Below are positions 1 through 64,000 of a DNA stretch of 64,000 nt, piece by piece. Source of the DNA: Candidatus Obscuribacterales bacterium (GTDB lineage Bacteria; Cyanobacteriota; Vampirovibrionia; Obscuribacterales; Obscuribacteraceae); the NCBI GenBank assembly GCA_019744775.1, contig JAIETZ010000002.1:434001-498000 (forward strand), read 5' to 3'. A program made the position numbers and the translations under genes. The notes beneath the pieces are model-generated. The model had not been told where the DNA came from. It did no database searches and saw only the letters and a program-made list of their open reading frames with translations. Each line of letters begins with the position of its first letter. Within the stretch, counting starts at the first letter, position 1.

Positions 1-1
1 T

Positions 2-46
2 CCGGACTTCTTACTTGACTGGGCATCTGAACGTAAAAAGAAATAG
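2..46 (+). CDS. C-terminal tail of a gene entering from the left edge (unidentified)
   Basis: One forward frame is open from the window edge to a TAG at 44-46 and reads PDFLLDWASERKKK. A charged, lysine-rich end like this is common at protein C-termini. It stops two bases before the convergent gene ends at 49, which is the tight packing seen elsewhere in the window. Only about 14 residues are visible, so no function can be given, and chance openness over so short a stretch cannot be excluded. Confidence 0.35.
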   Translation, partial: PDFLLDWASERKKK

Positions 47-48
47 AC

Positions 49-825
49 TCAAATTTCAGTGGAATTGTCTCTGCCCTGCGGTTGAAATCCTGGTCTATAA
101 CCAGGACCGCCCTGCTGACGCTGCCTTTGCATCCGCGGATTGAATCCTTCGCCGCCATTGCCAAAACCGGCTCTGCTTCTAGGTTGTGGCTTAGCCTCCT
201 GCAAGTGGCTTAACTGCTCTTTGGTCAAGACTCCGCGCATTTTGAGAAAGTCATTTACCAGAAGTTCGTCCATTTTGTCTTGCAGAGCACGGACTTCTTG
301 GCGCTTATTTCTAATTTGCGAATCACTTGCCTTGGGATCAAACATCATGTCTTTTAGTTCACCACGCACCGTTTTTAAATTCGTGCGGACTTGTCTGACG
401 CTTTCAGCAGTTGCTTGACGCGTGGTTTGAATTTTTTGCTTTTGTTCTTCGGTAAGATTCAGCGGGCGCAAATCGAGTGGTCCCATACCACCACTCATGC
501 CGCCTCCCATGTTACCTCTCGGCCCGTCTCCCATTTGTCCAGCACCACGTCCACGCATCGTCTCGCGCCTACCGCCGGGACCTTCAAATCCGTCTCCGCG
601 AGGAGGCTCGTTAAGACTTTCTTGCCCACGGCCAAATCCCCTTTGGTTCCACGAACCCGGCTGCTTTTCTCGACCCTGTCCGCGTGGCGGCGGTGGTGGC
701 ATATCGGCACCGTCAAAATCCGGTTGATTACCAGGCGGCCCGGAACCAGGCTCTGCCGATACCGGCGGCACAGTCAACAAAGCAGCCAATGCCACAAACA
801 ATATTGATTTACATCTTAAGCGCAT
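49..825 (-). CDS. Secreted Spy/CpxP-like protein (LTxxQ-type, envelope stress)
   Basis: A 258-residue exported protein. The chosen ATG at 825 has GAGG nine bases upstream; longer starts would run far into the preceding gene. Residues 1-24 form a signal peptide ending PPVSA. A long Pro/Gly/Arg-rich linker follows, then a helical segment with two LTxxQ-like motifs, LNLTEEQKQKIQ and LTKEQLSHLQ, separated by a charged helix. Paired LTxxQ motifs typify the Spy/CpxP/CnrX family of periplasmic chaperones and metal sensors. It overlaps the anti-sigma gene by 17 bp and is third in an ECF sigma operon, so it is probably the periplasmic sensor or effector of that system. The C-terminus is again Gly/Arg/Gln-rich and low complexity. 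Ligand unknown. Confidence 0.7.
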   Translation of the reverse strand: MRLRCKSILFVALAALLTVPPVSAEPGSGPPGNQPDFDGADMPPPPPRGQGREKQPGSWNQRGFGRGQESLNEPPRGDGFEGPGGRRETMRGRGAGQMGDGPRGNMGGGMSGGMGPLDLRPLNLTEEQKQKIQTTRQATAESVRQVRTNLKTVRGELKDMMFDPKASDSQIRNKRQEVRALQDKMDELLVNDFLKMRGVLTKEQLSHLQEAKPQPRSRAGFGNGGEGFNPRMQRQRQQGGPGYRPGFQPQGRDNSTEI

Positions 826-1444
826 AAAGACCATCCTCATCCGTTGCCATACCCATACCTTCCATAAGATTCGGCTGATAGCCGTCGTCAAAAGCCAGCA
901 CTTCATCGTGTGCAGAACTGGCAATTAGTGTTTTTTGTTTTTGCAGCTGATTTATCTTAGCCTCTGGTTTTTGTGTCACCTCATTGGACTGAGGGGCAGC
1001 CGCCAATTTTCGTTGCATTAGCTTTCGCACACTCGGTGTGCGAGCCACTTTTACAGGCTGAGTCGGCGCAACTTTGGTCGGTTCAACTCCGGAAGAACTG
1101 CCCACCTTAACCACCGGCTTGTTCAAAAGCTGAAAACTCAAACCGAGAATAAGACAAGCTGCCGCCGCCCAAATTACCTGGCGTTTGAAAGTCAGTACTT
1201 TTCCTTTACTTTGCGGCTTTGCTTGTGCTTTAAGCAATATCGCCTGTGAAAGGTCCTTGCCGAGACTGACTTTCGGCATTGATGAAAGTCCTTTGCTGAC
1301 CATGACTATCTCAGCGAGTTCGCCGGAGCAATCGTCGCACTTACTAAGATGAGATTGCACGGAAGCTAATTCGTTGGGTGACAGTTCATTATCAAAATAG
1401 CCGTCTAATAATGGTTCGATTGTCTGGCATTTTGTATTGTCCAT
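809..1444 (-). CDS. Membrane anti-sigma factor with zinc-binding ZAS domain
   Basis: A 211-residue protein whose N-terminus carries the anti-sigma zinc-finger pattern: C6, then H32-x3-C36-x2-C39. In this family the domain holds the cognate ECF sigma factor inactive at the inner face of the membrane. One transmembrane helix lies at about residues 90-107 (VIWAAAACLILGLSFQLL), followed by a Lys/Gln-rich periplasmic region of about 100 residues. The ATG at 1444 is preceded by GAGG that lies inside the end of the sigma gene, with only four bases between the sigma stop and this start, so the two are translationally coupled. Its 3' end overlaps the CpxP-like gene. Release could follow proteolysis or conformational change signalled by that protein (inference). 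Confidence 0.85.
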   Translation of the reverse strand: MDNTKCQTIEPLLDGYFDNELSPNELASVQSHLSKCDDCSGELAEIVMVSKGLSSMPKVSLGKDLSQAILLKAQAKPQSKGKVLTFKRQVIWAAAACLILGLSFQLLNKPVVKVGSSSGVEPTKVAPTQPVKVARTPSVRKLMQRKLAAAPQSNEVTQKPEAKINQLQKQKTLIASSAHDEVLAFDDGYQPNLMEGMGMATDEDGLYALKM

Positions 1445-1448
1445 GTGA

Positions 1449-2069
1449 TTACCTCGAGGCAGGGGTAGAGTCGGGAGAAAAAATGTGTGGGCGCAGAAGA
1501 TCGCGTAGCTTCAAGCGGCCGTAATGAATACGTGAGCGCACAGTTCCTTGACTGGCACCAACAATTTCTGCAATGTCGTCGTAAGTAAGTCCTTCTATGT
1601 CACGCAAGACAATGACTATTCTTTGCTCATCAGGCAACTGGCTAAGAGAGTGTTCAATAACTTGAGCTTGCTCGCGCAATCTAAACTGCTCTTCCGGACC
1701 GGCTTTGCTGTCAGCTATTTGACCCAAAACAGCAGAGCGTGCTTCTTCAGCAGGCGAGATGGTGGCAGTTTGGTCAAATGACATATTTGCAATTTCCTTT
1801 TGACGCACACGCAAAATATCAAGACAAGCATTGTGCGCAATACGAAATAGCCATCCGGCAAAGACTTTGCTCTGGCGGAAATTATTCGCTCCTTCGTGTA
1901 TTCTCAAGAATGTGTCCTGTACCACTTCTTCCGCTTCCTCTTGGTTGGCCAAAACTCGATAAGCCAAGTTGTATAGGCGGTCCTGATACCGCCTAACCAG
2001 GGTTGTGAAACTGTCCGAGTTACCTGTTTTCCGGAAACTCTCTAATAGTGCTTCGTCTGTTAACTCCAC
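1449..2069 (-). CDS. ECF-subfamily RNA polymerase sigma factor
   Basis: About 206 residues with sigma region 2 near the N-terminus (DRLYNLAYRVLANQEEAEEV, then FAGWLFRIAHNACLDILR) and region 4 at the C-terminus (LPDEQRIVIVLRDIEGLTYD, with a helix-turn-helix over IAEIVGASQGTVRSRIHYGR). These are the only two regions ECF sigma factors keep. The start is ambiguous: TTG at 2081 lacks an obvious ribosome site, whereas GTG at 2069 has GGAG six bases upstream, so I prefer 2069. It heads the operon with its anti-sigma factor and a CpxP-like gene, the standard arrangement for an autoregulated envelope-stress module. Promoters recognised cannot be stated from one site. Confidence 0.9.
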   Translation of the reverse strand: MELTDEALLESFRKTGNSDSFTTLVRRYQDRLYNLAYRVLANQEEAEEVVQDTFLRIHEGANNFRQSKVFAGWLFRIAHNACLDILRVRQKEIANMSFDQTATISPAEEARSAVLGQIADSKAGPEEQFRLREQAQVIEHSLSQLPDEQRIVIVLRDIEGLTYDDIAEIVGASQGTVRSRIHYGRLKLRDLLRPHIFSPDSTPASR

Positions 2070-2163
2070 ATCTATCTCCAAGCCGAGAAGTTGGCGGTCA
2101 CCATATAAACGGTTTAGGGGGTCAAAAAGTTCAAAATTTGCGCATTAAAAAAGATAAATAATC

Positions 2164-2169
2164 TATAAT
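2164..2169 (+). promoter_or_regulatory. Candidate -10 box for the phosphatase-like gene
   Basis: A perfect TATAAT lies 34 bases before the ATG at 2203 in an AT-rich spacer between divergent genes. No good -35 hexamer sits at 17 bases; TTTGCG at 20 bases is the nearest. Confidence 0.35.
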
Positions 2170-2202
2170 TCAAGTCTACAAATCACCGAGAACCGAGTAT
2201 CC

Positions 2203-2778
2203 ATGAACCTATTCACCATTTTGCTGCTTTGCGCAATTTTCTGCCTGCCGGCTGTCGCCACTCCTCTTGACCTCAAGTCTTATTCCATAACCATCGACGG
2301 GCATACCTATAAGGACCAGGCCGGCAATTTGCCCAATTTCCATCAAGTACACCCTTATCTCTATCGAGGCGGCGAACCGACCGCCAAGGGACTCAAGCAA
2401 TTGTCCAAAATGGGCGTTAAGACTATTATCGACTTACGCAATCCCGGTGAGAAGAAAATACCGGAAGAAAACCTCGCCTCAAAGTTGGGGATGACCTACA
2501 TAAGCATTCCTATGGGTCCGCAAGCACCGACGGAATCACAAGTTAAGACCTTCGTTTCCGCTGTGGAAAACGCCAAAGACAATCCCAAGGCCGGATCCGT
2601 TTTTCTACATTGCGCGCACGGCTCCGACAGGACTGGTTGTCTTGTCGGCATCTGGCGAGTTACTCACGACAAGTTCAGCTACGACGAAGCCTATAAAGAA
2701 ATGCGTAAGTACTACTTTGGACCGAAATACACACTCTTATCCGGTGCAGTCCAATCGGCAGCCGGAAAAGCCGACTAG
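2203..2778 (+). CDS. Secreted dual-specificity/tyrosine phosphatase-like protein
   Basis: A 191-residue protein with a signal peptide (MNLFTILLLCAIFCLPAVA) and a cysteine-phosphatase core. The signature CX5R loop is HCAHGSDRTG with catalytic C137 and R143. Upstream, VHPYLYRGGEPT and GVKTIIDLR match the first strands of DSP/Siw14-like phosphatases. The family hydrolyses phosphoester bonds on Tyr/Ser/Thr or on inositol phosphates. The export signal would place this one in the envelope, so a small phosphorylated metabolite is as likely a substrate as a protein. It stands alone between the sigma operon and a two-component system, 67 bp before the kinase, and might be co-transcribed with it. Substrate not predictable. 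Confidence 0.8.
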   Translation: MNLFTILLLCAIFCLPAVATPLDLKSYSITIDGHTYKDQAGNLPNFHQVHPYLYRGGEPTAKGLKQLSKMGVKTIIDLRNPGEKKIPEENLASKLGMTYISIPMGPQAPTESQVKTFVSAVENAKDNPKAGSVFLHCAHGSDRTGCLVGIWRVTHDKFSYDEAYKEMRKYYFGPKYTLLSGAVQSAAGKAD

Positions 2779-2845
2779 CAGATAATCTGCATCGACGGGG
2801 CACTATCCTGGGTACATTGCGGATGTACAGAGAGCCAATTCCGCT

Positions 2846-5125
2846 ATGCGCCTTCATTTAACCCTCACCCAAAAGGGACTAATATTGGTTGCCGTGCCAC
2901 TCATTTTCCAGGTGGCATTTCTTGTTGTCTTGAGCAGCCTGAAAAACCAAATAGATTATGACGACGCGCTGGCTATAAAGGGCAAAGCTGTCCTTGCCAG
3001 CATTTATAAATTACACGGATTGCTGGTTGATGGTGAAACGGGCATCCGCGGATATTTGCTGACAAACGACCCATCATTTCGCGAACCATTTGACACGGCT
3101 AAGAGAGAGATTCGCGAACAAGGAAAGGACCTGCAAAATCTAGTTCAAGACAATTCCAAAGAGTATTTACTGGCCTCAGCAATGAATTCATTGGCAAAAC
3201 AAAAACTTGCACTCTTGGACGAAATGAATTTCCTAATTGAACAAGGCGCAATTGAAGAGGCCATTCAGATAGATCTTTATCAGCGTGGTAGCGGCAAAGC
3301 AATCATGGATGAATTTCGCGCAAAGATGCGAGCCTTACTGAAAGAAGAAGAACAACTGGCTCTCATCAGACAGACAAAAGGCAGCGATTTACGACAATCG
3401 CTCAAAGTATTTCTCTACATTGGCATGTTTGTCGACTTCTTAATTGCTCTGTTATTGCTTATCTTTTTCGTCAAAGGCATTACTTCCCGCCTGCAAATCA
3501 TGATGGACAACACGCAGCGCCTGGCGCGCGACGAGCCGTTAAATCCACCACTCAAGCAAATTGACGAGATATCACAACTGGATTCCGTCTTTCACGAAAT
3601 GGCTGATGAACTAAGTGCGGCGACAGCCAAACAAAAGGCCATTATTGAGAGCATGCTCGTCGGCGTGATCATCACTGACGACAAAGGACACATCGAGTCG
3701 GCCAACCAGGCTGTCGAGGCCACCTTCGGCTACAGTCGAGAAGAATTACTCGGCGAACCGCTCTTGCATTTATTTCCTGTGCTGCCCGGGCAAGACCCGG
3801 AAAGTTTTATTGCAGGGCTGCGCATGAAAGCGGAAGGTCATATCTACGAGTTGAAAGCCCGAAGGCGCGACGGCGCTCTCTTTCCACTTGAGGTTTCCAT
3901 GACAGAAATTGAAACGGAGCGCGGACCAAGACTTTTGGCCAATGTTCGTGACATATCGGAACGACGTGAAGTGGACAGGATGAAAAAAGAATTCGTCTCC
4001 ATTGTCAGTCATGAACTACGCACACCCTTAACTTCAATTCGCGGTTCGCTCACTTTGCTTGCTTCCGGTGCCGTCGGACAAATGCCTGACGAGGCCCTGG
4101 AAATGTTGGCTATTGCTGAGCGCAATGCCGTGCGCTTGATTGCCTTGATAAACGACATTCTCGATCTGGAAAGACTGGAATCAGGCAAACTGGATATGCA
4201 CTTTGCTCCGGTGCCTCTAAAAAACATTATTGCTTCGGCAACCGAAGCAGTAGCGGCCCTGGCTGCAACACAAAATGTAAAAATCGCCCAAAAAGATTCA
4301 CAAGCCATTGTTATTGCCGATCAAGAGCGCCTTATTCAAGTCGTCGTCAATTTTCTCTCCAACGCCATCAAATTCTCCCCGGAGGGTTCAACTGTCGAAG
4401 TTATAGTGAGTGAGATTCCGGGCTGGACGGAAGTCTCAGTGACGGACGCCGGGCGCGGCATTCCCAAGGCATCGCGTGAAGCTATTTTTGAACGCTTCCA
4501 TCAAGTGGAAGCAGGCGACGCCCGTGACAAAGGCGGCAGCGGACTTGGCTTAGCTATTTGCAAGACGATAGTTGAAAAACACAGCGGCACAATAGGCGTT
4601 TCGTCCAAAGAGGGCGAGGGATCGACCTTCTGGTTTCGCATTCCCACAGCCTATTCCGCTGTTGACTGGCTTGATAAGCTTAATTTAGATCGATCGGCAA
4701 ATGTCCTATTAGTAGATGATGATCTCGAGCTTTTAGCGGTAATGCAAACCGAGTTATCCAACGGCGGCATCAACGTCACCGTGGCATCGTCCGTTGTCGA
4801 AGCAATTAAGCAAGCAAATTTGCATAGGCCGCAATTGATGGTCCTCGATATTGGACTGGGTGATGGCGAGGGTTTTGAAATTGTCGAGTCTTTCAAGAAC
4901 AATCCGCACCTAAAAGACATCTCAATGCTGGTATACACGGGACGCAACCTAACAAGCGAACAGTGCGCCCGTCTGCATCTAGGACCGACCTATTTTTTGA
5001 CCAAAGCCAAAGCAACAGACCAAGAATTTCGGTCTCTAGTATTGGGACTTTTGCAGCATGCACTTCAAGGTTCATCAGATCAAGTAACATCGTTATTAAG
5101 CGACGAGAGTGAATCAGATGGCTAA
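2846..5125 (+). CDS. Hybrid sensor histidine kinase (CHASE3-HAMP-PAS-HisKA-HATPase-REC)
   Basis: A 759-residue membrane kinase. A first helix (about 10-32) and a second (about 186-209) bracket a CHASE3-like sensor region containing [19 protein letters not shown]-like linker (about 210-262) is followed by a PAS domain (about 263-375). The phosphoacceptor is H389 in [16 protein letters not shown]. The ATP-binding domain has N-box [12 protein letters not shown]1 DAGRGIP and G2 [11 protein letters not shown]-terminal receiver domain begins near [11 protein letters not shown], with the probable phospho-acceptor D668 in VLDIG and the conserved Lys in FLTKAKA. The next gene, an OmpR-type regulator, overlaps its end by 8 bp, suggesting a phosphorelay in which the receiver either competes with or relays to that regulator. 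Signal unknown; CHASE3 domains sense extracytoplasmic cues. Confidence 0.93.
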
Positions 5126-5789
5126 AATTCTTATAGTTGAAGATGATACAGATATCGCCACTATTGTTTCGCGTTGGCTTCAGCATGAAAATCACCTCGT
5201 CGAAATCAGCAAGGACGGCGAAGATGCTTCCGTCAAGTTGAAATTGAATCAATATGATCTGGTTATTCTCGATTGGATGCTACCCAAAATAACTGGTGTT
5301 GAATTGTGCCAAAAATTTCGCACTAGCGGAGGCACTACGCCTATTTTGCTTCTGACGGCTAAAAGCACAATAGAAAACAAAGAAGCCGGATTGGACTCAG
5401 GCGCTGATGATTATCTAACCAAGCCATTTGATTTAAAGGAATTATCCGCGCGTGTAAGAGCGCTTTTGCGGCGTGCAGGCGCCATATCCACCAAGACATT
5501 AAAGATAGGCGACTTGAGTTTGGATGCTGAAATGCATCAAGTCTTTGTCGGCGATACTCCCATCAGCCTAAATCCCAAGGAATTTGCTCTTTTAGAATTC
5601 CTCATGCGCCATCCCAACAAGATATTTTCCGGGGAAGCATTATTGAGCCGGGTCTGGCAATCGGATGCGATGGCATCGACAGATACCGTACGCGCACACA
5701 TCAAAAACTTACGCAAAAAGATTGACCAACCCGGCAAAACCTCGCCTATTTCTACCGTTCACGGCTTGGGCTACAAAATCGAACCTTAA
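5118..5789 (+). CDS. OmpR/PhoB-family response regulator
   Basis: A receiver domain (about residues 1-120) with acidic pocket D9/D10, phospho-acceptor D52 in LVILDWMLP, and K in YLTKPFDL. It is followed by an OmpR-type winged-helix domain (about 130-223) with NPKEFALLEFLMRHP and the recognition region DTVRAHIKNLRKKI. This architecture binds DNA as a dimer after phosphorylation. I chose ATG at 5118 ([10 protein letters not shown]), the usual N-terminus; a GTG at 5109 in frame would add three residues. The start lies inside the last codons of the hybrid kinase, so the pair is co-translated and very likely cognate. Target genes are not evident from the window. Confidence 0.93.
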   Translation: MAKILIVEDDTDIATIVSRWLQHENHLVEISKDGEDASVKLKLNQYDLVILDWMLPKITGVELCQKFRTSGGTTPILLLTAKSTIENKEAGLDSGADDYLTKPFDLKELSARVRALLRRAGAISTKTLKIGDLSLDAEMHQVFVGDTPISLNPKEFALLEFLMRHPNKIFSGEALLSRVWQSDAMASTDTVRAHIKNLRKKIDQPGKTSPISTVHGLGYKIEP

Positions 5790-6115
5790 ATCTCGCCGGC
5801 AGCTTTCTCAGTTCACACAATTTTCACGACTGGTCTTTAAGCTCATTAATGTAAGACCAAACGGTCTGCATGGGGTGTTCTAAATAGGAGGGTCTTCTAT
5901 TTAATTTAATACAACATGGTTTTCCGCTTCCGTGTGATTTTGGGGCTCTCGTACTTGCCAAAAATAGCTAGCCCGCCCGCCAAGCTGTAAAGTTCTGTAC
6001 TAATCTGCGACGAGTCCCTAAGTGTCAATCAAACCTCCCATCTCTGCCAAGCCAGCGCAGTAGATTCAAGAGGTTTGATTGTTTTTTGGGCTTTTTTTGA
6101 TGCTAAACTCTTGGG
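5790..6115. other. Non-coding interval with a long inverted repeat
   Basis: No convincing gene is present. It contains a short hairpin AGACC-aaac-GGTCT and, near its end, a perfect 12-bp inverted repeat (listed separately). An alternating AT/GC composition and the structured end could indicate a small RNA or a leader of the downstream membrane-protein gene, but no known RNA family is recognisable by eye. Confidence 0.4.
6026..6087 (+). terminator. Long-loop stem plus T-run (terminator-like)
   Basis: CAATCAAACCTC at 6026-6037 is exactly complementary to GAGGTTTGATTG at 6070-6081, and TTTTTT follows at once. The 32-base loop holds a smaller CTGC/GCAG pairing. Stem plus T-run fits an intrinsic terminator for transcripts coming from the response-regulator side, or for a short RNA ending here. 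The stem is 30 bp before the GTG of the next gene, so an attenuator role is also possible. Confidence 0.5.
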
Positions 6116-7138
6116 GTGCAAGAGAAGAAAAAGAACAACTTCGGCAAACAAGTAGTCGGCATAGCTTTTGCCCTCATTCTTTTGTGGGCCGCTTTTTCCG
6201 GCAGCGACCCGAAACACTTGTGGCACTATATCCAAGGCATTCAAGCGATTTACCTTTTGCCAATAACCATAATTGCCCTTGTCGGTCATTTATTGAGAGC
6301 CTGGCGCTGGCGCATTTTGCTGGCACCCCTAACCGACAGAAAACTCGGTCTATTTAATATCTTCCTAGCGCTGATGGTTGGCTATGCAGTCAACATCATT
6401 ATTCCAAGAGGCGGCGAGATTGCCCGCATCGTGTCGCTGGCACGTAGTGAACAATTACCTTGGGCCGGCATTTTGCCCACCATGCTAATTGACCGCATCC
6501 TCGATGTCGCTGCCCTGGTAATCCTGCTGGCAGTCAGCCTCGCTTATTTGCCTGAAAATATTGTCGGCAACTTACCCTGGCTCAAATCAGCCGGCGTTGG
6601 CATGGCGGTTGTTACCGTGCTTGGTCTAATTGGTCTGCCTTACTTAGGCAAGTTGCTCGAGCGCATTTTCAATTTGAGCTTTGTGAAAGAAAAGGCACCG
6701 GAAAAATTTGTCGAATTAGCAAGCAAGCTAACAGGCGATTTTGAACAAGGCACACGCTGTTTGAAAAATCCGCTCGCCTACCCGGAGATTGCTGTTCTCT
6801 CTATCATTATTTGGTTTACTTACTGGGCATGCTTCTACTTAATGCTCATGGCTTTTGGTTTGACCAATCAAGTAAGTATGCTCAACTCTTTCCTTGTATT
6901 TACAGTTGGTTCAGTCGGCATGCTTGTGCCAACGCCAGGATCAGTCGGCAGCTATCATTTCCTTGTTAGTCAGGCGCTTGTTATGTTGTGCGGCGTAGAT
7001 CGCGATCAAGCGCTTGCTTTTGTAAGCCTCCTGCATCTGTTCACAATCATGCTGATACCGCCGGTAACAGCATTTGTGCTTGTAACATTCACATCATTGC
7101 GCAAAGGCAAGACCGCCGAAGGCGAAGTTCAAGGCTGA
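6116..7138 (+). CDS. UPF0104 / lysylphosphatidylglycerol-synthase-type transmembrane protein
   Basis: A 340-residue integral membrane protein with about eight hydrophobic helices. The motif WRWRILLAPL followed by NIIIPRGGEIARIVSLAR and LIDRILDVAALVILLAVSLA is characteristic of the UPF0104 / LPG_synthase_TM ('flippase-like') family, which includes the membrane half of MprF and AglD-type proteins. The C-terminal GMLVPTPGSVGSYHFL is the second conserved family block. The soluble aminoacyltransferase domain of MprF is absent, so lipid or polyprenol-linked substrate translocation is more plausible than lysyl transfer. The start is GTG at 6116 with no clear ribosome site; an in-frame TAA at 6104 rules out a longer form. 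It converges with the next gene and overlaps it by 10 bp. Confidence 0.8.
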   Translation: MQEKKKNNFGKQVVGIAFALILLWAAFSGSDPKHLWHYIQGIQAIYLLPITIIALVGHLLRAWRWRILLAPLTDRKLGLFNIFLALMVGYAVNIIIPRGGEIARIVSLARSEQLPWAGILPTMLIDRILDVAALVILLAVSLAYLPENIVGNLPWLKSAGVGMAVVTVLGLIGLPYLGKLLERIFNLSFVKEKAPEKFVELASKLTGDFEQGTRCLKNPLAYPEIAVLSIIIWFTYWACFYLMLMAFGLTNQVSMLNSFLVFTVGSVGMLVPTPGSVGSYHFLVSQALVMLCGVDRDQALAFVSLLHLFTIMLIPPVTAFVLVTFTSLRKGKTAEGEVQG

Positions 7139-8067
7139 ACACTTGCTCCATCGGCAGCAGCGCAAGTAACAATTTTTACGCCTTGCGTGACTGTCGCCTT
7201 GGTGCCTACTTGAGAGACATATTCCAGTTTGACTGCTGAAGGCAACTGTTCAATTTTTACTTTGTTCGGCTTGCCGTTTTTAATCACCTGCCCACAACTT
7301 ACAAATACAGTCGGTGCAGTCAGACGAGCAGGAGCCACATTACCGCGCACGGGAGCCGGCAACGGAAACATCTTAAACTGCAAATCGCTGTCGGCATCAG
7401 GCAAGCGCGCATCAATGTTTGAAACATAGAGGTTGCTTGATTCCTGAATGAAATCATGATCTTTGTCGTACTGGATCAATGCAGGATTACCGGCTGAAAC
7501 TTCCACATTGGATTGCACACCTTTGATATAACCAAGATCCATATTGGTCAACTTAGGAGCTTGCGCTGTCATGCCGGGCAAGCTGAATTCCTTTTGCCCC
7601 TTAATACCGAGTTCAGCTGATTCAGCCTCTTTAAGCGCGCTTTTGATATTTGCTTGCAGCAAGAGCTCACGTTGATCATCAAGCATTTGCGCGTTATTGC
7701 GTGCCTCATTGAGCAATTGTCTGGACAATGGTTCAAGATGTTTATAGCCAAGCGAGTTAACGCGGTTGTAAGTCTCACGAGACGTGAATACTAATTCGCG
7801 GCAACGAGCAACGATGTTGTTCATTCTGCCGCTTTGATCTTGAGCATTTAGCGTCTTGGCTGTTTTCAATGCCAGAGCTTCAGCGGAGTTCTGCATCATT
7901 CCTTTCATCATTTGCGGAAAAAGGAAAATGAACATAACGAAGATGGTGCCCACCATTACAAGACCGGAAATCATGGTCAAAAGAAGCATGTTGCCGGAGC
8001 TCTTACGAGGTGCTGATATTGCTTTATTCATCATCAATGCCATTCCCGAAATATCCACTTGAGACAT
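7129..8067 (-). CDS. TadG-like single-span membrane protein (uncharacterised)
   Basis: A 312-residue protein with a short basic cytoplasmic N-terminus (about 1-24), one hydrophobic helix (about 25-53, LLLTMISGLVMVGTIFVMFI) and a long exported region. The exported part has a helical, Gln/Asn-rich first half and a C-terminal domain with two Cys (VFVSCGQV, KIVTCAAA) that could pair. This topology and its head-to-head partner, a TadE-like protein, suggest pseudopilin-like TadG proteins, but no signature motif proves it. The ATG at 8067 has AAGG eight bases upstream. The two genes diverge from a shared interval of about 60 bp, so they may be co-regulated. Function unassigned. Confidence 0.6.
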   Translation of the reverse strand: MSQVDISGMALMMNKAISAPRKSSGNMLLLTMISGLVMVGTIFVMFIFLFPQMMKGMMQNSAEALALKTAKTLNAQDQSGRMNNIVARCRELVFTSRETYNRVNSLGYKHLEPLSRQLLNEARNNAQMLDDQRELLLQANIKSALKEAESAELGIKGQKEFSLPGMTAQAPKLTNMDLGYIKGVQSNVEVSAGNPALIQYDKDHDFIQESSNLYVSNIDARLPDADSDLQFKMFPLPAPVRGNVAPARLTAPTVFVSCGQVIKNGKPNKVKIEQLPSAVKLEYVSQVGTKATVTQGVKIVTCAAADGASVQP

Positions 8068-8127
8068 TCTACTACCTTGCTAGCACATGTTATTATGGGC
8101 GCAAGATTAGGCTTTAAAGTAGGCAAG

Positions 8128-8679
8128 ATGATTCGCTCTCGTGAAAAAGGACAGCAAATGGCCGACTTCACGGTGGCATTTGGCTTCTTGGTAATCTTTG
8201 TCATTCTGCCTTTGATTGACTTGGGCGTCGTGCCCGTTCGTTATTTGATGGCGCAAACGTCCGTGCGTAACTACATCAAGCAATTGTCTCTTTGCGAGAC
8301 GATGAGCCAGGCTTATACCAAGGTAAAGTCGAACAATAATGAATTCGACAAGTTGCTAACAAGCGTTGGCGGCACCCATGTCAAGTCCACCAAGCTGCTT
8401 ATTGTTATCAGCAGTCAGAAAAAACTAGGCAATCAAATTGAAGTAGACAAACCAAAAGCAATCCAAAAAATGTGGCAGCCGGATGGTACCAATTGTCCTT
8501 GCCAATACATGATCAAGTTGAGCGTAGACTTGGAAATCGATCCGCTAATTACTTTGCCCAAAATGCTGGGAGGAATTCCCGGACTAAGCGCGCCATTTGT
8601 TTTGACTCTTACGGAAATTGCGCCGTGGGAAAACTTAGGTATCAATCCGGCCACGCAAGAATATTTCATCAACGAATAA
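8128..8679 (+). CDS. TadE-like pilus-assembly/pseudopilin protein
   Basis: About 183 residues. The N-terminus MIRSREKGQQMADFTVAFGF followed by a hydrophobic stretch (LVIFVILPLIDLGVVPVRYLM) resembles the TadE/TadG pattern: basic residues, G-Q, an acidic residue at the helix border, then a transmembrane helix. The remainder is exported, with two Cys near CPCQYM. In-frame starts at 8059 and 8095 exist, but the first would overlap the divergent gene and neither has a ribosome site. ATG at 8128 is preceded by AGTAGG and gives the expected short cytoplasmic tail. The next gene starts 16 bp downstream and is probably in the same operon. Confidence 0.6.
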   Translation: MIRSREKGQQMADFTVAFGFLVIFVILPLIDLGVVPVRYLMAQTSVRNYIKQLSLCETMSQAYTKVKSNNNEFDKLLTSVGGTHVKSTKLLIVISSQKKLGNQIEVDKPKAIQKMWQPDGTNCPCQYMIKLSVDLEIDPLITLPKMLGGIPGLSAPFVLTLTEIAPWENLGINPATQEYFINE

Positions 8680-8695
8680 AGTGGAAATAAATGCC

Positions 8696-9301
8696 ATGAA
8701 AAAACATCTGATTATTCTCACCACAATCCTTATCGTGATGTCCGGAGTTTTTCTCAGCTGGTCACAGAAACAATGCCAAGCCAGCGCGCGCGATTTTGAC
8801 TGGACAATTACCGCAACAACAGAAGAGATGAAAGACTATTTTACGTTTCCGGGCAACAATCTCAACCCAATTGTCAAAGTAAGAGTAGTCTACAAAGACA
8901 AAAAAACAACCAAGGGCGAAGATGTCCCCTATGAAGACTTGTTCTTTCGCGGTTGCGAAGCAGTCGGGCTAAGACGCTATAGTGTTCTTAACATCACGAA
9001 TACTGGTCTCGGCTCAATTCGTATTCAGCACAAGACTGATGACGCCGGCTCCGGAGAAACCTGTGCCGCCGCCAATACCATAACCAGACTCTTGCTTGAC
9101 ACTTATATTCTTGGTGATGCACCGTCTGTAGTAGTCGTGCCGCGCACATCGTTTTCGGCAGTCGCTCAGGATCTACGTCGGCAAAACTTCTTCCCGTTTG
9201 ATAGTAACGCCAATGACGCAATTCCAGCTTCTGTCATTTTGTCTCTAGCTTCCGAACCCGATGGCAATCGGCAAAGTATGTATTACAACGGCGGCAATTA
9301 G
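8696..9301 (+). CDS. Exported protein of unknown function
   Basis: About 201 residues beginning MKKHLIILTTILIVMSGVFL, a signal peptide or N-terminal anchor. The mature part is soluble with three Cys (FRGCEAVGL, GETCAAANT and QKQCQAS near the export site) and no motif I recognise. An in-frame GTG at 8681 would add a non-cleavable hydrophilic extension, so ATG at 8696 is preferred. It lies 16 bp after the TadE-like gene on the same strand and overlaps the convergent mutM stop by 4 bp. Position suggests a partner of the TadE-like protein, perhaps a further pilus- or surface-associated component, but this rests on adjacency alone. Confidence 0.55.
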   Translation: MKKHLIILTTILIVMSGVFLSWSQKQCQASARDFDWTITATTEEMKDYFTFPGNNLNPIVKVRVVYKDKKTTKGEDVPYEDLFFRGCEAVGLRRYSVLNITNTGLGSIRIQHKTDDAGSGETCAAANTITRLLLDTYILGDAPSVVVVPRTSFSAVAQDLRRQNFFPFDSNANDAIPASVILSLASEPDGNRQSMYYNGGN

Positions 9302-10137
9302 CGCCTCTGGCAACGCGAACAAAAGTGCGCCGAGCGTCCCGCCAACTTAACTCTTTCAATCTTACTCCCGCATTTGGTACAGGAAAGACCAACGCGACCA
9401 TAGACCAAAGCTTCGTTCTGATAATTGCCGTTGACACCGAAACTGTCTTTGTAGTCTCGTATACTTGAGCCGCCGGCAACAATAGCCTGCGTTAAAACCA
9501 AGCGGATATTTTCCACCAATTTCTTTAGCTTTGCCGCGCTTAAATCAGATGCTCTAGTCTGCGGGTGGACGCCTGTGAGAAACAAAACCTCATCAGCATA
9601 AATATTGCCTATTCCGGCAATCAACCCCTGATCAAGTAATGCCGCTTTTATAGATTGACTGCGCGTGGCCAATTTTTCCTGCAAGTAATTGTGCGTTAAG
9701 TCAGTAAGTGGTTCGGGCCCCATTTTGCTCAGTGCCGGTATTACTTCCTCAAACTTTGCGTTGGATTTTACGAACCAGAGCCGTCCAAATACACGCATGT
9801 CTTCAAAATGCAATTCCTTTCCGGATTGCATTTTGAACAAGACTCGCAAATGCTTGTCGTTTTTGTCTTTGTTGCTTTTCTTGGTTTTCACTACAAGCGC
9901 ACCGGACATGCGCAAATGACATGCTAATCCACTGCCGTCATCAAAACTCATAAGCAAATATTTGCCGCGCCGCACAAAATCAGAAAAAACACGCCCAGGC
10001 ACTAATTTGGCAAAGCTTTTCGCTGAAGGACACGCAATCGATTGCTCACGCAACACTTTTACCGATTCAATGCGCTCGCCGGCAAGGCTCTTTTCCAGCC
10101 CACGCAATACACACTCTACTTCCGGCAACTCTGGCAC
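9298..10137 (-). CDS. mutM: Formamidopyrimidine-DNA glycosylase (Fpg/MutM)
   Basis: A 279-residue base-excision repair enzyme that removes 8-oxoguanine and other oxidised purines and nicks the abasic site. After Met removal the catalytic Pro is the first residue (MPELPEVE, with the conserved Glu next). The conserved basic residue is in RRGKYLL. The helix-two-turn-helix contains LLDQGLIAGIGNIYADEVLF, and the C-terminal zinc finger is complete: C-x2-C in CTKCGSK and C-x2-C in FCSRCQRR. Length is normal. Its start is nine bases after the stop of the cation exchanger gene, so the two are likely one operon, though no functional link is apparent. Confidence 0.97.
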   Translation of the reverse strand: MPELPEVECVLRGLEKSLAGERIESVKVLREQSIACPSAKSFAKLVPGRVFSDFVRRGKYLLMSFDDGSGLACHLRMSGALVVKTKKSNKDKNDKHLRVLFKMQSGKELHFEDMRVFGRLWFVKSNAKFEEVIPALSKMGPEPLTDLTHNYLQEKLATRSQSIKAALLDQGLIAGIGNIYADEVLFLTGVHPQTRASDLSAAKLKKLVENIRLVLTQAIVAGGSSIRDYKDSFGVNGNYQNEALVYGRVGLSCTKCGSKIERVKLAGRSAHFCSRCQRR

Positions 10138-10146
10138 GCAAGTCCT

Positions 10147-11205
10147 TTAGATGAAGAAGAAGCCTATAGACAGAATAATATAAACAGCGAGCAATTGCAG
10201 ACCTTCCAGCCAGTTGCACTCACCATCCAAAACAACAAGCGGCAAGATTAACACCGACAAACCGACAGCGACAATTTCACCAGCCGTGAAATTGAGATTC
10301 ATCGGTTGCCCAAGCAAGAAACTGGCAAAAACAAGCACAGGGGCGACAAACAAGGCTATTTGCGCTCCCGAGCCTAAGGCTATTTGCATAGCCAAATCCA
10401 TGCGGTTTTTCATAGCCATGAGCACAGCTGTTGAGTGTTCGGCGGCATTACCAATAATTGCCACCAATACGACACCAACAAACAACTTTGTCATGCCTAA
10501 AGTCTGCGCTGCCGCTTCCACAGCGTGGACAAGCATCTCAGATAAAGCCGCAACTAATATCGTTGAGACTAGCAGTACTACAAGCGAGCGCCTCACAGAC
10601 CAGCCTTTAGTCCCGAGTGCTTCCTCAGCCTCATCATTCTCTTCAGCGGATCGAGTAAATAAATGTCTGTGCGTCTTTAATGAGAACCAAAGGCTGGCAA
10701 AATAAATGACGAACAATACAATGGCAATAGTAAGTGCAATATTGGACTGCCTCACCGCATGTCCTGCGCCTGTTGAAGCACCATAAACAGCAGGTACTAT
10801 TAGACTTATGGCACCCAGACCCAAAAGCGTCGCCAGAGTGGTCGCAGCCGTTTTGTTGAATGTCTGAGTCTCGTAACGCAAGCCACCAACAAAAATGGAC
10901 AACCCCAACACAAGCAAAACGTTTCCAACAATAGAGCCGGTAATTGATGCTTTCACAACCTCCGGCAAATTGGCGCGTAAGGCTGCCAAAGCAATAATCA
11001 GTTCGCAAGCATTGCCGAAAGTGGCATTGAGCAGTCCGCCTGGTCCTTCACCTAATCTTTCGCCAAGATATTCCGTGGCACGCCCCATTAAGCCGGCAAG
11101 CGGAATAATGGAAAGAGCGCAGAAGGCAAAAATAGTCACCGGCCCCCAATGAAGAAAATGGGACAGGACGGCCAGAGGTAAAAAAATTAGTAACCAGTTG
11201 AGCAT
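10147..11205 (-). CDS. cax: Calcium/proton exchanger (CAX family)
   Basis: A 352-residue membrane antiporter with about eleven hydrophobic segments and the two alpha-repeat motifs of the CaCA superfamily: [15 protein letters not shown] in the first half and [15 protein letters not shown] in the second, each with the acidic residue used in cation binding. An acidic central loop ([11 protein letters not shown]) separates the halves, as in CAX proteins. It should export Ca2+ (or Mn2+) in exchange for H+ across the inner membrane. It leads a two-gene transcript with mutM. Length and repeat structure are typical and no defect is seen. Confidence 0.93.
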
Positions 11206-11289
11206 TGCTATATTTTAGCGCCTTGCCCGACGTGTACTCCTCCGGACTCTAGAGGTTGTCGGCTGAGTCCCACATGTCAAGGACCATAG

Positions 11290-11405
11290 GAAGCGACGCA
11301 AGAGCGGCGAGGAGCCGGTCGTTAGCGGCGCGATGGTGTAAAGCCGGACGGCAAGCGAAGGTGAAGGCGGTGTGTTATTTCAAACACGCCGCCGGAACCG
11401 GAGCG
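11290..11405 (+). repeat. Dispersed mosaic stem-loop repeat, copy 1
   Basis: This interval shares three separated blocks with the complement of 59967-60138: 11298-11320 (23 of 23 bases identical), 11350-11368 (18 of 19) and 11392-11405 (14 of 14). The sequence between blocks differs. Here the last gap holds a stem GGCGGTGTGTT / AACACGCCGCC (11 bp, one G-U) around ATTTCA (about 11366-11393); the other copy has an unrelated stem at the same place. It sits in the 330-bp gap upstream of glutamate dehydrogenase. No coding capacity is evident. Confidence 0.8.
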
Positions 11406-11441
11406 ATATAAAAAGACTTAATGGGGGATTCTACGATAGCT

Positions 11442-11454
11442 TTTACCTGGTAAA
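11442..11454. promoter_or_regulatory. Palindrome TTTACC-T-GGTAAA upstream of gdhA
   Basis: A perfect 6-1-6 palindrome 81 bp before the gdhA start. A related site, TTACCGGGTAA followed by the same ACA, lies at 22890-22903. It could be a regulator operator; no -35/-10 pair is certain nearby. Confidence 0.35.
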
Positions 11455-11535
11455 CATCAGGGTTTCATGGCATACTACCCCCACTAATTCGACAATTGAA
11501 TCTGTGTGACCCGAAACGGTCAGGAGGGTATCTGA

Positions 11536-12819
11536 ATGGCTACAGTGAAGCCGGTTGAAATTCCAGGAATGGAATGCGAAACGCCTCACTTCCTGATGGC
11601 TCAACGACAGCTCGATGAGATAGCTCTCGAGATGGGTCTTGATCCGGAGCTTCACGAGCGTTTGCGTTATCCCAAGCGTGCTCTAATAGTCACAGTGCCA
11701 GTACGCATGGACGACGGCACAGTAAAAACATTTACCGGCTACCGTGTGCAGCACGATGTTAGCTTAGGACCAGGTAAGGGCGGCATCCGCTTCCATCCCG
11801 AAGTCAACCTCGGCGAAGTTTCCGCATTAGCCATGCTCATGACCTGGAAATGCGCCTTGATGGGTTTACCTTATGGTGGTGCCAAAGGCGGCATTCGCTG
11901 CGAACCATGGAATCTTTCTTTGGGTGAGCAAGAAAGACTAACCAGACGGTACACTTCTGAAATTATCAACTTGATTGGACCGGACAAAGACATTCCGGCT
12001 CCGGATATGTACACCAATGAACAGACAATGGCCTGGATCATGGATACATACTCCATCAACGTCGGTCACACAGTGCCTTCGGTAGTTACCGGTAAGCCTG
12101 TTTCCATCGGCGGATCACTGGGCAGAATGGAAGCCACCGGTCGCGGTGTTGCCTACTGCGTACGCCGCGCCTGCCAGGAATCTGGTATCACTGATAAATC
12201 ACCATCTGTTGTTGTGCAAGGTTTCGGTAATGTCGGCGGAGTAGCTGCCAGACAATTATTCGATGCCGGCTTCAAGGTTGTCGCCGTATCTGACGTGCAT
12301 GGTGGCATTTATTGCTCCGACGGCATAGACATTCCACGCTTGCAAGCCTACGTTTCCGAAATGGGTCGCGTAGAAGGCTTCAGCAACTGCAAGGCCGTAT
12401 CCAATACCGAATTGTTGACACTGCCATGTGATGTGCTGGTGCCGGCTGCTCTGGGCAACCAAATCCACGAAAGAAACATGATGGACATCAACGCCAAGAT
12501 AATTGTCGAAGGTGCTAATGGTCCTGTAGGTCCGGAAGCCGACAGATACTTGCACGAAAAGGGCGTACTCATTGTGCCGGATATTCTGGCTAATGCCGGC
12601 GGCGTAACCGTCAGCTACTTTGAGTGGGTTCAAGGCCTAATGCACTTGTTCTGGTCGGAAGACGAAGTGAATAAGCGCCTGGAAGAGATTATGGGAAGAG
12701 CTTGCGATCAAGTTTTTGCTATGGTCAAAAAGACAGGTCTTCGCCCCAGAATGGCTGCGCTTCGTTTGGCCGTCAGCCGCCTGGCAGAAGCTAAAAAGCT
12801 CAGAGGTCTCTACCCATAA
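11536..12819 (+). CDS. gdhA: Glutamate dehydrogenase (Glu/Leu/Phe/Val dehydrogenase family)
   Basis: A 427-residue enzyme that interconverts glutamate and 2-oxoglutarate plus ammonia. The N-terminal substrate domain has PGKGGIRFHPEVNLGEVSAL, then MTWKCALMGLPYGGAKGGI with the catalytic lysine. The C-terminal Rossmann domain has VVQGFGNVGGVAA and the late motif ANAGGVTVSYFEWVQ. Length (about 420) matches the catabolic RocG/GudB-like NAD-type hexameric enzymes rather than the slightly longer anabolic GdhA, so the symbol is a family label. The ATG has AGGAGGG upstream with good spacing. A strong intrinsic terminator follows, so it is monocistronic. Confidence 0.95.
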   Translation: MATVKPVEIPGMECETPHFLMAQRQLDEIALEMGLDPELHERLRYPKRALIVTVPVRMDDGTVKTFTGYRVQHDVSLGPGKGGIRFHPEVNLGEVSALAMLMTWKCALMGLPYGGAKGGIRCEPWNLSLGEQERLTRRYTSEIINLIGPDKDIPAPDMYTNEQTMAWIMDTYSINVGHTVPSVVTGKPVSIGGSLGRMEATGRGVAYCVRRACQESGITDKSPSVVVQGFGNVGGVAARQLFDAGFKVVAVSDVHGGIYCSDGIDIPRLQAYVSEMGRVEGFSNCKAVSNTELLTLPCDVLVPAALGNQIHERNMMDINAKIIVEGANGPVGPEADRYLHEKGVLIVPDILANAGGVTVSYFEWVQGLMHLFWSEDEVNKRLEEIMGRACDQVFAMVKKTGLRPRMAALRLAVSRLAEAKKLRGLYP

Positions 12820-12839
12820 TTGTGGGTTAGTTCATCAAC

Positions 12840-12895
12840 CAAAAGCCGCCTTTCGGGGCGGCTTTTTTGTGTCCCGCCCCGAAAGGCGGCTTTTG
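12840..12895 (+). terminator. gdhA: gdhA terminator inside a 22-bp inverted duplication
   Basis: AAAAGCCGCC-TTTCGG-GGCGGCTTTT followed by TT is a strong intrinsic terminator (12841-12868). In addition 12840-12861 is the exact reverse complement of 12874-12895, so a second, oppositely oriented hairpin lies next to the first and the whole 56 bp can fold into a cruciform. Confidence 0.9.
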
Positions 12896-12945
12896 CTGTA
12901 GCATGAAGATAGGCACGGAAACTCACCAATTAGAGGACTACGCCA

Positions 12946-13155
12946 ATGAGAGCCAAATTGCCAGCCGGTGAAGTCCGAGAAGCAGGGCACTACTTGTGCC
13001 AAGCTTGTCAGACCGTTTTCATTTATGAAACAGGAACACTTTCCTGCCCCAACTGTTATAAATTAGATCCACAAGAACTAATTCCCGTGTACATGGAAGA
13101 TGACGAAGAAGAAAATCAAATGTACTCGGATGATGATTGGGGTTCCGGCGACTAG
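12946..13155 (+). CDS. Small zinc-ribbon protein with acidic tail
   Basis: A 69-residue protein with two CxxC knuckles, YLCQACQTVF and LSCPNCYKL, spaced as in a rubredoxin-like zinc ribbon, followed by a strongly acidic tail (MEDDEEENQMYSDDDWGSGD). Such ribbons often bind nucleic acid or act as adaptor subunits; the acidic tail may mimic nucleic acid or contact basic proteins. The ATG has AGAGGA upstream. The macrodomain gene follows after 3 bp, so the two are co-transcribed and probably co-translated. It was small enough to be overlooked but the Cys pattern makes it convincing. Confidence 0.75.
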   Translation: MRAKLPAGEVREAGHYLCQACQTVFIYETGTLSCPNCYKLDPQELIPVYMEDDEEENQMYSDDDWGSGD

Positions 13156-13158
13156 CCA

Positions 13159-13713
13159 ATGCCTGATAATCAATTACAGATAGGCAAGGCCACTCTAAGC
13201 CTTGCAATAGGAGACATCACGCGGCAAGAGGTCGATGCCATAGTGAATGCCGCCAACACAACGCTCATGGGAGGCGGTGGCGTAGACGGCGCCATTCACC
13301 GGGCAGGCGGTCCAGCAATTTTGCAAGAATGCAAACAGATAAGAGAAACAAGCGGACGCTGCCAGATAGGATGTGCTGTCATCACCGGTGGTGGCAACCT
13401 AAAAGCTCGCTATGTCATTCACGCAGTTGGCCCTATTTGGCACGGGGGTAACGCTAATGAAGCGACACTTTTAGCCGGCGCTTACTCACATAGCCTGAAA
13501 CTTGCCGCCGAGGCCAAGGTTAGTTCTGTTGCCTTCCCATCTATCTCAACAGGAGCTTACGGATTTCCTGTCGTTCTTGCCTCAGCAGTTGCACTTACTA
13601 CCGTCAAAGAATTTTTGCGCACGGAAAGTACAGTAAATGATGTGCGTTTTCTGCTTTTCGATAGTCAGACCTATGATGCGTACGTAAGTGCGCTCAAGAA
13701 AGTAGGCACATAG
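13159..13713 (+). CDS. Macrodomain ADP-ribose-processing protein (YmdB-like)
   Basis: A 184-residue stand-alone macrodomain. The conserved ADP-ribose-binding blocks are present: GDITRQEVDAIVNAANTTLM, GGGGVDGAIHRAGG, ARYVIHAVGPIWHGG and FPSISTGAYGFP. The family removes the acetyl group of O-acetyl-ADP-ribose or strips mono-ADP-ribose from proteins or nucleic acid ends. It directly follows the small zinc-ribbon gene. No dedicated ADP-ribosyltransferase is nearby, so a housekeeping NAD-metabolite role is the simplest reading. Full length. Confidence 0.93.
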   Translation: MPDNQLQIGKATLSLAIGDITRQEVDAIVNAANTTLMGGGGVDGAIHRAGGPAILQECKQIRETSGRCQIGCAVITGGGNLKARYVIHAVGPIWHGGNANEATLLAGAYSHSLKLAAEAKVSSVAFPSISTGAYGFPVVLASAVALTTVKEFLRTESTVNDVRFLLFDSQTYDAYVSALKKVGT

Positions 13714-13926
13714 TTCCAACCCTAATTATCAGCCGGTTCCAAGCTGTCAAAAGAAAATATTTAGAACTTATTAAGAGTACATCGAGACCGTATCGATTTA
13801 GACCAGTAACATATATCAATTGCATATCCAAATCATCCATTAATACCCCATTCTATATATTTTTGACAACTTGACAGCAAATGCAATCAACAACATCCTA
13901 TACACAAACTGGGTGTGTGTGGGGTT

Positions 13927-14172
13927 ATGACTGAGCAATTCGACTTAATCGAATATCAACAGAAGGCAAGGGAGATGACTTGCCCCAAAAAGCTTTTCGC
14001 GCTTTGGGAAGATGTTTGTCTCCGCTATGATCGCCGAGAAATTGGTCGCTATGAAGTGGAAGAGATGAAGGTGGTAATCTGGCCCAATTTGAAAGCGTTG
14101 TCCGCGCTGAGAAACATCGTCAACGGCACTGCTACAGGAAGCAGAGTCGCACGAAAGCAAAGCGCCGGTTAA
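13927..14172 (+). CDS. Small conserved-looking hypothetical protein
   Basis: 81 residues from ATG at 13927 (GGGG lies about seven bases upstream; an in-frame GTG at 13915 would add four residues). Predicted mostly helical and charged, with KKLFALWEDVCLRYDRREIG and EVEEMKVVIWPNLKALSAL. No motif recognised. Its stop abuts the convergent EVE-domain gene without overlap. Two overlapping TTGACA hexamers occur at 13864-13877 but without a well-spaced -10. Coding status is supported by amino-acid composition, the ribosome site and tight packing, not by homology. Confidence 0.5.
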   Translation: MTEQFDLIEYQQKAREMTCPKKLFALWEDVCLRYDRREIGRYEVEEMKVVIWPNLKALSALRNIVNGTATGSRVARKQSAG

Positions 14173-14571
14173 TTACTTGCCGACTATCATTTTCCATTGC
14201 TTGTCCGTCACAGGCATCACGGACAAACGCGACATTTTCACCAAGAGAAAATCAGCGAAAGCCGGATTTGCTTTTATCTCAGCAAGACTGACAGCTTTTG
14301 CCAGGCGTTTTTTCGGTTTTACATCAACGACAGCCAGTTTGGCGTCGCTTTCTTTAGGATCAACATAAGGCTCTGATGTTACTTCAGCAATACCAATTGC
14401 CGATCTCTCGTCGCCTGTGTGATAGATAATGGCGAGATCGCCTTTTTTCACTTGCCGCAGATATTTCAAAGCTAAGTTATTGGCGACACCATCCCAACAA
14501 GTCTTTTTGTCTTTTTCCAATTCATCATAGCTATAACAGCTTGGTTCTGTTTTGAACAACCAATAAGACAT
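14173..14571 (-). CDS. EVE-domain (PUA-like) protein
   Basis: A 132-residue protein with the EVE fold signature: MSYWLFKTEPSCYSYDELE at the N-terminus, TCWDGVANNLALKYLRQVKKGD, LAIIYHTGDERSAIGIAEV and a C-terminal SRLSVMPVTDKQW. EVE domains recognise modified bases in DNA or RNA, and the human relative is THYN1. The start is ATG at 14571, with AAGGAG seven bases upstream; a longer start at 14595 would pass over that ribosome site. Length is typical of single-domain bacterial EVE proteins. No restriction or modification genes adjoin it, though an AbiE-like defence pair lies 1.4 kb away. Confidence 0.92.
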   Translation of the reverse strand: MSYWLFKTEPSCYSYDELEKDKKTCWDGVANNLALKYLRQVKKGDLAIIYHTGDERSAIGIAEVTSEPYVDPKESDAKLAVVDVKPKKRLAKAVSLAEIKANPAFADFLLVKMSRLSVMPVTDKQWKMIVGK

Positions 14572-14863
14572 TTGTCTACTCCTTATTTTGTTCAAAAAAG
14601 TTTTTTTCGTAGGTGGTTGGTTTTACTGTGGTCATATAGTTTCATTCAATTTAGCTCTTAGCTTTCTAGCAAGTTTAGTTGCTCTTATTACACGAGGAAG
14701 GACTCATCTCCATTTAGACCAGCCAACTTTGTCGCTTCGCGTAAGCTCTATCTTACGTTACTCCTTAATGCTATGGTTATATCCTGAGATTGATCTAGGA
14801 TTAGCCTCGGATTACTTTAGATTTGCTATTGGTTTTAAAAAGGAATTCCTGGTTCGTTCTCAA

Positions 14864-14998
14864 TCAAATGTCTCTGCGTCCCAGCTTGTGTATAAATTGT
14901 CTAAGCATTTGGGCTGCCGGATTTAAGTCACGCTGATCGAACAAAACCGCATTTTTGCCGCCAGTTTTGTCTTGTACCTTAATGCCAAAACCGCCCAT
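14864..14998 (-). CDS. 44-codon in-frame continuation after a TAG stop
   Basis: Directly after the TAG that ends the preceding gene (14999-15001), the same frame continues with ATG and reads MGGFGIKVQDKTGGKNAVLF, ending FIHKLGRRDI at TGA 14864-14866. The composition looks coding. Either it is a tiny gene coupled through TAG-ATG, or the upstream gene once continued and a nonsense change split it. No ribosome site of its own is visible other than by coupling. Confidence 0.4.
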   Translation of the reverse strand: MGGFGIKVQDKTGGKNAVLFDQRDLNPAAQMLRQFIHKLGRRDI

Positions 14999-15520
14999 CT
15001 AATTATTGTAAAACTCCAAGTCATATTTTTTATCCAATCCCAGTCGTTGCATTTCAAGATGAATAGGCTCATTTATCATGTGCTGAAATCTTCCAGGGTG
15101 TTCCGTATACCGTTGCACAACTTTCTCAGCCTGGTCAAAGTTTCCACTTTCTAGGGCCTTAGTGAAGTCACCGATATCCTTCAACTCGTTGGGCTGTAGA
15201 CTCTTTAAATAGTCTCGCTCCCTCTGGTTGTGACTGTCTAGAGCAGGCTGTCCAACCTTGAACATCTCTGCCATTTGTTTATCGTCTTTTGCTAATTCCT
15301 GTTGTTCCTGTTTTTCTTGTTGCACATTCCTATCGAACTGTTGCAATAATCGATCGACAGAGGGAAAACTGCTCATATCGGCATTGCTTCCGGTCGCCTG
15401 CAACACATTTTGAGCTTCCTTTGTTTTCATAGCATCAAGCGACTGACGGCTTGCGTTAGTGCTGTCCTTTTCTATGTTTTTCGTGACAGGGTGATCTCCC
15501 TTTTCTGATGAATTGCCCAT
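14999..15520 (-). CDS. Hydrophilic Gln/Asp-rich protein of unknown function
   Basis: 173 residues from ATG at 15520, which has GGAG eight bases upstream; the open frame reaches further up (15724) but that part is Trp/Cys/Arg-rich and does not look coding. The protein is charged and helical, with a Gln-rich coiled region (NVQQEKQEQQELAKDDKQMA) and a C-terminal part with GDFTKALESGNFDQAEKVVQ and LEMQRLGLDKKYDLEFYNN. No family recognised. It ends in TAG followed in frame by 44 more open codons. No export signal. Confidence 0.55.
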   Translation of the reverse strand: MGNSSEKGDHPVTKNIEKDSTNASRQSLDAMKTKEAQNVLQATGSNADMSSFPSVDRLLQQFDRNVQQEKQEQQELAKDDKQMAEMFKVGQPALDSHNQRERDYLKSLQPNELKDIGDFTKALESGNFDQAEKVVQRYTEHPGRFQHMINEPIHLEMQRLGLDKKYDLEFYNN

Positions 15521-15716
15521 TGTGACTTCTCCAATCGAGCCAGTAAAAACTAAACTGCGGTGTTGACACCCAACTCGTATATACCCAGCAGGATAAATTC
15601 GTGGAAAAACGAAAATGGATCCAGCCCAAAAACGCCAGTCTTGACAATCTGATTGCTCCCAAACCTGAAACCTTCTCAGGGTTTGCGTTTTCGGCTTGCT
15701 TAAGCCCCTAGCAATT

Positions 15717-15753
15717 TGGAGCAATTACTGCATTGAGCGTAGTAATTGCTCCA
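15717..15753. repeat. 13-bp perfect inverted repeat
   Basis: TGGAGCAATTACT at 15717-15729 is exactly complementary to AGTAATTGCTCCA at 15741-15753 (11-base loop, with one more C-G pair possible inside). No T-run follows on either strand. It lies between the divergent hypothetical gene and the AbiE-like pair, about 80 bp before the first operator there. Confidence 0.7.
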
Positions 15754-15800
15754 CCCCTACCACCGATCCCAGCCAGGGACTCTTTAACAAATCGCAATTA

Positions 15801-15816
15801 TTTACCACGCAGTAAA
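15801..15816. promoter_or_regulatory. Operator-like site 1 of the AbiE-like pair
   Basis: TTTACCACGCAGTAAA: interrupted palindrome TTTAC-N6-GTAAA. Its complement matches site 2 at 15935-15950 in 15 of 16 bases. AbiEi-type antitoxins are known to bind inverted repeats upstream of their own operon, so autoregulation is a reasonable inference. Confidence 0.55.
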
Positions 15817-15934
15817 TGATTGCATTTTATTAAATTCGGAAATCGAGGAATTCTATTAGTTTTTTCGTTTATATAGGAGTATGCCATACAGGGTTAAATT
15901 AGTTATGAATAGCATGTTTACTCTTTTGAATCAT

Positions 15935-15950
15935 TTTACTGTGTGGTAAA
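15935..15950. promoter_or_regulatory. Operator-like site 2 of the AbiE-like pair
   Basis: TTTACTGTGTGGTAAA, the inverted near-copy of site 1, ending 31 bp before the antitoxin start. Together the two sites bracket the likely promoter region. Confidence 0.55.
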
Positions 15951-15981
15951 ATAAAAGGAATGAGTAAAATAGGTCGTATAA

Positions 15982-17064
15982 ATGGAAAAGTCACGCCAGG
16001 GACTCGAAATAGAAAAAGAAGCTGCTCAGCGACTATACGACTTGCTGAAGGAAATACCGTTTTTGGACGTTGAAATACCTGTTTTGGAGCGGTGGCAAGG
16101 CGACACCGGGAGCGAAGTCGACGGCAAGATTGACATTTGGCATGGAAAAACGAAGCGGACTATTGTCATAGAAATAAAGCAAAACGCACAAATGCGTGAT
16201 GCTAGAGCGGCAGTTGAGCAGCTAAAAAACTTTCAGCGCCAATCTATTTCTAATATCCATCCTGTACTTGTAGCACCGTATTTAAACAATTCAATCAGGC
16301 AATATTGCCGAGACCAGGGCGTTGGTTACTTTGATTTTTCTGGCAGTTGCCGCTTGGTCTTCGACGATGTTTTTATTGAAAAGGAAATGCCTGGCACAGA
16401 GTTTCGCGAGAAGAAAAGACTTCGGTCGCTATTTTCGCAGAAAGCAAGTCATGTAATTAGGCGGTTGATTGAGGAGCCTATACGTCGGTGGCGAGTAGAA
16501 CAACTGGCAGAATTTGCCGTGGTCAGTGCTGCAACGGTTTCACTCTTAAAGAAGAAACTCATTGGAGAAGAGTACGCGGCCCAGGATGGTGAGTTTTTCT
16601 ACGTAACAAAGCCGGAAAAACTTTTGCGCGAGTGGTCCAAGTATTATCATTCAAGAGAGCATGTGCAGATTGATTGTTTCAGTCATTTAGATTTGGATGA
16701 ACTAGAAGAGCATTTTGCTGTGACTTGCGCAAACAATCAAATTGAGTATGCTTTCACGATGTTTTCCGGGGCCCGTCGAATTTCGCCATATACTCGGGGA
16801 GTAAATAGGGCCTACGCATACATTTCGACAGACAAGGAGTTATCTAAGCTTCCTGAAATCTTTGGCATGGCGCCAGTGGATAGCGGCGGCAACTTTCGTC
16901 TAATAAAGCCAAATGATGCTGATGTGTTTTTTGGCAAGCGCCAGATTGGAGACGCGACTGTAGTTAGCGATATTCAATTGTATTTGGATTTAGCTGGGCA
17001 CCCTGGGCGCGGCGAAGAAAATGCAGAATATCTCTTAGAGCAGGTGATTAGACCGAAATGGTAA
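15982..17064 (+). CDS. AbiEi-like type IV antitoxin/regulator with PD-(D/E)XK-like N-terminus
   Basis: A 360-residue protein. Residues about 25-110 resemble a restriction-endonuclease fold: D51 in GKIDIWHG, then E64-x-K66 in IVIEIKQN and a Gln at Q80, the order expected for PD-(D/E)XK. YFDFSGSCRLVF (about 116-127) and a winged helix over RRWRVEQLAEFAVVSAATVS follow. The C-terminal half (IEYAFTMFSGARRISPYTRG, AYAYIS) resembles the AbiEi antitoxin domain. It overlaps a nucleotidyltransferase gene by 7 bp, the classical AbiE order. In canonical AbiE systems the antitoxin represses the operon rather than binding the toxin. Whether the nuclease-like core is active or a degenerate DNA-binding platform is unknown. 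Two matching operators lie upstream. Confidence 0.7.
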   Translation: MEKSRQGLEIEKEAAQRLYDLLKEIPFLDVEIPVLERWQGDTGSEVDGKIDIWHGKTKRTIVIEIKQNAQMRDARAAVEQLKNFQRQSISNIHPVLVAPYLNNSIRQYCRDQGVGYFDFSGSCRLVFDDVFIEKEMPGTEFREKKRLRSLFSQKASHVIRRLIEEPIRRWRVEQLAEFAVVSAATVSLLKKKLIGEEYAAQDGEFFYVTKPEKLLREWSKYYHSREHVQIDCFSHLDLDELEEHFAVTCANNQIEYAFTMFSGARRISPYTRGVNRAYAYISTDKELSKLPEIFGMAPVDSGGNFRLIKPNDADVFFGKRQIGDATVVSDIQLYLDLAGHPGRGEENAEYLLEQVIRPKW

Positions 17065-17918
17065 AGAAGCGCACGCAAGACGACTATATACACAAAGAGA
17101 TTGACGCCTGCAAGAGGGTATTGATTGAAATCGTCAGATTACTTTCTGAATTTCAAGATCACATTGCTCTTGTTGGTGGTTGGGTACCTTATTACATAAT
17201 TCCAGTAGGTCGCGACAAACATATCGGCAGCTTAGATGTGGATGTCTTTTTCGATTCAACAGAGATCACCAATGACACTTACGAAACCATTCTCAATATC
17301 CTGAAAGAAAACGGCTACTACCAGAAAGATAACGGTAAGTTATTTCAATGGTGGAAAGATGTCGACATGGGCGATGGTTCAGAGATTTCAGTTGAAGTAG
17401 ATCTTCTAGCACCGGAATATGGTGGTCGGAGCAAAAAGCATGAACACCAACGTATACAAGATACAAAAGCACGTAAAGCTCGTGGCGGTGATCTGATATT
17501 TGGCAAGTTCAATCACTACGAAGAAATTATTATCGAAGGACAACTACCGGGCGGCGCTAAAGCCAGTACCAAATGTAAAATTGCTGGTGTCGTTCCATTT
17601 CTAGTCATGAAAGGGATGGCCCTTGGTAGAGGCAAGGAAAAGGACAGTTACGACATCGAATATGTTATTAGAAACTATCCAGGTGGACTAAAAGCACTTA
17701 GCGAAGCATTTGGGTCAGACAAAAACAACGAGCTTGTCAAAGAAGGGCTCGGGAAAATGAGGGCAGCATTTGAAACAGTGGACCATGTAGGACCTGCTGA
17801 TATTGTGACATTTGAAAATGAAAACCTGGACGAAGACGACAGAGCAATTCGCAGACAAAAAGCATTCCAAACGGTCAAGACATTTCTCGATGCTCTGGAT
17901 ATTGAAAAAGTTGTTTAG
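17058..17918 (+). CDS. AbiEii-like nucleotidyltransferase toxin
   Basis: A 286-residue protein with the DNA polymerase-beta-type nucleotidyltransferase signature. HIALVGGWVPYY gives the GG motif at G40-G41, followed by GSLDVDVFF with catalytic D60 and D62, and EVDLLAPEY with the third acid at D115. GRGKEKDSYDIEYVI matches the Lys/Asp motif of AbiEii/MNT proteins. Members act as bacteriostatic toxins that add nucleotides to tRNA or other acceptors and give phage abortive infection. The start overlaps the antitoxin's end by 7 bp, ensuring coupled translation. It is full length with all three acids present, so it is probably active. Target unknown. Confidence 0.8.
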   Translation: MVKKRTQDDYIHKEIDACKRVLIEIVRLLSEFQDHIALVGGWVPYYIIPVGRDKHIGSLDVDVFFDSTEITNDTYETILNILKENGYYQKDNGKLFQWWKDVDMGDGSEISVEVDLLAPEYGGRSKKHEHQRIQDTKARKARGGDLIFGKFNHYEEIIIEGQLPGGAKASTKCKIAGVVPFLVMKGMALGRGKEKDSYDIEYVIRNYPGGLKALSEAFGSDKNNELVKEGLGKMRAAFETVDHVGPADIVTFENENLDEDDRAIRRQKAFQTVKTFLDALDIEKVV

Positions 17919-18032
17919 CAATAAACCCAACGACAAATAATAAGTTGAACAAAGGCGGAGGCTGTGCCGCACTTGTTTGGTGGCAACCAATGAGCGGCCC
18001 TTTCAGCATGCAAAAAAGTTTCAGATCTGCCT

Positions 18033-18878
18033 TCATTTTCTTCGGCTGTCGGCTTTTTTAGCGTCAGCATCGTTGAGAGCCCAATCATATGGCTTGTAAA
18101 TCACCTGAATATCCGGCTTTGTTTCGTGCGGCTTTTTCTGTGCATCGAGCAATTGCAAGACATAATGCAAGACAACGGCGTTGTCGTTAGGCGGCAATTG
18201 GCGTTTTTTGCCAAAACCTACAGGCGCCATAAAATCCAGAGGGAACCAGGCAAAGATTTTGCTCAGGCGAACTTCATTTTTCTCTTCGTCAAACTGGACA
18301 AACTGGGGGTCAGTTACAACTTTGTTTGCCAGCGCATTCAGATCATCGTCAATTGTTTCTCCCACGTAGGCAGCATAACGCAAGGGCAAGGCTCCGCGCG
18401 AAGCCGGCACAATGGCAAAGTGCATGCGTGGATCATGAAAGTCTTTGCGAATACGCCCATGCACAATTGTGTACAGTGTGTAGTCTTGTCCGGCAACACG
18501 AAAGTGATCCTCATCCCAGAAGCCGACCACTTGCCTGATGCTATTGGGAGGGAACCATGTCAGCGTGCCTTTTATAGGGTAATGGTTCAAGACATTTTTT
18601 ATAGTGAGAGCATTGTAGGCATTTATCCAAAAAGCTTTCTGTTGGTTTTCGGAGAAGCCTTTGTATTCGTCTTCAGTCAGATTGGCCAGTGACGCCAAGT
18701 ATTGATCAAGCCCTTCCGGGTGTTCTTTCAATTTCTTGTAGTGTATGAGCCCACGGCTCAGGTACTTACTTAGTTGATCTGTAAACAACTGATGCGACTG
18801 ATCAAATGCTCTAACTTGCTGAATCTGCATCAGCATCAAAAAGCAAATAACTTTGGCTATTAGTCGCACCGCATCCAC
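18033..18878 (-). CDS. Exported DUF547 protein
   Basis: A 281-residue protein with a signal peptide (VICFLMLMQIQQVRA) and a DUF547 domain, recognised by AFWINAYNALTIKNVLNHYP followed by VVGFWDEDHFRVAGQDYTLY and DPRMHFAIVPASRGALPLR. DUF547 is widespread in bacteria and plants but has no established biochemical role. The GTG start at 18878 immediately follows the TAG of the thioredoxin-domain gene (TAG-GTG), so the two are translationally coupled. The pairing with another exported protein suggests a joint envelope function. A Lys/Asp-rich tail (NDADAKKADSRRK) ends it. Confidence 0.85.
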   Translation of the reverse strand: MDAVRLIAKVICFLMLMQIQQVRAFDQSHQLFTDQLSKYLSRGLIHYKKLKEHPEGLDQYLASLANLTEDEYKGFSENQQKAFWINAYNALTIKNVLNHYPIKGTLTWFPPNSIRQVVGFWDEDHFRVAGQDYTLYTIVHGRIRKDFHDPRMHFAIVPASRGALPLRYAAYVGETIDDDLNALANKVVTDPQFVQFDEEKNEVRLSKIFAWFPLDFMAPVGFGKKRQLPPNDNAVVLHYVLQLLDAQKKPHETKPDIQVIYKPYDWALNDADAKKADSRRK

Positions 18879-20678
18879 CTAGTTGCTGAGCTGGTCGATG
18901 ATGGCGGCCAGCGCCTCGGGGTCATAGGCCGGCGCCGAGCAACGGTTATTGGCGCAGCCGAAGGCAGCCGCTTTCTTTAGTTGCGGATATTCCACATCCG
19001 TATTTGGCAGTTTACCTTCAGTGGCATCAGCCCATTCGGTGCGCTTATAGTTGCTTGGATAGCGCAGCGCTGCTGCAAATAATTCTCTTGCTTTTGGATC
19101 TTGCTTCGCACCGACAACAGTTATGTGAGTCGGTATAGTTGTAATTTCTCTATCGGCAAGAAGTATTCCAGCTACTAACACGCGCCTTTTGCGGGCGATT
19201 TCAGGCATGGACAAATAGCGCATGGATGAATCGGCCATTTGTTTGAACTCGTTGTTGCCTGTGTAATGGAAAAGCAGGTTGGCAAAGCGGACAACCGAAA
19301 TATTTTCATCGAGATTGGCTTGTGGCACAAGTTTTGCCTGCGGGTCTTTGTTGACATTGCTGACAAAGCCATTTTTTCCGGCAAAGGTTTTGGCAATAAA
19401 TTTTGCCGCGTCTTCTGAGTACTTAAGCCAGCTTCTATCGGCAGTCACTGCATATAGATTGAGAAAAGCGCGCCCCATTGATAGCGTATCGCCAAGATAC
19501 GGGCCACTTGGATCAGTTTTATCGTGGCTGAAGCCGCCATTAGGAATTGATCTATTGGCAATAATCCACTTAGCGGCTTTCTCTGCTTCACCTAAATAAG
19601 TTTGATCGGCAGTGGCAGCATAGAGTTGCGTAAGAGCACTTATGACCCAGCCATTTTCGCGCGAGTAAATATGCTTATCGATGTGCGGTATGCCCATCTC
19701 GCGGCGGCGCTCATCGGACAATTGGAAAAATCCTTGTCCTGACTCACCAGGTACTAAGTCCGCATCCTGGCTTACGTAAAAGGCGCCTTCCGGGCTCATC
19801 AAAAACTCTTTCATGTACCGATGAATATCTTGAGCTGCTTTTAAATGCTCCGGATCTTGCCAGTACTCATAAGCAAGAGCATAAATGCGCATGTTTTCAG
19901 CTTGAAATTGCACAAGCTTTTCAAAGTGCGGGTGATTCCAATCTCCTTGAGTGGAGTATTGATAAACTCCTCCCCAAACAGGGTCCATCAGTTGCAATTC
20001 ATTAGCTAGAGTTGCTCTTGCCCGTTCTTCCGGGTGATAGTCACGCTCTTTTGACTGAGCGAGGCTATATTCAACGCTGTCCCAATCGAGAAACTTTTGC
20101 TCGGTTTTCCAGCCGCCGGCCTTTGTGTCGTAACCGGCAACATGCTTGTCGTTCAATTCCTTTCTCAAGTCGGCTGGCAAGCCGGAATCTGTTGTTGATG
20201 TGGCAGCTGCGTCCGACTTCTTTTCTTCTATGGGTTTGGGATTGCTTACGACTTCATTGAGCAAAGCAAGCATCTCTTCAGGATTTATGTAGCCTGATTT
20301 CTTAACAAGTTCTCTACCTTGGGCATCGAAAATAATTGTTGCGGGCCAACCATAGTCTTCATAGCGAGTGGATAAGTCCGGTCTTGCGTCTTGATCGACA
20401 CGCACGGTGATAAAACGATTTTTCAAAACCTTGAGGACTTCAGGGTTTTTGTAAGTTTTGTCGTCCATTACATGACACCAGTGACACCAGCCTGCTTCCA
20501 AATCCAATATGACTAGACGGTTTTCCTTTTTTGCTCTATCGAAAACGGAATCCGACCAGGTCTCCCAATTACTTCCAGAGACAAGTAGAGTCTGTTTAGC
20601 TTGTCCATGCGTAATAAGTCCGGCAAACAAAACCACCATTTGCAACGCCAGGGCAACCAACCAGAATCTACGAATCAT
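18879..20678 (-). CDS. Exported thioredoxin-fold/alpha-toroid protein (DUF255, SPATA20/YyaL-like)
   Basis: A 599-residue protein. A signal peptide (about 1-27) precedes a DUF255 thioredoxin domain with the redox motif GWCHWCHVMDD (C65, C68) and VDQDARPDLS. A linker and a long all-helical region follow, with GGWKTEQKFLDWDS, EPLLY-type substitutes and KAAKWIIANRSIPNGGFSHD, as in the (alpha/alpha)6 toroid half of SPATA20/YyaL proteins. Most YyaL proteins are cytoplasmic and near 680 residues; this one is shorter and exported. ATG at 20678 is preferred over TTG at 20684 because AAAGGA is better spaced. It is first of two coupled genes with DUF547. Enzyme activity unproven for the family. Confidence 0.8.
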   Translation of the reverse strand: MIRRFWLVALALQMVVLFAGLITHGQAKQTLLVSGSNWETWSDSVFDRAKKENRLVILDLEAGWCHWCHVMDDKTYKNPEVLKVLKNRFITVRVDQDARPDLSTRYEDYGWPATIIFDAQGRELVKKSGYINPEEMLALLNEVVSNPKPIEEKKSDAAATSTTDSGLPADLRKELNDKHVAGYDTKAGGWKTEQKFLDWDSVEYSLAQSKERDYHPEERARATLANELQLMDPVWGGVYQYSTQGDWNHPHFEKLVQFQAENMRIYALAYEYWQDPEHLKAAQDIHRYMKEFLMSPEGAFYVSQDADLVPGESGQGFFQLSDERRREMGIPHIDKHIYSRENGWVISALTQLYAATADQTYLGEAEKAAKWIIANRSIPNGGFSHDKTDPSGPYLGDTLSMGRAFLNLYAVTADRSWLKYSEDAAKFIAKTFAGKNGFVSNVNKDPQAKLVPQANLDENISVVRFANLLFHYTGNNEFKQMADSSMRYLSMPEIARKRRVLVAGILLADREITTIPTHITVVGAKQDPKARELFAAALRYPSNYKRTEWADATEGKLPNTDVEYPQLKKAAAFGCANNRCSAPAYDPEALAAIIDQLSN

Positions 20679-20700
20679 CTCCAAATATCCTTTGCACAGA

Positions 20701-20727
20701 AAAACGGCCCGCTCTCGAGCCGTTTTT
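20701..20727 (-). terminator. Transketolase terminator
   Basis: Reading the minus strand, AAAACGGC and GCCGTTTT form an 8-bp stem (20719-20726 with 20701-20708) with a 10-base loop, followed by T-rich sequence. It lies between the transketolase stop at 20746 and the next gene start at 20678. Confidence 0.75.
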
Positions 20728-20745
20728 CACAGTATCCCAATTTTC

Positions 20746-22596
20746 TTAGCCGATGGACTTTTTCACAGTCGCGACGATTTGCTTAGCGCTAATTCCAGCA
20801 GCATCAAGCAATTCCATTGGCTTGCCGGAACCCGGCATGGAGCCAACTGCCAACTTAATTACCTTCGGCAGGTTATTGCCGCCGGCAAAAGCTTCCAATA
20901 CTGCATCGCCAAGTCCACCTTCCGGCCAGTGGTCTTCAACAACTATCAAGAGTCCAGTTTCTTTAGCTGCAGTTGAAAGTGTTGCTTTATCGATAGGCTT
21001 AACAGAGTAAGCATCGATTACGCGGACATTAATGCCGGCTTTCTTCAACTCTTCGTATGCCTTCAACGCTTCGTGCAAGGTAATACCAGCGGCAACGATA
21101 GTTGCTTTGTCTTCCTTGGATTGCTTGAGTACTTTGCTGCCGCCGATTGGGAACTTCTCGTTGGCATCGTAAAGCAAAGGTGTCTTCTCACGTGTCGAAC
21201 GCATGTAAGAAATACCTGGCTGCTTGGACATGGACTCAACTAATTGAAACGCTGAAATAGCGTCCGACGGATAAAGAACTGTCGAGCCATAGACAGCGCG
21301 CATCATAGCTAAGTCTTCCAAAGCCATTTGTGAAGGACCATCTTCACCAATGGAAACACCGGCGTGTGATCCGCACAAGCGCAAGTTAGATCGCGAAATT
21401 GCCGCCATACGAATTTGGTCGTAAGCACGACTCAAGAAGGCAGCAAACGTAGAGGCAAAAGCAATCTTGCCACGACTTGCCAGACCAACAGCGGCACCTA
21501 ACATTTGCTGTTCGGCAATGTAGATTTCAAAGAAACGATCTGAGTGAGCCTTACCGAAACGTTCAGAGAATGTGGAATTGCCAACTTCAGCATCCAGTGC
21601 CACTACATCAGCATTCACATCACCAAGAACTTTCAGTGCATCACCATAAGCTTCACGAGTTGCAACTAGACCCTCATATTTCGGCAAAGCGAATTTGCCG
21701 GCAACTGCATCAACATGCGGCTTAATATCTTCAGGCTTAGCCACCCTAATGGTGATATTTACTTCGCCGCCCAGTTCAGCAATGGCTTCTTTTGCTTCTT
21801 CCGGCTTAAGAGCTTTACCGTGCCAACCGTCTTTGTTGGCTGTCAGTTTAATGCCATGACCTTTTTCAGTCTTAGCAATGATAAGTGTCGGCTGACCTTT
21901 TACTTTCAATGCTTTGTCGTAAGCAGCATCAATTTGATCGAGGTTATGTCCATCGATTTCAATTGTTTGCCAACCGAAAGCACGAGCACGCTCGGCATAG
22001 ACATTACCCTGCCAGGCAAGCATTGTTTCGCCGCGCTGACCAAGTCTATTCATATCGAGAATAGCAATCAGGTTATCGAGCTTGTAATGGCTGGCTAATT
22101 CCATTGCTTCCCAGCATGAGCCTTCAGCCATTTCACTATCGCCACAAAGGACGTAGACTTTGTAAGGAAGCTTATCCAAATACTTACCATTGAGTGCCAT
22201 ACCGACACCAATCGGCAGACCTTGACCAAGTGAACCTGTAGCAACATCTACCCAAGGAAGAATTACAGGAACCGGATGACCTTCCAAACGGCTGCCCATT
22301 TTACGCAAGCTCATCAACTCTTTATCATCGATAGCGCCTGCTGCTTTGTACAAGGAGTAGAGCAACGGTGCAGCGTGTCCCTTGGAAAAAATTAGACGAT
22401 CGTTATTCGGCATTTGCGGCTTAGCAAAGTCATAGTGCAAGTACTTACTCCAGAGCACAGCCATCAAGTCGGCTGCCGACATAGAAGATGTCGGGTGTCC
22501 GGAACCAGCTTCTGTTGTGCAACGAATACTATCGATACGTAATTGGCGAGCCAACTCCGTCCAGGTTTTTACTTGTTCCGCTTGCATCTGAATCAT
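20746..22596 (-). CDS. tkt: Transketolase
   Basis: A 616-residue thiamine-diphosphate enzyme moving two-carbon units between sugar phosphates in the pentose phosphate pathway. The cofactor domain has GSGHPTSSMSAADLMAVLW, then FSKGHAAPLLYSLY and GSLGQGLPIGVGMALN, and the ThDP/Mg motif GDSEMAEGSCWEAMELASHY continuing to LDMNRLG. The pyrimidine domain has FEIYIAEQQMLGAAVGLASR with the catalytic Glu. A C-terminal transketolase domain follows. Length is closer to the ~620-residue animal/archaeal-type transketolases than to the ~665-residue E. coli type, and both halves are fused in one chain. The ATG has AAAGGA eight bases upstream. Monocistronic, with its own terminator. Confidence 0.95.
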   Translation of the reverse strand: MIQMQAEQVKTWTELARQLRIDSIRCTTEAGSGHPTSSMSAADLMAVLWSKYLHYDFAKPQMPNNDRLIFSKGHAAPLLYSLYKAAGAIDDKELMSLRKMGSRLEGHPVPVILPWVDVATGSLGQGLPIGVGMALNGKYLDKLPYKVYVLCGDSEMAEGSCWEAMELASHYKLDNLIAILDMNRLGQRGETMLAWQGNVYAERARAFGWQTIEIDGHNLDQIDAAYDKALKVKGQPTLIIAKTEKGHGIKLTANKDGWHGKALKPEEAKEAIAELGGEVNITIRVAKPEDIKPHVDAVAGKFALPKYEGLVATREAYGDALKVLGDVNADVVALDAEVGNSTFSERFGKAHSDRFFEIYIAEQQMLGAAVGLASRGKIAFASTFAAFLSRAYDQIRMAAISRSNLRLCGSHAGVSIGEDGPSQMALEDLAMMRAVYGSTVLYPSDAISAFQLVESMSKQPGISYMRSTREKTPLLYDANEKFPIGGSKVLKQSKEDKATIVAAGITLHEALKAYEELKKAGINVRVIDAYSVKPIDKATLSTAAKETGLLIVVEDHWPEGGLGDAVLEAFAGGNNLPKVIKLAVGSMPGSGKPMELLDAAGISAKQIVATVKKSIG

Positions 22597-23183
22597 TGCT
22601 ACTATCCTTTGTGAGTACGCTAATTACCCTTTAGATCAAAACGTGATTGACCGGCAAACTTGCCACGGTCACGAACGGGTCCGAATAAGGTACATATTGT
22701 ACTAATTCAGTCTAGTTTTGCCATGATCGAATCGGCATTTCTTGATAAGCGGAAACTGTCGGTTTCCGCCGAGAAGTTCAGATGACAACTTGATATTGAG
22801 GAGGCATTGGCGAGCTCGCCGACGCCGCAGAGCTTATTCAACCCGAAAACCGGGGTGGGGGCTCCTTTTGCGTGTTCCATAGACGTATATTACCGGGTAA
22901 ACAGAGGCAGACAGTGCTATGATGTCATTAGAGAGATTGTAAAAGCGCGCCCTTTTGTTGGGCTTGAGAACCTAGAGAAATGCCGCTATTTGCACTCGGT
23001 CTTGTAATTGCCACGACTTGAGGTGATTGATATGGCGGTTCAGTTTGACACACGCCCATGTTGCAAGGATGGCGACAACACATTGTGGTCGAGAGACATA
23101 AGCCGAAATGTTTGTAGGATGGCTGCATGAATAACCTATCGAGTCAAAAAACATGCAGATCCCGGCAAACATAAGGTGAGAAG
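22597..23183. other. 587-bp non-coding interval with hairpins
   Basis: No gene is supported. Visible structure: a perfect 8-bp hairpin GCGGAAAC-TGTCG-GTTTCCGC (22749-22769), a 12-bp palindrome GGCGAGCTCGCC (22809-22820), and TTACC-G-GGTAA (22890-22900). The first two could fold in the transketolase leader on the minus strand. I see no match to a TPP or other known riboswitch. The interval may hold a decayed member of the mosaic repeat family, but the resemblance is weak. Confidence 0.4.
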
Positions 23184-23783
23184 ATGAATAATCCACAAGA
23201 ACAGCCAGATAAAGGAGCAGCAAATGATCTATCTTATTTGTACAACTTCATTTGCGAGTGTCCGAACCCGCGAATTACGCAAGCAATCAAAAAGCTGGTA
23301 GATCACTGGCTAAAAAAAACGACTATAGTTCCAGAACTCGCATCAGCAATACGAGACCAACTTCAAGCAACGAACGAAGAAGTAGTTGAGATCTGTTGGT
23401 TATTGGCAATAAATCCGAACACACCGCCTTCAGTGCTCAATGACCTGTCGATAGACGCGGACAGTAGCATGCTTGAACGGATAGCCGAAAACAGTAACAC
23501 AGGTGCCGAAACTTTAGCTCAGCTATCCTATCAGGCAGTTGCCGAAATTCGAATTGCTACTGCTAGCAATCCAACAACACCACTTGCCTCGATAATGATG
23601 TTGGTCACAGACGAAAACCCGGACGTCAGATTCAGCATTGCTGAAAATCCAAAAGTTCCACAAGAAGCGCTACAGGCGTTGGCAAACGACGACAATCCCT
23701 ACGTGAAAATGCGTGCAACAACTACTCTAAGTCGATTGGAAGTAGAGCGTAATGTTTTTCGGCAACCATCCGTACTACAATAG
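23184..23783 (+). CDS. Variant leucine-rich-repeat (LRV-like) protein
   Basis: A 199-residue cytoplasmic protein whose C-terminal two thirds consist of about four repeats of 23-25 residues. Each has the form NPNTPPSVLNDLSIDADSSM, followed by (I/V)R..IAENP: NSNTGAETLAQLSYQAVAEI, NPTTPLASIMMLVTDENPDV and NPKVPQEALQALANDDNPYV. This pattern matches LRV repeats, an alpha/3-10 solenoid first seen beside nitrogen-fixation genes. The N-terminal part is helical and lacks the four-Cys iron-sulfur motif of the Azotobacter LRV protein, having only scattered Cys. A ribosome site AAGGTGAG precedes the ATG. It probably mediates protein binding; partner unknown. Confidence 0.65.
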   Translation: MNNPQEQPDKGAANDLSYLYNFICECPNPRITQAIKKLVDHWLKKTTIVPELASAIRDQLQATNEEVVEICWLLAINPNTPPSVLNDLSIDADSSMLERIAENSNTGAETLAQLSYQAVAEIRIATASNPTTPLASIMMLVTDENPDVRFSIAENPKVPQEALQALANDDNPYVKMRATTTLSRLEVERNVFRQPSVLQ

Positions 23784-23858
23784 CGCTAGGCTTTTGCGTT
23801 TGCCAGAGGTCACAATAGCTTCTGCCGGTGCAGACATCGAACGAAGTTAGCGGGCATG

Positions 23859-23876
23859 ATACAAGGAACCTTGTAT
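23859..23876. promoter_or_regulatory. Palindrome upstream of the 154-residue hypothetical gene
   Basis: ATACAAGG-AA-CCTTGTAT, perfect 8-bp arms with a 2-base centre, 53 bp before the downstream start. Too tight for an RNA hairpin, so more like a dimeric protein site. Confidence 0.35.
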
Positions 23877-23928
23877 TGCAACCGAATAGGTCCAGTTAGA
23901 TCCTAATAAGTAAGAGTACATACAAATA

Positions 23929-24393
23929 ATGAAATCAAAACCAGGTAGACCAGCTCAATTGCCGCCGGACACGCCAACCAGATATGGTCCACTGAGCATC
24001 CACCAAAACGGCATTGCTGTTAAACACCTCACGGCGACGCCAACACCGTTGATTGGAAGAGAAAGTCATCTTGCGCATGCGCTCGAGAATGTACGCTTAT
24101 CGCTACACGTTGAGCGTTTCGATGCCACCGATCGACTGTCTTCGGACATAGTTTGCATTACCCGTTTCCCTGAATACGGCTACGAAAGCAAGCACCTAAC
24201 CCCATGCGAAATGCGCGTCGGGCAAACTCATGGAACCGCCGTAGTTCAAACAACTTGCATGTGCATGGACTTTGAAAACGCGCACGACACTGTTTTGGAA
24301 GTGGAATATTCGCTTGGCGAAGAATCAATCTCGCTGGTATCAATCCCAATAAAGTTCCCCATTGTCTCTACGGACGACGATGGTCGAGAATAA
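23929..24393 (+). CDS. Hypothetical protein, PilZ-like composition but unassigned
   Basis: 154 residues, no signal peptide. The N-terminus is Pro-rich (KSKPGRPAQLPPDTPTRYGP). The rest is predicted mostly beta, with charged turns (LSLHVERFDATDRLSSDIVC, MRVGQTHGTAVVQTTCMCMD) and an acidic end (PIVSTDDDGRE). I do not recognise a family; a small beta-barrel is possible but no RxxxR signature proves PilZ. Ribosome site weak. A long-stem terminator follows 17 bp after the stop, supporting a real transcription unit ending here. Confidence 0.5.
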   Translation: MKSKPGRPAQLPPDTPTRYGPLSIHQNGIAVKHLTATPTPLIGRESHLAHALENVRLSLHVERFDATDRLSSDIVCITRFPEYGYESKHLTPCEMRVGQTHGTAVVQTTCMCMDFENAHDTVLEVEYSLGEESISLVSIPIKFPIVSTDDDGRE

Positions 24394-24409
24394 ATCACAA
24401 AGACGCATC

Positions 24410-24464
24410 AAACTAGAGTGAAAGAGTAGGTTGCCATTGCATCCCTACTCTTTCACTTTAGTTT
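24410..24464 (+). terminator. 21-bp stem terminator (bidirectional)
   Basis: 24410-24430 pairs with 24444-24464 in 20 of 21 positions (core GTGAAAGAGTAGG / CCTACTCTTTCAC), with a 13-base loop and a T-rich trailer TTTAGTTTTT. It separates the hypothetical gene from the convergent RRM gene and can serve both. Confidence 0.8.
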
Positions 24465-24494
24465 TTATAGAACAGCTGAGTCAACAGCTATTTC

Positions 24495-24782
24495 TTACCA
24501 GCTGTTACCGTACGAAGTGCCCGACTTGCGATCGCGGGACTCGGAAATCGCAACGTAGAGCGTACGACCGTTGTGCTGGCTGTTATCCAAAGTGCGAATG
24601 GCATTATTTGCCTCTTCTGGTGTGTTCATTTGGACAAAGCCGAAACCGCGCGATCTGCCGGTGTCACGATCTGTAGCTATTCTCGCTGAAACCACCTCGC
24701 CGTAGCCGGCGAAAATTCCACTAAGCTCACTATCTGTAGTGCTGTAAGCAAGGTTTCTGACGAATAGTTTATTGTTTTGCAT
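24495..24782 (-). CDS. RRM-type RNA-binding protein (cyanobacterial Rbp-like)
   Basis: A 95-residue single RNA-recognition motif protein. RNP2 is LFVRNL (residues 6-11) and RNP1 is RGFGFVQM (45-52), with the conserved GYGEVVSARIATDRDTGRSR between them. A short Ser/Gly-rich tail (SRDRKSGTSYGNSW) follows. Such proteins are common in cyanobacteria, where several are cold-induced RNA chaperones; elsewhere in bacteria they are scattered. A long untranslated region is available upstream (24783-25170), which fits cold-regulated relatives but is not proof. Good support for a cyanobacterial-lineage host. Confidence 0.93.
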   Translation of the reverse strand: MQNNKLFVRNLAYSTTDSELSGIFAGYGEVVSARIATDRDTGRSRGFGFVQMNTPEEANNAIRTLDNSQHNGRTLYVAISESRDRKSGTSYGNSW

Positions 24783-25174
24783 TGAGAGTAGACCTTATAG
24801 AAGTAGTGTTTCGACCGCAATGCGGACGAAGAAAAAGTCACAGGGAGATGAATATACAATGCAACAATGCGGTGACATCTCGTAATAAAGAGCGCCAATT
24901 TGATGCGGCACTCCAAGTACGGTGGATGAAATCGGTATCCGGAAAGTGGCTTTGCACCTGAACCTTCGGCAATAGAACTCAAAGGTAGAGCAAGACAGCC
25001 TGACAATTTCAGTGACACTATAGCACGATTCACCAGCGAATTACTATCTTTGAGCATGCGATTCAACATAAATCATATGCCTTAGCGTGACAATGAATCA
25101 TTCGAATGCTGGACTCCTCTTTAGATACTCGCCGAATTCCGCTTTGGAAACACAGAGAAATTCTGTCAAGTCAC
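24783..25174. other. Intergenic region between divergent rbp and aminopeptidase genes
   Basis: About 390 bp without a supportable gene; reading frames found here are shadows or lack ribosome sites. It should hold the minus-strand promoter and leader of the RRM gene. No strong stem or repeat seen. Confidence 0.4.
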
Positions 25175-25203
25175 TGTCAACGACAAGTTCAACTTGTGAT
25201 AAT
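25175..25203 (+). promoter_or_regulatory. Candidate promoter with palindromic spacer for the M1 aminopeptidase
   Basis: TGTCAA (25175-25180) and GATAAT (25198-25203) are 17 bp apart, and the spacer contains the perfect palindrome ACAAGTT-C-AACTTGT (25183-25197). A repressor bound there would occlude polymerase. Confidence 0.4.
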
Positions 25204-25235
25204 CTTTGCTCCATTGCTTTGGAGAGGATTTGCAG

Positions 25236-27830
25236 ATGTCAAAAGATTCAACAGCACTTGCTGAAAAGGATATTCAAGCCTACCGCTTACCGAGAACAGC
25301 TATTCCGTCCAAGTACGAGATAAGCCTGACGCCCGACTTGGCTAAATTCACCTTCGCCGGCGAAGAGACAATTCATCTCGACATCAAGGAGCCGGTCAAA
25401 GAAATTACTCTCAACGCAATCGAAATTGATATACAAAAGGCAACAGTAATATCTTCATCCGGCAAAGAATTGACTGGAAAGATATCGCTTGACGAAAAGC
25501 TTGAGCGTGCAACTTTCAGTTTCGACGAAGCAATTCCTAAAGGACAAGCCAAGTTGTCTATAGAATTCACCGGGATTTTGAACGACAAGTTACATGGGTT
25601 TTATCGCAGCACTTACAAAGATGAAAAGGGCAACGAGAAAGTCTTGGCGACAACACAGTTTGAAGCAGCAGACGCTCGCCGCGCATTTCCTTGTTTTGAC
25701 GAGCCGGATTTCAAAGCGATCTTTGCCGTCACCCTCATTGTCGATGACAAGCTAACCGCTATTTCCAACGGCGCAGTTAAATCAGAAAACAAGCTAGCCA
25801 ACGGCAAGAAAGCAGTTGCATTTGCCGACACGGTAATCATGTCTACCTACCTAGTAGCATTTATCGTCGGTGAATTCATCGGCACAAAAGAAGTAATGGC
25901 AGGCAATGTGCCAATCCGCGTCTGGGCAGTGCCCGGCAAAGAGCGTTTGTCTATATTCGCTCTGGATATTGCACAATTCTCGGTTAATTACTTTGCCAAT
26001 TATTACGGCATTCCATATCCGGGCACCAAAATGGATCTAATTGCCATTCCGGACTTTGCTTTCGGCGCTATGGAAAATTTAGGAGCAATTACATTCCGCG
26101 AAACAGCGTTGCTCGTCGATGAGAAGACAGCATCTCACGCTGAGATGGAAAGAATTGCCGATGTGGTGGCACATGAAATTGCCCACATGTGGTTTGGTGA
26201 TTTGGTAACAATGAAATGGTGGAACGGTATATGGCTAAACGAAGCATTCGCTACATTTGCCGAAATGCGCGCAGTAGATGCCTGGAAACCAAACTGGAAA
26301 CGCTGGGATTCTTTCGGAGTCTCTCGCAGTTCTGCCTTTGGTGTTGACGGACTGAAGAGCACTCGCCCAATTGAATTCCCTGTGCTCAGTCCGCAAGATG
26401 CTAACGGCATGTTTGATGTTTTGACCTATGAAAAAGGCGCATCTGTCTTGAGAATGCTTGAGCAGTATTTGGGCGCTGAAGTATTCCAAAAAGGCGTCAG
26501 CCTCTATTTGAACAAGCACCAATTCGACAATGCTGAAACAACAGATCTCTGGGACGGCATTGAAGAATCCTGCAAGCAGCCTGTAAGACAAATAATGGAT
26601 TCCTGGATATTCCAACAGGGATTTCCTGTAATCACTGCTTCAGTTGATGAGTCGGGCACAAAGCTCAAGCTCAGCCAAGAGCGCTTCTTCTACCTGAAAG
26701 AAGCCGGCAACAAGCAGTTGTTCCATGTGCCTATTATGTTGAGAGCACAAACAGACAAAGGTGCATTCAACAAGAAATTCATTCTGTCCGAGAAGGAAAC
26801 AGAAATTGAATTGCCCGGCAAAATTGAATGGGTTGTGATAAATGAAGGCGGTCACGGCTTCTATCGTGTTGCTTATTCGGATCAATTGATGAGCGCGCTG
26901 ACAAGCAACCTAAAAGCTGATTCGCCAATTCGCCTGGCACCAATTGAACGCTTCAATTTAGTCAATGACACATGGGCTTTGACTGTGGCTGGACATATTT
27001 CAGTTAAGCAATACTTGAAGATGGTGAACATGTTCAAGGACGAAAATGATAAGAATGTCTGGGCCGTCATCATTGGCTCGCTTGGATATTTGAACCGAAC
27101 AATTGCTGATGCCGATAGAGCAAAACTCGAGGCATTCAGTCGTCAATTACTGTCGACCATTGTCGGCAAACTTGGTTTCCAACCGAAATCAGGGGAAGAT
27201 GAATTGACTAAGCAATTGCGCGGAATGGCCATTGGCGCTGCCGGGACTCTCGGTAACGACAAAGACATTCAAAAGCAAGCGCTTGAATGGTACGGCAAAT
27301 ATCAAAAAGACAAACAAGCCGTTGATCCAAACGTAGTGCCTGCGCTTGTTTCCATTCTTGCTTTTGCCGGTGACGAAAAGCGTTACGAAGAATTCTTCAA
27401 TGAATTCAAGAACGCAAAAACACCACAAGATGAACAGCGCTACTTGTTTGCTCTTGTTACTTTCCAGAACAAGGACTTGCTTGTTAAGACTCTGCAAAAG
27501 ACTCTCGGCAATGACATCAAGTCGCAAAACGCACCATACTTGGTGCAGTCAGCACTCGGTAATGTTGTCGGTCGCGGCGCAGCTTGGGATTTCGTCAAGT
27601 CCAACTGGAAAGACATCCTCAAGCGCTTCCCGGACAATGCAATTCCACGCATGGTCGAAGGAATAACCAGCCTTGTCTCTCATGAATGGGCCAAGGACAC
27701 CCGCAAATTCTTCATTGATAATCCGGTGAAGCAGGGCGGCAAATCCATCGACCAGCACCTGGAAAAGCAAGATATTGCTGTTGCATTTAAAGACAGAGCC
27801 GACAAGTCCATAGCGGCTGATTTGTCTTAA
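25236..27830 (+). CDS. pepN: M1-family aminopeptidase (puromycin-sensitive/APN type)
   Basis: An 864-residue zinc metallo-exopeptidase that removes N-terminal residues from peptides. The substrate-anchoring motif is GAMENLGAITFRE and the zinc site is HEIAHMWFGDLVTMKWW followed by the distal Glu in LNEAFATF. The N-terminal beta-domain starts RLPRTAIPSKYEISLTPDLA, and the C-terminal ERAP1-like helical domain spans roughly 520-860. No signal peptide, so it is cytoplasmic. ATG at 25236, with GGAGAGGA upstream, is preferred to a TTG at 25206. The organisation is closer to the eukaryote/Gram-positive puromycin-sensitive type than to E. coli PepN, so the symbol is a family label. A candidate promoter precedes it. 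Confidence 0.93.
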   Translation: MSKDSTALAEKDIQAYRLPRTAIPSKYEISLTPDLAKFTFAGEETIHLDIKEPVKEITLNAIEIDIQKATVISSSGKELTGKISLDEKLERATFSFDEAIPKGQAKLSIEFTGILNDKLHGFYRSTYKDEKGNEKVLATTQFEAADARRAFPCFDEPDFKAIFAVTLIVDDKLTAISNGAVKSENKLANGKKAVAFADTVIMSTYLVAFIVGEFIGTKEVMAGNVPIRVWAVPGKERLSIFALDIAQFSVNYFANYYGIPYPGTKMDLIAIPDFAFGAMENLGAITFRETALLVDEKTASHAEMERIADVVAHEIAHMWFGDLVTMKWWNGIWLNEAFATFAEMRAVDAWKPNWKRWDSFGVSRSSAFGVDGLKSTRPIEFPVLSPQDANGMFDVLTYEKGASVLRMLEQYLGAEVFQKGVSLYLNKHQFDNAETTDLWDGIEESCKQPVRQIMDSWIFQQGFPVITASVDESGTKLKLSQERFFYLKEAGNKQLFHVPIMLRAQTDKGAFNKKFILSEKETEIELPGKIEWVVINEGGHGFYRVAYSDQLMSALTSNLKADSPIRLAPIERFNLVNDTWALTVAGHISVKQYLKMVNMFKDENDKNVWAVIIGSLGYLNRTIADADRAKLEAFSRQLLSTIVGKLGFQPKSGEDELTKQLRGMAIGAAGTLGNDKDIQKQALEWYGKYQKDKQAVDPNVVPALVSILAFAGDEKRYEEFFNEFKNAKTPQDEQRYLFALVTFQNKDLLVKTLQKTLGNDIKSQNAPYLVQSALGNVVGRGAAWDFVKSNWKDILKRFPDNAIPRMVEGITSLVSHEWAKDTRKFFIDNPVKQGGKSIDQHLEKQDIAVAFKDRADKSIAADLS

Positions 27831-27864
27831 ACCACAGACAAGAAACTTAACTGAGGAAATGAAC

Positions 27865-27896
27865 CAATATACCCAGGCAAAAGCCTGGGTATATTG
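27865..27896. repeat. 14-bp perfect hairpin after the aminopeptidase gene
   Basis: CAATATACCCAGGC-AAAA-GCCTGGGTATATTG: perfect 14-bp stem with an AAAA loop. No T-run follows, so it is not a classical intrinsic terminator; it may stabilise the 3' end of the mRNA or act between the two genes. Confidence 0.7.
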
Positions 27897-27943
27897 CTGA
27901 CGGCTACTCCATTCAATTAATCTCCTGTTCAAGGAAAGTAACA

Positions 27944-29626
27944 ATGAACAAGATCCAGCGCAGATCTGTCACTTGGTTGGTGTTTGTTGCATTGGTCTGC
28001 GAGATAGCTGCACCTGCTAATAGCCAATCGTCGGCTAACACCGAAACGAAATTGTTGGGTCTTTGGCACAATGGAGACGGGTTCGAAATGGAATTCCGTC
28101 ACGCCGGGCCAAATATTGTCGGGGTTCTAGTCAAAATACCCAGCGGCTTTACCGGGCGTCAAACGGTCGGCGCCAACCTCTTTTCCGGAGGAGTCGTTTC
28201 AGGACAACAGATTAAGGGACTCTGGCAACATTTCCCTTCACGTGAATACGGAAAATTGGCTACGTTACACGTACCTGCCACTATTTCATTCAAAGACGCA
28301 AAGACTCTCAACCTAGCTACATTTCGTGCTTACGTGGGCGCTCAGACACATGCGATAACAGGAGAACATAGAAATGTCCGGTGGCTACCGGATAGGGATC
28401 CCGTCACCTACAACTGGTTTCGGCTAGGTCCATCATCTGTTGGAGACGAATCGCTCGTTACCGCTGACGATTTCAAAAATCACGTACTCAGCGAAAAAAA
28501 CGGCAAGAAGTCAGTCTTTGATCGCATCGACAAGGACGGCAATGGTTGTTTGAGTCAGTCCGAAGTTGCAGCTGCCGTCTCCAATCCGGAATTCAAAGGC
28601 AAAGATGCTGAAGCTGTGACGCTCATATACAACCATCCCGATATTTCCACCCTCTCACCAGCAAATGATGGCGTTAGGTGCACAGGAATTTCCAAAGATG
28701 ACATTTCCTTGATCACAAAAAACGATGCTAACAAGAAAATGGTAATGGACAACCTGGAAACCATTCGGAAGTTTCAAGACAAATCAAAAGGAAATCTCTT
28801 TGGTCCGGGTGATTCGGTAAACGCCAATGGCGTCAAACAAGGTGAAGTTGGCGATTGTAATTTTCTCTCTCCTCTTTCTTCATGGGCCGACACTCCGGAG
28901 GGCAAGAAATCCATTCGCGAAATGATTAAGCCAGCAGGCAAAGACAAAGACGGCAACGATCAATACACAGTAACATTTCACGATCCTAAAAATCCCAGCA
29001 AAACATTTGATGTTACCGTCACCAAGCCATCGGAAAGCGAACTAATCAATTACGCCAAGGGCACGGAAAATGGCACATGGGCAGCAACAATTGAAAAGGC
29101 CTACGGTAAATATAGAGCAGATCATGATGAAAACGGCAATGTAATTAGCAGAACCATTGGCAGTGGCGAACCTATACAACTAGGAGCAGGCGGACACACA
29201 AGTGCCAAAAATGCCATCACCATACTCACAGGAAAGAAAGCTGAGAACATCGATATCAATTCCTTTGGACAATCACTAAGTGACCTCGATAAGGATCTAA
29301 CAAAAGCATTTACCGGCAACAAACCAGTGATGACTGCCGCTATAGAAGGGCCCGGCGAAGGAGCGATGAAGAAACCCTGGTATGCAAAATGGCTCATGCA
29401 GCCAGCCGGTGGTCTCGATGGCGATAAATCCGCCACATCCGGACTAACAGCCGGTCACGAATACAGTGTGCTTGGTTACGATCCAAAATCACAACAAGTA
29501 ACCATTCGTAATCCTTACGGCTCCAACGACGCCAAGGATCCGAATATGGTTAGCAAAAACGGCACATTCAAAATGTCTCTAACTGACTTCCAAAAGAACT
29601 TTAGCCACTATACCCTGGCTAAATAG
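27944..29626 (+). CDS. Secreted calpain-like (C2) cysteine protease with EF-hand loop
   Basis: A 560-residue exported protein. Signal peptide at about 1-27; an N-terminal beta-rich domain (about 33-165, LLGLWHNGDGFEMEFRHAG) of unknown type; then a canonical EF-hand loop DKDGNGCLSQSE at 196-207 with D1, D3, N5 and E12 in place. The C-terminal calpain-type domain has QGEVGDCNFLSPLSS (catalytic C305), GHEYSVLGYD (H505) and VTIRNPYGSND (N523), matching the calpain QGxxGDCxFL, GHAYS and RNPWG motifs in order. Family members are Ca2+-dependent or constitutive thiol proteases; EF-hand plus calpain core suggests Ca2+ control in the periplasm or outside the cell (inference). Ribosome site AAGGAAAG precedes ATG. 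Stand-alone gene. Confidence 0.8.
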   Translation: MNKIQRRSVTWLVFVALVCEIAAPANSQSSANTETKLLGLWHNGDGFEMEFRHAGPNIVGVLVKIPSGFTGRQTVGANLFSGGVVSGQQIKGLWQHFPSREYGKLATLHVPATISFKDAKTLNLATFRAYVGAQTHAITGEHRNVRWLPDRDPVTYNWFRLGPSSVGDESLVTADDFKNHVLSEKNGKKSVFDRIDKDGNGCLSQSEVAAAVSNPEFKGKDAEAVTLIYNHPDISTLSPANDGVRCTGISKDDISLITKNDANKKMVMDNLETIRKFQDKSKGNLFGPGDSVNANGVKQGEVGDCNFLSPLSSWADTPEGKKSIREMIKPAGKDKDGNDQYTVTFHDPKNPSKTFDVTVTKPSESELINYAKGTENGTWAATIEKAYGKYRADHDENGNVISRTIGSGEPIQLGAGGHTSAKNAITILTGKKAENIDINSFGQSLSDLDKDLTKAFTGNKPVMTAAIEGPGEGAMKKPWYAKWLMQPAGGLDGDKSATSGLTAGHEYSVLGYDPKSQQVTIRNPYGSNDAKDPNMVSKNGTFKMSLTDFQKNFSHYTLAK

Positions 29627-29736
29627 TGATCCTAAGTATGAAGCGTCGCTTAGGTATTTCTTACGATTTGCTTGGCATAGCTTCATAGTCAGCCGGTAGC
29701 GCTTAGAATTGACTCCTAGGCTCAATAGCTGAGGAG

Positions 29737-30843
29737 ATGAATGTGCTAAAGGCAGGTATTGTTGGACTTCCCAACGTAGGTAAATCAACGCTTTTCAATG
29801 CTTTGACGGCGTCGTATCAGGCGGAGAGCGCCAATTACCCATTTTGCACAATTGAACCAAACTCCGGGATAGTAAAGGTTCCAGATAAGCGTCTTTGGGA
29901 GCTGGAGAAGCTAGTTAAGCCGCAAAATGTCTTGCCGGCAGCTTTTGAATTTGTCGACATTGCCGGTCTTGTACGTGGCGCCAGCAAGGGCGAAGGTCTA
30001 GGCAATCAGTTTTTGGCGCACATTCGCGAAGTAGATGCCATTGTTCACGTAGTACGCTGCTTTGATGACGACAACATTACACACGTTGATGGTCCAGTTG
30101 ATCCAATTCGTGACGTGGAGACAATTCACATTGAATTGGCCATGGCTGATGCCGGTTCCATTGATAAGCGCGTCGATCGTTTGCAAAAGCAAGTTAAGCA
30201 GGGCGATAAACGCGCGCAATTAGAAGTGCAAATGTTCAACAAGATTCGTCCATGTTTGGACAATGTTGAACCAATTGATTTGAAAATGTTCAATGACGAA
30301 GAACTCAAAGTTTTGCCGCAATTGCAAATGCTATCAAGCAAGCCAATGCTCTATGCAGCCAACGTCAAAGAAGAAGAGCTAGCAAATCCAGATGGCAACA
30401 GACACGTGCAAGCATTACGCGAGTTAGCCAAAAAAGAAAATCGCCCTGTCGTTATTATCTCCGCTCAGATTGAAGCAGAACTTGCCGCACTTACTCCTGA
30501 AGAGCGAGAAGGCTATTTGCAAAGTCTTGGTGTAAAAGATTCCGGTGTAAACAACTTGATTCGTGCAGCATTTGATCTTTTGGGACTGAAAACATATTTC
30601 ACTGCCGGTGAAAAAGAAGTACGCGCCTGGCCTTTTCCTAGTGGCTTCACATCACCGCAGTGCGCAGGGATTATTCATACCGATTTCGAAAAAGGATTCA
30701 TCCGCGCTGAAGTAATTGGTTATGACGATTACATTACATCCGGCTCTGAAAAGGGCGCCAAGGATAAGGGACTAATGCGCTTAGAAGGTAAGGAATACCT
30801 GATGAAAGACGGCGATATAGTCCACTTCCGATTTAACGTCTAA
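29737..30843 (+). CDS. ychF: Ribosome-associated GTPase/ATPase YchF (OLA1 family)
   Basis: A 368-residue TRAFAC P-loop protein. G1 is GLPNVGKSTLFNAL and G3 is DIAGLVRGASKGEGLGNQFL. The G4 position lacks the NKxD of typical GTPases, as is known for YchF, which prefers ATP. The C-terminal TGS domain ends ALG-like with VRAWPFPSG, GIIHTDFEKGFIRAEVIGYD and GDIVHFRFNV. It binds ribosomes and takes part in stress responses. ATG at 29737 abuts GAGGAG, too close for good initiation; GTG at 29743 lies six bases after it and may be the true start (MLKAGIVGL). Two alternative hairpins occur in the upstream interval. Confidence 0.96.
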   Translation: MNVLKAGIVGLPNVGKSTLFNALTASYQAESANYPFCTIEPNSGIVKVPDKRLWELEKLVKPQNVLPAAFEFVDIAGLVRGASKGEGLGNQFLAHIREVDAIVHVVRCFDDDNITHVDGPVDPIRDVETIHIELAMADAGSIDKRVDRLQKQVKQGDKRAQLEVQMFNKIRPCLDNVEPIDLKMFNDEELKVLPQLQMLSSKPMLYAANVKEEELANPDGNRHVQALRELAKKENRPVVIISAQIEAELAALTPEEREGYLQSLGVKDSGVNNLIRAAFDLLGLKTYFTAGEKEVRAWPFPSGFTSPQCAGIIHTDFEKGFIRAEVIGYDDYITSGSEKGAKDKGLMRLEGKEYLMKDGDIVHFRFNV

Positions 30844-30977
30844 AGCCAAAATACAAGCCACTTGTTTCAGACTAGCTAAACATAAGGGTCTTGTCGTCTC
30901 CATATTCCAGAAAGACTGCATATAGACAGCATTTTCTACCTTATTTCAGGGCAGCTAAATATGCTGTCAAAATCTTT

Positions 30978-31003
30978 CCATATTTCACTTAGGTTAAATA
31001 TGG
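30978..31003. promoter_or_regulatory. Inverted repeat upstream of fic
   Basis: CCATATTT at 30978-30985 is complementary to AAATATGG at 30996-31003 with a 10-base gap, typical of a dimeric regulator site, about 70 bp before the Fic start. Confidence 0.4.
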
Positions 31004-31010
31004 GCTGGGT

Positions 31011-31046
31011 TCTTATTTTAATAATGAGCCGTATGTTAAAATAAGA
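31011..31046. promoter_or_regulatory. Second inverted repeat over the likely fic promoter
   Basis: TCTTATTTTAA (31011-31021) and TTAAAATAAGA (31036-31046) are perfect 11-bp arms 14 bp apart. The right arm includes a TAAAAT that could be the -10. Fic proteins with C-terminal winged helices may bind their own promoter; this is inference. Confidence 0.45.
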
Positions 31047-31073
31047 GTAATTACAATTAAAGGTACAGAGGGA

Positions 31074-32213
31074 ATGAGCGGAGAACGCGCTGGCAGACTG
31101 ATAAAACAACCTACCGGTTACAGTGCATTCGTCCCTGCACCCTTGCCGCCAACTCCACCCATTGCGCTTACCGGCAGACTGATGCAAATGCTATCGGCAG
31201 CCGATATGGCGCTCGGCAGACTTGATGGAGCTGGAGCCATACTTCCCAATCCAGATCTCTTTGTGGCAATGTATGTTCGCCAAGAAGCTGTTTACAGTTC
31301 CCAAATCGAGGGAACTCAAAGCAGCTTAGAGGACATTCTCAAATTTGAAAGTGGTACCCAAAAGGAGCAGCCAAAAGACATTGAAGAAGTGGTCAATTAT
31401 GTTAGGGCTATGAATTATGGATTGCAGAGGCTGCAGGAATTCCCACTTTCGCTCCGTTTAATTCGTGAGATTCACGAACGCCTCATGCAAGGTGTCCGTG
31501 GTGGCAATAAACAGCCTGGAGAATTTCGCACAAGTCAAAATTGGATTGGCAGCAGAGGTGCAACTCTAGCAAATGCCAGCTATGTTCCGCCGCCAGCGCA
31601 TGAAATGAAAGTGGCACTCGCCAATTTAGAGGAGTTCATTCACTCAAATTCAGATCTGCCACCACTTATTCATTGCGGAGTCGTGCATGCACAATTTGAA
31701 ACAATACATCCATTCCTGGATGGAAATGGAAGGGTCGGAAGACTACTCATAACATTCTTGCTTTGCCAGAAAGAAATTCTGCATCTACCCTTGCTATATC
31801 TCAGCCATTTTTTCAAACGCCATCGGGAACTATATTACGAGAAACTGATGAATGTGCGCCTAAATGGTGATTGGGAAGGATGGCTGGAATTCTTTCTGGA
31901 AGGAGTAAGTGAAGTTAGCAAAGAAGCCGCAGCAACGGCAAAACAAATCTTAGAGCTGCAGGAAGAACACCGAAGAAAAATTCGTAGTGAAATAAGTGGT
32001 GCCACTAATGGGATGGTGCTACTCGATTTCCTTTTCAAAAATCCAATAATTACAGTACGGATGGCCGAACAACATCTAAATTGTGCATACGTCACTGCAG
32101 GAAAGATTATCGAAAAATTCGTCGAGTTAGGTTTACTTAGGGAAACCACTGGCACACGGCGCAACCGAATCTTCCGGTACGAACCCTATCTCCAAATATT
32201 TGCAGAAGACTAA
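31074..32213 (+). CDS. Fic-family AMP-transferase with inhibitory helix and C-terminal winged helix
   Basis: A 379-residue class II-type Fic protein. The N-terminal Fic_N domain includes the autoinhibitory helix motif S75-x3-E79-G80 (SSQIEGTQSS). The catalytic loop is HPFLDGNGRVGR at residues 212-223 (H212 as general base), matching HPFx(D/E)GNGRxxR exactly, and the preceding VVHAQFETI forms the flap side. Residues about 310-379 form a winged helix (MVLLDFLFKNPIITVRMAEQ, VTAGKIIEKFVELGLL). Fic enzymes AMPylate target proteins, and the inhibitory Glu normally clamps activity. A ribosome site GAGGGA precedes ATG. Two inverted repeats lie upstream. No separate antitoxin gene, as expected for class II. 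Confidence 0.93.
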   Translation: MSGERAGRLIKQPTGYSAFVPAPLPPTPPIALTGRLMQMLSAADMALGRLDGAGAILPNPDLFVAMYVRQEAVYSSQIEGTQSSLEDILKFESGTQKEQPKDIEEVVNYVRAMNYGLQRLQEFPLSLRLIREIHERLMQGVRGGNKQPGEFRTSQNWIGSRGATLANASYVPPPAHEMKVALANLEEFIHSNSDLPPLIHCGVVHAQFETIHPFLDGNGRVGRLLITFLLCQKEILHLPLLYLSHFFKRHRELYYEKLMNVRLNGDWEGWLEFFLEGVSEVSKEAAATAKQILELQEEHRRKIRSEISGATNGMVLLDFLFKNPIITVRMAEQHLNCAYVTAGKIIEKFVELGLLRETTGTRRNRIFRYEPYLQIFAED

Positions 32214-32244
32214 AAAAACGGGCGCAATGTGCGCCCGTTTTTTT
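32212..32244 (+). terminator. Bidirectional terminator between fic and tRNA-Glu
   Basis: AAAAAAACGGGCGC-AATGT-GCGCCCGTTTTTTT: 14-bp stem with A-tract and T-tract on either side, so it works for fic on the plus strand and for the tRNA on the minus strand. It overlaps the fic stop codon. Confidence 0.9.
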
Positions 32245-32251
32245 GAAAATC

Positions 32252-32324
32252 TACCCCCAGGGGAATTCGAATCCCCGTTACCTCCGTGAAAGGGAGGTGT
32301 CCTAGGCCTCTAGACGATGAGGGC
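32252..32324 (-). tRNA. trnE: tRNA-Glu (anticodon TTC)
   Basis: A 73-base cloverleaf read on the minus strand. The acceptor stem is GCCCTCA paired with TGGGGGT including the G1-U72 wobble usual for cyanobacterial and plastid tRNA-Glu. D arm TCGTCTAGAGGCCTAGGA, anticodon arm CCTCC-CTTTCAC-GGAGG with TTC, and T arm GGGGATTCGAATTCCCC are all present. CCA is not encoded. In oxygenic and related lineages this tRNA also feeds tetrapyrrole synthesis. A strong promoter lies upstream and a shared terminator downstream. Confidence 0.97.
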
Positions 32325-32344
32325 ATCGAGAGTTAAGGTCAGAA

Positions 32345-32374
32345 ATACTAACAAACAGGCTCTGAGTATGTCAA
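32345..32374 (-). promoter_or_regulatory. Promoter of tRNA-Glu
   Basis: On the minus strand TTGACA (32374-32369) and TAGTAT (32350-32345) are separated by 18 bp, giving a start about 14 bases before the tRNA 5' end. The -35 hexamer is a perfect match to the vegetative consensus. Confidence 0.7.
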
Positions 32375-32441
32375 TTGAGCTCATGGCAACAAGGGCAACC
32401 TGTAGTAAAATCAAAGCCTTCACACAAGCCCAAATAGGTAC

Positions 32442-33380
32442 ATGCAGCGCATGAGCCAGCTCTACAGGTCGTTCAATAATTACTTAAAAGAAATCTTTGG
32501 TACCCGCGTTTACCGGGTGCCGTTGGATGCCGGCTTCACTTGCCCAAACAGAGATGGGGTCCGAGCCTTCGGCGGGTGCACGTTTTGCGACGATCGCGGG
32601 TCGGGAGCTCCGACCATTAAGACTGACTTAGCTATGAAAGAACAATTGCTAAGCGGCATAGAAAGAATAAGACGTCGTTACAAAGCTGAGAAGTTTCTCG
32701 CCTATTTCCAGGCATTTTCCAACACTTACGCGCCTGAGGCAGTGTTGCAGAACCTTTACGAAAATTCCCTGGACCACCCGGATGTGGTCGGTCTGATGAT
32801 TGGCACACGCCCGGATTGCGTCGCCGACAATGTGCTCGATATGATCGCCGATTTTGCCAAACAAACAACTGTCTGGCTGGAATTAGGACTGCAGTCGGCT
32901 AATAACAAGACTCTGGAAAACATCAATCGCGGTCACAGCGCAGAAGAATTTTTTGATGCTGTAAAACGCGCCAAAGCACGCGGTCTCAACGTGGCAACAC
33001 ACTTGATCTTCGGACTGCCTGGTGACGATGAAGAAGAAATGATGTCGACAGTGAAGCAAGTCGCAGTGTGTGGAGTCGATGCGATAAAGATTCACCAACT
33101 TGTAGTCTACAAAGGCACACCAATGGAAGCAGATTTAAAAGCTGGACGCTTGCCGTTGCTTGATGAAGATGTTTACGCCAGATTAGTAGCCAACTCGTTA
33201 GAGATGTTGCCACCGGAAATGATCGTCATGCGCCTTGTTGCAGAGGGCAGCCAGGACGAAGTGTTGGCACCGACATGGTCTTTCAACAAACATCAGACAA
33301 TGGAAAAAATTGAAGCAATACTTACTGAGCGCGGTACGCGTCAGGGAAGTAAATTCAATGACCTAATTCTCGCGCACTAA
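32442..33380 (+). CDS. TIGR01212/YhcC-type radical SAM protein
   Basis: A 312-residue radical SAM enzyme. The cluster motif is the long variant GFTCPNRDGVRAFGGCTFCD, where three Cys bind the [4Fe-4S] centre, typical of the YhcC (TIGR01212) group, which sits in the Elp3-like radical SAM class. Other matches are LAYFQAFSNTYAP, LMIGTRPDCVADNV and WLELGLQSANNKTLENINRG. The reaction is not established for this family. ATG at 32442 is followed by another at 32451; AGG lies just ahead of the first. It converges on the ROK kinase gene and overlaps it by 18 bp. Confidence 0.93.
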   Translation: MQRMSQLYRSFNNYLKEIFGTRVYRVPLDAGFTCPNRDGVRAFGGCTFCDDRGSGAPTIKTDLAMKEQLLSGIERIRRRYKAEKFLAYFQAFSNTYAPEAVLQNLYENSLDHPDVVGLMIGTRPDCVADNVLDMIADFAKQTTVWLELGLQSANNKTLENINRGHSAEEFFDAVKRAKARGLNVATHLIFGLPGDDEEEMMSTVKQVAVCGVDAIKIHQLVVYKGTPMEADLKAGRLPLLDEDVYARLVANSLEMLPPEMIVMRLVAEGSQDEVLAPTWSFNKHQTMEKIEAILTERGTRQGSKFNDLILAH

Positions 33381-34322
33381 TAACGCCGAACCAATTACGC
33401 CTGCGTAATCGCCCAATTCCGCTTTGACTATTTCTATTTTCTTAGCCGGATGACGCAAAGCATGAGCTTTTGCTTTCTTCGCCGCCAATTGGAAATACAG
33501 ATCGCAAGCTTCTATCAAACCGCCGCCCATTATGATGCGTTGTGGATTATAAAAGTTAATTACCGATGCAAGTCCTAAGCCCATAAATTCCGCGGCTTGC
33601 TTGATGCAAGCAATAGTCAAATCATCGCCTTCGGCAACCGCTTCTGCAATTGCTTTAGAACGCAAAATCCCTTTGTTCATATTGATTTTGTCGCGCACTG
33701 TGGAGTCCGCTCCGCGCGAAAGTTCAGCCACGATTGTTTTTGCTACAGCCGTGCGTGAAGCATACGCTTCCAAACAACCCAAAGCACCACAACCACAAAG
33801 GCGACCATACGGTTCAAATACCATATGACCAATTTCACCGGCTGTCCCTGTGTGCCCCCGGTAAAGCTTGCCATCGTTGACTATGCCGGAGCCAATTCCT
33901 GTTCCGACGAAAATGCAGACAAAGCTATCACTTTTGCGACCGGCACCAAATTTCAATTCACCCATGGTGGCAGCTTCAACATCATTGCCGATCACGCAAT
34001 CTACATTGTATTGATTGCTCAACGGCTGGCAAATTGGCAAATCGGTCACGCCAATGTTGGCGGCATTTACCAAGACGCCTTTTTGTCTGTTTACCTGACC
34101 GGCTGCACCGACGCCAATCCCCTGCACTTGTTTGGCTTCCAACCTGGCTTCAACTAGAGCCAAATCAATTGCCGAGGTAATTCTTTTAATTACTTCGCCA
34201 TTTTCAGCGCCGCCTGTTCTAGCCTTACTGGCTGAAACAAGCCTGCCGGTGTCCAGATTGACCACCCCGGCCAAAATTTTGGTACCACCGAAATCCACTC
34301 CAACGGCAAAACGCTCAGGCAT
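33363..34322 (-). CDS. ROK-family sugar kinase (glucokinase-like)
   Basis: A 319-codon gene starting at ATG 34322, with GGGGAG five bases upstream; the open frame extends to 34469 but that part lacks protein-like character. The N-terminal phosphate loop is VGVDFGGTKILAGVV, and the second ATPase motif VGTGIGSGIVNDGKLYRG is followed by the catalytic Glu-His region GEIGHMVFEPYG. The zinc motif is CGCGALGCLEAYASRTA, confirming the ROK class. It phosphorylates glucose or an amino sugar with ATP. No DNA-binding N-terminus, so it is a kinase rather than a repressor. The 3' end overlaps the convergent radical SAM gene. Confidence 0.93.
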   Translation of the reverse strand: MPERFAVGVDFGGTKILAGVVNLDTGRLVSASKARTGGAENGEVIKRITSAIDLALVEARLEAKQVQGIGVGAAGQVNRQKGVLVNAANIGVTDLPICQPLSNQYNVDCVIGNDVEAATMGELKFGAGRKSDSFVCIFVGTGIGSGIVNDGKLYRGHTGTAGEIGHMVFEPYGRLCGCGALGCLEAYASRTAVAKTIVAELSRGADSTVRDKINMNKGILRSKAIAEAVAEGDDLTIACIKQAAEFMGLGLASVINFYNPQRIIMGGGLIEACDLYFQLAAKKAKAHALRHPAKKIEIVKAELGDYAGVIGSALLVREN

Positions 34323-34467
34323 ATATACTCCCCGGGGAACGGCCATCATTGTACTAGCCGGACAGGTAAAACCAAAGATCCTCTTGTCAACCCTTAAGTT
34401 ACTATAATCAGAGGATCTTTTATCGGCAATTAGATCTAAAATGACATCCGCTCTAAAGGAGGGCTGC

Positions 34468-35169
34468 ATGTTCTTTGCCTCCTATTTTATGAATTCGCCC
34501 CTATCCGGTATCCAACTCGATCTCGGATTGGAGTTTTTGCCTAATCTCTTACTAGCTGTCATTTTGGGCGCCGCTTTGGGCTACGAGCGCAGACGCCGCC
34601 AAAAGGTTGCCGGCCTTCGTACCTTGATGGTAATAAGCTTGGCTTCATGCGTGCTGACGCTTTGCGGCGTCAAGGCCTCTGTCGGAGTCACTCATGCCGA
34701 CCCAACTCGCGTGGCAGGACAAATTCTTTCCGGCATTGGATTTCTTGGAGCGGGCGTAATTCTACGCCAGGGCTTCATCACTTCAGGCGTAACAACTGCC
34801 GCCACTATTTTGTTAGTTACTGGCGTTGGCATGGCCTGCGGTTTCGGACAATATTCTTTGGCAATATCTGTAACGCTCGTTGATCTTTTGGCTCTGCTTA
34901 TCACAACCAAATACATCAAGGGTTCCGGACAGCGCAGTGAATTGAGCAACGACAATTCGCCAATTAAGTTCTCCTGCCGACCCGAAGAATTTGCTGGGAT
35001 TAGAGCATTGCTTGGTGACGATTACAAACTTATTTCAGTGATGCGCAAAGACGATTTGTTGAAAGTGACAGTCGGCACATCTCTTTCGCCAGAGCAAAGA
35101 GAAAAGGTGCTCGATCGTATTGTCAGCACACCAGAATTGCTTGCCCTAGAAACAACTATTCGAGACTAA
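34468..35169 (+). CDS. MgtC/SapB-family membrane protein
   Basis: A 233-residue protein with four or five N-terminal helices and the family signatures GAALGYERRRRQKVAGLRTL, then DPTRVAGQILSGIGFLGAGV with ILRQGF-ITSGVTTAAT. A C-terminal ACT-like cytoplasmic domain (about 160-233) follows. MgtC proteins are linked to Mg2+ limitation and intracellular survival but are not Mg2+ transporters themselves; they modulate membrane ATPase activity in enterobacteria. Start ATG 34468 has an ideal AAAGGAGG; an in-frame ATG at 34441 is upstream of it. It diverges from the ROK gene and overlaps the next convergent gene by 4 bp. Confidence 0.9.
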   Translation: MFFASYFMNSPLSGIQLDLGLEFLPNLLLAVILGAALGYERRRRQKVAGLRTLMVISLASCVLTLCGVKASVGVTHADPTRVAGQILSGIGFLGAGVILRQGFITSGVTTAATILLVTGVGMACGFGQYSLAISVTLVDLLALLITTKYIKGSGQRSELSNDNSPIKFSCRPEEFAGIRALLGDDYKLISVMRKDDLLKVTVGTSLSPEQREKVLDRIVSTPELLALETTIRD

Positions 35170-36632
35170 GGTACAGCGATACCGTTGTAGTCAGTATTTT
35201 CAATTACGCGTCCGCTGGCAACAACGGGCAATTCGTTGTTGGACACTTGCTGGGCGGCAGCCGTCCATTTTTGTGTCGGGTCTTTGAATAAAGGCGAGCG
35301 GAAGTCTGTTAAATCCGATGTCGGCGAATAGGTATAGCCTGTGTAGCCGCCACTAAGTCTTGGTGCTTCGGAGAACATAACAGCCAATGAACTTGCTACA
35401 TGTCTCTGGCTGGATGTGGCATTTCTAGTTACGGTAGCGCCATTTACGACCATTGTCGTTGAACCACCGCCATCAAGATTCATTGCTTCGACAGCACCCA
35501 TCTGTTGCAAGAATTTAGCAACATCCCAAAGTGTATGTGGCCCTTCCACAGTCAACAACAAAAGATGATTGTCGTTGGTGACACCAACTGCGGTGCGCGC
35601 ACGAATACTAGCGCCCGTCCAATTTCCACGGAAACGCTCGTCAGCAACATCCAAATATATTTGTCCGTTCTTTATTAAGGTTGGTCCGCCGCTAACTGCA
35701 TAGACTACATCTTGCCAATCATTAGGAGTTGTCTTCCAAGAAATGTGTACATAATCGCCAAATTTCAATTTCGCGATATCGCCTGATTTGGTGTCAGTCA
35801 AAACATAACCACCCAAAGGAATGGTCAGCGAGCGCACGCCTTTACCGACAACTTCGCCGCGATTGTTGACGGCAACAAGACAACCGTCATAGGCCATCTG
35901 CACATAATTGCCCCAACGGCGAGTATAAACAATAAGATGAGCGCCTTTACGTCTTGGTTGATTTATGTTGTTCACCCATGCGCTCGGCACATTGGGATTG
36001 GATGACACCATGCGACCAAACAAATCAACTCTGTCGATACGTACATATCCGGCAGAATTGATTCCCAGCGAAACTCGATTATAAATTGGTCCGGCCACCC
36101 ATTCGCCATCTACTATTAATGTGCCTAACGGTGTGCCGTCCTTTTTAAAATAATTTGCGTTGACCGCAGCAAGTGCTCGCGCGCGACGAGCATGGTGCTC
36201 GACACCTGCTAATTGATTGAACGAATCACCGGCCAAAACAGGACGCACCTTAACAGGAGCATGCGCCGTGTCCACATCAACCAGGTTGATGTTCAACGCA
36301 CCACTATAAGATTTGTACAAAACACCCGGGGCTAACTCGCGAGTCGATAGCCTACCAATAAATGCTTGCGGCTGAATTGCCTGAACAGGAGCTGGTGCTT
36401 TTGCCTTCGCTACCTTATGTAATTTCTTTCGATAGATAGGATGCTTGTGAGCCGACACACCGCGTCCGGATCGCACAACCATGCGAGCCTTAAATGAGGA
36501 GTTCGGAATTGGAGTCATAACTGGTCCAATTGCCTGGGCTTGCGATACAACTCCCAGACCTGCCACTGAACCAACAAGCATCACGAGCGATAAACTCAAA
36601 CAAGAAAAAAATACCCGCGGTGCCACCCTCAT
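35166..36632 (-). CDS. Exported phosphodiester glycosidase (NAGPA/DUF2233-like)
   Basis: A 488-residue secreted protein. The signal peptide is about residues 1-34. After a basic linker (about 50-90) the phosphodiester glycosidase domain shows ALAAVNANYFKKDGTPLGTL, RVSLGINSAGYVRIDRVDL, GGYVLTDTKSGD, then AVSGGPTLIKNG, RTAVGVTNDNHLLLLTVEG and MNLDGGGSTTMVVNG. These blocks define the family that includes mammalian N-acetylglucosamine-1-phosphodiester alpha-N-acetylglucosaminidase; bacterial members act on cell-wall or exopolysaccharide phosphodiesters. A C-terminal tail of about 70 residues lacks features. Upstream it diverges from the homoserine dehydrogenase operon. Confidence 0.88.
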   Translation of the reverse strand: MRVAPRVFFSCLSLSLVMLVGSVAGLGVVSQAQAIGPVMTPIPNSSFKARMVVRSGRGVSAHKHPIYRKKLHKVAKAKAPAPVQAIQPQAFIGRLSTRELAPGVLYKSYSGALNINLVDVDTAHAPVKVRPVLAGDSFNQLAGVEHHARRARALAAVNANYFKKDGTPLGTLIVDGEWVAGPIYNRVSLGINSAGYVRIDRVDLFGRMVSSNPNVPSAWVNNINQPRRKGAHLIVYTRRWGNYVQMAYDGCLVAVNNRGEVVGKGVRSLTIPLGGYVLTDTKSGDIAKLKFGDYVHISWKTTPNDWQDVVYAVSGGPTLIKNGQIYLDVADERFRGNWTGASIRARTAVGVTNDNHLLLLTVEGPHTLWDVAKFLQQMGAVEAMNLDGGGSTTMVVNGATVTRNATSSQRHVASSLAVMFSEAPRLSGGYTGYTYSPTSDLTDFRSPLFKDPTQKWTAAAQQVSNNELPVVASGRVIENTDYNGIAVP

Positions 36633-36797
36633 TTACAGTCTCCTAGCTAATTAAAATCCCGCCTGTCCGCCATATACCCAAATATTAGCGGCGGATAACA
36701 AATATGCAAGGGAAATCTTTTGGATACACTGCGAGAGATCCGGTTTCCAAGAGCTTTTCGGCAGTTTTTTGGTTTTACACCGGGGAATAACCAACTT

Positions 36798-38084
36798 ATG
36801 TCAAAGGTTACTTTGGGCATGATTGGGCTTGGAACGGTCGGGCAAGGAGTTGTTCGGCTGCTTTGTGGCAACAAGAATTTGGTCTTGAAGAAAGTGGCTG
36901 TGGCCAATCTCGCAAAAGCCAGGCAAGTCGAGTTGCCTGGTTCGTGCGAACTAACAAGTGATGTTTCAGCGCTTTTGAACGACCCGGAAATTGAAATTCT
37001 TATCGAGGTGATGGGTGGTGAAACACCAGCTTTGGACTTCATGCTGCAAGCCATTGAAAAACGCAAACACATTATCACCGCTAACAAAGAAGTCTTAGCC
37101 AAACACGGTCCGACACTCTTTGAAAAAGCTCGCGCTAAAGGAGTGGACATTTTTTTTGAAGCAGCAGTTGCCGGCGGCTTGCCTTTGATTTCCACTATTC
37201 ATAAGGGACTTGAAGCCAACGAAATATCTTCCGTTGTCGGAATAATGAACGGCACGACCAATTACATTCTGTCGCAGATGACAGAAAAAGGAATTGATTT
37301 TGATGTTGCTTTGGCCGATGCTCAGAAGCAAGGTTTTGCCGAGGCAGATCCAACTGCCGACGTCGACGGACACGATGTGTCCTATAAACTTTCAATTTTA
37401 TCAGCATTAGCATATGGCCGCTTTGCAAAGCCATCTGAGATCTACAAAGAAAGCATTCGCAAAATCAATTTCGACGACATTAAAATTGCCGGCGATCTAG
37501 GTTATGCAATCAAACTAATCGGCATCACCAAAGAAATAGACGGACAGTTGAATGTGCTCGTCGCGCCGATGCTTGTTCCGGCAAGTCATGTTTTGGCAGC
37601 AGTCTCCTCAGCGAATAACGGCATTCTCGTTAACGGTTCAGCCGTCGGTGAAATCGTCATGGTTGGACCGGGTGCCGGACAAATGCCCACTGCTTCAGCA
37701 ATTGTCGGAGACACAATAAATTTAGCCAATGCTCTTCAGTTGCCCGATTTCTCTAGCTATTTCCAACCGGAGATTGAAACGGATTGGGCTGCAGTAAAAG
37801 AAGCTTCAACCTGGCGATCGCCCTATTACTTGCGTTTGATTGTTGCTGACACACCAGGTGTCATCGGCCATCTCGGCACTATTTTCGGCGAGCACAACAT
37901 AAGCATTCGCAGCTTGATTCAAAAGGACACCAAGAAAAACGAAGCATCAGTCGTTGTAATCACGCACGAAGCAAGCAAAGCCGACATGGACAAAGCCATC
38001 AAGAAATTGCAAGCGTCCGCATTTCTCAAAGAAGCAGCAGCAATCCTGCATATTTTCCAACCAGAGACTAATCATGCACAATAG
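36798..38084 (+). CDS. hom: Homoserine dehydrogenase
   Basis: A 428-residue enzyme reducing aspartate semialdehyde to homoserine. The N-terminal Rossmann motif is [14 protein letters not shown]; the active region has [44 protein letters not shown] and [22 protein letters not shown]-terminal ACT domain (about 350-428, [20 protein letters not shown]) fits feedback control by threonine. ATG 36798 gives the standard N-terminus; the frame is open 78 bp further upstream. First gene of a five-gene operon in which every junction overlaps; its last 11 bp lie within thrC. Confidence 0.96.
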
Positions 38085-39138
38085 CGCAGCACTAATTGAC
38101 ACATATCGCGATTACCTGCCGATGTCGGATACAACTCCGATAATAACTCTCGGCGAAGGCAACACGCCGCTTGTAAAAGCTGTAAATCTGCCACAACAAT
38201 TGGGATTTCCCAATCTCAATCTCCACTTCAAACTTGAGGGACTTAACCCTACAGGCAGCTTCAAAGATCGCGGCATGACTCTGGCTATTTCAAAAGCAGT
38301 GGAAGAGGGTTGCCGTGGAGTGATTTGTGCTTCGACTGGAAACACAAGCGCTTCAGCAGCAGCTTTCGCTACCAAAGCAGGAATACCTTGCTTTGTTTTG
38401 CTGCCGGCAGGACATGTTGCCTTAGGCAAATTAGCGCAAGCAATTCTTTACGGAGCGAAACTCATATCAATTGACGGCAATTTTGATCAAGCGCTCAATC
38501 TTGTTCGCGAAGTAGCAGACGACTGCCACCTCACTATCGTCAATTCAATCAATAAGTACAGACTGGAAGGACAAAAGACAGCAGCCTTTGAAGTAATCGA
38601 GCAATTAGGCAAACCTCCTGATTATCTATTTATTCCAGTCGGCAATGCCGGCAATATTTCCGCATACTGGCGCGGTTTTAAACTCTGGAAGAATATGGGC
38701 AAAATTTCCTCGGCACCGCGAATGTGCGGCTTTGAAGCAGCAGGAGCGGCAGCCATTGTTTTAAAACGTTCAATTGCCGAGCCGGAAACAAAAGCTACGG
38801 CCATTCGCATAGGCAATCCAGCAAGCTGGAAAGAAGCGGAGAAAGCTGCAATTGAATCTGATGGCTGGATCGATTCTGTAACAGATGACGAGATTATGGA
38901 TGCTTATAAGCTAATTGCTCGCTCAGAAGGTATTTTCTGCGAACCATCAAGTGCTGCCGGACTGGCAGGACTTATCAAACACCTCAAAGCCGGTGCCGTA
39001 ATGACTAATGCGACTGTTGTTTCGGTACTGACCGGCAATGGCTTGAAAGATCCAAATGCAGCAATGAGCGCTATCAAAATTGATCTCAATCCAATTGAGG
39101 CGACCATGGAAAAAGTGAAACAAGCCATAGGCATATGA
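38074..39138 (+). CDS. thrC: Threonine synthase
   Basis: A 354-residue PLP enzyme converting O-phosphohomoserine to threonine. The PLP lysine is in [18 protein letters not shown], and the phosphate-binding [32 protein letters not shown] and [12 protein letters not shown] blocks are present. Length matches the compact class II-like enzymes of cyanobacteria and Bacillus, without the SAM-activated plant extension. ATG at 38074 overlaps hom by 11 bp and its end overlaps thrB by 4 bp. Confidence 0.96.
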
Positions 39139-40058
39139 AGACAAAAGTGACAGTCAAAGTACCTGCCTCCACGGCCAATCTTGGTCCGGGCTTTGATTCA
39201 CTTGCGCTTGCGCTTAGTCTGTACACGACAGTGTCAATTGAAATTCGAAATGACGCAACACAATCACATCCGATGCTGAAGCTCGTTGGACCAATTGCTC
39301 AGCAATTGCCTACAGGCTCGGACAATCTAGTCACTAAAGTTGTAAAACAAATGTGGCCGGTGGATGCCGAATTGCTCAATCGAGCCTTTATTACGATATC
39401 TTCGGAGATTCCACTTGCGCGTGGACTAGGATCAAGCGCAGCGGCAACAATCGCAGCAGCTTGGGCAGCTGCATCTTTTACCGACAAAAGACCTGTTCCA
39501 CATATGATCTTAAAAGCAGCTTTGGAATACGAAGCACATCCGGACAACTTAGCAGCAAGCCTCATGGGAGGCTTTGTCGTCTCATCTACAGACGACGGCA
39601 ATTGCCGCTATGAAAAACTTGCCTGGCCGGACAAATGGAAAATAATCAGTATCATTCCTCAACAATCTCTTTCAACAAACGAAGCTCGCGCAGTTTTACC
39701 AAAAGAAGTGAGCCTGCAAGATGCTGTCTTCAATTTGCAAAAGACAGCAATTTTAGTTGCCGCTGTTGCGCGCACTGATGATTTAGGATTGAAGCATGCC
39801 CTCACTGATAGACTGCATGAGCCTTACAGACAAGGACTAATTCCGCTTCTTGCCGAGACAAAGACTGCGCTCGGTGAACTACCCTACCTCGGTTGCGTGA
39901 TTAGTGGCGCCGGTCCATCAGTTACAGTAATCGTGCATGCAAACGATTTTGAACCCGTGTTGGACACTCTCAAAAAATGGGCGGCAACCAACAAGGCTGT
40001 GTCAAAAGTGATGCCTTTGGCAGTCTGTCCAAAGGGGGTGCAAGCCACCTTTGAGTAA
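39135..40058 (+). CDS. thrB: Homoserine kinase
   Basis: A 307-residue GHMP-family kinase that phosphorylates homoserine for ThrC. Motif 1 is [20 protein letters not shown]; the GHMP ATP loop is [18 protein letters not shown]; motif 3 is [16 protein letters not shown]. All are intact. ATGA overlap with thrC ensures coupled translation, and the 3' end overlaps lysC by 8 bp. Together with hom and thrC it completes the threonine branch. Confidence 0.96.
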
Positions 40059-41298
40059 TACGAATATCACTGTATTGAAATTCGGCGGCTCCTCTGTGAA
40101 AAGCATTGGGCGAATTCAACACGTTGGCGAAATAGTTCAGGAAAGATGCAAATCCGGCAAAGTACTGGTTGTCGTTTCAGCCATGGGTGACACGACTGAT
40201 TACTTGATTAAACTGGCAAAGCAAGCAACAGAAAATCCCGATGCTCGCGAAATGGATCAGCTACTGGCAGTCGGTGAACAAATTTCAATTACTCTTCTGA
40301 CAATGAGCCTGCACAGCTTGGGCATCAAGGCACGCTCCTTGACCGCTGCTCAGGTGGGAATTTTCACCGAGACTGTCCACAACAAGGCACGAATTGTTGA
40401 TGTTAAGTCAGAAAGTCTTATGAACGCTTTGAAGACCAATGATGTTCTAGTTGTAGCCGGCTTCCAGGGAATCACCGAAACAGGTGACGTGACGACACTA
40501 GGTAGAGGCGGATCAGATACAACTGCCGTCGCATTGGCTGCGGCCGTGAATGCCGTTTGCTGCGACATTTACACAGATGTAGATGGCATTTACACAGCTG
40601 ATCCAAATGTAATTACAGGTGCACGCCTGCTAAATCAAATCTCACACGAAGAAGTTTTGGAAATGTCCCGGATGGGTGCTCAGGTTATTCACCCTCGCGC
40701 AGTCGAGTTAGCTCGCCGGTATAAGGTCCCCCTGCGCGTGCGCAACACCTTTAAGCCGGACCATGGTGGTACATTAATTGATGGAGGAGACAATATGGAA
40801 ATCTACCGCACGGTAAGCGGTGTGGCTATCGATAAAGACCAAGCCAGCGTAGCCATCCTTAATGTCCCAGATAAGCCGGGAATCGCCGGCACAATAATGC
40901 AAACACTGGCAGCACAAAACATCGTTATCGACATGATTATGCAAGCCTTTCATCCCACAATGGGCAAGAACAGCATCACATTTACCGTGCATCAAAATGA
41001 CCTTGATCAAACAATCGCAGCGCTGAACCAAATTAAGTCAGACCTAGGCGCCAGTGAAGTCTTATCCGACCCCGACATCGCCAAAGTTAGCCTTATCGGC
41101 GCTGGACTGGCAGGACAACCCGGAGTTGCAGCCAGAGTCTTCAATACACTTGGGAAAAACAGCATAAATATAAAAATGATAGCTACAAGCGAGATGAAAC
41201 TAACTTGCGTCGTAAGTCAAGCAGACACAGAAAAGGCAGCCCAGCTAATACATGATGCTTTTGAATTGAAACGAGCAGTGCAACATGAGCAAGCGTAA
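40051..41298 (+). CDS. lysC: Aspartokinase
   Basis: A 415-residue aspartate kinase, the first step toward Lys, Met and Thr. The kinase core has VLKFGGSSVKSIGRIQHV, the aspartate-binding VGEQISITLLTMSLHSLG, GRGGSDTTAVALAAAV and CDIYTDVDGIYTADPNVI. Two C-terminal ACT domains (about 265-410), including NVPDKPGIAGTIMQTLAAQN and IGAGLAGQPGVAARVFNTLG, mediate amino-acid feedback. The start is TTG at 40051 with a GGGGG site 13 bases upstream, unusually far, so translation may depend on coupling to thrB, which it overlaps by 8 bp. It is followed within 14 bp of overlap by a histidine kinase. Confidence 0.96.
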   Translation: MSNTNITVLKFGGSSVKSIGRIQHVGEIVQERCKSGKVLVVVSAMGDTTDYLIKLAKQATENPDAREMDQLLAVGEQISITLLTMSLHSLGIKARSLTAAQVGIFTETVHNKARIVDVKSESLMNALKTNDVLVVAGFQGITETGDVTTLGRGGSDTTAVALAAAVNAVCCDIYTDVDGIYTADPNVITGARLLNQISHEEVLEMSRMGAQVIHPRAVELARRYKVPLRVRNTFKPDHGGTLIDGGDNMEIYRTVSGVAIDKDQASVAILNVPDKPGIAGTIMQTLAAQNIVIDMIMQAFHPTMGKNSITFTVHQNDLDQTIAALNQIKSDLGASEVLSDPDIAKVSLIGAGLAGQPGVAARVFNTLGKNSINIKMIATSEMKLTCVVSQADTEKAAQLIHDAFELKRAVQHEQA

Positions 41299-42469
41299 TA
41301 CAGACCCAATAGAATCTGAAAAAATATATCAAGCAATGCACGAGCTTGAGGCATTAACACGCAACTACATAGATGGCGTCCTCAAATCTCGCGATGCCGC
41401 TGCTGCTCATGCTCGTTTTTTGATGGCAATCTTAGATTCAATCGGCGATGGCTTGATTGTCGTGGACGCCAGCAAAAACATACTCTTGGCCAATCAAGCG
41501 GCAATTGCCATAGCCGGCTGGGAAATAGCCAATCTTTCCATGTCGGAATTACGCAGCCGCTACAAGCGCTTCAAGGAAGATGGACAGACACCACTTTTAG
41601 AGGATGAAGAACCCCTTTTTATAGCTCTTAATGAAGGCAGAGCTGTCGAGTCAATTGGTTTTGTTACCAGTCCACACTTACCGCCGGAAGGAATTTGGAT
41701 ACGAACAATTGCCTCACCTGTCAAAAATGAAAATGGTGAAGTTATTGGCGGCGTCACACTATTTCAGGACATAACAAAATCGGTAAAACTAAAAAAGCAA
41801 AGAGATGCGCTAGCAACGCTTATCACACACGATTTAAAAAACCATCTTATTGCCGAATCCGGCGTCTTGGAAGTTCTAGCAGACGAATTGTCCGATGAGG
41901 TCGATCCGGAAATCAAAGATATGCTGACAGAGCAAGTCGCCGGCAATTTCAAATATCTTGAACTTGCTTCAACACTTGTGGAATTATGTCGAACAGAAAT
42001 GCTATCGACAAAAGATCACATGAGTTTAGTAGCTATACCTGACTTGCTAAATTCTGCAATTGATTTAAACAAGCAACATTTGACTAATACCGGCGTAGAA
42101 GTAATTCTAAATATGGAACCCAATTTGCCTTTCGTCAGAGGCATTTTCCCTGCATTGCAACAAGTTTTTCACAATCTCGTACAAAACGCCATTTTCGTAA
42201 GTGATGAAGGCGAAACAGTAACCATCAATGCTAAGAGAAAAGACGGCTTCATTGAAATTGAAATAGCAGATATGGGCCCAGGAATTCCAGAAGAGAAAAT
42301 GAAAACTCTTTTCGATCCATCAACAGCTGCAACACATGTGCGCACCAGCAGCTCAACAGGAGTTGGACTACATCTTTGCCGACTATTACTTGATCTGCAC
42401 GGCGGCAAACTAACTTGCGCCAGCGAAGTCGATCACGGCACCAGCTTCTTTGTTGACTTGCCGATCTAA
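41285..42469 (+). CDS. Soluble PAS-sensor histidine kinase encoded in the threonine operon
   Basis: A 394-residue kinase without transmembrane helices. An N-terminal helix (about 10-45) leads into a PAS domain (about 48-170, ILDSIGDGLIVVDASKNILL). The phospho-acceptor region is ATLITHDLKNHLIAESGVLE, with His in the HDLKN variant of the H-box. The HATPase domain has the N-box QQVFHNLVQNAIFVSDEGE, G1 DMGPGIPEEK and G2 SSTGVGLHLCRLL. Its ATG lies inside lysC (14-bp overlap), so it is made with the amino-acid enzymes. No response regulator adjoins it. The signal could be metabolic, but this is inference. It converges with glyQ with no gap. Confidence 0.9.
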   Translation: MSKRNTDPIESEKIYQAMHELEALTRNYIDGVLKSRDAAAAHARFLMAILDSIGDGLIVVDASKNILLANQAAIAIAGWEIANLSMSELRSRYKRFKEDGQTPLLEDEEPLFIALNEGRAVESIGFVTSPHLPPEGIWIRTIASPVKNENGEVIGGVTLFQDITKSVKLKKQRDALATLITHDLKNHLIAESGVLEVLADELSDEVDPEIKDMLTEQVAGNFKYLELASTLVELCRTEMLSTKDHMSLVAIPDLLNSAIDLNKQHLTNTGVEVILNMEPNLPFVRGIFPALQQVFHNLVQNAIFVSDEGETVTINAKRKDGFIEIEIADMGPGIPEEKMKTLFDPSTAATHVRTSSSTGVGLHLCRLLLDLHGGKLTCASEVDHGTSFFVDLPI

Positions 42470-43402
42470 TTAGTTCTTTATCGTTAGATAACGTTCTTTA
42501 TAGGTCTCAACAGCCTGTGCGCGTTCTGATTCCGGCATGAGCGGGAAGCCCAACTCAATACGTTGTTCTAAATAGAGTCTAGCAATTTTTTCTGACAGAC
42601 GACGTATGCGCAAAATGTTTGCCATGCGCTCATCACGTCCTAAAACACCGCGGGCATCAAGCAGATTGAAAGTGTGTGAGCACTTAAGCACTTGCTCGTA
42701 AGCAGGCATAACAAGTTTCTTTTCAATGAGGCGTCTCGCTTCTTCTTCGTGCTTGGCAAAAAGCGTCGAGAGCATTTCCGGATTGCTTTCTTCAAAATTG
42801 AAAGTAGATTGCTCAACTTCGTTGCGGTGGTAGATTTCACCGTAAGTTACTTTATCATTCCACTTCAGTTCATAAACGCTTTCGACATTTTGCAAGTAGG
42901 TGCAAATGCGCTCAAGACCGTAAGTAATTTCAGCAGCAACCGGTTTTACTTCCAGACCGCCTGCTTGTTGGAAATAAGTGAATTGCGTTATTTCCATACC
43001 GTCTAGCCAAACTTCCCAACCTACGCCCCAGGCACCAAGTGTCGGTGACTCCCAATTGTCTTCAACAAAACGTACGTCATGTTTAAGCGGATCAATGCCT
43101 AGGACTTTGAGACTTTCCAGATACTTCTCTTGGACGTCATCTGGAGATGGCTTCAAGATGACCTGATACTGGAAATAATGTTGCATGCGGTTAGGATTTT
43201 CGCCGTAGCGCCCGTCTGTCGGTCTGCGGCAAGGGTCTGTAACGGCCATATTCCAAGGTTCAGGGCCCAGGACGCGCAGGAAGGTGCCGGGGCTCATTGT
43301 CGACGCCCCCTTTTCCAGGTCATAAGCCTGCATTATTACGCAACCCTGCTTGTCCCAGAACTCGTTAAGTTTGTGAATTACTTGCTGAAATGTAAGCGCC
43401 AT
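42470..43402 (-). CDS. glyQ: Glycyl-tRNA synthetase alpha subunit
   Basis: A 310-residue class II synthetase subunit of the bacterial (alpha2beta2) GlyRS. Recognisable blocks are [60 protein letters not shown] (motif 2) and [20 protein letters not shown]. The start is ATG at 43402 with GGGA upstream; the frame runs 33 bp further. The beta subunit gene glyS is not adjacent, as is also common in cyanobacteria where glyQ and glyS are separated. Ends directly against the histidine kinase stop. Confidence 0.97.
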
Positions 43403-43574
43403 CGCCCGTTCCCGTCTTTTAACAATCCGAGCCAACAGTCTAACACGACCTTAGATTGTAGCTATTTCATCTTTGTCTTATTTTGAGATTAATGACTATA
43501 TAAACGGGCATAACCGCAATAGGGGTAGAGGCAGTTGCCATGGCGGCTATGACGGCTTTCTATCCAGGAGTGGC

Positions 43575-44522
43575 ATGGTCACAGTGGAAACCTTACCTAA
43601 AAATCTCGATGCCAAACTGGCAGAGCTTGTGGCGAGCATCAATAGGGTTCTTGTCGGGCAGTCGCGTTCCATTCACCTTGCCGTCACAGCATTTCTAGCA
43701 GGGGGACACGTCCTTTTGGAGGACGTCCCGGGGGTTGGAAAGACCCTTTTGGCAAAGACTTTAGCCCGGTCTGTGGCAGCCAACTTTACCCGCGTACAGT
43801 GTACGCCAGACCTATTACCTTCGGACATTTCCGGCGTGAGCATCTATAGCCAGAAGGAAGGCACATTTAATTTCGTGCCTGGACCAATTTTTACGAACAT
43901 TCTGCTGGCAGATGAAATCAACCGCGCCACTCCACGCACACAGTCAAGCTTGCTGGAAGCGATGGAAGAAAGGCAAGTGACGATAGACGGAGAAACGCGA
44001 GAATTACCTGAGTTGTTTTTCGTGATTGCCACGCAAAACCCGATTGAATATCACGGCACATTCCCGTTGCCTGAAGCGCAGATCGATAGATTCATGCTTT
44101 GCCTGTCGTTGGGATATCCTAAGCCCGATGAAGAAGTAACAATGCTTGAGAAGACATTGCAACCGGATGCTTTCTCAGCAACACCGGTATTAACACAAGA
44201 AGAAGTATTACAAGCCAGACGGTTAGTCAACAAAGTGTTTGTTGACGAGTCAATTCAACGCTATATCGTCGATCTTGTTAATGCCACCAGACACAATTCA
44301 CACATCGTCCTTGGCGTAAGTCCTCGCGGCAGCCAATTGATGATGCGTGCGGCACAGGCAACGGCGCTGCTTAGCGGGCGCAACTTCGTCAAACCGGACG
44401 ACGTCAAACTCTTAGCCCCATCAGTGTTAGGTCACCGCATCATTCCTCGGCAAAAAGACAACAAGGTTAGCCATGCTGAAATCATTGATCAAATCATTGA
44501 ACAGGTTGCGGTCCCTATCTAG
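43575..44522 (+). CDS. MoxR-family AAA+ ATPase
   Basis: A 315-residue chaperone-type ATPase. Walker A is EDVPGVGKTLLAKTLA, Walker B NILLADEINRATPRTQSSLL, sensor 1 VIATQNPIEYHGTFPLPEAQ, and the arginine finger region LPEAQIDRFMLCL. ATG at 43575, with AGGAG five bases upstream, gives the normal N-terminus (MVTVETLPKNLDAKL). MoxR ATPases sit beside DUF58 and transglutaminase genes and are thought to remodel or assemble their membrane partners. Its 3' end overlaps the DUF58 gene by 50 bp if that gene begins at ATG 44473. Confidence 0.95.
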   Translation: MVTVETLPKNLDAKLAELVASINRVLVGQSRSIHLAVTAFLAGGHVLLEDVPGVGKTLLAKTLARSVAANFTRVQCTPDLLPSDISGVSIYSQKEGTFNFVPGPIFTNILLADEINRATPRTQSSLLEAMEERQVTIDGETRELPELFFVIATQNPIEYHGTFPLPEAQIDRFMLCLSLGYPKPDEEVTMLEKTLQPDAFSATPVLTQEEVLQARRLVNKVFVDESIQRYIVDLVNATRHNSHIVLGVSPRGSQLMMRAAQATALLSGRNFVKPDDVKLLAPSVLGHRIIPRQKDNKVSHAEIIDQIIEQVAVPI

Positions 44523-45744
44523 TCAGCCTTCAACCAAACCCGGCGATCGTTTAAGCTATCGTACTTCCGCACGTTTCTTCGTAATGATTATTCTGGCTTC
44601 CGCTCTGTTTTTCATAGCAGGAAACGTAGGTTGCGGCTGGATTTACCTGATGAGCGCATCAGTGCTTGCCTCAGTAATTCTCTCGTGCATATTGCCTTTG
44701 CTGATACTGACAGTTATATCTGTACACCAAACAGCCGGCAACAAAGCAACTGCCGGCCAAAATCTAGTAGTTACCATTCACCTAGGACTACATTCGGCAA
44801 TTGCGCGGCGCATGCCTGTACAATGGTTGCGAGTTAAGTACTTATTTCCTGGTGGCAAGCTGATCAACAAGCCGCTCTTTATCGAGTCTTTGCTTAACAA
44901 CGCCAACATTCCCTGGGTCATTCGAGATTTGAAACGGGGCGTGTTCAATTTGGGCACCGTGGAAATTGAGACTAGTTTCCCACTGGGATTTGTCTGGTTT
45001 AAACGTCTGGTGACACCGGCAAGCATACAAACCATTACTGTTTATCCACGCGTCGTGCCAATCGAGGGATTTTTCCTTTACAGATTGCCTCACTCGGCCG
45101 CCGGCGCTGCCGGCTCCTCACGTTCTAACAGATCAACAAGGGCATCAACTTTCACTCGCGGCATAAGAGAATATGTTCGCGGAGACAGCCCAAGACATGT
45201 TCACTGGCGCTCAAGCGCCAAACTCGGCCAATTGATGGTGCGCGAATACGAAACCGAAGGACTGCCAATATTCGATGTAGCAATCGACTTACAAGCACCG
45301 TGGCAATCAGAAGAGCAATTCGAGCTGGCAGTCACTGCCTGCGCGTCACTTTTGACGCTAGGAATGCAGTTAGGCACATCGCCACAACTAACGATACTAC
45401 CCGAGCGTGCATACGAAGAATTGAATCTTCCGGCATTACCTGCAGGATTGAGCACACAAATGGAGGTTTTGGCACGGATAACGTCGATGAAACCAGCTAC
45501 TCGTTCACAAGGACGTCATCCATTTGAAAGAACGGCCTTTGACAGCGAACGTACGCTAGTCTTAGTTAGTCCATCAGGCTTCGAAGAACAGCCACGCAAC
45601 AATTTATATCTCATTGAAGTCGGTTCTATAACAACAGAAAACGGTCCTCACAAACCGGACCTCAGCACAACAATTTCAACTACAGTACTGCACCGCGCCA
45701 GTCGATCTTTGATATTCAACGCGGACGATCTCTCCAACCTATAG
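44473..45744 (+). CDS. DUF58 (vWA-like) membrane protein
   Basis: A 423-residue protein with two N-terminal transmembrane helices (about 33-80) and a DUF58 core: FTRGIREYVRGDSPRHVHWR followed by SSAKLGQLMVREYETEGLPI, the family signature. DUF58 is a degenerate vWA-type fold and a usual partner of MoxR. ATG at 44473 implies a 50-bp overlap with moxR; later in-frame TTG codons near 44494-44506 would shorten the overlap but have no clear ribosome site. The transglutaminase gene begins 7 bp after its stop. Confidence 0.9.
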   Translation: MLKSLIKSLNRLRSLSSQPSTKPGDRLSYRTSARFFVMIILASALFFIAGNVGCGWIYLMSASVLASVILSCILPLLILTVISVHQTAGNKATAGQNLVVTIHLGLHSAIARRMPVQWLRVKYLFPGGKLINKPLFIESLLNNANIPWVIRDLKRGVFNLGTVEIETSFPLGFVWFKRLVTPASIQTITVYPRVVPIEGFFLYRLPHSAAGAAGSSRSNRSTRASTFTRGIREYVRGDSPRHVHWRSSAKLGQLMVREYETEGLPIFDVAIDLQAPWQSEEQFELAVTACASLLTLGMQLGTSPQLTILPERAYEELNLPALPAGLSTQMEVLARITSMKPATRSQGRHPFERTAFDSERTLVLVSPSGFEEQPRNNLYLIEVGSITTENGPHKPDLSTTISTTVLHRASRSLIFNADDLSNL

Positions 45745-45751
45745 AGACAAC

Positions 45752-48088
45752 ATGAGCCAGCCACGATCACCAATTGAAGACTCCCTTAGTTTCAGAACTA
45801 TTACTGCAGCTATGGCTATGGTTGGTATTTTGGCGGCCAGCCAATTGGCCAATACGCCACCGGGTCTGACCCTTTTTGGCATAGCAGGCACAATCATTGG
45901 CAGTTTTGTCAGCTATACAAGACGACACAAGCGCAACACCTGGATAAAGTGGGCAATTATTTTGGGCATTCTCATTGTCTTTGCCTCATTCATAGAAGAG
46001 ATTCTCTATCGAATCAAACTAAACGTAGCCGATGCCAGAGAACCTCTGACAAACATGCTCATCGCCCTACAGGCACTGCACTGCTTCGACTTGCCAACAA
46101 GGCGAAGCTTGAATGTTTCGGCTCTTGTCGGACTGACACTGGTAACATCGGCTGCCACCTTAAGTCGAGATCTCACATTCGCCTTGTATGTGGTGGCATT
46201 TATGGCCTTCGGCACCTATATGTTTTATCTCGACTGCCTGTCCCGTTCGACAGAACACGCCATTCAAAGTCAATCGGTGAGTATGCTCGGCAAAGATACA
46301 CTCTTTGGATTGTCGCTGCCAAACAAATACTCCAAAATCGCTATGCTCTCCACCATTCCGCTTTTGAGCATAGGGCTTTTCCTATGTATTCCTAAATTCA
46401 ACCTCGGACTGATGCACAACATTCGATTGTCGTTGCCTTTTACACTCCGCTTACCAAGCGCAGACAGAATCTACAATCCACTGCTTACACACCATCGCCG
46501 AGCCGATGGCAGTCTCGAAGTAAATCCGCTTGCCTACTATGGCTTTTCACAGCAGCTCGATCTGAATTATCGCGGACTCCTCTCTGATCAGGTCGTCGTG
46601 CGCGTAGGCAGCCGTGCGGGACATTACTGGAGAGGAATGGCGTTTGACAGGTACGATGGTCACCGTTGGACCATGAGCAGACCAAATGCCACCATTACCA
46701 GAGTCGCGGGCGAAAGCTCGGCAATTGTGCTCTCGTCTCTGCCTTTCTTGTCTTTTCCGTCACGAACTCGTTCACAAGACACAGGACAAGTTTTCTATCT
46801 CGAATCAGATCAACCTAATCTAATTCTGGCTGCAGCCGTACCATATCAACTGTATTTCCCATCCGGCAACATAGCGGTTGACGAATACGGTTCATTGCGC
46901 AGTCCGTCGGTGATGGAACATGACACAATGTACACGGTATTTTCACTGGTGCCCAATTTCAACATAAGCCAATTGCGAAAAATGAGCGAGCTCAACGAAG
47001 AAGCCGCTCAGCGCATCAACAAAAGGTACTCAAACTATTTAAGACTGCCTGTCAATCTGCCGGACAAAGTCAGAGCACTAGCAGCAGAAGTAGTGGGCGA
47101 GTCAGGCAACAGCTTCGTCAAAGCGGAACGCATTAACTATTTCCTCCAGCGAACCTACAAATACAATCTGAAAATACCACCAACCGACGAGCAGAAAGAC
47201 GTGGTCACCGACTTTTTATTCGACCAGAAAGAAGGTTACTGTGAACACTTTGCCTCCGCATTTGTTGTCCTTTGTCGCACTCAAGGAATTCCGGCCAGAC
47301 TGGTAACGGGCTTTACACCAGGTGAGTACAATCCATTTACCGGACTATGGGAAGTGAAAATGTTGGATGCCCATGCTTGGGCGGAAGTCTTTATTCCTAC
47401 TGTCGGCTGGATGCCCTTTGATCCTACACCAGGCGGTCCGTTGCCAGGCTTGCCGGAGGTAAAAAGCTCATCGCCAGGCAACTATTTATTGGATCAACTC
47501 GCATCGTTCACACAAAAGTTGATTGATTTACCACAGGTAAAAGCACTCCTCAACTCGATAGGTACGGCGTTATCGAAACTACTGGTACCAGTAGCAATTG
47601 CTTTCGGTCCTATCATTCACTGGTTGGCGAAGACTCTGTGGCCGGTTGCTTCGGCACTTTCGGTTGCCCTTATGGCTTCGCTTTTCTACCAAATGTATAA
47701 GCGTGGTCAGACGAACAAGCAGCTCAAGTCGGCAGCCAAATCTTCAGACTACCGTCTTGCCACTCGCGATTACCTGCAAGTATTGGGCGATCTGGAGAAA
47801 TTAAAAGTTCGCCGCTCACCTTCCGACACAGCCGACGAACTATCAGATAAAGTTCGTGCGGCGCAACCTTTTGTTGCCGCTGAAGATCTACCGAAATTAA
47901 TAGATGACTTTGCAAATGACTACTCAGAAAGCCGTTTCGGGACGCCTGATAACATGAAGGATTTAGCACCTCTGGCAGGCGAGATTCATCAACAAGTCGT
48001 GCAAAACCTAGCCCAACGGCGGTTCCTGGCATTATCAGCCAAAGGGAAAACGCCCTCAAAGCCAACAAATATGTCCAAAAATGATTAA
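45752..48088 (+). CDS. TgpA-like membrane transglutaminase
   Basis: A 778-residue protein. About six or seven N-terminal helices (about 15-215, the DUF3488 region) precede a periplasmic transglutaminase core with KEGYCEHFASAFVVLCRTQG (Cys), VKMLDAHAWAEVFIP (His) and GWMPFDPTPGGP (Asp). A further helix (about 615-650) and a C-terminal cytoplasmic DUF4129-like segment (about 660-760) follow. TgpA is essential in Pseudomonas aeruginosa, but its substrate is not settled. It completes the MoxR-DUF58-transglutaminase set, transcribed as one unit. No defects in the triad. Confidence 0.92.
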   Translation: MSQPRSPIEDSLSFRTITAAMAMVGILAASQLANTPPGLTLFGIAGTIIGSFVSYTRRHKRNTWIKWAIILGILIVFASFIEEILYRIKLNVADAREPLTNMLIALQALHCFDLPTRRSLNVSALVGLTLVTSAATLSRDLTFALYVVAFMAFGTYMFYLDCLSRSTEHAIQSQSVSMLGKDTLFGLSLPNKYSKIAMLSTIPLLSIGLFLCIPKFNLGLMHNIRLSLPFTLRLPSADRIYNPLLTHHRRADGSLEVNPLAYYGFSQQLDLNYRGLLSDQVVVRVGSRAGHYWRGMAFDRYDGHRWTMSRPNATITRVAGESSAIVLSSLPFLSFPSRTRSQDTGQVFYLESDQPNLILAAAVPYQLYFPSGNIAVDEYGSLRSPSVMEHDTMYTVFSLVPNFNISQLRKMSELNEEAAQRINKRYSNYLRLPVNLPDKVRALAAEVVGESGNSFVKAERINYFLQRTYKYNLKIPPTDEQKDVVTDFLFDQKEGYCEHFASAFVVLCRTQGIPARLVTGFTPGEYNPFTGLWEVKMLDAHAWAEVFIPTVGWMPFDPTPGGPLPGLPEVKSSSPGNYLLDQLASFTQKLIDLPQVKALLNSIGTALSKLLVPVAIAFGPIIHWLAKTLWPVASALSVALMASLFYQMYKRGQTNKQLKSAAKSSDYRLATRDYLQVLGDLEKLKVRRSPSDTADELSDKVRAAQPFVAAEDLPKLIDDFANDYSESRFGTPDNMKDLAPLAGEIHQQVVQNLAQRRFLALSAKGKTPSKPTNMSKND

Positions 48089-48153
48089 TACCTGCCATTT
48101 TCAGGTAAATAGAAAGCATGAGTACTCTCAGCTTCTAAACCAGGGACAAGGTT

Positions 48154-49431
48154 ATGGTTCAACAGATAAGAACACAGCAACAGGAATTCGTTCCACCCTA
48201 TCCAAATACTATTGAGGATACAGGGCTCAAACAAGGCTTTTTGGAAGAACTGCTGCTCAAGGACATTTACCTGGTCAACTACGCACTCGGGCGCGAAATT
48301 GCTGCCCGTACGATGTTGCCTTTCAAGCTCATCGAGGAGCTTTTGGAGTCACTCAAGAAGCAAATGCTCATTGAAGTACGCACCGCCGGTGGTTTGGCTG
48401 ACTATGAATACACACCCACCGAAAAGGGACGCGACAGAGCACGTACTGCTTTTGACTACAACTCCTATGTTGGTGCTTGCCCTGTACCATGGAGCACCTA
48501 CATCGAGTCAGTTAAAGCGCAAACAATTAGAAGAGAAGCGGTTACACCACGTGACTTGGAAGTAGCTTTCTCCGATATCATGATCAGCCGCAAGACAATT
48601 AACGCCATCGGTCCGGCCATCAACGCCGGTCGTGGTATGTTCCTCTTCGGTGAAGCCGGCAATGGAAAAACATCAATTGCTGAACGTATTGTACGCAGCT
48701 TTAAAGGTCACATCTTCATTCCACACGCTGTGGAAATTGATGGACAAATCATTCGTGTTTATGATGATCACAGCCACCAGGAAGTCTCACCGGGCAACTA
48801 CCCGGCAGACTACGATCACCGCTGGGTAAGAATTCAACGTCCATGCGTAGTCGTCGGTGGTGAACTTACAATCGACATGCTTGAGTTACAGTACGACTAC
48901 ACAACCAAACTCTACGAAGCGCCAATTCAGCTCAAGTCCAATTGCGGCTTGCTCCTAATAGACGACTTTGGTCGACAGAGAATTGACCACAAATCACTAC
49001 TCAACCGTTGGATTGTACCTCTGGAAAAACGCGTCGACTACTTGACCATGCACACAGGCAAGAAATTGGAAATTCCATTCGAGCAGTTGATTGTATTTTC
49101 AACAAACTTGAATCCGTCGGATCTCGTTGACGAGGCATTTCTAAGACGTATTCCGTACAAGATTCACATTACGAACCCTACAGAAGACGAATTCAAATGG
49201 ATCTTCTTGCAGTACTGCCAGAAGACCGGCGTGCCATACAATGAAGAAGCCGTCAACTACTTAATCGAGACACAGTACAGAAGCGGCAAGCGCCAGATGC
49301 GCTGCTGTCACCCACGCGACGTGATCGACCAGGTAATCAACCTCTGCTCCTTCCTGCAAGCACCACCACGTCTTTCACGTGAATACCTAGACCACGCCTG
49401 CGCCGTCTACTTCGCGGCGATGGGCAAATAG
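48154..49431 (+). CDS. AAA-type ATPase with N-terminal winged-helix region
   Basis: A 425-residue protein. Residues about 25-110 look like a winged-helix or helical domain (LLLKDIYLVNYALGREIAAR, ADYEYTPTEKGRDRARTAF). The ATPase has Walker A FLFGEAGNGKTSIAERIV, Walker B CGLLLIDDFGRQRID, and a sensor region LIVFSTNLNPSDLVDEAFLR with RRIPYKI. An insertion rich in His/Asp (DDHSHQEVSPGNYPADYDHR) is notable. Similar ATPases of unknown role occur in delta-proteobacteria and cyanobacteria, often near secretion or motility loci. It follows the transglutaminase gene by 65 bp with GGGACAAGG upstream and may be co-transcribed. Function unassigned. Confidence 0.75.
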   Translation: MVQQIRTQQQEFVPPYPNTIEDTGLKQGFLEELLLKDIYLVNYALGREIAARTMLPFKLIEELLESLKKQMLIEVRTAGGLADYEYTPTEKGRDRARTAFDYNSYVGACPVPWSTYIESVKAQTIRREAVTPRDLEVAFSDIMISRKTINAIGPAINAGRGMFLFGEAGNGKTSIAERIVRSFKGHIFIPHAVEIDGQIIRVYDDHSHQEVSPGNYPADYDHRWVRIQRPCVVVGGELTIDMLELQYDYTTKLYEAPIQLKSNCGLLLIDDFGRQRIDHKSLLNRWIVPLEKRVDYLTMHTGKKLEIPFEQLIVFSTNLNPSDLVDEAFLRRIPYKIHITNPTEDEFKWIFLQYCQKTGVPYNEEAVNYLIETQYRSGKRQMRCCHPRDVIDQVINLCSFLQAPPRLSREYLDHACAVYFAAMGK

Positions 49432-49436
49432 CCAGC

Positions 49437-50099
49437 TTACAACGACAACGCAGAAAGAAGACTTGCCGCCGGCAGCGCGCCTGCACGTAGCACTCTAGGC
49501 TCTGTCCCGCTTACATCGATAATGGTCGATTCCGTGCCAGCCGGAGGCTCGCCGCAATCCGGCATCAGGTAATCTACCTTATCCGAAAGCGAAGCAATTA
49601 CCTCAGCCATTACCTTCGGAGTGGGTGCACCCGACAAGTTGGCGCTTGTGCTGGCAACAGCGCCATTGGGCAGCAATGCCAACAACGCGCGCAAGGCGCC
49701 ATGCTCAGGTACTCGCACGCCAACAGTAGTCCCGCCACTCATAATTTCCTTAGGCACGCCAACAGTAGTCCCGCCACTCATAATTTCCTTAGGCACGCGC
49801 GCAGACGCCTTTGCTACGATAGTCAGTGCCCCCGGCCAAAACTTCTCGCCAAGTGTCTGTACAACTTCTTGCGCTCCGTCAATAAACGGCAGTATCGACT
49901 TCGTATCACTAGCAAGAATAATCAGCGGCTTCGAGCGGTCGCGACCTTTCAATTCATAGATACGCTCAATACCATTGAGTCTGTCCAAGCGACAGACAAG
50001 TCCGTAAGTCGTATCCGTCGGAACGACAATAACGCCATTGTCTCGCGACAGACATTCAACTGCCATTGCTTCTTCAATTTCGTATTTGGATGGACCCAT
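49437..50099 (-). CDS. tsaC: Threonylcarbamoyl-AMP synthase (YrdC/Sua5) with 13-residue duplication
   Basis: A 220-residue enzyme making threonylcarbamoyl-AMP for t6A modification of tRNAs. The YrdC domain has VVPTDTTYGLVCRLDR, IYELKGRDRSKPLIIL with the KxR ligands, and NGAVASTSANLSGAPTP with SxN. The segment PKEIMSGGTTVGV occurs twice in tandem, encoded by an exact 39-bp duplication, and precedes RVPEHGALRALL where relatives have a single copy; without it the length would be a normal 207. ATG 50099 has GAGG seven bases upstream and overlaps comEC by 26 bp. Whether the enlarged loop still allows activity is unknown. Confidence 0.93.
   Translation of the reverse strand: MGPSKYEIEEAMAVECLSRDNGVIVVPTDTTYGLVCRLDRLNGIERIYELKGRDRSKPLIILASDTKSILPFIDGAQEVVQTLGEKFWPGALTIVAKASARVPKEIMSGGTTVGVPKEIMSGGTTVGVRVPEHGALRALLALLPNGAVASTSANLSGAPTPKVMAEVIASLSDKVDYLMPDCGEPPAGTESTIIDVSGTEPRVLRAGALPAASLLSALSL
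49716..49793. repeat. Exact 39-bp tandem duplication inside tsaC
   Basis: 49716-49754 and 49755-49793 are identical over 39 bases, followed by the first five bases of a third copy (CACGC). The unit is a multiple of three, so the frame is kept. Perfect identity implies recent origin. Confidence 0.95.
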
Positions 50100-52077
50100 T
50101 TAAAGCCTCAAAAACCAAACTCTCGCCAGCGCGTTTGGCTATTTTAACGCAACTTGGCAGCTTTCTTGCCATTGCCAACTCTGCCTTTTTGCTAATGCCA
50201 CGATCTAAAACGAGCCAAACCGTCTTGCAACGCTCAAGGCACCTACCAAATTGCTCATTTGCCAAAAGTCCATTTACAAGATAACTAAATCGCGCACCCT
50301 TGAGACAAACTATTAGCGAGTCAATTCCCTCATCTGTGAACTTTGCCTCTCCAACGTTATGTTCATCGATTCTTACAACAGTTGTTTTGCCCTGCGGAAT
50401 AAATATCGATTCGCCTTTATCCGCGCAAAAAATTCGACAACCATGATAGAGCAGAAATCTTTTCAAGGACGGCAACTCTGTGTCTCCCAGCACATGCGCA
50501 TTATGATCAGGCTCAAGTACAGCCACTGCATTTTTGAAAAGCACAATTACTACGCTGGAAGAAGCCGGGTGCCAGCCAAGCAGACCGATTGCCAGAATTA
50601 CCATACACGTAGATTGTATACGCCAACGACCGATTTTAAGAGTGCAAAGAAAAAGCCCAAAAGCGAAATAGTAAAAGATGAGGCACGAAATGCTTGGCGC
50701 TCCCAAGACGAGCTTGGCTTGTTCAAACGACGCCATGTACTTGACACAAATCAGAATGGCCGTCAACGGAAACCAAATAATTTTGTCCATAATCCAAATA
50801 ACACCACCAAGCCAACCTACTAGTTGATTGACTAAAACAAGCAACGACGAGGCAAATCCGCATAGCGTGACTAAATGCACCAGCGGAGCCACAAGGAGAT
50901 TTGCCGGCAAGAAGAACAATCCCAAGCACCAAAAATAATACAGCTGCAAGGGCAGCACACCCATCTGAGCAATGATAATTACCGAGACAGCTTCAGCAAT
51001 ACCAAAATAATTTCTCGTCTGAAATAATGCACGTCGCAACGGCTCAACACCGCAAATAATTGCCGTCGTTGCAATATACGATAGTTGAAAACCCACGTCG
51101 GCAATACACATCGGATCAAGAACTATCGCAGCCACAATTGCCACCGACAAAGCAATCGGCATAGACGCCTGGCGACAGCATGAGCGATACAAAAGCAAAA
51201 CACACAACATAAGCGCCGAACGCAAAACTGACGGTGACGGTCCAGCCATGACCACAAAAGACAGCATAGTAGCAAAGCAAGCAATATTTCCGAGCCATGT
51301 CGAATTTACCGCCAGTCGCACAAGAAACAACGTACAGCCTGTGACAATTGTCAGATTGAATCCGGAAGCAGCCAACACATGCGAAAGACCAACATCACGA
51401 AATTGTCTGGTCAATTCATTAGGCAAATTGACTGCCCGATCGCCAATGACCATTGAAGTAAGCAGCGCGCCTTCCGTATCGCCCAGATATTTACGATGAG
51501 TGGCAACCAAATTCTTGCGCGAATTCTCGACGGACTCTTTCAACTGATCCCACCAACTATGCTCAGAATTAACCACGCGCAAATCGTTAGCAAGCCAGCC
51601 ACTTTGCTGAGCACCGTACTTACGCAAATATGTCGTTCGATTAAAATCCCAAGGCTGGCAAGATTGCGGCCTGTCCAAAAGCACCTTTGCTTCAATACTG
51701 TCGCCGACATGCAAATTGAATTTACCGGAAAAACGTATCAAATATCGCCCAGTCGAACTGCTAACCACAATCTGCGAACAATTGGCTGACTCTGCAGGCG
51801 GCTCTTCTACAACTCCTCGAACGAATACGCAACTACTGTCCACGTGAGGCTTTACTTGTCGCACATTTGCATACGACCAAAACAGCAGAGGAATTGATCC
51901 AAGAATAATCGCCGCCTTCCAACTGCGACACAAAAGCCCCAGGGCAGCACCTGTCAAGATAGCAATCGCCACAAAGAAAAATGGCGCTGCCAAACTAGAA
52001 AGTGCGGCTCCGGCGACCGCCAGAAGCGCCATGAGCACGACTAGTTGCCTATAGACTAATTGTCTAACGTCAGGCAT
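50074..52077 (-). CDS. comEC: ComEC/Rec2-type DNA-uptake channel protein
   Basis: A 667-residue polytopic membrane protein. N-terminal helices and an OB-like DUF4131 domain (about 70-160, SCVFVRGVVEEPPAESANCS) lead into the Competence domain with the signature GLSHVLAASGFNLTIVTGCT and GPSPSVLRSALMLCVLLLYR. The C-terminal 150 residues follow FKNAVAVLEPDHN but show no HxHxDH, so the metallo-beta-lactamase nuclease half found in many ComEC proteins is degenerate or missing. It should form the inner-membrane channel for single-stranded DNA. The GGGGGG ribosome site is buried in the terminator of the preceding gene. Its end overlaps tsaC. Confidence 0.85.
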   Translation of the reverse strand: MPDVRQLVYRQLVVLMALLAVAGAALSSLAAPFFFVAIAILTGAALGLLCRSWKAAIILGSIPLLFWSYANVRQVKPHVDSSCVFVRGVVEEPPAESANCSQIVVSSSTGRYLIRFSGKFNLHVGDSIEAKVLLDRPQSCQPWDFNRTTYLRKYGAQQSGWLANDLRVVNSEHSWWDQLKESVENSRKNLVATHRKYLGDTEGALLTSMVIGDRAVNLPNELTRQFRDVGLSHVLAASGFNLTIVTGCTLFLVRLAVNSTWLGNIACFATMLSFVVMAGPSPSVLRSALMLCVLLLYRSCCRQASMPIALSVAIVAAIVLDPMCIADVGFQLSYIATTAIICGVEPLRRALFQTRNYFGIAEAVSVIIIAQMGVLPLQLYYFWCLGLFFLPANLLVAPLVHLVTLCGFASSLLVLVNQLVGWLGGVIWIMDKIIWFPLTAILICVKYMASFEQAKLVLGAPSISCLIFYYFAFGLFLCTLKIGRWRIQSTCMVILAIGLLGWHPASSSVVIVLFKNAVAVLEPDHNAHVLGDTELPSLKRFLLYHGCRIFCADKGESIFIPQGKTTVVRIDEHNVGEAKFTDEGIDSLIVCLKGARFSYLVNGLLANEQFGRCLERCKTVWLVLDRGISKKAELAMARKLPSCVKIAKRAGESLVFEALNGSIQIRN

Positions 52078-52110
52078 AAAAACCCCCCACTATAAATACG
52101 TAAAAGTGGG
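52078..52110 (-). terminator. Terminator/RBS-overlapping hairpin before comEC
   Basis: On the minus strand CCCACT...AGTGGG (52110-52105 with 52091-52086) is followed by GGG and TTTTT directly before the comEC ATG. The G-run that would serve as comEC's ribosome site adjoins and overlaps the stem. Confidence 0.55.
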
Positions 52111-52150
52111 AAATTAGTTCAATTCAGAAGTTGTCAGTGTCAGCTACCAA

Positions 52151-55036
52151 CTATTGCTGGTCAGGTGTGCCCTGGTGAATTACCGGCACAGGTTCCTGTG
52201 GAGCAAGCTGTGGATGGGGCTGACTCGGATTTACACCTGGACGGTTATACATTTTGAAATTGGTGGACGATAAGCCTTGCGCTAGATCTCTCATTTCAGC
52301 AACAGACGGACGTCTACCGTTGGCTGAGATGAACTGCCGTACTCGCGCGTCCATTTCCGCTCTAGGGTCAAGCATTGTTTGGCTTGCTTGCGGTTGACTG
52401 TATTGTGGTTGAGCTTGTTGAACCGGCGCAGCAGCTGTCGGCTGCTGAGCTGGAGCTTGACTGGAAGTATTTGGATCAACTGCATCAAGTTTCAATTGTC
52501 CAGTTTTCACCAAATAGTCAAATTGATCAACTAAAGAGTCATATATGCCATCTATTTCTGCAGCAGTCGGAACTCTGCCTGTAGTTTTGAATTTGGCAAT
52601 CTCTTCTTGAATGTGTGAACGAGCATAAGCATCTCTGCGGTTTGCGTAGTCAATTTCTGCTTGCTGCATCTGATTGTTCTGGTCGCCTAGTTGCGAAGCT
52701 TGTTGATCAGCAGCCTGTTGTTCGCGCTGAGTCTCAGCAGCAGCAGCCTGGTCTCTTTGTCTATCGGCATCTGTTTGTTGCGGTGGATTTTCGTACTCGC
52801 GCAACTCATCGGCTATTGGATTGCGTCCATTTCTAATGGCTGCACGGTTGGCGGCATCGCTTGTGTAATCCGGACCAATGTCGTAAAGTTTGCCGTCGAG
52901 AAAATCTTGCAAATGGTGTCCCATTACGGCTGTTTCGGGTAGTCCTGCTTGTTTGACTTTCTGATACAAAGCGTATGCTCTATCAGCTATGCGCTTCAAG
53001 TCGGCTTGAGCAGGATCATCGGCAGTCATCTTAGTTCTAGCCCAAGTCAAAGCGGCCATCGTTTCGCCAAAGTAGACTTCAATTGGTTTCATTTCCGAAG
53101 TTAGAAATGCTACTTGTTTTGCACTTTCACCTGTAGCGCTTGAATTGAACTTCAATTTGCTCTCGATATGGAGTTCGGCATATGCCAGATCCATCAGGGC
53201 TAGATCACGACACAGCTTTGCTTGCAATCTTGGTGTTAGCTCATGTTTAAGCTTTGGATATTTGGCTCTTTCTTTAACATCAGCTCTTAGTTCGTTTACC
53301 GCGTCAACGTGACCGGTCCAAAGACGATTTTTAACGTCATCAATGACTTGATCCAACTTTTCGTGCGGTCCAAACACTTCGCTCATAGCGTGATCAACAC
53401 GATCACCCAAAGCGGTGAGCATTTTCACTTCTTCAGCCGCATTTATCGGCTTGCCATCAGGTTCACCTTCTGGAATTTGTCCATCATGCTTTTGGGCATA
53501 GTCGATGCACTGATCAATTTCACGTCTAGCATTTATGAATTTTCGTAGCGCTTCGCCACCCAAATCCACTTGTGTATCTTGTCCGACTGAATCGCCAAGC
53601 AACTTCTCGACGCCTATAGCTCCCCATTTCAAGGATCTTTCGCCTGCTGCAAAGTTTACTGCAGCATGAGCGACCGTACCTGAATAACCAGGTTTGCAAT
53701 GTTGGGAGTCACCATAGACATTTGCCAGAAGTGAAAGTTCGGGCGCTGTTGATACGTTGTTAACTCTAAGCTTAGTGCGACCGACAAATTGGTCATGAAG
53801 ATTGCCTGGAATCTCCCAAGGATGTTGCAAATCCCAAGGATTCTTCAATACATCTGTTCTGCCGAAGTTACCAAATTCTTTCAACTGGCTGACGGCTTCT
53901 TCCATCGCTTCTGTGCTTCTTGTTTTTTGCAAAGCATCAAGAGACACAAGCGACTTGTCGAATTGATTGGCAGGAGTTGGATGCGGGCTCCATTCATTCG
54001 CCTTGCGAGCTGCGAACCATGCAGCGATGCCAACGCCACCACCCACCAATAGATTTCTATTGCTTAAAAGATAGGCACCACCACCCGCCAGAGCCACAGC
54101 AGCGGAATCCAATCCCCCTTGCTGACACCAGGTAGCATAAGTTGGATTTCTATCCTCAGTCTTAAAGGCTTTATCCATACCATTACCGACAAGCGAAGCT
54201 AAACCACCCAAAGCCATAGGTAGACCAATACCGATCGCGGTATCTTTCGAGAGCAGTTTCCCTGATCCAAGTACTAGTCGTTGAATCGGTTTGCTTTTTG
54301 CTGCAACGGTGTAAGTTAATGGAACAAGCACACCATCCGTAAACCATTTAAACTCGCCGCCGTGCTTGGACCAAAAACCATCCCCGAAATCGTTGAATCC
54401 AAACTGCATAGCGCCTGTTGCTGCGGCACCATAGCCGAAGCCCATAACCATGCGAGCAAGTGTTTCAGGAACATTTTTTCCACGACTGCAAAGCAATACG
54501 GCGGTGGCAAAGCCAAGTCCACCCATCCAGTCATTGCCGACTACGTTGGGTGCCCAATCGGTGTATTCTCTGATGCGCTTTTCCTGTTGGATAGCGTTAA
54601 ATCTGTTTTCTGCTCTTTTACGTTCAATATCATCAGGCGTTGGACCTGCCGGAGCATTACCTCTACGTGCACGTTCTTCAGCAGCACGCGCATTGTCTTC
54701 CATGGTCTGGCTTTGATCCGTAGCCATCGGAGCAGGCAACTGCCAGTGTGGGCGTCCATGCACTTTGCGAACGCGACCAGTGCTATCTACTTCTTCCCAA
54801 ACACGACCTTTGGTATCGGGTACTAATGGATTTTGTTCGCCTTCCATAAACTTCATGGGTGGCTTTGTATAAGGTTGTTGATTCTGTATACCAGAGCGTC
54901 CGTAAAGACTGTCTACTTCGGATTGTGCAGGAGTGCCTTGAGCTTGATGAACATCATCGGCTGATCCGGGCCAACGTAATTCGCCAGGGCGCTTGTTGCC
55001 TCTGCTCTCGTTGCCTTGGAGTTCCCCTTCACCCAT
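52151..55036 (-). CDS. Large Gln/Ala-rich protein with internal hydrophobic segments (unknown)
   Basis: 961 residues from ATG 55036, with AGAGG eight bases upstream; a GTG at 55057 is less likely. Layout: hydrophilic N-terminus (about 1-180) with WEEVDSTGRVRKVHGRPHW; a glycine-rich hydrophobic middle (about 185-350) with several possible membrane or compact helices (GGLGFATAVLLCS, GLPMALGGLASLVGNGMD, SAAVALAGGGAYLL); a long helical soluble domain (about 360-760); and a Gln/Ala-rich C-terminal third (QRDQAAAAETQREQQAADQQ). No enzymatic motif seen. Proteins of this style, large with a glycine-rich hydrophobic core, seem to be lineage-specific. Ends before a terminator-like hairpin. Confidence 0.6.
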   Translation of the reverse strand: MGEGELQGNESRGNKRPGELRWPGSADDVHQAQGTPAQSEVDSLYGRSGIQNQQPYTKPPMKFMEGEQNPLVPDTKGRVWEEVDSTGRVRKVHGRPHWQLPAPMATDQSQTMEDNARAAEERARRGNAPAGPTPDDIERKRAENRFNAIQQEKRIREYTDWAPNVVGNDWMGGLGFATAVLLCSRGKNVPETLARMVMGFGYGAAATGAMQFGFNDFGDGFWSKHGGEFKWFTDGVLVPLTYTVAAKSKPIQRLVLGSGKLLSKDTAIGIGLPMALGGLASLVGNGMDKAFKTEDRNPTYATWCQQGGLDSAAVALAGGGAYLLSNRNLLVGGGVGIAAWFAARKANEWSPHPTPANQFDKSLVSLDALQKTRSTEAMEEAVSQLKEFGNFGRTDVLKNPWDLQHPWEIPGNLHDQFVGRTKLRVNNVSTAPELSLLANVYGDSQHCKPGYSGTVAHAAVNFAAGERSLKWGAIGVEKLLGDSVGQDTQVDLGGEALRKFINARREIDQCIDYAQKHDGQIPEGEPDGKPINAAEEVKMLTALGDRVDHAMSEVFGPHEKLDQVIDDVKNRLWTGHVDAVNELRADVKERAKYPKLKHELTPRLQAKLCRDLALMDLAYAELHIESKLKFNSSATGESAKQVAFLTSEMKPIEVYFGETMAALTWARTKMTADDPAQADLKRIADRAYALYQKVKQAGLPETAVMGHHLQDFLDGKLYDIGPDYTSDAANRAAIRNGRNPIADELREYENPPQQTDADRQRDQAAAAETQREQQAADQQASQLGDQNNQMQQAEIDYANRRDAYARSHIQEEIAKFKTTGRVPTAAEIDGIYDSLVDQFDYLVKTGQLKLDAVDPNTSSQAPAQQPTAAAPVQQAQPQYSQPQASQTMLDPRAEMDARVRQFISANGRRPSVAEMRDLAQGLSSTNFKMYNRPGVNPSQPHPQLAPQEPVPVIHQGTPDQQ

Positions 55037-55110
55037 TTGCTGACCTCTCGGAACCACGGTTTACTGGTGTTAGGCAAGTTTAAAGGTGTGCGGACGCCCG
55101 GTAAATTCGT

Positions 55111-55136
55111 GAATTCCCCCAGTAAGGGGGAGAATT
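55111..55136. repeat. Hairpin in the leader of the 961-residue gene
   Basis: GAATTCCCCC-AGTAA-GGGGGAGAATTC pairs over 10 bp with a GA bulge; 75 bp upstream of the minus-strand start. It could affect expression of that gene or end a transcript from dcd. Confidence 0.5.
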
Positions 55137-55206
55137 CCCATGGATCAGATTAAATCAAAGCGGGCGCATGCAATGCGCTCCTACAATGACAAACGAAAAA
55201 GAGATT

Positions 55207-55770
55207 TTACTTCTTATTCAAGAAATAGAGGCTGTGGGCGGCGATGGACTGACCGTTGTACTTCGCGCCTGGTTTTTCGTTGTAGGCGACCTTACAAGGA
55301 GCCGTACGCGTAAAGACCATTTGACCAATAGGCATGCCGGCATGCAGACGCACTGGTCTATTGCCTACGTTGACTATTTCCAAAGTAATTGTTGCCGGTG
55401 GATGGCTAAAGCCGGCGTCGATAAATCCGGCGGTGACGTGCACCATAACACCGAGCCTGGCAAGACTGGATTTGCCTGTAATTTGTCCAACAACGTCACG
55501 CGGCAAAGTGAAGCGCTCGAGTGTTGCGCCAAGCACAAAGCCTTGTGGTTTCAAAACAATACTTTCTTGAGCAACGTGAACGAGGCCTTCACTGACTGTT
55601 TTTGAATCGAAAGGATCAATAACCGTCTCTGATTCGTCATAGAAAGAAAAACGATCGGCTAAGCGAACGTCATAGGAGTTCGGCTGGACAAGATTGTCTT
55701 CGTACGGCTCAATTACAAGACGTCCTTCAGCAACTTCTCGTCTTATCTCAAAATCAACAAGTATAGACAT
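55207..55770 (-). CDS. dcd: dCTP deaminase
   Basis: A 187-residue trimeric enzyme converting dCTP to dUTP. The active-site arms are VLGATLERFTLP, GKSSLARLGVMVHVTAGFID and PATITLEIVNVGNRPVRLH, with the catalytic Glu in TLEI. It continues to GMPIGQMVFTRT, and the C-terminal YNGQSIAAHSLYFL matches the family's closing lid. Length is standard. It follows nrdJ on the same strand, separated by a structured 125-bp gap, and both genes supply DNA precursors, so joint regulation is plausible. Confidence 0.96.
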   Translation of the reverse strand: MSILVDFEIRREVAEGRLVIEPYEDNLVQPNSYDVRLADRFSFYDESETVIDPFDSKTVSEGLVHVAQESIVLKPQGFVLGATLERFTLPRDVVGQITGKSSLARLGVMVHVTAGFIDAGFSHPPATITLEIVNVGNRPVRLHAGMPIGQMVFTRTAPCKVAYNEKPGAKYNGQSIAAHSLYFLNKK

Positions 55771-55799
55771 GTTGTACTCCCCTTGATGAAACCAGTACT

Positions 55800-55885
55800 A
55801 GCGGAACAAAGGATTGCGACAGAGCAATCCGCTGTGGAGCGTCGGTTGCTGGCTAGCGGCGAAGGCGCTGGCTCGGCAGTGCCGG
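55800..55885 (+). repeat. Possible divergent copy 3 of the mosaic stem-loop repeat
   Basis: The gap between nrdJ and dcd contains a 7-bp hairpin GGATTGC-GACAGA-GCAATCC (about 55811-55830), then GCTAGCGGCGAAGG and GCCGGAGCATAGATA. These resemble GTTAGCGGCG and CCGGAGCGATATA of copy 1 in the same order and orientation. Similarity is partial and judged by eye. Confidence 0.35.
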
Positions 55886-55895
55886 AGCATAGATA

Positions 55896-57722
55896 TTATA
55901 CATCGCACTCTTCGCCAGGGGCGCAAAAACGCTTGTTTCCATGGGGAAGACTGGAGCCTAAGCCAAGGTTCAAAACCTGCGCCGGACGGCTCTGGTCGCG
56001 GTATACCGTAACTCCCTTAAGTCCGAGATCCCAAGACTTTAGATATGCCTCACGCACATTATCATTTGTTGCATGATGAGCGAAGTTTATAGTCTTTGAA
56101 ACTCCACTATCGGTGTATTTCTGAAAGGCCGCCTGCATTTTCAAATGCCAGGAATAATCGATGTCGTGCGAACAAACAAAAAGACGTTTCACATCGTCGG
56201 GCACTCCTTGCACATTTTCCAGCGTGCCGGTTGCGGCGATTTGACGCATCAAATCTTCGCTATAGAATCCACGCTTGCGCGCGATTGCTTCAAACAATTC
56301 ATTCACTTCAATAAGTTCTTCACCACCGAGAACACGGCGAATAAAACAGACAGCAAATAGAGGTTCTATACCGGATGATGTTCCGGCAATTATGGAAATG
56401 GTACCAGTCGGCGCAATTGCCGTGACTGTAGCATTACGCATCGGTACATTCATCTTGTGCCATTTGCTGTGCGCCCAGTTAGGGAAATTTCCGCGTTCGA
56501 CAGCTAGCCTGCCGGAAGCTTCATGAGCGTGACGTTGGATGAAAGACATCAACTCCTCAGCCTTGCGAATGGCCGTTTCTGAGTCGTAAACGATATTCAT
56601 TTTAATTAGCGCTTCCGCCAATCCCATTACACCGACGCCGATACGACGATTGCCTTTTGCCGCCTTTTCTATGAAAGGCATTGGATAGTGATTGGCTTCA
56701 ATTACGTCGTCGAGGAAACGAACAGCAATTTGCACCATATGCGCAAGTTCTGTCCAATTGAAGTCACTGCCATTCTCATCGACAAATTCGCTGACATTGA
56801 TAGAACCAAGATTACAGGCATCGCCCGGCCCAAGTGGTTGTTCACCGCAAGGATTAGTTGCTTCAATGTCTTCCGTGCCAGGCAGCACTTGCCCATTTTC
56901 ATCAAGCGCTTGAAATAGCGGATCCAGCGCGTTTATGCGATCTATGAAAACAATTCCCGGCTCGCCCGTGGCGTGAGCATTTTCCACTATCAGGTCGAAC
57001 AGATGCTTTGCCTTCACAGTGCGTACAACTTCGCCTGTACCGGGATGCACCAGATCAAAATCACCATCACTACTTACCGCTTGCATAAACTCGTCAGTTA
57101 CAGCAACTGAAATGTTGAAATTGTTTAGTCTGCTTGTCTCTCTTTTACAGGTAATGAATTGCTCAATGTCTGGATGATCAATGCGTAAAATACCCATATT
57201 GGCACCACGCCTGGTACCACCCTGACGAATAGCTTCGGTGGCGGCATCGTACACGGTCATAAAACTAACCGGTCCGGAAGCAACACCAACCGAACTTGAA
57301 ACTGGATCATTTAAAGGACGCAAGCGACTGAAGGCAAATCCGGTGCCGCCGCCTGTTTTGTGAATGAGGGCAGCGTTTTTACAGGTGTCGAAAATGCCTT
57401 CCAATGAATCCGGCACAGGCAAGACAAAACAGGCTGATAATTGTCCGCACTTTTTACCGGCGTTCATCAACGTCGGCGAATTAGGCAGAAATTTATGTTC
57501 GTTCATAACCCGGAAAAACTCCTCTTCCAGGTCGGCAATTTCCACTGCATCCATGCCAAAACGGCTTTCTATCGAGGACAGAGCCTTCGCCACGCGACGG
57601 AAAAGCCCCTCGGCAGTTTCCACAACTTTACCTAATTCATCGGTCAGCAAATAGCGCTTCTCCAAGACCCTGAGAGCGTTCTTGGATAGTTCTTTTGTAG
57701 ATGTGCGGCGGTCGTCCATCAT
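55896..57722 (-). CDS. nrdJ: Adenosylcobalamin-dependent (class II) ribonucleotide reductase
   Basis: A 608-residue class II RNR. The active-site blocks are GQLSACFVLPVPDSLEGIFD (first redox Cys), TGGGTGFAFSRLRPLNDPVS and TNPCGEQPLGPGDACNLGSI with the radical Cys and Glu. ATVTAIAPTGTISIIAGTSS precedes the second Cys region. The C-terminus ends FCAPGEECDV, a C-x5-C pair analogous to the swinging redox pair at the end of class I enzymes, so the chain is complete despite lacking a longer zinc-ribbon tail. It needs coenzyme B12 and works with or without oxygen. ATG 57722 has AAGGG six bases upstream. Paired with dcd downstream. Confidence 0.95.
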   Translation of the reverse strand: MMDDRRTSTKELSKNALRVLEKRYLLTDELGKVVETAEGLFRRVAKALSSIESRFGMDAVEIADLEEEFFRVMNEHKFLPNSPTLMNAGKKCGQLSACFVLPVPDSLEGIFDTCKNAALIHKTGGGTGFAFSRLRPLNDPVSSSVGVASGPVSFMTVYDAATEAIRQGGTRRGANMGILRIDHPDIEQFITCKRETSRLNNFNISVAVTDEFMQAVSSDGDFDLVHPGTGEVVRTVKAKHLFDLIVENAHATGEPGIVFIDRINALDPLFQALDENGQVLPGTEDIEATNPCGEQPLGPGDACNLGSINVSEFVDENGSDFNWTELAHMVQIAVRFLDDVIEANHYPMPFIEKAAKGNRRIGVGVMGLAEALIKMNIVYDSETAIRKAEELMSFIQRHAHEASGRLAVERGNFPNWAHSKWHKMNVPMRNATVTAIAPTGTISIIAGTSSGIEPLFAVCFIRRVLGGEELIEVNELFEAIARKRGFYSEDLMRQIAATGTLENVQGVPDDVKRLFVCSHDIDYSWHLKMQAAFQKYTDSGVSKTINFAHHATNDNVREAYLKSWDLGLKGVTVYRDQSRPAQVLNLGLGSSLPHGNKRFCAPGEECDV

Positions 57723-57809
57723 TAAAAACCCTTCGTTTATATCTCAGCATAGCAAAATCCTGGGCATTATTAGGCTAGGATGGTTATAAGGGACTTAATG
57801 GAATAAGCA

Positions 57810-58787
57810 ATGCGCAATGGTCTCTACATAGTTGATTTTCACACTCATATAGTCAGCCAAGCCGACTTCGAGTCCTATTTTGCCGAAGACTGCCAGCACC
57901 ACTTCATTAAGCAACATGGTCCTTTCGTGGAGCGGCTTTTGCGCTTAAGCGATCCGCACTTCAGTGACTTCATGCGACACGTCTCTTTCAATTTTCGTCA
58001 TGAGCTAGCTAGATCTGTCTACAATTTTTGTGGACATCTAGGATTGGTTGAAGCGATTCGCATTTTCAAAACCCACGACTTCAACTATCTGCTCAAAAGC
58101 ATGGATGCACAAGGTATTGATCACGCAATTATTTCATCGCTGGAGCCTTTAACCGTAACGGAAAACTTGATCAAACTTGTTGCCAATCACAAAGATAGAT
58201 TCTCCATTTTTGCCTCCGTACATCGCAACCAGGAAGATCCTGCCGGATACTTCCAACAACTGCTTGAATCCGGTGCGGTGCGTGGACTTAAGTTGCATCC
58301 ACTGGTTGGAGGTTATAACTGCGGCGAACTCCTGGACAAGACTAGAGATGTCCTGAAAGTTGCTTCAGCACATAACTTGCCCGTGTTCATCCACACCGGC
58401 CACATTCCAACTGGCGCGCTTGCCGGACTAAACGGATGCAACGACGCCAAAGCAGTCGAACCTCTTCTAGCAGAATTTCCTGAGATCAATTTCGTGCTAG
58501 CTCACATCGGCTGGGAGTCTTGGCGGACCATGCTTAAGTTGGCGCGCAAGTACCCCAAAGTCTACGTAGAGACGTCCTGGCAGCCGTCTACCATCATCCG
58601 GCGAGCTGTGGACACACTTGGATCGCATCGAGTGATATTCGGCTCTGATTTTCCACTGTTCAAACAAGGACTGGCGCTCAAGCAAGTCGAGCAAGCGCTA
58701 ACTCCCTACGAGTTAGCCGCAGTCGCCTCAGCAAACGCCGCGCGACTTTTGAATCTACCAGCGAAGAAGCTGAGTCCTGCCGCTTAG
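57810..58787 (+). CDS. Amidohydrolase-family (Amidohydro_2) metal-dependent hydrolase
   Basis: A 325-residue TIM-barrel enzyme. The metal-binding motif is VDFHTHIV (HxH), with GLKLHPLVGGYNC, PVFIHTGHIPTG and FVLAHIGWESW supplying further His, and HRVIFGSDFPLFKQ the Asp. This order fits the PF04909 group, which includes decarboxylases and lactonases acting on small carboxylated compounds. Substrate cannot be given. It diverges from nrdJ and overlaps the convergent flavoprotein gene by 4 bp. Confidence 0.85.
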   Translation: MRNGLYIVDFHTHIVSQADFESYFAEDCQHHFIKQHGPFVERLLRLSDPHFSDFMRHVSFNFRHELARSVYNFCGHLGLVEAIRIFKTHDFNYLLKSMDAQGIDHAIISSLEPLTVTENLIKLVANHKDRFSIFASVHRNQEDPAGYFQQLLESGAVRGLKLHPLVGGYNCGELLDKTRDVLKVASAHNLPVFIHTGHIPTGALAGLNGCNDAKAVEPLLAEFPEINFVLAHIGWESWRTMLKLARKYPKVYVETSWQPSTIIRRAVDTLGSHRVIFGSDFPLFKQGLALKQVEQALTPYELAAVASANAARLLNLPAKKLSPAA

Positions 58788-59791
58788 ATGCTCAAGTTGA
58801 GATTGGAGCTGTGTCCCGGGAAGGCTTTCGCTGTCGGGTTGATGTATGTGCAGGCGAAGTTGATGCCGGTGGCAGCTTCAGCAGCGCCTGTGGCAATTAG
58901 TTTCAACTTGGCAGTGTGCGCACAAATGTCACCAGCAGCATAGACGCCGGCAATGTTTGTTTCCATCTTCTCGTTGACAATGATGGCGTTGCCTTCCATG
59001 ATCATGCCCCAGCTCTTCAGGAAGTCCAGGTTGATAACGAAGCCTATGTTGACGATGATGGCATCGCAATCAATTGTCTCTTCTTTGCCTGTGCGGTTGT
59101 CGAACAACACGGCTTTTTCGAGAGTCTGTTTGCCATTGCAAACTATTTGCTTCATTTCATGGAAAGTTCTTACTTCCACTTTGTTGCGGTACATTTCTTC
59201 TACGGATGTTTGCACTGCACGGAATTGATCACGTCTGTGAATCAAGGTCACCTTGTTGGCCAATTGAGAAAATTCATTGGCCCAGTCAACGGCAGAGTCT
59301 CCACCACCGATGATCAAAACATTTTTGCCACGGAACTTTTCTTTGTTCTTAACGGCGTAATAAACCGAGTTACCTTCCAAGCTGTGGTCGTAATCGATAT
59401 CCAGCTTCTTCGGTACGCAAGCGCCAGCACCTAGAGCGAGCAAAACTGTCTTGGTGTAATGTTCCTGACCGTTGTCTGTTTTTAGCTTGAGAATATTGCC
59501 GTCAATGCGCTCAAAGCCAATGACTTTCTCGCCCAATGCTATTGATGGTTTGAAGAGTCCTGCTTGAACGGCAAGGTTCTTGGCTAAGTCTTTGGCCAAA
59601 ATCTTCGGGTGTCCAGCTACGTCGTACACGTACTTCTCAGGATAGAGAGCAGTTAGCTGTCCGCCTAATTCGGAAAGGACATCAATAGTTTTGGTCTTCA
59701 GACCTCTGAGTCCTGCATAAAACGTGGCGAATAGACCTGTCGGTCCGCCACCAATAATCGTTACGTCGAAAACATCCATTTGCTGAACCAC
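58784..59791 (-). CDS. Thioredoxin-reductase-like ferredoxin/flavodoxin-NADP+ reductase (type 2)
   Basis: A 335-residue FAD/NADPH oxidoreductase. FAD binds at VTIIGGGPTGLFATFYAGLR and NADPH at NVLIIGGGDSAVDWANEFSQ plus LIHRRDQFRA; a C-terminal FAD motif is GVYAAGDICAHT. The CxxC disulfide of thioredoxin reductase is absent, and the length and C-terminal helix match the YumC-type ferredoxin-NADP+ reductases. It likely moves electrons between NADPH and ferredoxin or flavodoxin. GTG 59791 has GGGAG four bases upstream; ATG 59779 is the alternative. Its symbol is uncertain, so none is given. Confidence 0.88.
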   Translation of the reverse strand: MVQQMDVFDVTIIGGGPTGLFATFYAGLRGLKTKTIDVLSELGGQLTALYPEKYVYDVAGHPKILAKDLAKNLAVQAGLFKPSIALGEKVIGFERIDGNILKLKTDNGQEHYTKTVLLALGAGACVPKKLDIDYDHSLEGNSVYYAVKNKEKFRGKNVLIIGGGDSAVDWANEFSQLANKVTLIHRRDQFRAVQTSVEEMYRNKVEVRTFHEMKQIVCNGKQTLEKAVLFDNRTGKEETIDCDAIIVNIGFVINLDFLKSWGMIMEGNAIIVNEKMETNIAGVYAAGDICAHTAKLKLIATGAAEAATGINFACTYINPTAKAFPGHSSNLNLSI

Positions 59792-59966
59792 GAGACTCCC
59801 TATTACTCAATCGGCTATTTTAATACACTTGCAGCCCTCATGTCTGGCTTTTCAAGTGTTTACCCGCAATTGTAAATGCACGCAGGTACCGATTTCTTGT
59901 CGATCCTACTATTGGATAACGCCCAAAAGAGAAACTTCTTTTATCAATGTAATAACTTAATATTTA

Positions 59967-60138
59967 CGCTCCGGTTCCGGTTCGAGGACACATTTAGTGT
60001 CCTCTCATTGCCTCCACCTTCGCTTGCCCCGACGAGACATTTAGTCTCGTCTCCTTGGCATATCCATCTGCGCTTCGATCCGAGGACACATTTAGTGTCC
60101 TCTCCTTGACCGGCTCCTCGCCGCTCTTGCTCAGCTTC
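59967..60138 (-). repeat. Dispersed mosaic stem-loop repeat, copy 2
   Basis: Read on the minus strand, this copy shares the three blocks of copy 1 (11290-11405): 60108-60130, 60010-60028 and 59967-59980. Between blocks it carries three 21-base stem-loops: GAGGACAC-ATTTA-GTGTCCTC at 59984-60004 and 60082-60102, and GACGAGAC-ATTTA-GTCTCGTC at 60031-60051. All have the same loop. No coding frame. It occupies most of the gap between the reductase and the His-rich membrane protein gene. Confidence 0.85.
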
Positions 60139-60172
60139 TACAACTATAGTCGCGAAGCTCTCAAATCAATTT

Positions 60173-60889
60173 CTAGCGGTTGACAATAGTCTTGAGTCTT
60201 GTGCCGTCCGGCGATTGTACGTGGACGTTATAAGAGCGTACTTCTTGGTAGTTCTGGTAGGTCGGATTGATGGCGTAAGGCACTGGTACGGCTTGAGCCA
60301 TAACGGGAGCTTGGCTCAAAGGTCTAGCTTCAATAGCTCCCGGCAGCGCACTTATCATCGTATTGTCCTGGATTGGCGCAGGCGTCACAGCAGAAGCACC
60401 GGCTGGTGAATATTGGGCGTAGTTCTGGCGTTGCGGCATCGGCATGGCGTTGCGCATACCGGCTAAAAGTACCTGATCAGCCTGAGTGCCTTGGGTTTTG
60501 ACCACCTTGTCGTTGGTATTGTGGCTGAGGAAGTAAACGACCCCTAACCAAAGGACCATACCACCAAAGAGAGTAGCAAAGAGCATTGATGGTGTAACAG
60601 GCAAGCCTGTAAAAAATTGTCCCCACTTGGAGCCGACCATAGTGTCAGTTGTCTGCACATGGGCCGGGTTAGTCGAGCCGGCATGATTATGGTGGCTGTG
60701 GTTTTCGCCGCCCTCGTGCTGGTGGCTGTCATTGCCGAGGAAATGGTTGAGAACGCCCATTATCCCTTGACCACCCTGCCCGGTGCCACCTTGATGAGCG
60801 CCGTAATGGCCGCTTAAATGGTGAGCTCCGGCGTCGTGATGGCTACCGCCAAGATCATAATGATCGCCAATGTCATGAAAATCGCTCAT
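60173..60889 (-). CDS. Single-span membrane protein with His-rich N-terminus
   Basis: 238 residues. The N-terminal 80 residues are extraordinarily rich in His, Gly and Asp (GSHHDAGAHHLSGHYGAHQG, HQHEGGENHSHHNHAG). One helix lies at about 100-125 (SMLFATLFGGMVLWLGVVYF), followed by a Gln/Pro/Ala-rich exported region. The His clusters could bind Ni, Zn, Cu or Co on the cytoplasmic side, as in metallochaperones or metal stores, but no transporter or metalloenzyme gene adjoins. An alternative is a disordered, charge-regulated anchor. The mosaic repeat lies just beyond its 3' end. Function unassigned. Confidence 0.65.
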   Translation of the reverse strand: MSDFHDIGDHYDLGGSHHDAGAHHLSGHYGAHQGGTGQGGQGIMGVLNHFLGNDSHQHEGGENHSHHNHAGSTNPAHVQTTDTMVGSKWGQFFTGLPVTPSMLFATLFGGMVLWLGVVYFLSHNTNDKVVKTQGTQADQVLLAGMRNAMPMPQRQNYAQYSPAGASAVTPAPIQDNTMISALPGAIEARPLSQAPVMAQAVPVPYAINPTYQNYQEVRSYNVHVQSPDGTRLKTIVNR

Positions 60890-61023
60890 GCAGAATCCCC
60901 GAAGGCAACTGACAACTGTTCGGTAGATTCTACTACCGGAACCTCATAAGTAAATCGTAAAACCCGCACAGAGTGGGGATTACCACATTTTTTTAATAGT
61001 TGTTCTCAAGAACTTGGCGAAAT

Positions 61024-61446
61024 CTATTCGATTTCAACGCCTTCCAGGTAGGCGACTTTAGCGCGCAAATCTTCAACGAGCTTAGGCAACGTAAAGACAA
61101 CCGGCAGCTTTTCTTCGATGGCTGTTATGTGCCTTGTTAGTTCAATGGATTTTTCCATCAAACGAATGAGAATTTGCTGAGTGGCGATCAATTGACGTTG
61201 ATTGTCGATCAATTGATTGGTAATTTTTGCGGTTTCAACTCTTTGGTCAACACTCAATCCAACTAAGTCGGTCAATTGACCGGTGAGTTTTTCCAAAACT
61301 GCTTCCATGACGTGAACACCATCAACGGTGGCATCAACGATCCGGGATGCGCTGGAAGGCTGTCCCTGATCGAAAAACTGATCCATACCCTCCAAATCCA
61401 ACCCAGCTTCCGGCTCTTCGGCCGGCTTCCGCATACGTTCGGGCAT
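61024..61446 (-). CDS. Small coiled-coil protein of unknown function
   Basis: About 140 residues from ATG 61446 (GAGG nine bases upstream; the longer frame to 61527 is not protein-like). The N-terminus is acidic and Pro/Glu-rich (MRKPAEEPEAGLDLEGMDQF). Residues about 50-140 form a continuous amphipathic heptad pattern (VLEKLTGQLTDLVGLSVDQR, AKITNQLIDNQRQLIATQQI, LPKLVEDLRAKVAYLEGVEI), so a long coiled coil. No transmembrane helix or known family. It could be structural or an adaptor. Confidence 0.6.
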   Translation of the reverse strand: MPERMRKPAEEPEAGLDLEGMDQFFDQGQPSSASRIVDATVDGVHVMEAVLEKLTGQLTDLVGLSVDQRVETAKITNQLIDNQRQLIATQQILIRLMEKSIELTRHITAIEEKLPVVFTLPKLVEDLRAKVAYLEGVEIE

Positions 61447-61586
61447 TACAAAATCCCTCTTTAGTAAGAGTCGTGCATCGCTTCTATTTAAAACGACGGG
61501 CCCCCATCCGTGGTGGCACCGATACAAATTATAACGAATGAGATCAAATAAACAATATGTTTTTTCGACAATTCAAAAAAATAGTG

Positions 61587-61790
61587 CTACCAAACATCAT
61601 GATCATCTTCTTTGGCGAGGATATAAGTAACTACTCCCAAGATGACTGAAAATGATCCGGCAGCCAAAGTTGCCATCGAAACGATCTTGTTAATCGCCCA
61701 GTGCTCGTTCATTTGCTGTCCCAAAACGAATGAAGCGATCAAAAGAAAAACGCCAAGGGCAAAAAACATAATCGGCATAAATTCTTTCAT
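61587..61790 (-). CDS. Two-helix small membrane protein coupled to hutI
   Basis: 67 residues with two hydrophobic helices (FMPIMFFALGVFLLIASFVL and VSMATLAAGSFSVILGVVTY) and a His/Asp-rich tail KEDDHDVW. The ATG overlaps the hutI stop codon by one base (TAATG), so it is coupled to it and shares its transcript. No known family. Connection to histidine degradation is only positional. Confidence 0.6.
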   Translation of the reverse strand: MKEFMPIMFFALGVFLLIASFVLGQQMNEHWAINKIVSMATLAAGSFSVILGVVTYILAKEDDHDVW

Positions 61791-63079
61791 TAGCCGATCT
61801 CCTTATTCTCAAAAACAATTTTGCCGCGCTTGATTGTTGATGCCACCGGATTTGATGCAAGGTTATACGGGACTTCAGAAATTGAATTCAGATCAAAAAT
61901 TACTAAATCAGCCTGATAGCCTTCTCTAATTTGACCTACTTTATCGCCCAAACCGATCGCCTGCGCTGCGTTTGCGGTCATTGCAGTCAATGCTTCTTCG
62001 GACGTCATTTTCAATTTAAGACAAGCAAGACCCCATATAAAAGGCAGCGAGTAGATATGACACGATCCTGGATTGAAATCCGAGCCCAAAGCAACTGCAA
62101 CGCCTGAATCGATCATCCGGCGAGCTCTTGCGTGATCATTCAAGTTCAAAAAGAATGAGGTGCCCGGCAAAAGTACAGCCACTGTATTTGATTTTGCAAG
62201 TAAATCAATTTCCGCATCACTTACATTCAATAAATGATCTGCGCTTTGCGCTTTTAAATTAACTGCCAACGTGGTGGCACCCAAATTAGCGAATTCATCG
62301 GAATGAACTTTCGGCGTTAACCCATGTCTCACACCAGCTTCGAGAATTTTCTTGGTTTCATCGAGAGTGAAATATCCTTCGTCACAGAAGACATCATTAA
62401 AGACGGTGGCTCTACCATTGGCGGAGCTTCGCGATACCCGTTCTGATACCAAAGGCAACATGCGTTCAGTGATATCTTCGATATATTTTTCGCGGTTTTG
62501 ATCAGCTGGAAAAGCATGAGCGGCCATGAAAGTCGGCACCAACTCAACCGGCTGAATCTCATTGAGCTTCAGAATTGCCTCGAACATTCTCAATTCGGAA
62601 TCAACGGACAAACCATAGCCAGTTTTGACTTCACATGACGTCGTGCCGGATTCGACCATGCGCTTTAATCGCTCTTTGCCCAAAGATACCAATTCATCTA
62701 CTGATGCATTTCTAGTGGCCCGCATACTGGCCACTATGCCACCACCAGCTTCGGCAATCTCCTTATATGTCTTGCCCTGACAACGAAGTCCAAATTCATC
62801 GGCCCTGTTGCCGGCAAAGATCAAATGCGTGTGCGGATCAACTAACCCTGGTGTAACCAGTCTGCCTTCAGCGTCAATTTTTTTTGTTGAGTCGGTGATA
62901 CTGCATTTTGCCAGTACTTCCTTTTCAGATCCGCAAGCGACGATTTTGCCATCGGCAATTGCCACCGCTGCATTTTTTACGCGGTTAATCTTGCCCATCG
63001 CACTTCCATGTGCCGGCACGTTTTCCAAGTGAGGTGTTGCCAGCTCACCAATGGAATGAATAAGTAAATCGACAGCCAA
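61790..63079 (-). CDS. hutI: Imidazolonepropionase
   Basis: A 429-residue amidohydrolase that opens the imidazolone ring in histidine degradation. Metal motif LVTPGLVDPHTHLIFAGNRA (HxH), then YKEIAEAGGGIVASMRATRN, CEVKTGYGLSVDSELRMFEA, HSDEFANLGATTLA and GSDFNPGSCHIYSLPF; all fit HutI. The start is TTG at 63079, with AAGGA six bases upstream. HutH, HutU and HutG are not in the window, so the pathway genes are dispersed or partly missing. It shares a transcript with a small membrane protein. Confidence 0.95.
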   Translation of the reverse strand: MAVDLLIHSIGELATPHLENVPAHGSAMGKINRVKNAAVAIADGKIVACGSEKEVLAKCSITDSTKKIDAEGRLVTPGLVDPHTHLIFAGNRADEFGLRCQGKTYKEIAEAGGGIVASMRATRNASVDELVSLGKERLKRMVESGTTSCEVKTGYGLSVDSELRMFEAILKLNEIQPVELVPTFMAAHAFPADQNREKYIEDITERMLPLVSERVSRSSANGRATVFNDVFCDEGYFTLDETKKILEAGVRHGLTPKVHSDEFANLGATTLAVNLKAQSADHLLNVSDAEIDLLAKSNTVAVLLPGTSFFLNLNDHARARRMIDSGVAVALGSDFNPGSCHIYSLPFIWGLACLKLKMTSEEALTAMTANAAQAIGLGDKVGQIREGYQADLVIFDLNSISEVPYNLASNPVASTIKRGKIVFENKEIG

Positions 63080-63153
63080 GTTAGTTCCTTATATATAAGT
63101 ACGCAGCCAACACGTGGTCAGGGCGAATTATAGATACTTGGCTTCCGTCGCGC

Positions 63154-63927
63154 TTATGCCGTCTTGGATATTGGTCTTATTTGCTGACGACCTTGTGAAA
63201 ATTTAGCCTCCAAGAAATTACAGCGCTTGCAAGTTTGACGCGCGCAATCATAATGCTCAGGCTCTTTCATTTCAGAAAGTGTTTTCAAAAGATCCGGCCA
63301 GTGAAGACGGAAAGTCGACTCTTCCATTGGAATAGTTACCGTCTGTCTTTCCGGACTACCAATTTGCACAAAAGTCATTGAGACTTTGTCGAACGGCCAA
63401 CGACAACGCAGCTTTTCAGCAAGGTACTGCTTCACCAACATTGATGATGACGGCCAAGCCGGATCAAATGGCTTCAGTGGTTTTAAATGGAAGTCAACAA
63501 GCTCAAGACGTCTTTGACTTGGATAGTAGAGAATCAAATCAAAAGTATCTTCCAGATAAACACGCAAACTGCCAATGCGTGCTCTTACCTTTAAATTGAT
63601 ACCAACGATTTGTGCGCCGGCAGGCTTATATCCATTTAGAAGATATTGAGACAAAGTCTTGTGAGTATAGAGAAACGCTTTGGCTGCTCTGTCGTTGCTC
63701 ATCTCATCTGCTGGCCAATGTTGTCCCATGAACTTCAACAATTGATGCATATTGGCAACCTTGCCGCGATTTATTTCAGCAATTGCCCGCAAGAGAAAAC
63801 TCTTGACAGTTTTGTCGCCACTTGCCACTTTACGACCAGTAATGAGGCTCTCATACGCCATCCAGTAAGCCTTTCGGCATACTTTGAACGTTTCGATCAT
63901 GGCAGGTGTAAACAAGGTTCTTTCCAT
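63154..63927 (-). CDS. PD-(D/E)XK-like protein with Cys cluster (RecB/AddB/Cas4-type, altered core)
   Basis: 257 residues. The N-terminus FTPAMIETFKVCRKAYWMAY matches the opening of RecB/AddB/Cas4-type nucleases, with C17 in the expected place. The central core has D130 in EDTFDLILYY and D145 in LELVDFHLKP, where the usual D-x-K is D-F-H, so the catalytic Lys is replaced by His (K149 is two residues further). The C-terminus supplies DCARQTCKRCNF (C228, C233, C236). One N-terminal plus three C-terminal Cys is the iron-sulfur arrangement of AddB/Cas4. Catalysis is doubtful, but the [4Fe-4S] site seems kept. ATG 63927 has GGGGG upstream. No CRISPR or recombination genes adjoin. Confidence 0.6.
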   Translation of the reverse strand: MERTLFTPAMIETFKVCRKAYWMAYESLITGRKVASGDKTVKSFLLRAIAEINRGKVANMHQLLKFMGQHWPADEMSNDRAAKAFLYTHKTLSQYLLNGYKPAGAQIVGINLKVRARIGSLRVYLEDTFDLILYYPSQRRLELVDFHLKPLKPFDPAWPSSSMLVKQYLAEKLRCRWPFDKVSMTFVQIGSPERQTVTIPMEESTFRLHWPDLLKTLSEMKEPEHYDCARQTCKRCNFLEAKFSQGRQQIRPISKTA

Positions 63928-64000
63928 TGGAACCCCCTTTCGAGTTGACTACCTTACTTTTGTATGTCATACCAATATATAGGTGTCCTTAAACCAGCGT

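Follow-up and report, generated by a model that had tools for sequence, protein, structure and literature searches.

A folded interspersed repeat of Obscuribacterales, a putative non-autonomous mobile element

The window, i.e. the whole 64,000-nt stretch analysed, is C2:434001-498000 of a genome of 4,104,983 bases in 13 contigs, and it carries three copies of a folded repeat. Copy 1 is in sense orientation to a glutamate dehydrogenase gene starting at 11536 (ELFV_dehydrogenase downstream). Copy 2, also sense, lies between the co-directional genes 60173-60889 and 58784-59791, and copy 3 is antisense between the genes 55896-57722 and 55207-55770, both on the minus strand. The features are given below, with scores from R1, a covariance model of 20 pairs.

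11288-11410, plus strand: copy 1, 123 nt, R1 score 90.6 bits, MFE structure equal to the consensus fold
11293-11331 (arms 11293-11299 and 11325-11331), plus strand: P1 helix of copy 1, enclosing the first hairpin
11302-11320, plus strand: first hairpin of copy 1 with a GANGA-type pentaloop, corresponding to block 1
11343-11352, plus strand: P2 of copy 1, a GCC-GGAC-GGC hairpin
11355-11404, plus strand: P3 of copy 1 with GNA/GNA internal loops, its two sides corresponding to blocks 2 and 3
11366-11393, plus strand: apical stem-loop, the variable part of P3 in copy 1
11400-11403, plus strand: GGAG near the 3' end of copy 1
59962-60140, minus strand: copy 2, 179 nt, R1 score 47.9 bits
60080-60107, minus strand: module B insert of copy 2 after the first hairpin, AAGGAGAGGACACTAAATGTGTCCTCGG
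60029-60056, minus strand: module B insert of copy 2 in the P2 loop, AAGGAGACGAGACTAAATGTCTCGTCGG
59981-60009, minus strand: module B' insert of copy 2 in the P3 terminal loop, AATGAGAGGACACTAAATGTGTCCTCGAA
55796-55894, plus strand: copy 3, diverged type II, R1 score 44.7 bits, E 6e-7

A preliminary description of the window had reported three blocks common to 11290-11405 and the complement of 59967-60138, and their positions and identities were reproduced. Block 1 (11298-11320 on the plus strand and 60108-60130 on the minus strand) is identical at 23/23 positions, block 2 (11350-11368 plus, 60010-60028 minus) at 18/19, and block 3 (11392-11405 plus, 59967-59980 minus) at 14/14, with 0.00, 0.02, and 0.17 matches, respectively, expected by chance in the window. 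The order of the blocks is the same in both copies, and the spacers between them differ and form different hairpins. The picture of conserved blocks with structured spacers was correct, except that the blocks themselves belong to a single RNA-like fold, as its paired or loop parts. The observation holds and was understated; copy 3, which is more diverged, had been overlooked and was found by the covariance model search.

The element is about 100 nt long, up to about 180 nt, and the three blocks are its invariant parts. In P1, a GNA/GNA loop separates two short helices, and inside P1 lies a hairpin capped by a GANGA pentaloop. A variable joint of 7-12 nt lies between the P1 domain and P2 (GCC-GGAN-GGC). 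P3 has the order GC, GNA/GNA, GGY, GNA/GNA, GC, loop, so that helices of 2-3 bp are joined by GNA/GNA 3x3 internal loops, and a GNA loop is exchanged for Watson-Crick pairs in some copies (C1:417161, GCAATGC/GCATTGC). The end consensus is ACAAGAAGCG...GGAGCGTTANA. Copy 1 folds to the family consensus with a z of -4.1. Its orthologous copy in the relative G001 (JAKFVJ, Candidatus Obscuribacterales D3_Bin_14, a record presumed from identical loci, with flanks mostly about 87-97% identical) has a different, still paired P3 apical loop. The three inserts of about 28 nt in copy 2 fold on their own and leave all core helices intact (MFE -71.7 kcal/mol, z -6.4).

The fold is conserved by compensatory changes. 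Paired changes in the stem are visible already among the block 1 matches (GGC/GCC, TGC/GCA, and GCC/GGC). In alignment A1, with 28 copies and a structure drawn by hand, pairing holds in 98.4% of the cells and double changes occupy 44 cells, compared with 11 after shuffling; RNAalifold recovered the same helices from this alignment except P2. When 102 copies were aligned to R1, pairing held in 98.3% of the cells and double-sided changes occurred at 19/20 pairs, including all six pairs of the first hairpin. Compensatory double-change cells numbered 319 against 84.5 in shuffles, and controls with the partner slid gave at most 49 with pairing destroyed. This alignment is fitted to the structure, and RNAalifold, being independent of it, tests the fold more cleanly: without guidance, the same fold was obtained in this genus and in other genera. 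At paired positions of the fitted alignment, G-T outnumbers A-C 32 to 10, and the folding strand is therefore probably the sense strand. Among 18 orthologous pairs of copies, 12 pair positions changed on both sides, with 11 still paired, and 18 changed on one side, with 10 still paired. Because the double changes cluster in few loci, both selection on the fold and replacement by another copy are possible.

The copy number is high. Block 1 alone was found at 27 places in the genome at up to 3 mismatches, and at none with the reversed control. R1 recognized 112 places at E<=1, three of them in the window, and a repeat search that scored fewer candidates gave 104 at E<=0.001. The doubts attached to the preliminary description, that only two copies might exist or that they might belong to a known RNA family, are both removed, as the genome holds more than 100 copies and no family of Rfam matches. 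In Rfam 15, no relevant covariance-model match was obtained for the whole window at gathering score or for eight loci at E<=0.5. The family is new and absent from Rfam, and no literature on such repeats in Obscuribacterales was found.

R1 gave 72 hits in G001 and 117 in G002 (SBAT, titled Chloroflexi, about 78% identical, its record likewise presumed from identical loci). Weak hits in other genera represent genus-specific versions with the same fold. R2, a second model, matched 20 of 40 sampled family genomes and 14 of 24 genera in a patchy manner, with at least 91 hits in G010, at least 49 in G180, and 0 in many sampled genomes; no match was found with stricter filters in 145 other genomes of the phylum sample. 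Short versions are present on two further Melainabacteria contigs (L051 and L082). Genera of one family differ in copy number, from 0 up to about 100, and the differences are unrelated to the presence of Y1_Tnp or RVT_1. An exact-pattern scan of viral contigs gave 13 hits, all chance matches according to R1 (E >= 0.03). The pattern scan of genome contigs matched many unrelated high-GC genomes, and those hits lacking the rest of the element were taken as chance. The result is a family-wide structured element of non-photosynthetic relatives of cyanobacteria, with about 110 copies per genome in one genus, and annotators gain a covariance model for it.

Genes around the copies were called with an own hexamer caller, so that single calls may err, and tRNAs were added. 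In co-directional spacers, 53 copies are sense and 10 antisense (p 3e-8). Divergent spacers hold 29 copies and convergent spacers 12, and in the divergent ones 22/28 copies lie nearer the gene sharing their orientation. No bias of replication strand was found (58:47, replication judged from skew); orientation follows transcription, not replication. The elements abut gene starts: the 3' end is up to 20 nt from the next start in 45/82 cases, and 14/98 copies lie within -1 to 3 nt of a called start. In nearly all of these, GGAG or a similar sequence precedes the start by 6-10 nt; about 14 copies supply the Shine-Dalgarno sequence. For six copies, a mature tRNA follows 0-7 nt after the 3' end. Both the sense orientation and the position at gene starts are beyond what could be seen in the preliminary description. 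Among 60 downstream proteins scanned against Pfam, 8 are ribosomal (S5, L4, L13, L25, L35, S2, L15, and a fragment of S12), which gives p of about 4e-6 against an assumed 55 of 3600. Other downstream genes code for SmpB, RF-1, ThrRS, NusB, DnaK, and ATP synthase subunits, and the remainder are functionally mixed. At C3:444323-444700 (L208), tRNA-Arg, an element, tRNA-Lys, a second element, and a 3' piece of tRNA-Lys, together with the bases after it, follow each other, a direct repeat such as is left by tRNA-targeted integration or tandem duplication.

Presence of the element differs between close species. Thirty-six G001 copies could be tested, as their flanks map to examined parts of this genome. 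For 26 of them a copy is present at the orthologous position, and at the other 10 sites this genome has a short spacer. These ten comprise 8 sense, 0 antisense, and 2 mixed cases and include the rpsB-tsf spacer and, as read from flanking codons, the rpsM-rpsK and atpA-atpG spacers. The copy at these sites usually begins a few nt past the upstream stop codon, and sometimes a few nt are replaced. Conversely, two copies of this genome (C1:261889 and C2:387802) are absent in G002. Both relatives have a copy at C13:133010 and this genome has none, so some of the differences may be losses.

Of the possibilities raised in the preliminary description (a mobile non-autonomous element, a REP-like family, or a recombination-active array), the first is the best supported, by the many dispersed copies, the presence or absence at orthologous sites, and the lack of a gene of its own. 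The array can be at most a minor contribution, as tandem pairs are few. With moderate confidence, the family is considered a non-autonomous mobile element that folds as a single strand and serves as, or is tolerated as, a portable 5' leader. An enzyme of the host or of an element would copy and insert it in trans, recognizing the folded single strand. The elements would land, or mainly survive, in transcribed spacers, with enrichment before ribosomal-protein and other housekeeping genes, because a sense copy would there be a benign leader. Since the element ends in GGAGC-GTTANA plus an A-rich stretch, a sense copy could act as Shine-Dalgarno sequence and spacer. Smaller hairpins, modules B and C, would repeatedly enter or replace the terminal loops and so give the mosaic look. 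Against mobility stand the enrichment in ribosomal operons, unusual for a purely selfish element, and the fact that most copies are common to both close species. Furthermore, the usual hallmarks of transposition are missing, as there is neither target duplication nor terminal inverted repeats, and Y1_Tnp, TnpB, and RVT_1 are all absent from this genome.

Rather unlikely is a cis-acting functional RNA, a 5'-leader or intercistronic element that has spread as a regulon and controls how growth-related operons are translated, processed, or stabilized. The strongly conserved structure, the sense bias, the abutment to starts and tRNA 5' ends, and the ribosomal and other growth-related genes downstream would suit it, and with GGAG inside a P3 internal loop, access of the ribosome could depend on folding. 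On the other hand, the remaining downstream genes are mixed, 10 of the 63 co-directional copies are antisense, and 12 copies lie between convergent genes. A riboswitch or the leader of a single regulon would have a uniform set of downstream genes and only sense copies; here ribosomal proteins are enriched and the other genes are diverse. Presence varies between close species even at the rpsM-rpsK, rpsB-tsf, and atpA-atpG spacers, and half of the sampled family genomes have none.

Within the reading as a mobile element, a bolder version is proposed only tentatively, and it is rather improbable: a bacterial mobile element of a new type that moves in connection with transcription, is recognized through its folded sense strand, and delivers a ribosome-binding leader. 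Recognition could concern the transcript or, at strongly transcribed genes, the exposed non-template strand of the DNA, and the insertions would enter, in sense orientation, the leaders and spacers of operons with the highest expression. None of the machineries searched for (known transposase, TnpB, or reverse transcriptase) would be needed. Several features rarely joined come together in the element: its covariation is of RNA grade, it is apparently mobile without known machinery, it is strongly sense-oriented, it prefers ribosomal and tRNA operons, and it supplies Shine-Dalgarno sequences. The mode of movement of interspersed bacterial repeats, and their possible use as ready-made leaders, are directly testable here with reporters and close genomes.

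Extra hairpins are tolerated in the terminal loops. Length expansions of at least 12 nt are all placed there (22/22 here and 17/17 in relatives), although the aligner of the model tends to place them in loops, and in copy 2 of the window one insert is really in the P1 junction. The exchangeable stem-loops are such extra hairpins, and some represent a second small repeat. Module B (AAGGAGA-arm-TAAAT-arm-TCGG) was found by pattern at 16 places, about 13 within elements, two within an unrelated palindromic repeat of the TTGTCATTCCGAGC...GAGGAATCT type, and one elsewhere (L266). In the two copies of this palindrome, L264 (C7:111152) and L265 (C10:30502), which are dispersed and read TTGTCATTCCGAGC...GCGAGGAATCT, it occupies the GC-GAA-GC loop; module B is therefore an independent, loop-inserting small repeat. 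Module C (GTAGCGAAGTAGCGACGAAGGAGCTACGGAGCGGACTTG), rich in GC-GNA-GC units, occupies four places (C2:539366, C3:575604, C11:132791, and C11:132918), each in the first hairpin of an element. At C3:655571, the P3 loop differs in the orthologous G001 copy, so loops change at a fixed locus. Another dispersed palindrome, GGGCGCATGCAATGCGCYCCTACA, lies at 55162-55185 of the window, and near-identical copies of it stand beside several elements elsewhere in the genome.

Nostoc belongs to the sister group, and tiny repeats nested within other repeats, with the mobilizing enzyme not known, were reportedly described there by Elhai et al. in 2008. Compared by description, module B behaves like these small dispersed repeats, whereas the main element is larger and RNA-like with covariation. 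Ectopic gene conversion, by which the hairpin swaps would come from recombination between copies and not from insertion of a second small repeat, is quite improbable as an explanation of the mosaic. The difference at C3:655571 is a replacement and not a clean insertion (L214 vs. L117), and clusters of double changes separate two orthologous pairs, as gene conversion would predict; module B, however, also occurs in two copies of the unrelated palindrome and once elsewhere, i.e. outside element copies, so it moves independently of the element.

The search for signs and machinery of transposition was negative. There was no excess of flank k-mers over shuffles and no clean target duplication at the 10 aligned sites, where the relatives are several percent diverged. 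Terminal inverted repeats are lacking, and the end consensus is not an inverted repeat. Pairing of the flanks around the element showed no excess, and a symmetric flank signal failed a later stem test. Compared with an integron attC site, a single long hairpin with pairing core sites, the fold has two domains, and its two ends pair no more than shuffles. No Y1_Tnp/RAYT was found in this genome or in G001, G002, G004, G010, G174, and G180, all copy-rich, and the control genomes were positive. TnpB is absent from this genome, RVT_1 had no match in this genome or in G010, and the presence of Y1_Tnp and RVT_1 does not track copy number across the family (40 genomes for RVT_1). An IS200/IS605-TnpB associated element is rejected, with neither TnpA (Y1) nor TnpB in the genome, and so is a derivative of a retroelement or group II intron, with no RVT_1 in this genome or in G010.

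A REP/BIME-like DNA structural repeat, mobilized by RAYT (Y1 HUH) and acting on DNA topology or termination, is very improbable and already largely refuted; the element is small, intergenic, hairpin-forming, and of high copy number, but the REP-like proposal of the preliminary description fails because the copies are no short palindromes, have a two-domain architecture, strand asymmetry, and transcription-linked orientation, and no Y1_Tnp accompanies them in this genome or in the six copy-rich relatives. Similarly remote is a SINE-like RNA whose transcript is copied back to DNA by a reverse transcriptase in trans, a process consistent with the RNA-like covariation, the sense orientation, and the few A-rich nucleotides that follow its 3' end also where no start codon is near, but not with the lack of RVT_1 here and in G010 (at least 91 R2 hits), of correspondence between reverse transcriptase and copy number over 40 genomes, or of target duplication.

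The element, as a non-autonomous mobile element, works like other bacterial interspersed repeats and is closest to BOX (PMC3049150) and MITEs (PMC2229807), yet it lacks tested MITE and REP properties. BOX of Streptococcus pneumoniae (boxA-boxB-boxC) is small, intergenic, and present in high copy number, its optional internal modules fold independently, its RNA structure is predicted, it is thought to affect co-transcribed genes, and it was proposed as a non-autonomous mobile element (PMC3049150). Compared by description, the element here is likewise small, high-copy, intergenic, modular, and folded, but the terminal inverted repeats of BOX, which resemble those of an IS (PMC3049150), have no counterpart in the element, which also lacks a target duplication, and the modules inserted here are also found in unrelated repeats. 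Bacterial MITEs such as ERIC/IRU and Correia/NEMIS are about 100-155 bp long, intergenic, and co-transcribed, with longer forms arising by internal insertions, such as the 155-bp Correia form with a 50-bp internal sequence (PMC2229807). The element resembles this class (BOX/ERIC/Correia) in being small, non-autonomous, high-copy, and intergenic, but the features that define MITEs, terminal inverted repeats and target duplications (PMC2229807), were not found, and membership is rejected. REP/REPIN sequences with RAYT (PMC3116915; PMC3733652) are also hairpin-forming, dispersed, and non-autonomous, but here there is no Y1 transposase and no 20-40 bp palindrome with tagged foot or inverted doublet, and the two-domain fold of 100 nt is larger.

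Some copies of the Rickettsia palindromic elements may be translated in frame (PMC2229807). A comparable copy at C3:389265-389361 (L206) is apparently translated in frame as an N-terminal extension of a signal-peptide-like protein, but in-frame copies are rare here and most are intergenic. A nearly identical copy is kept at this site in a relative (L055).
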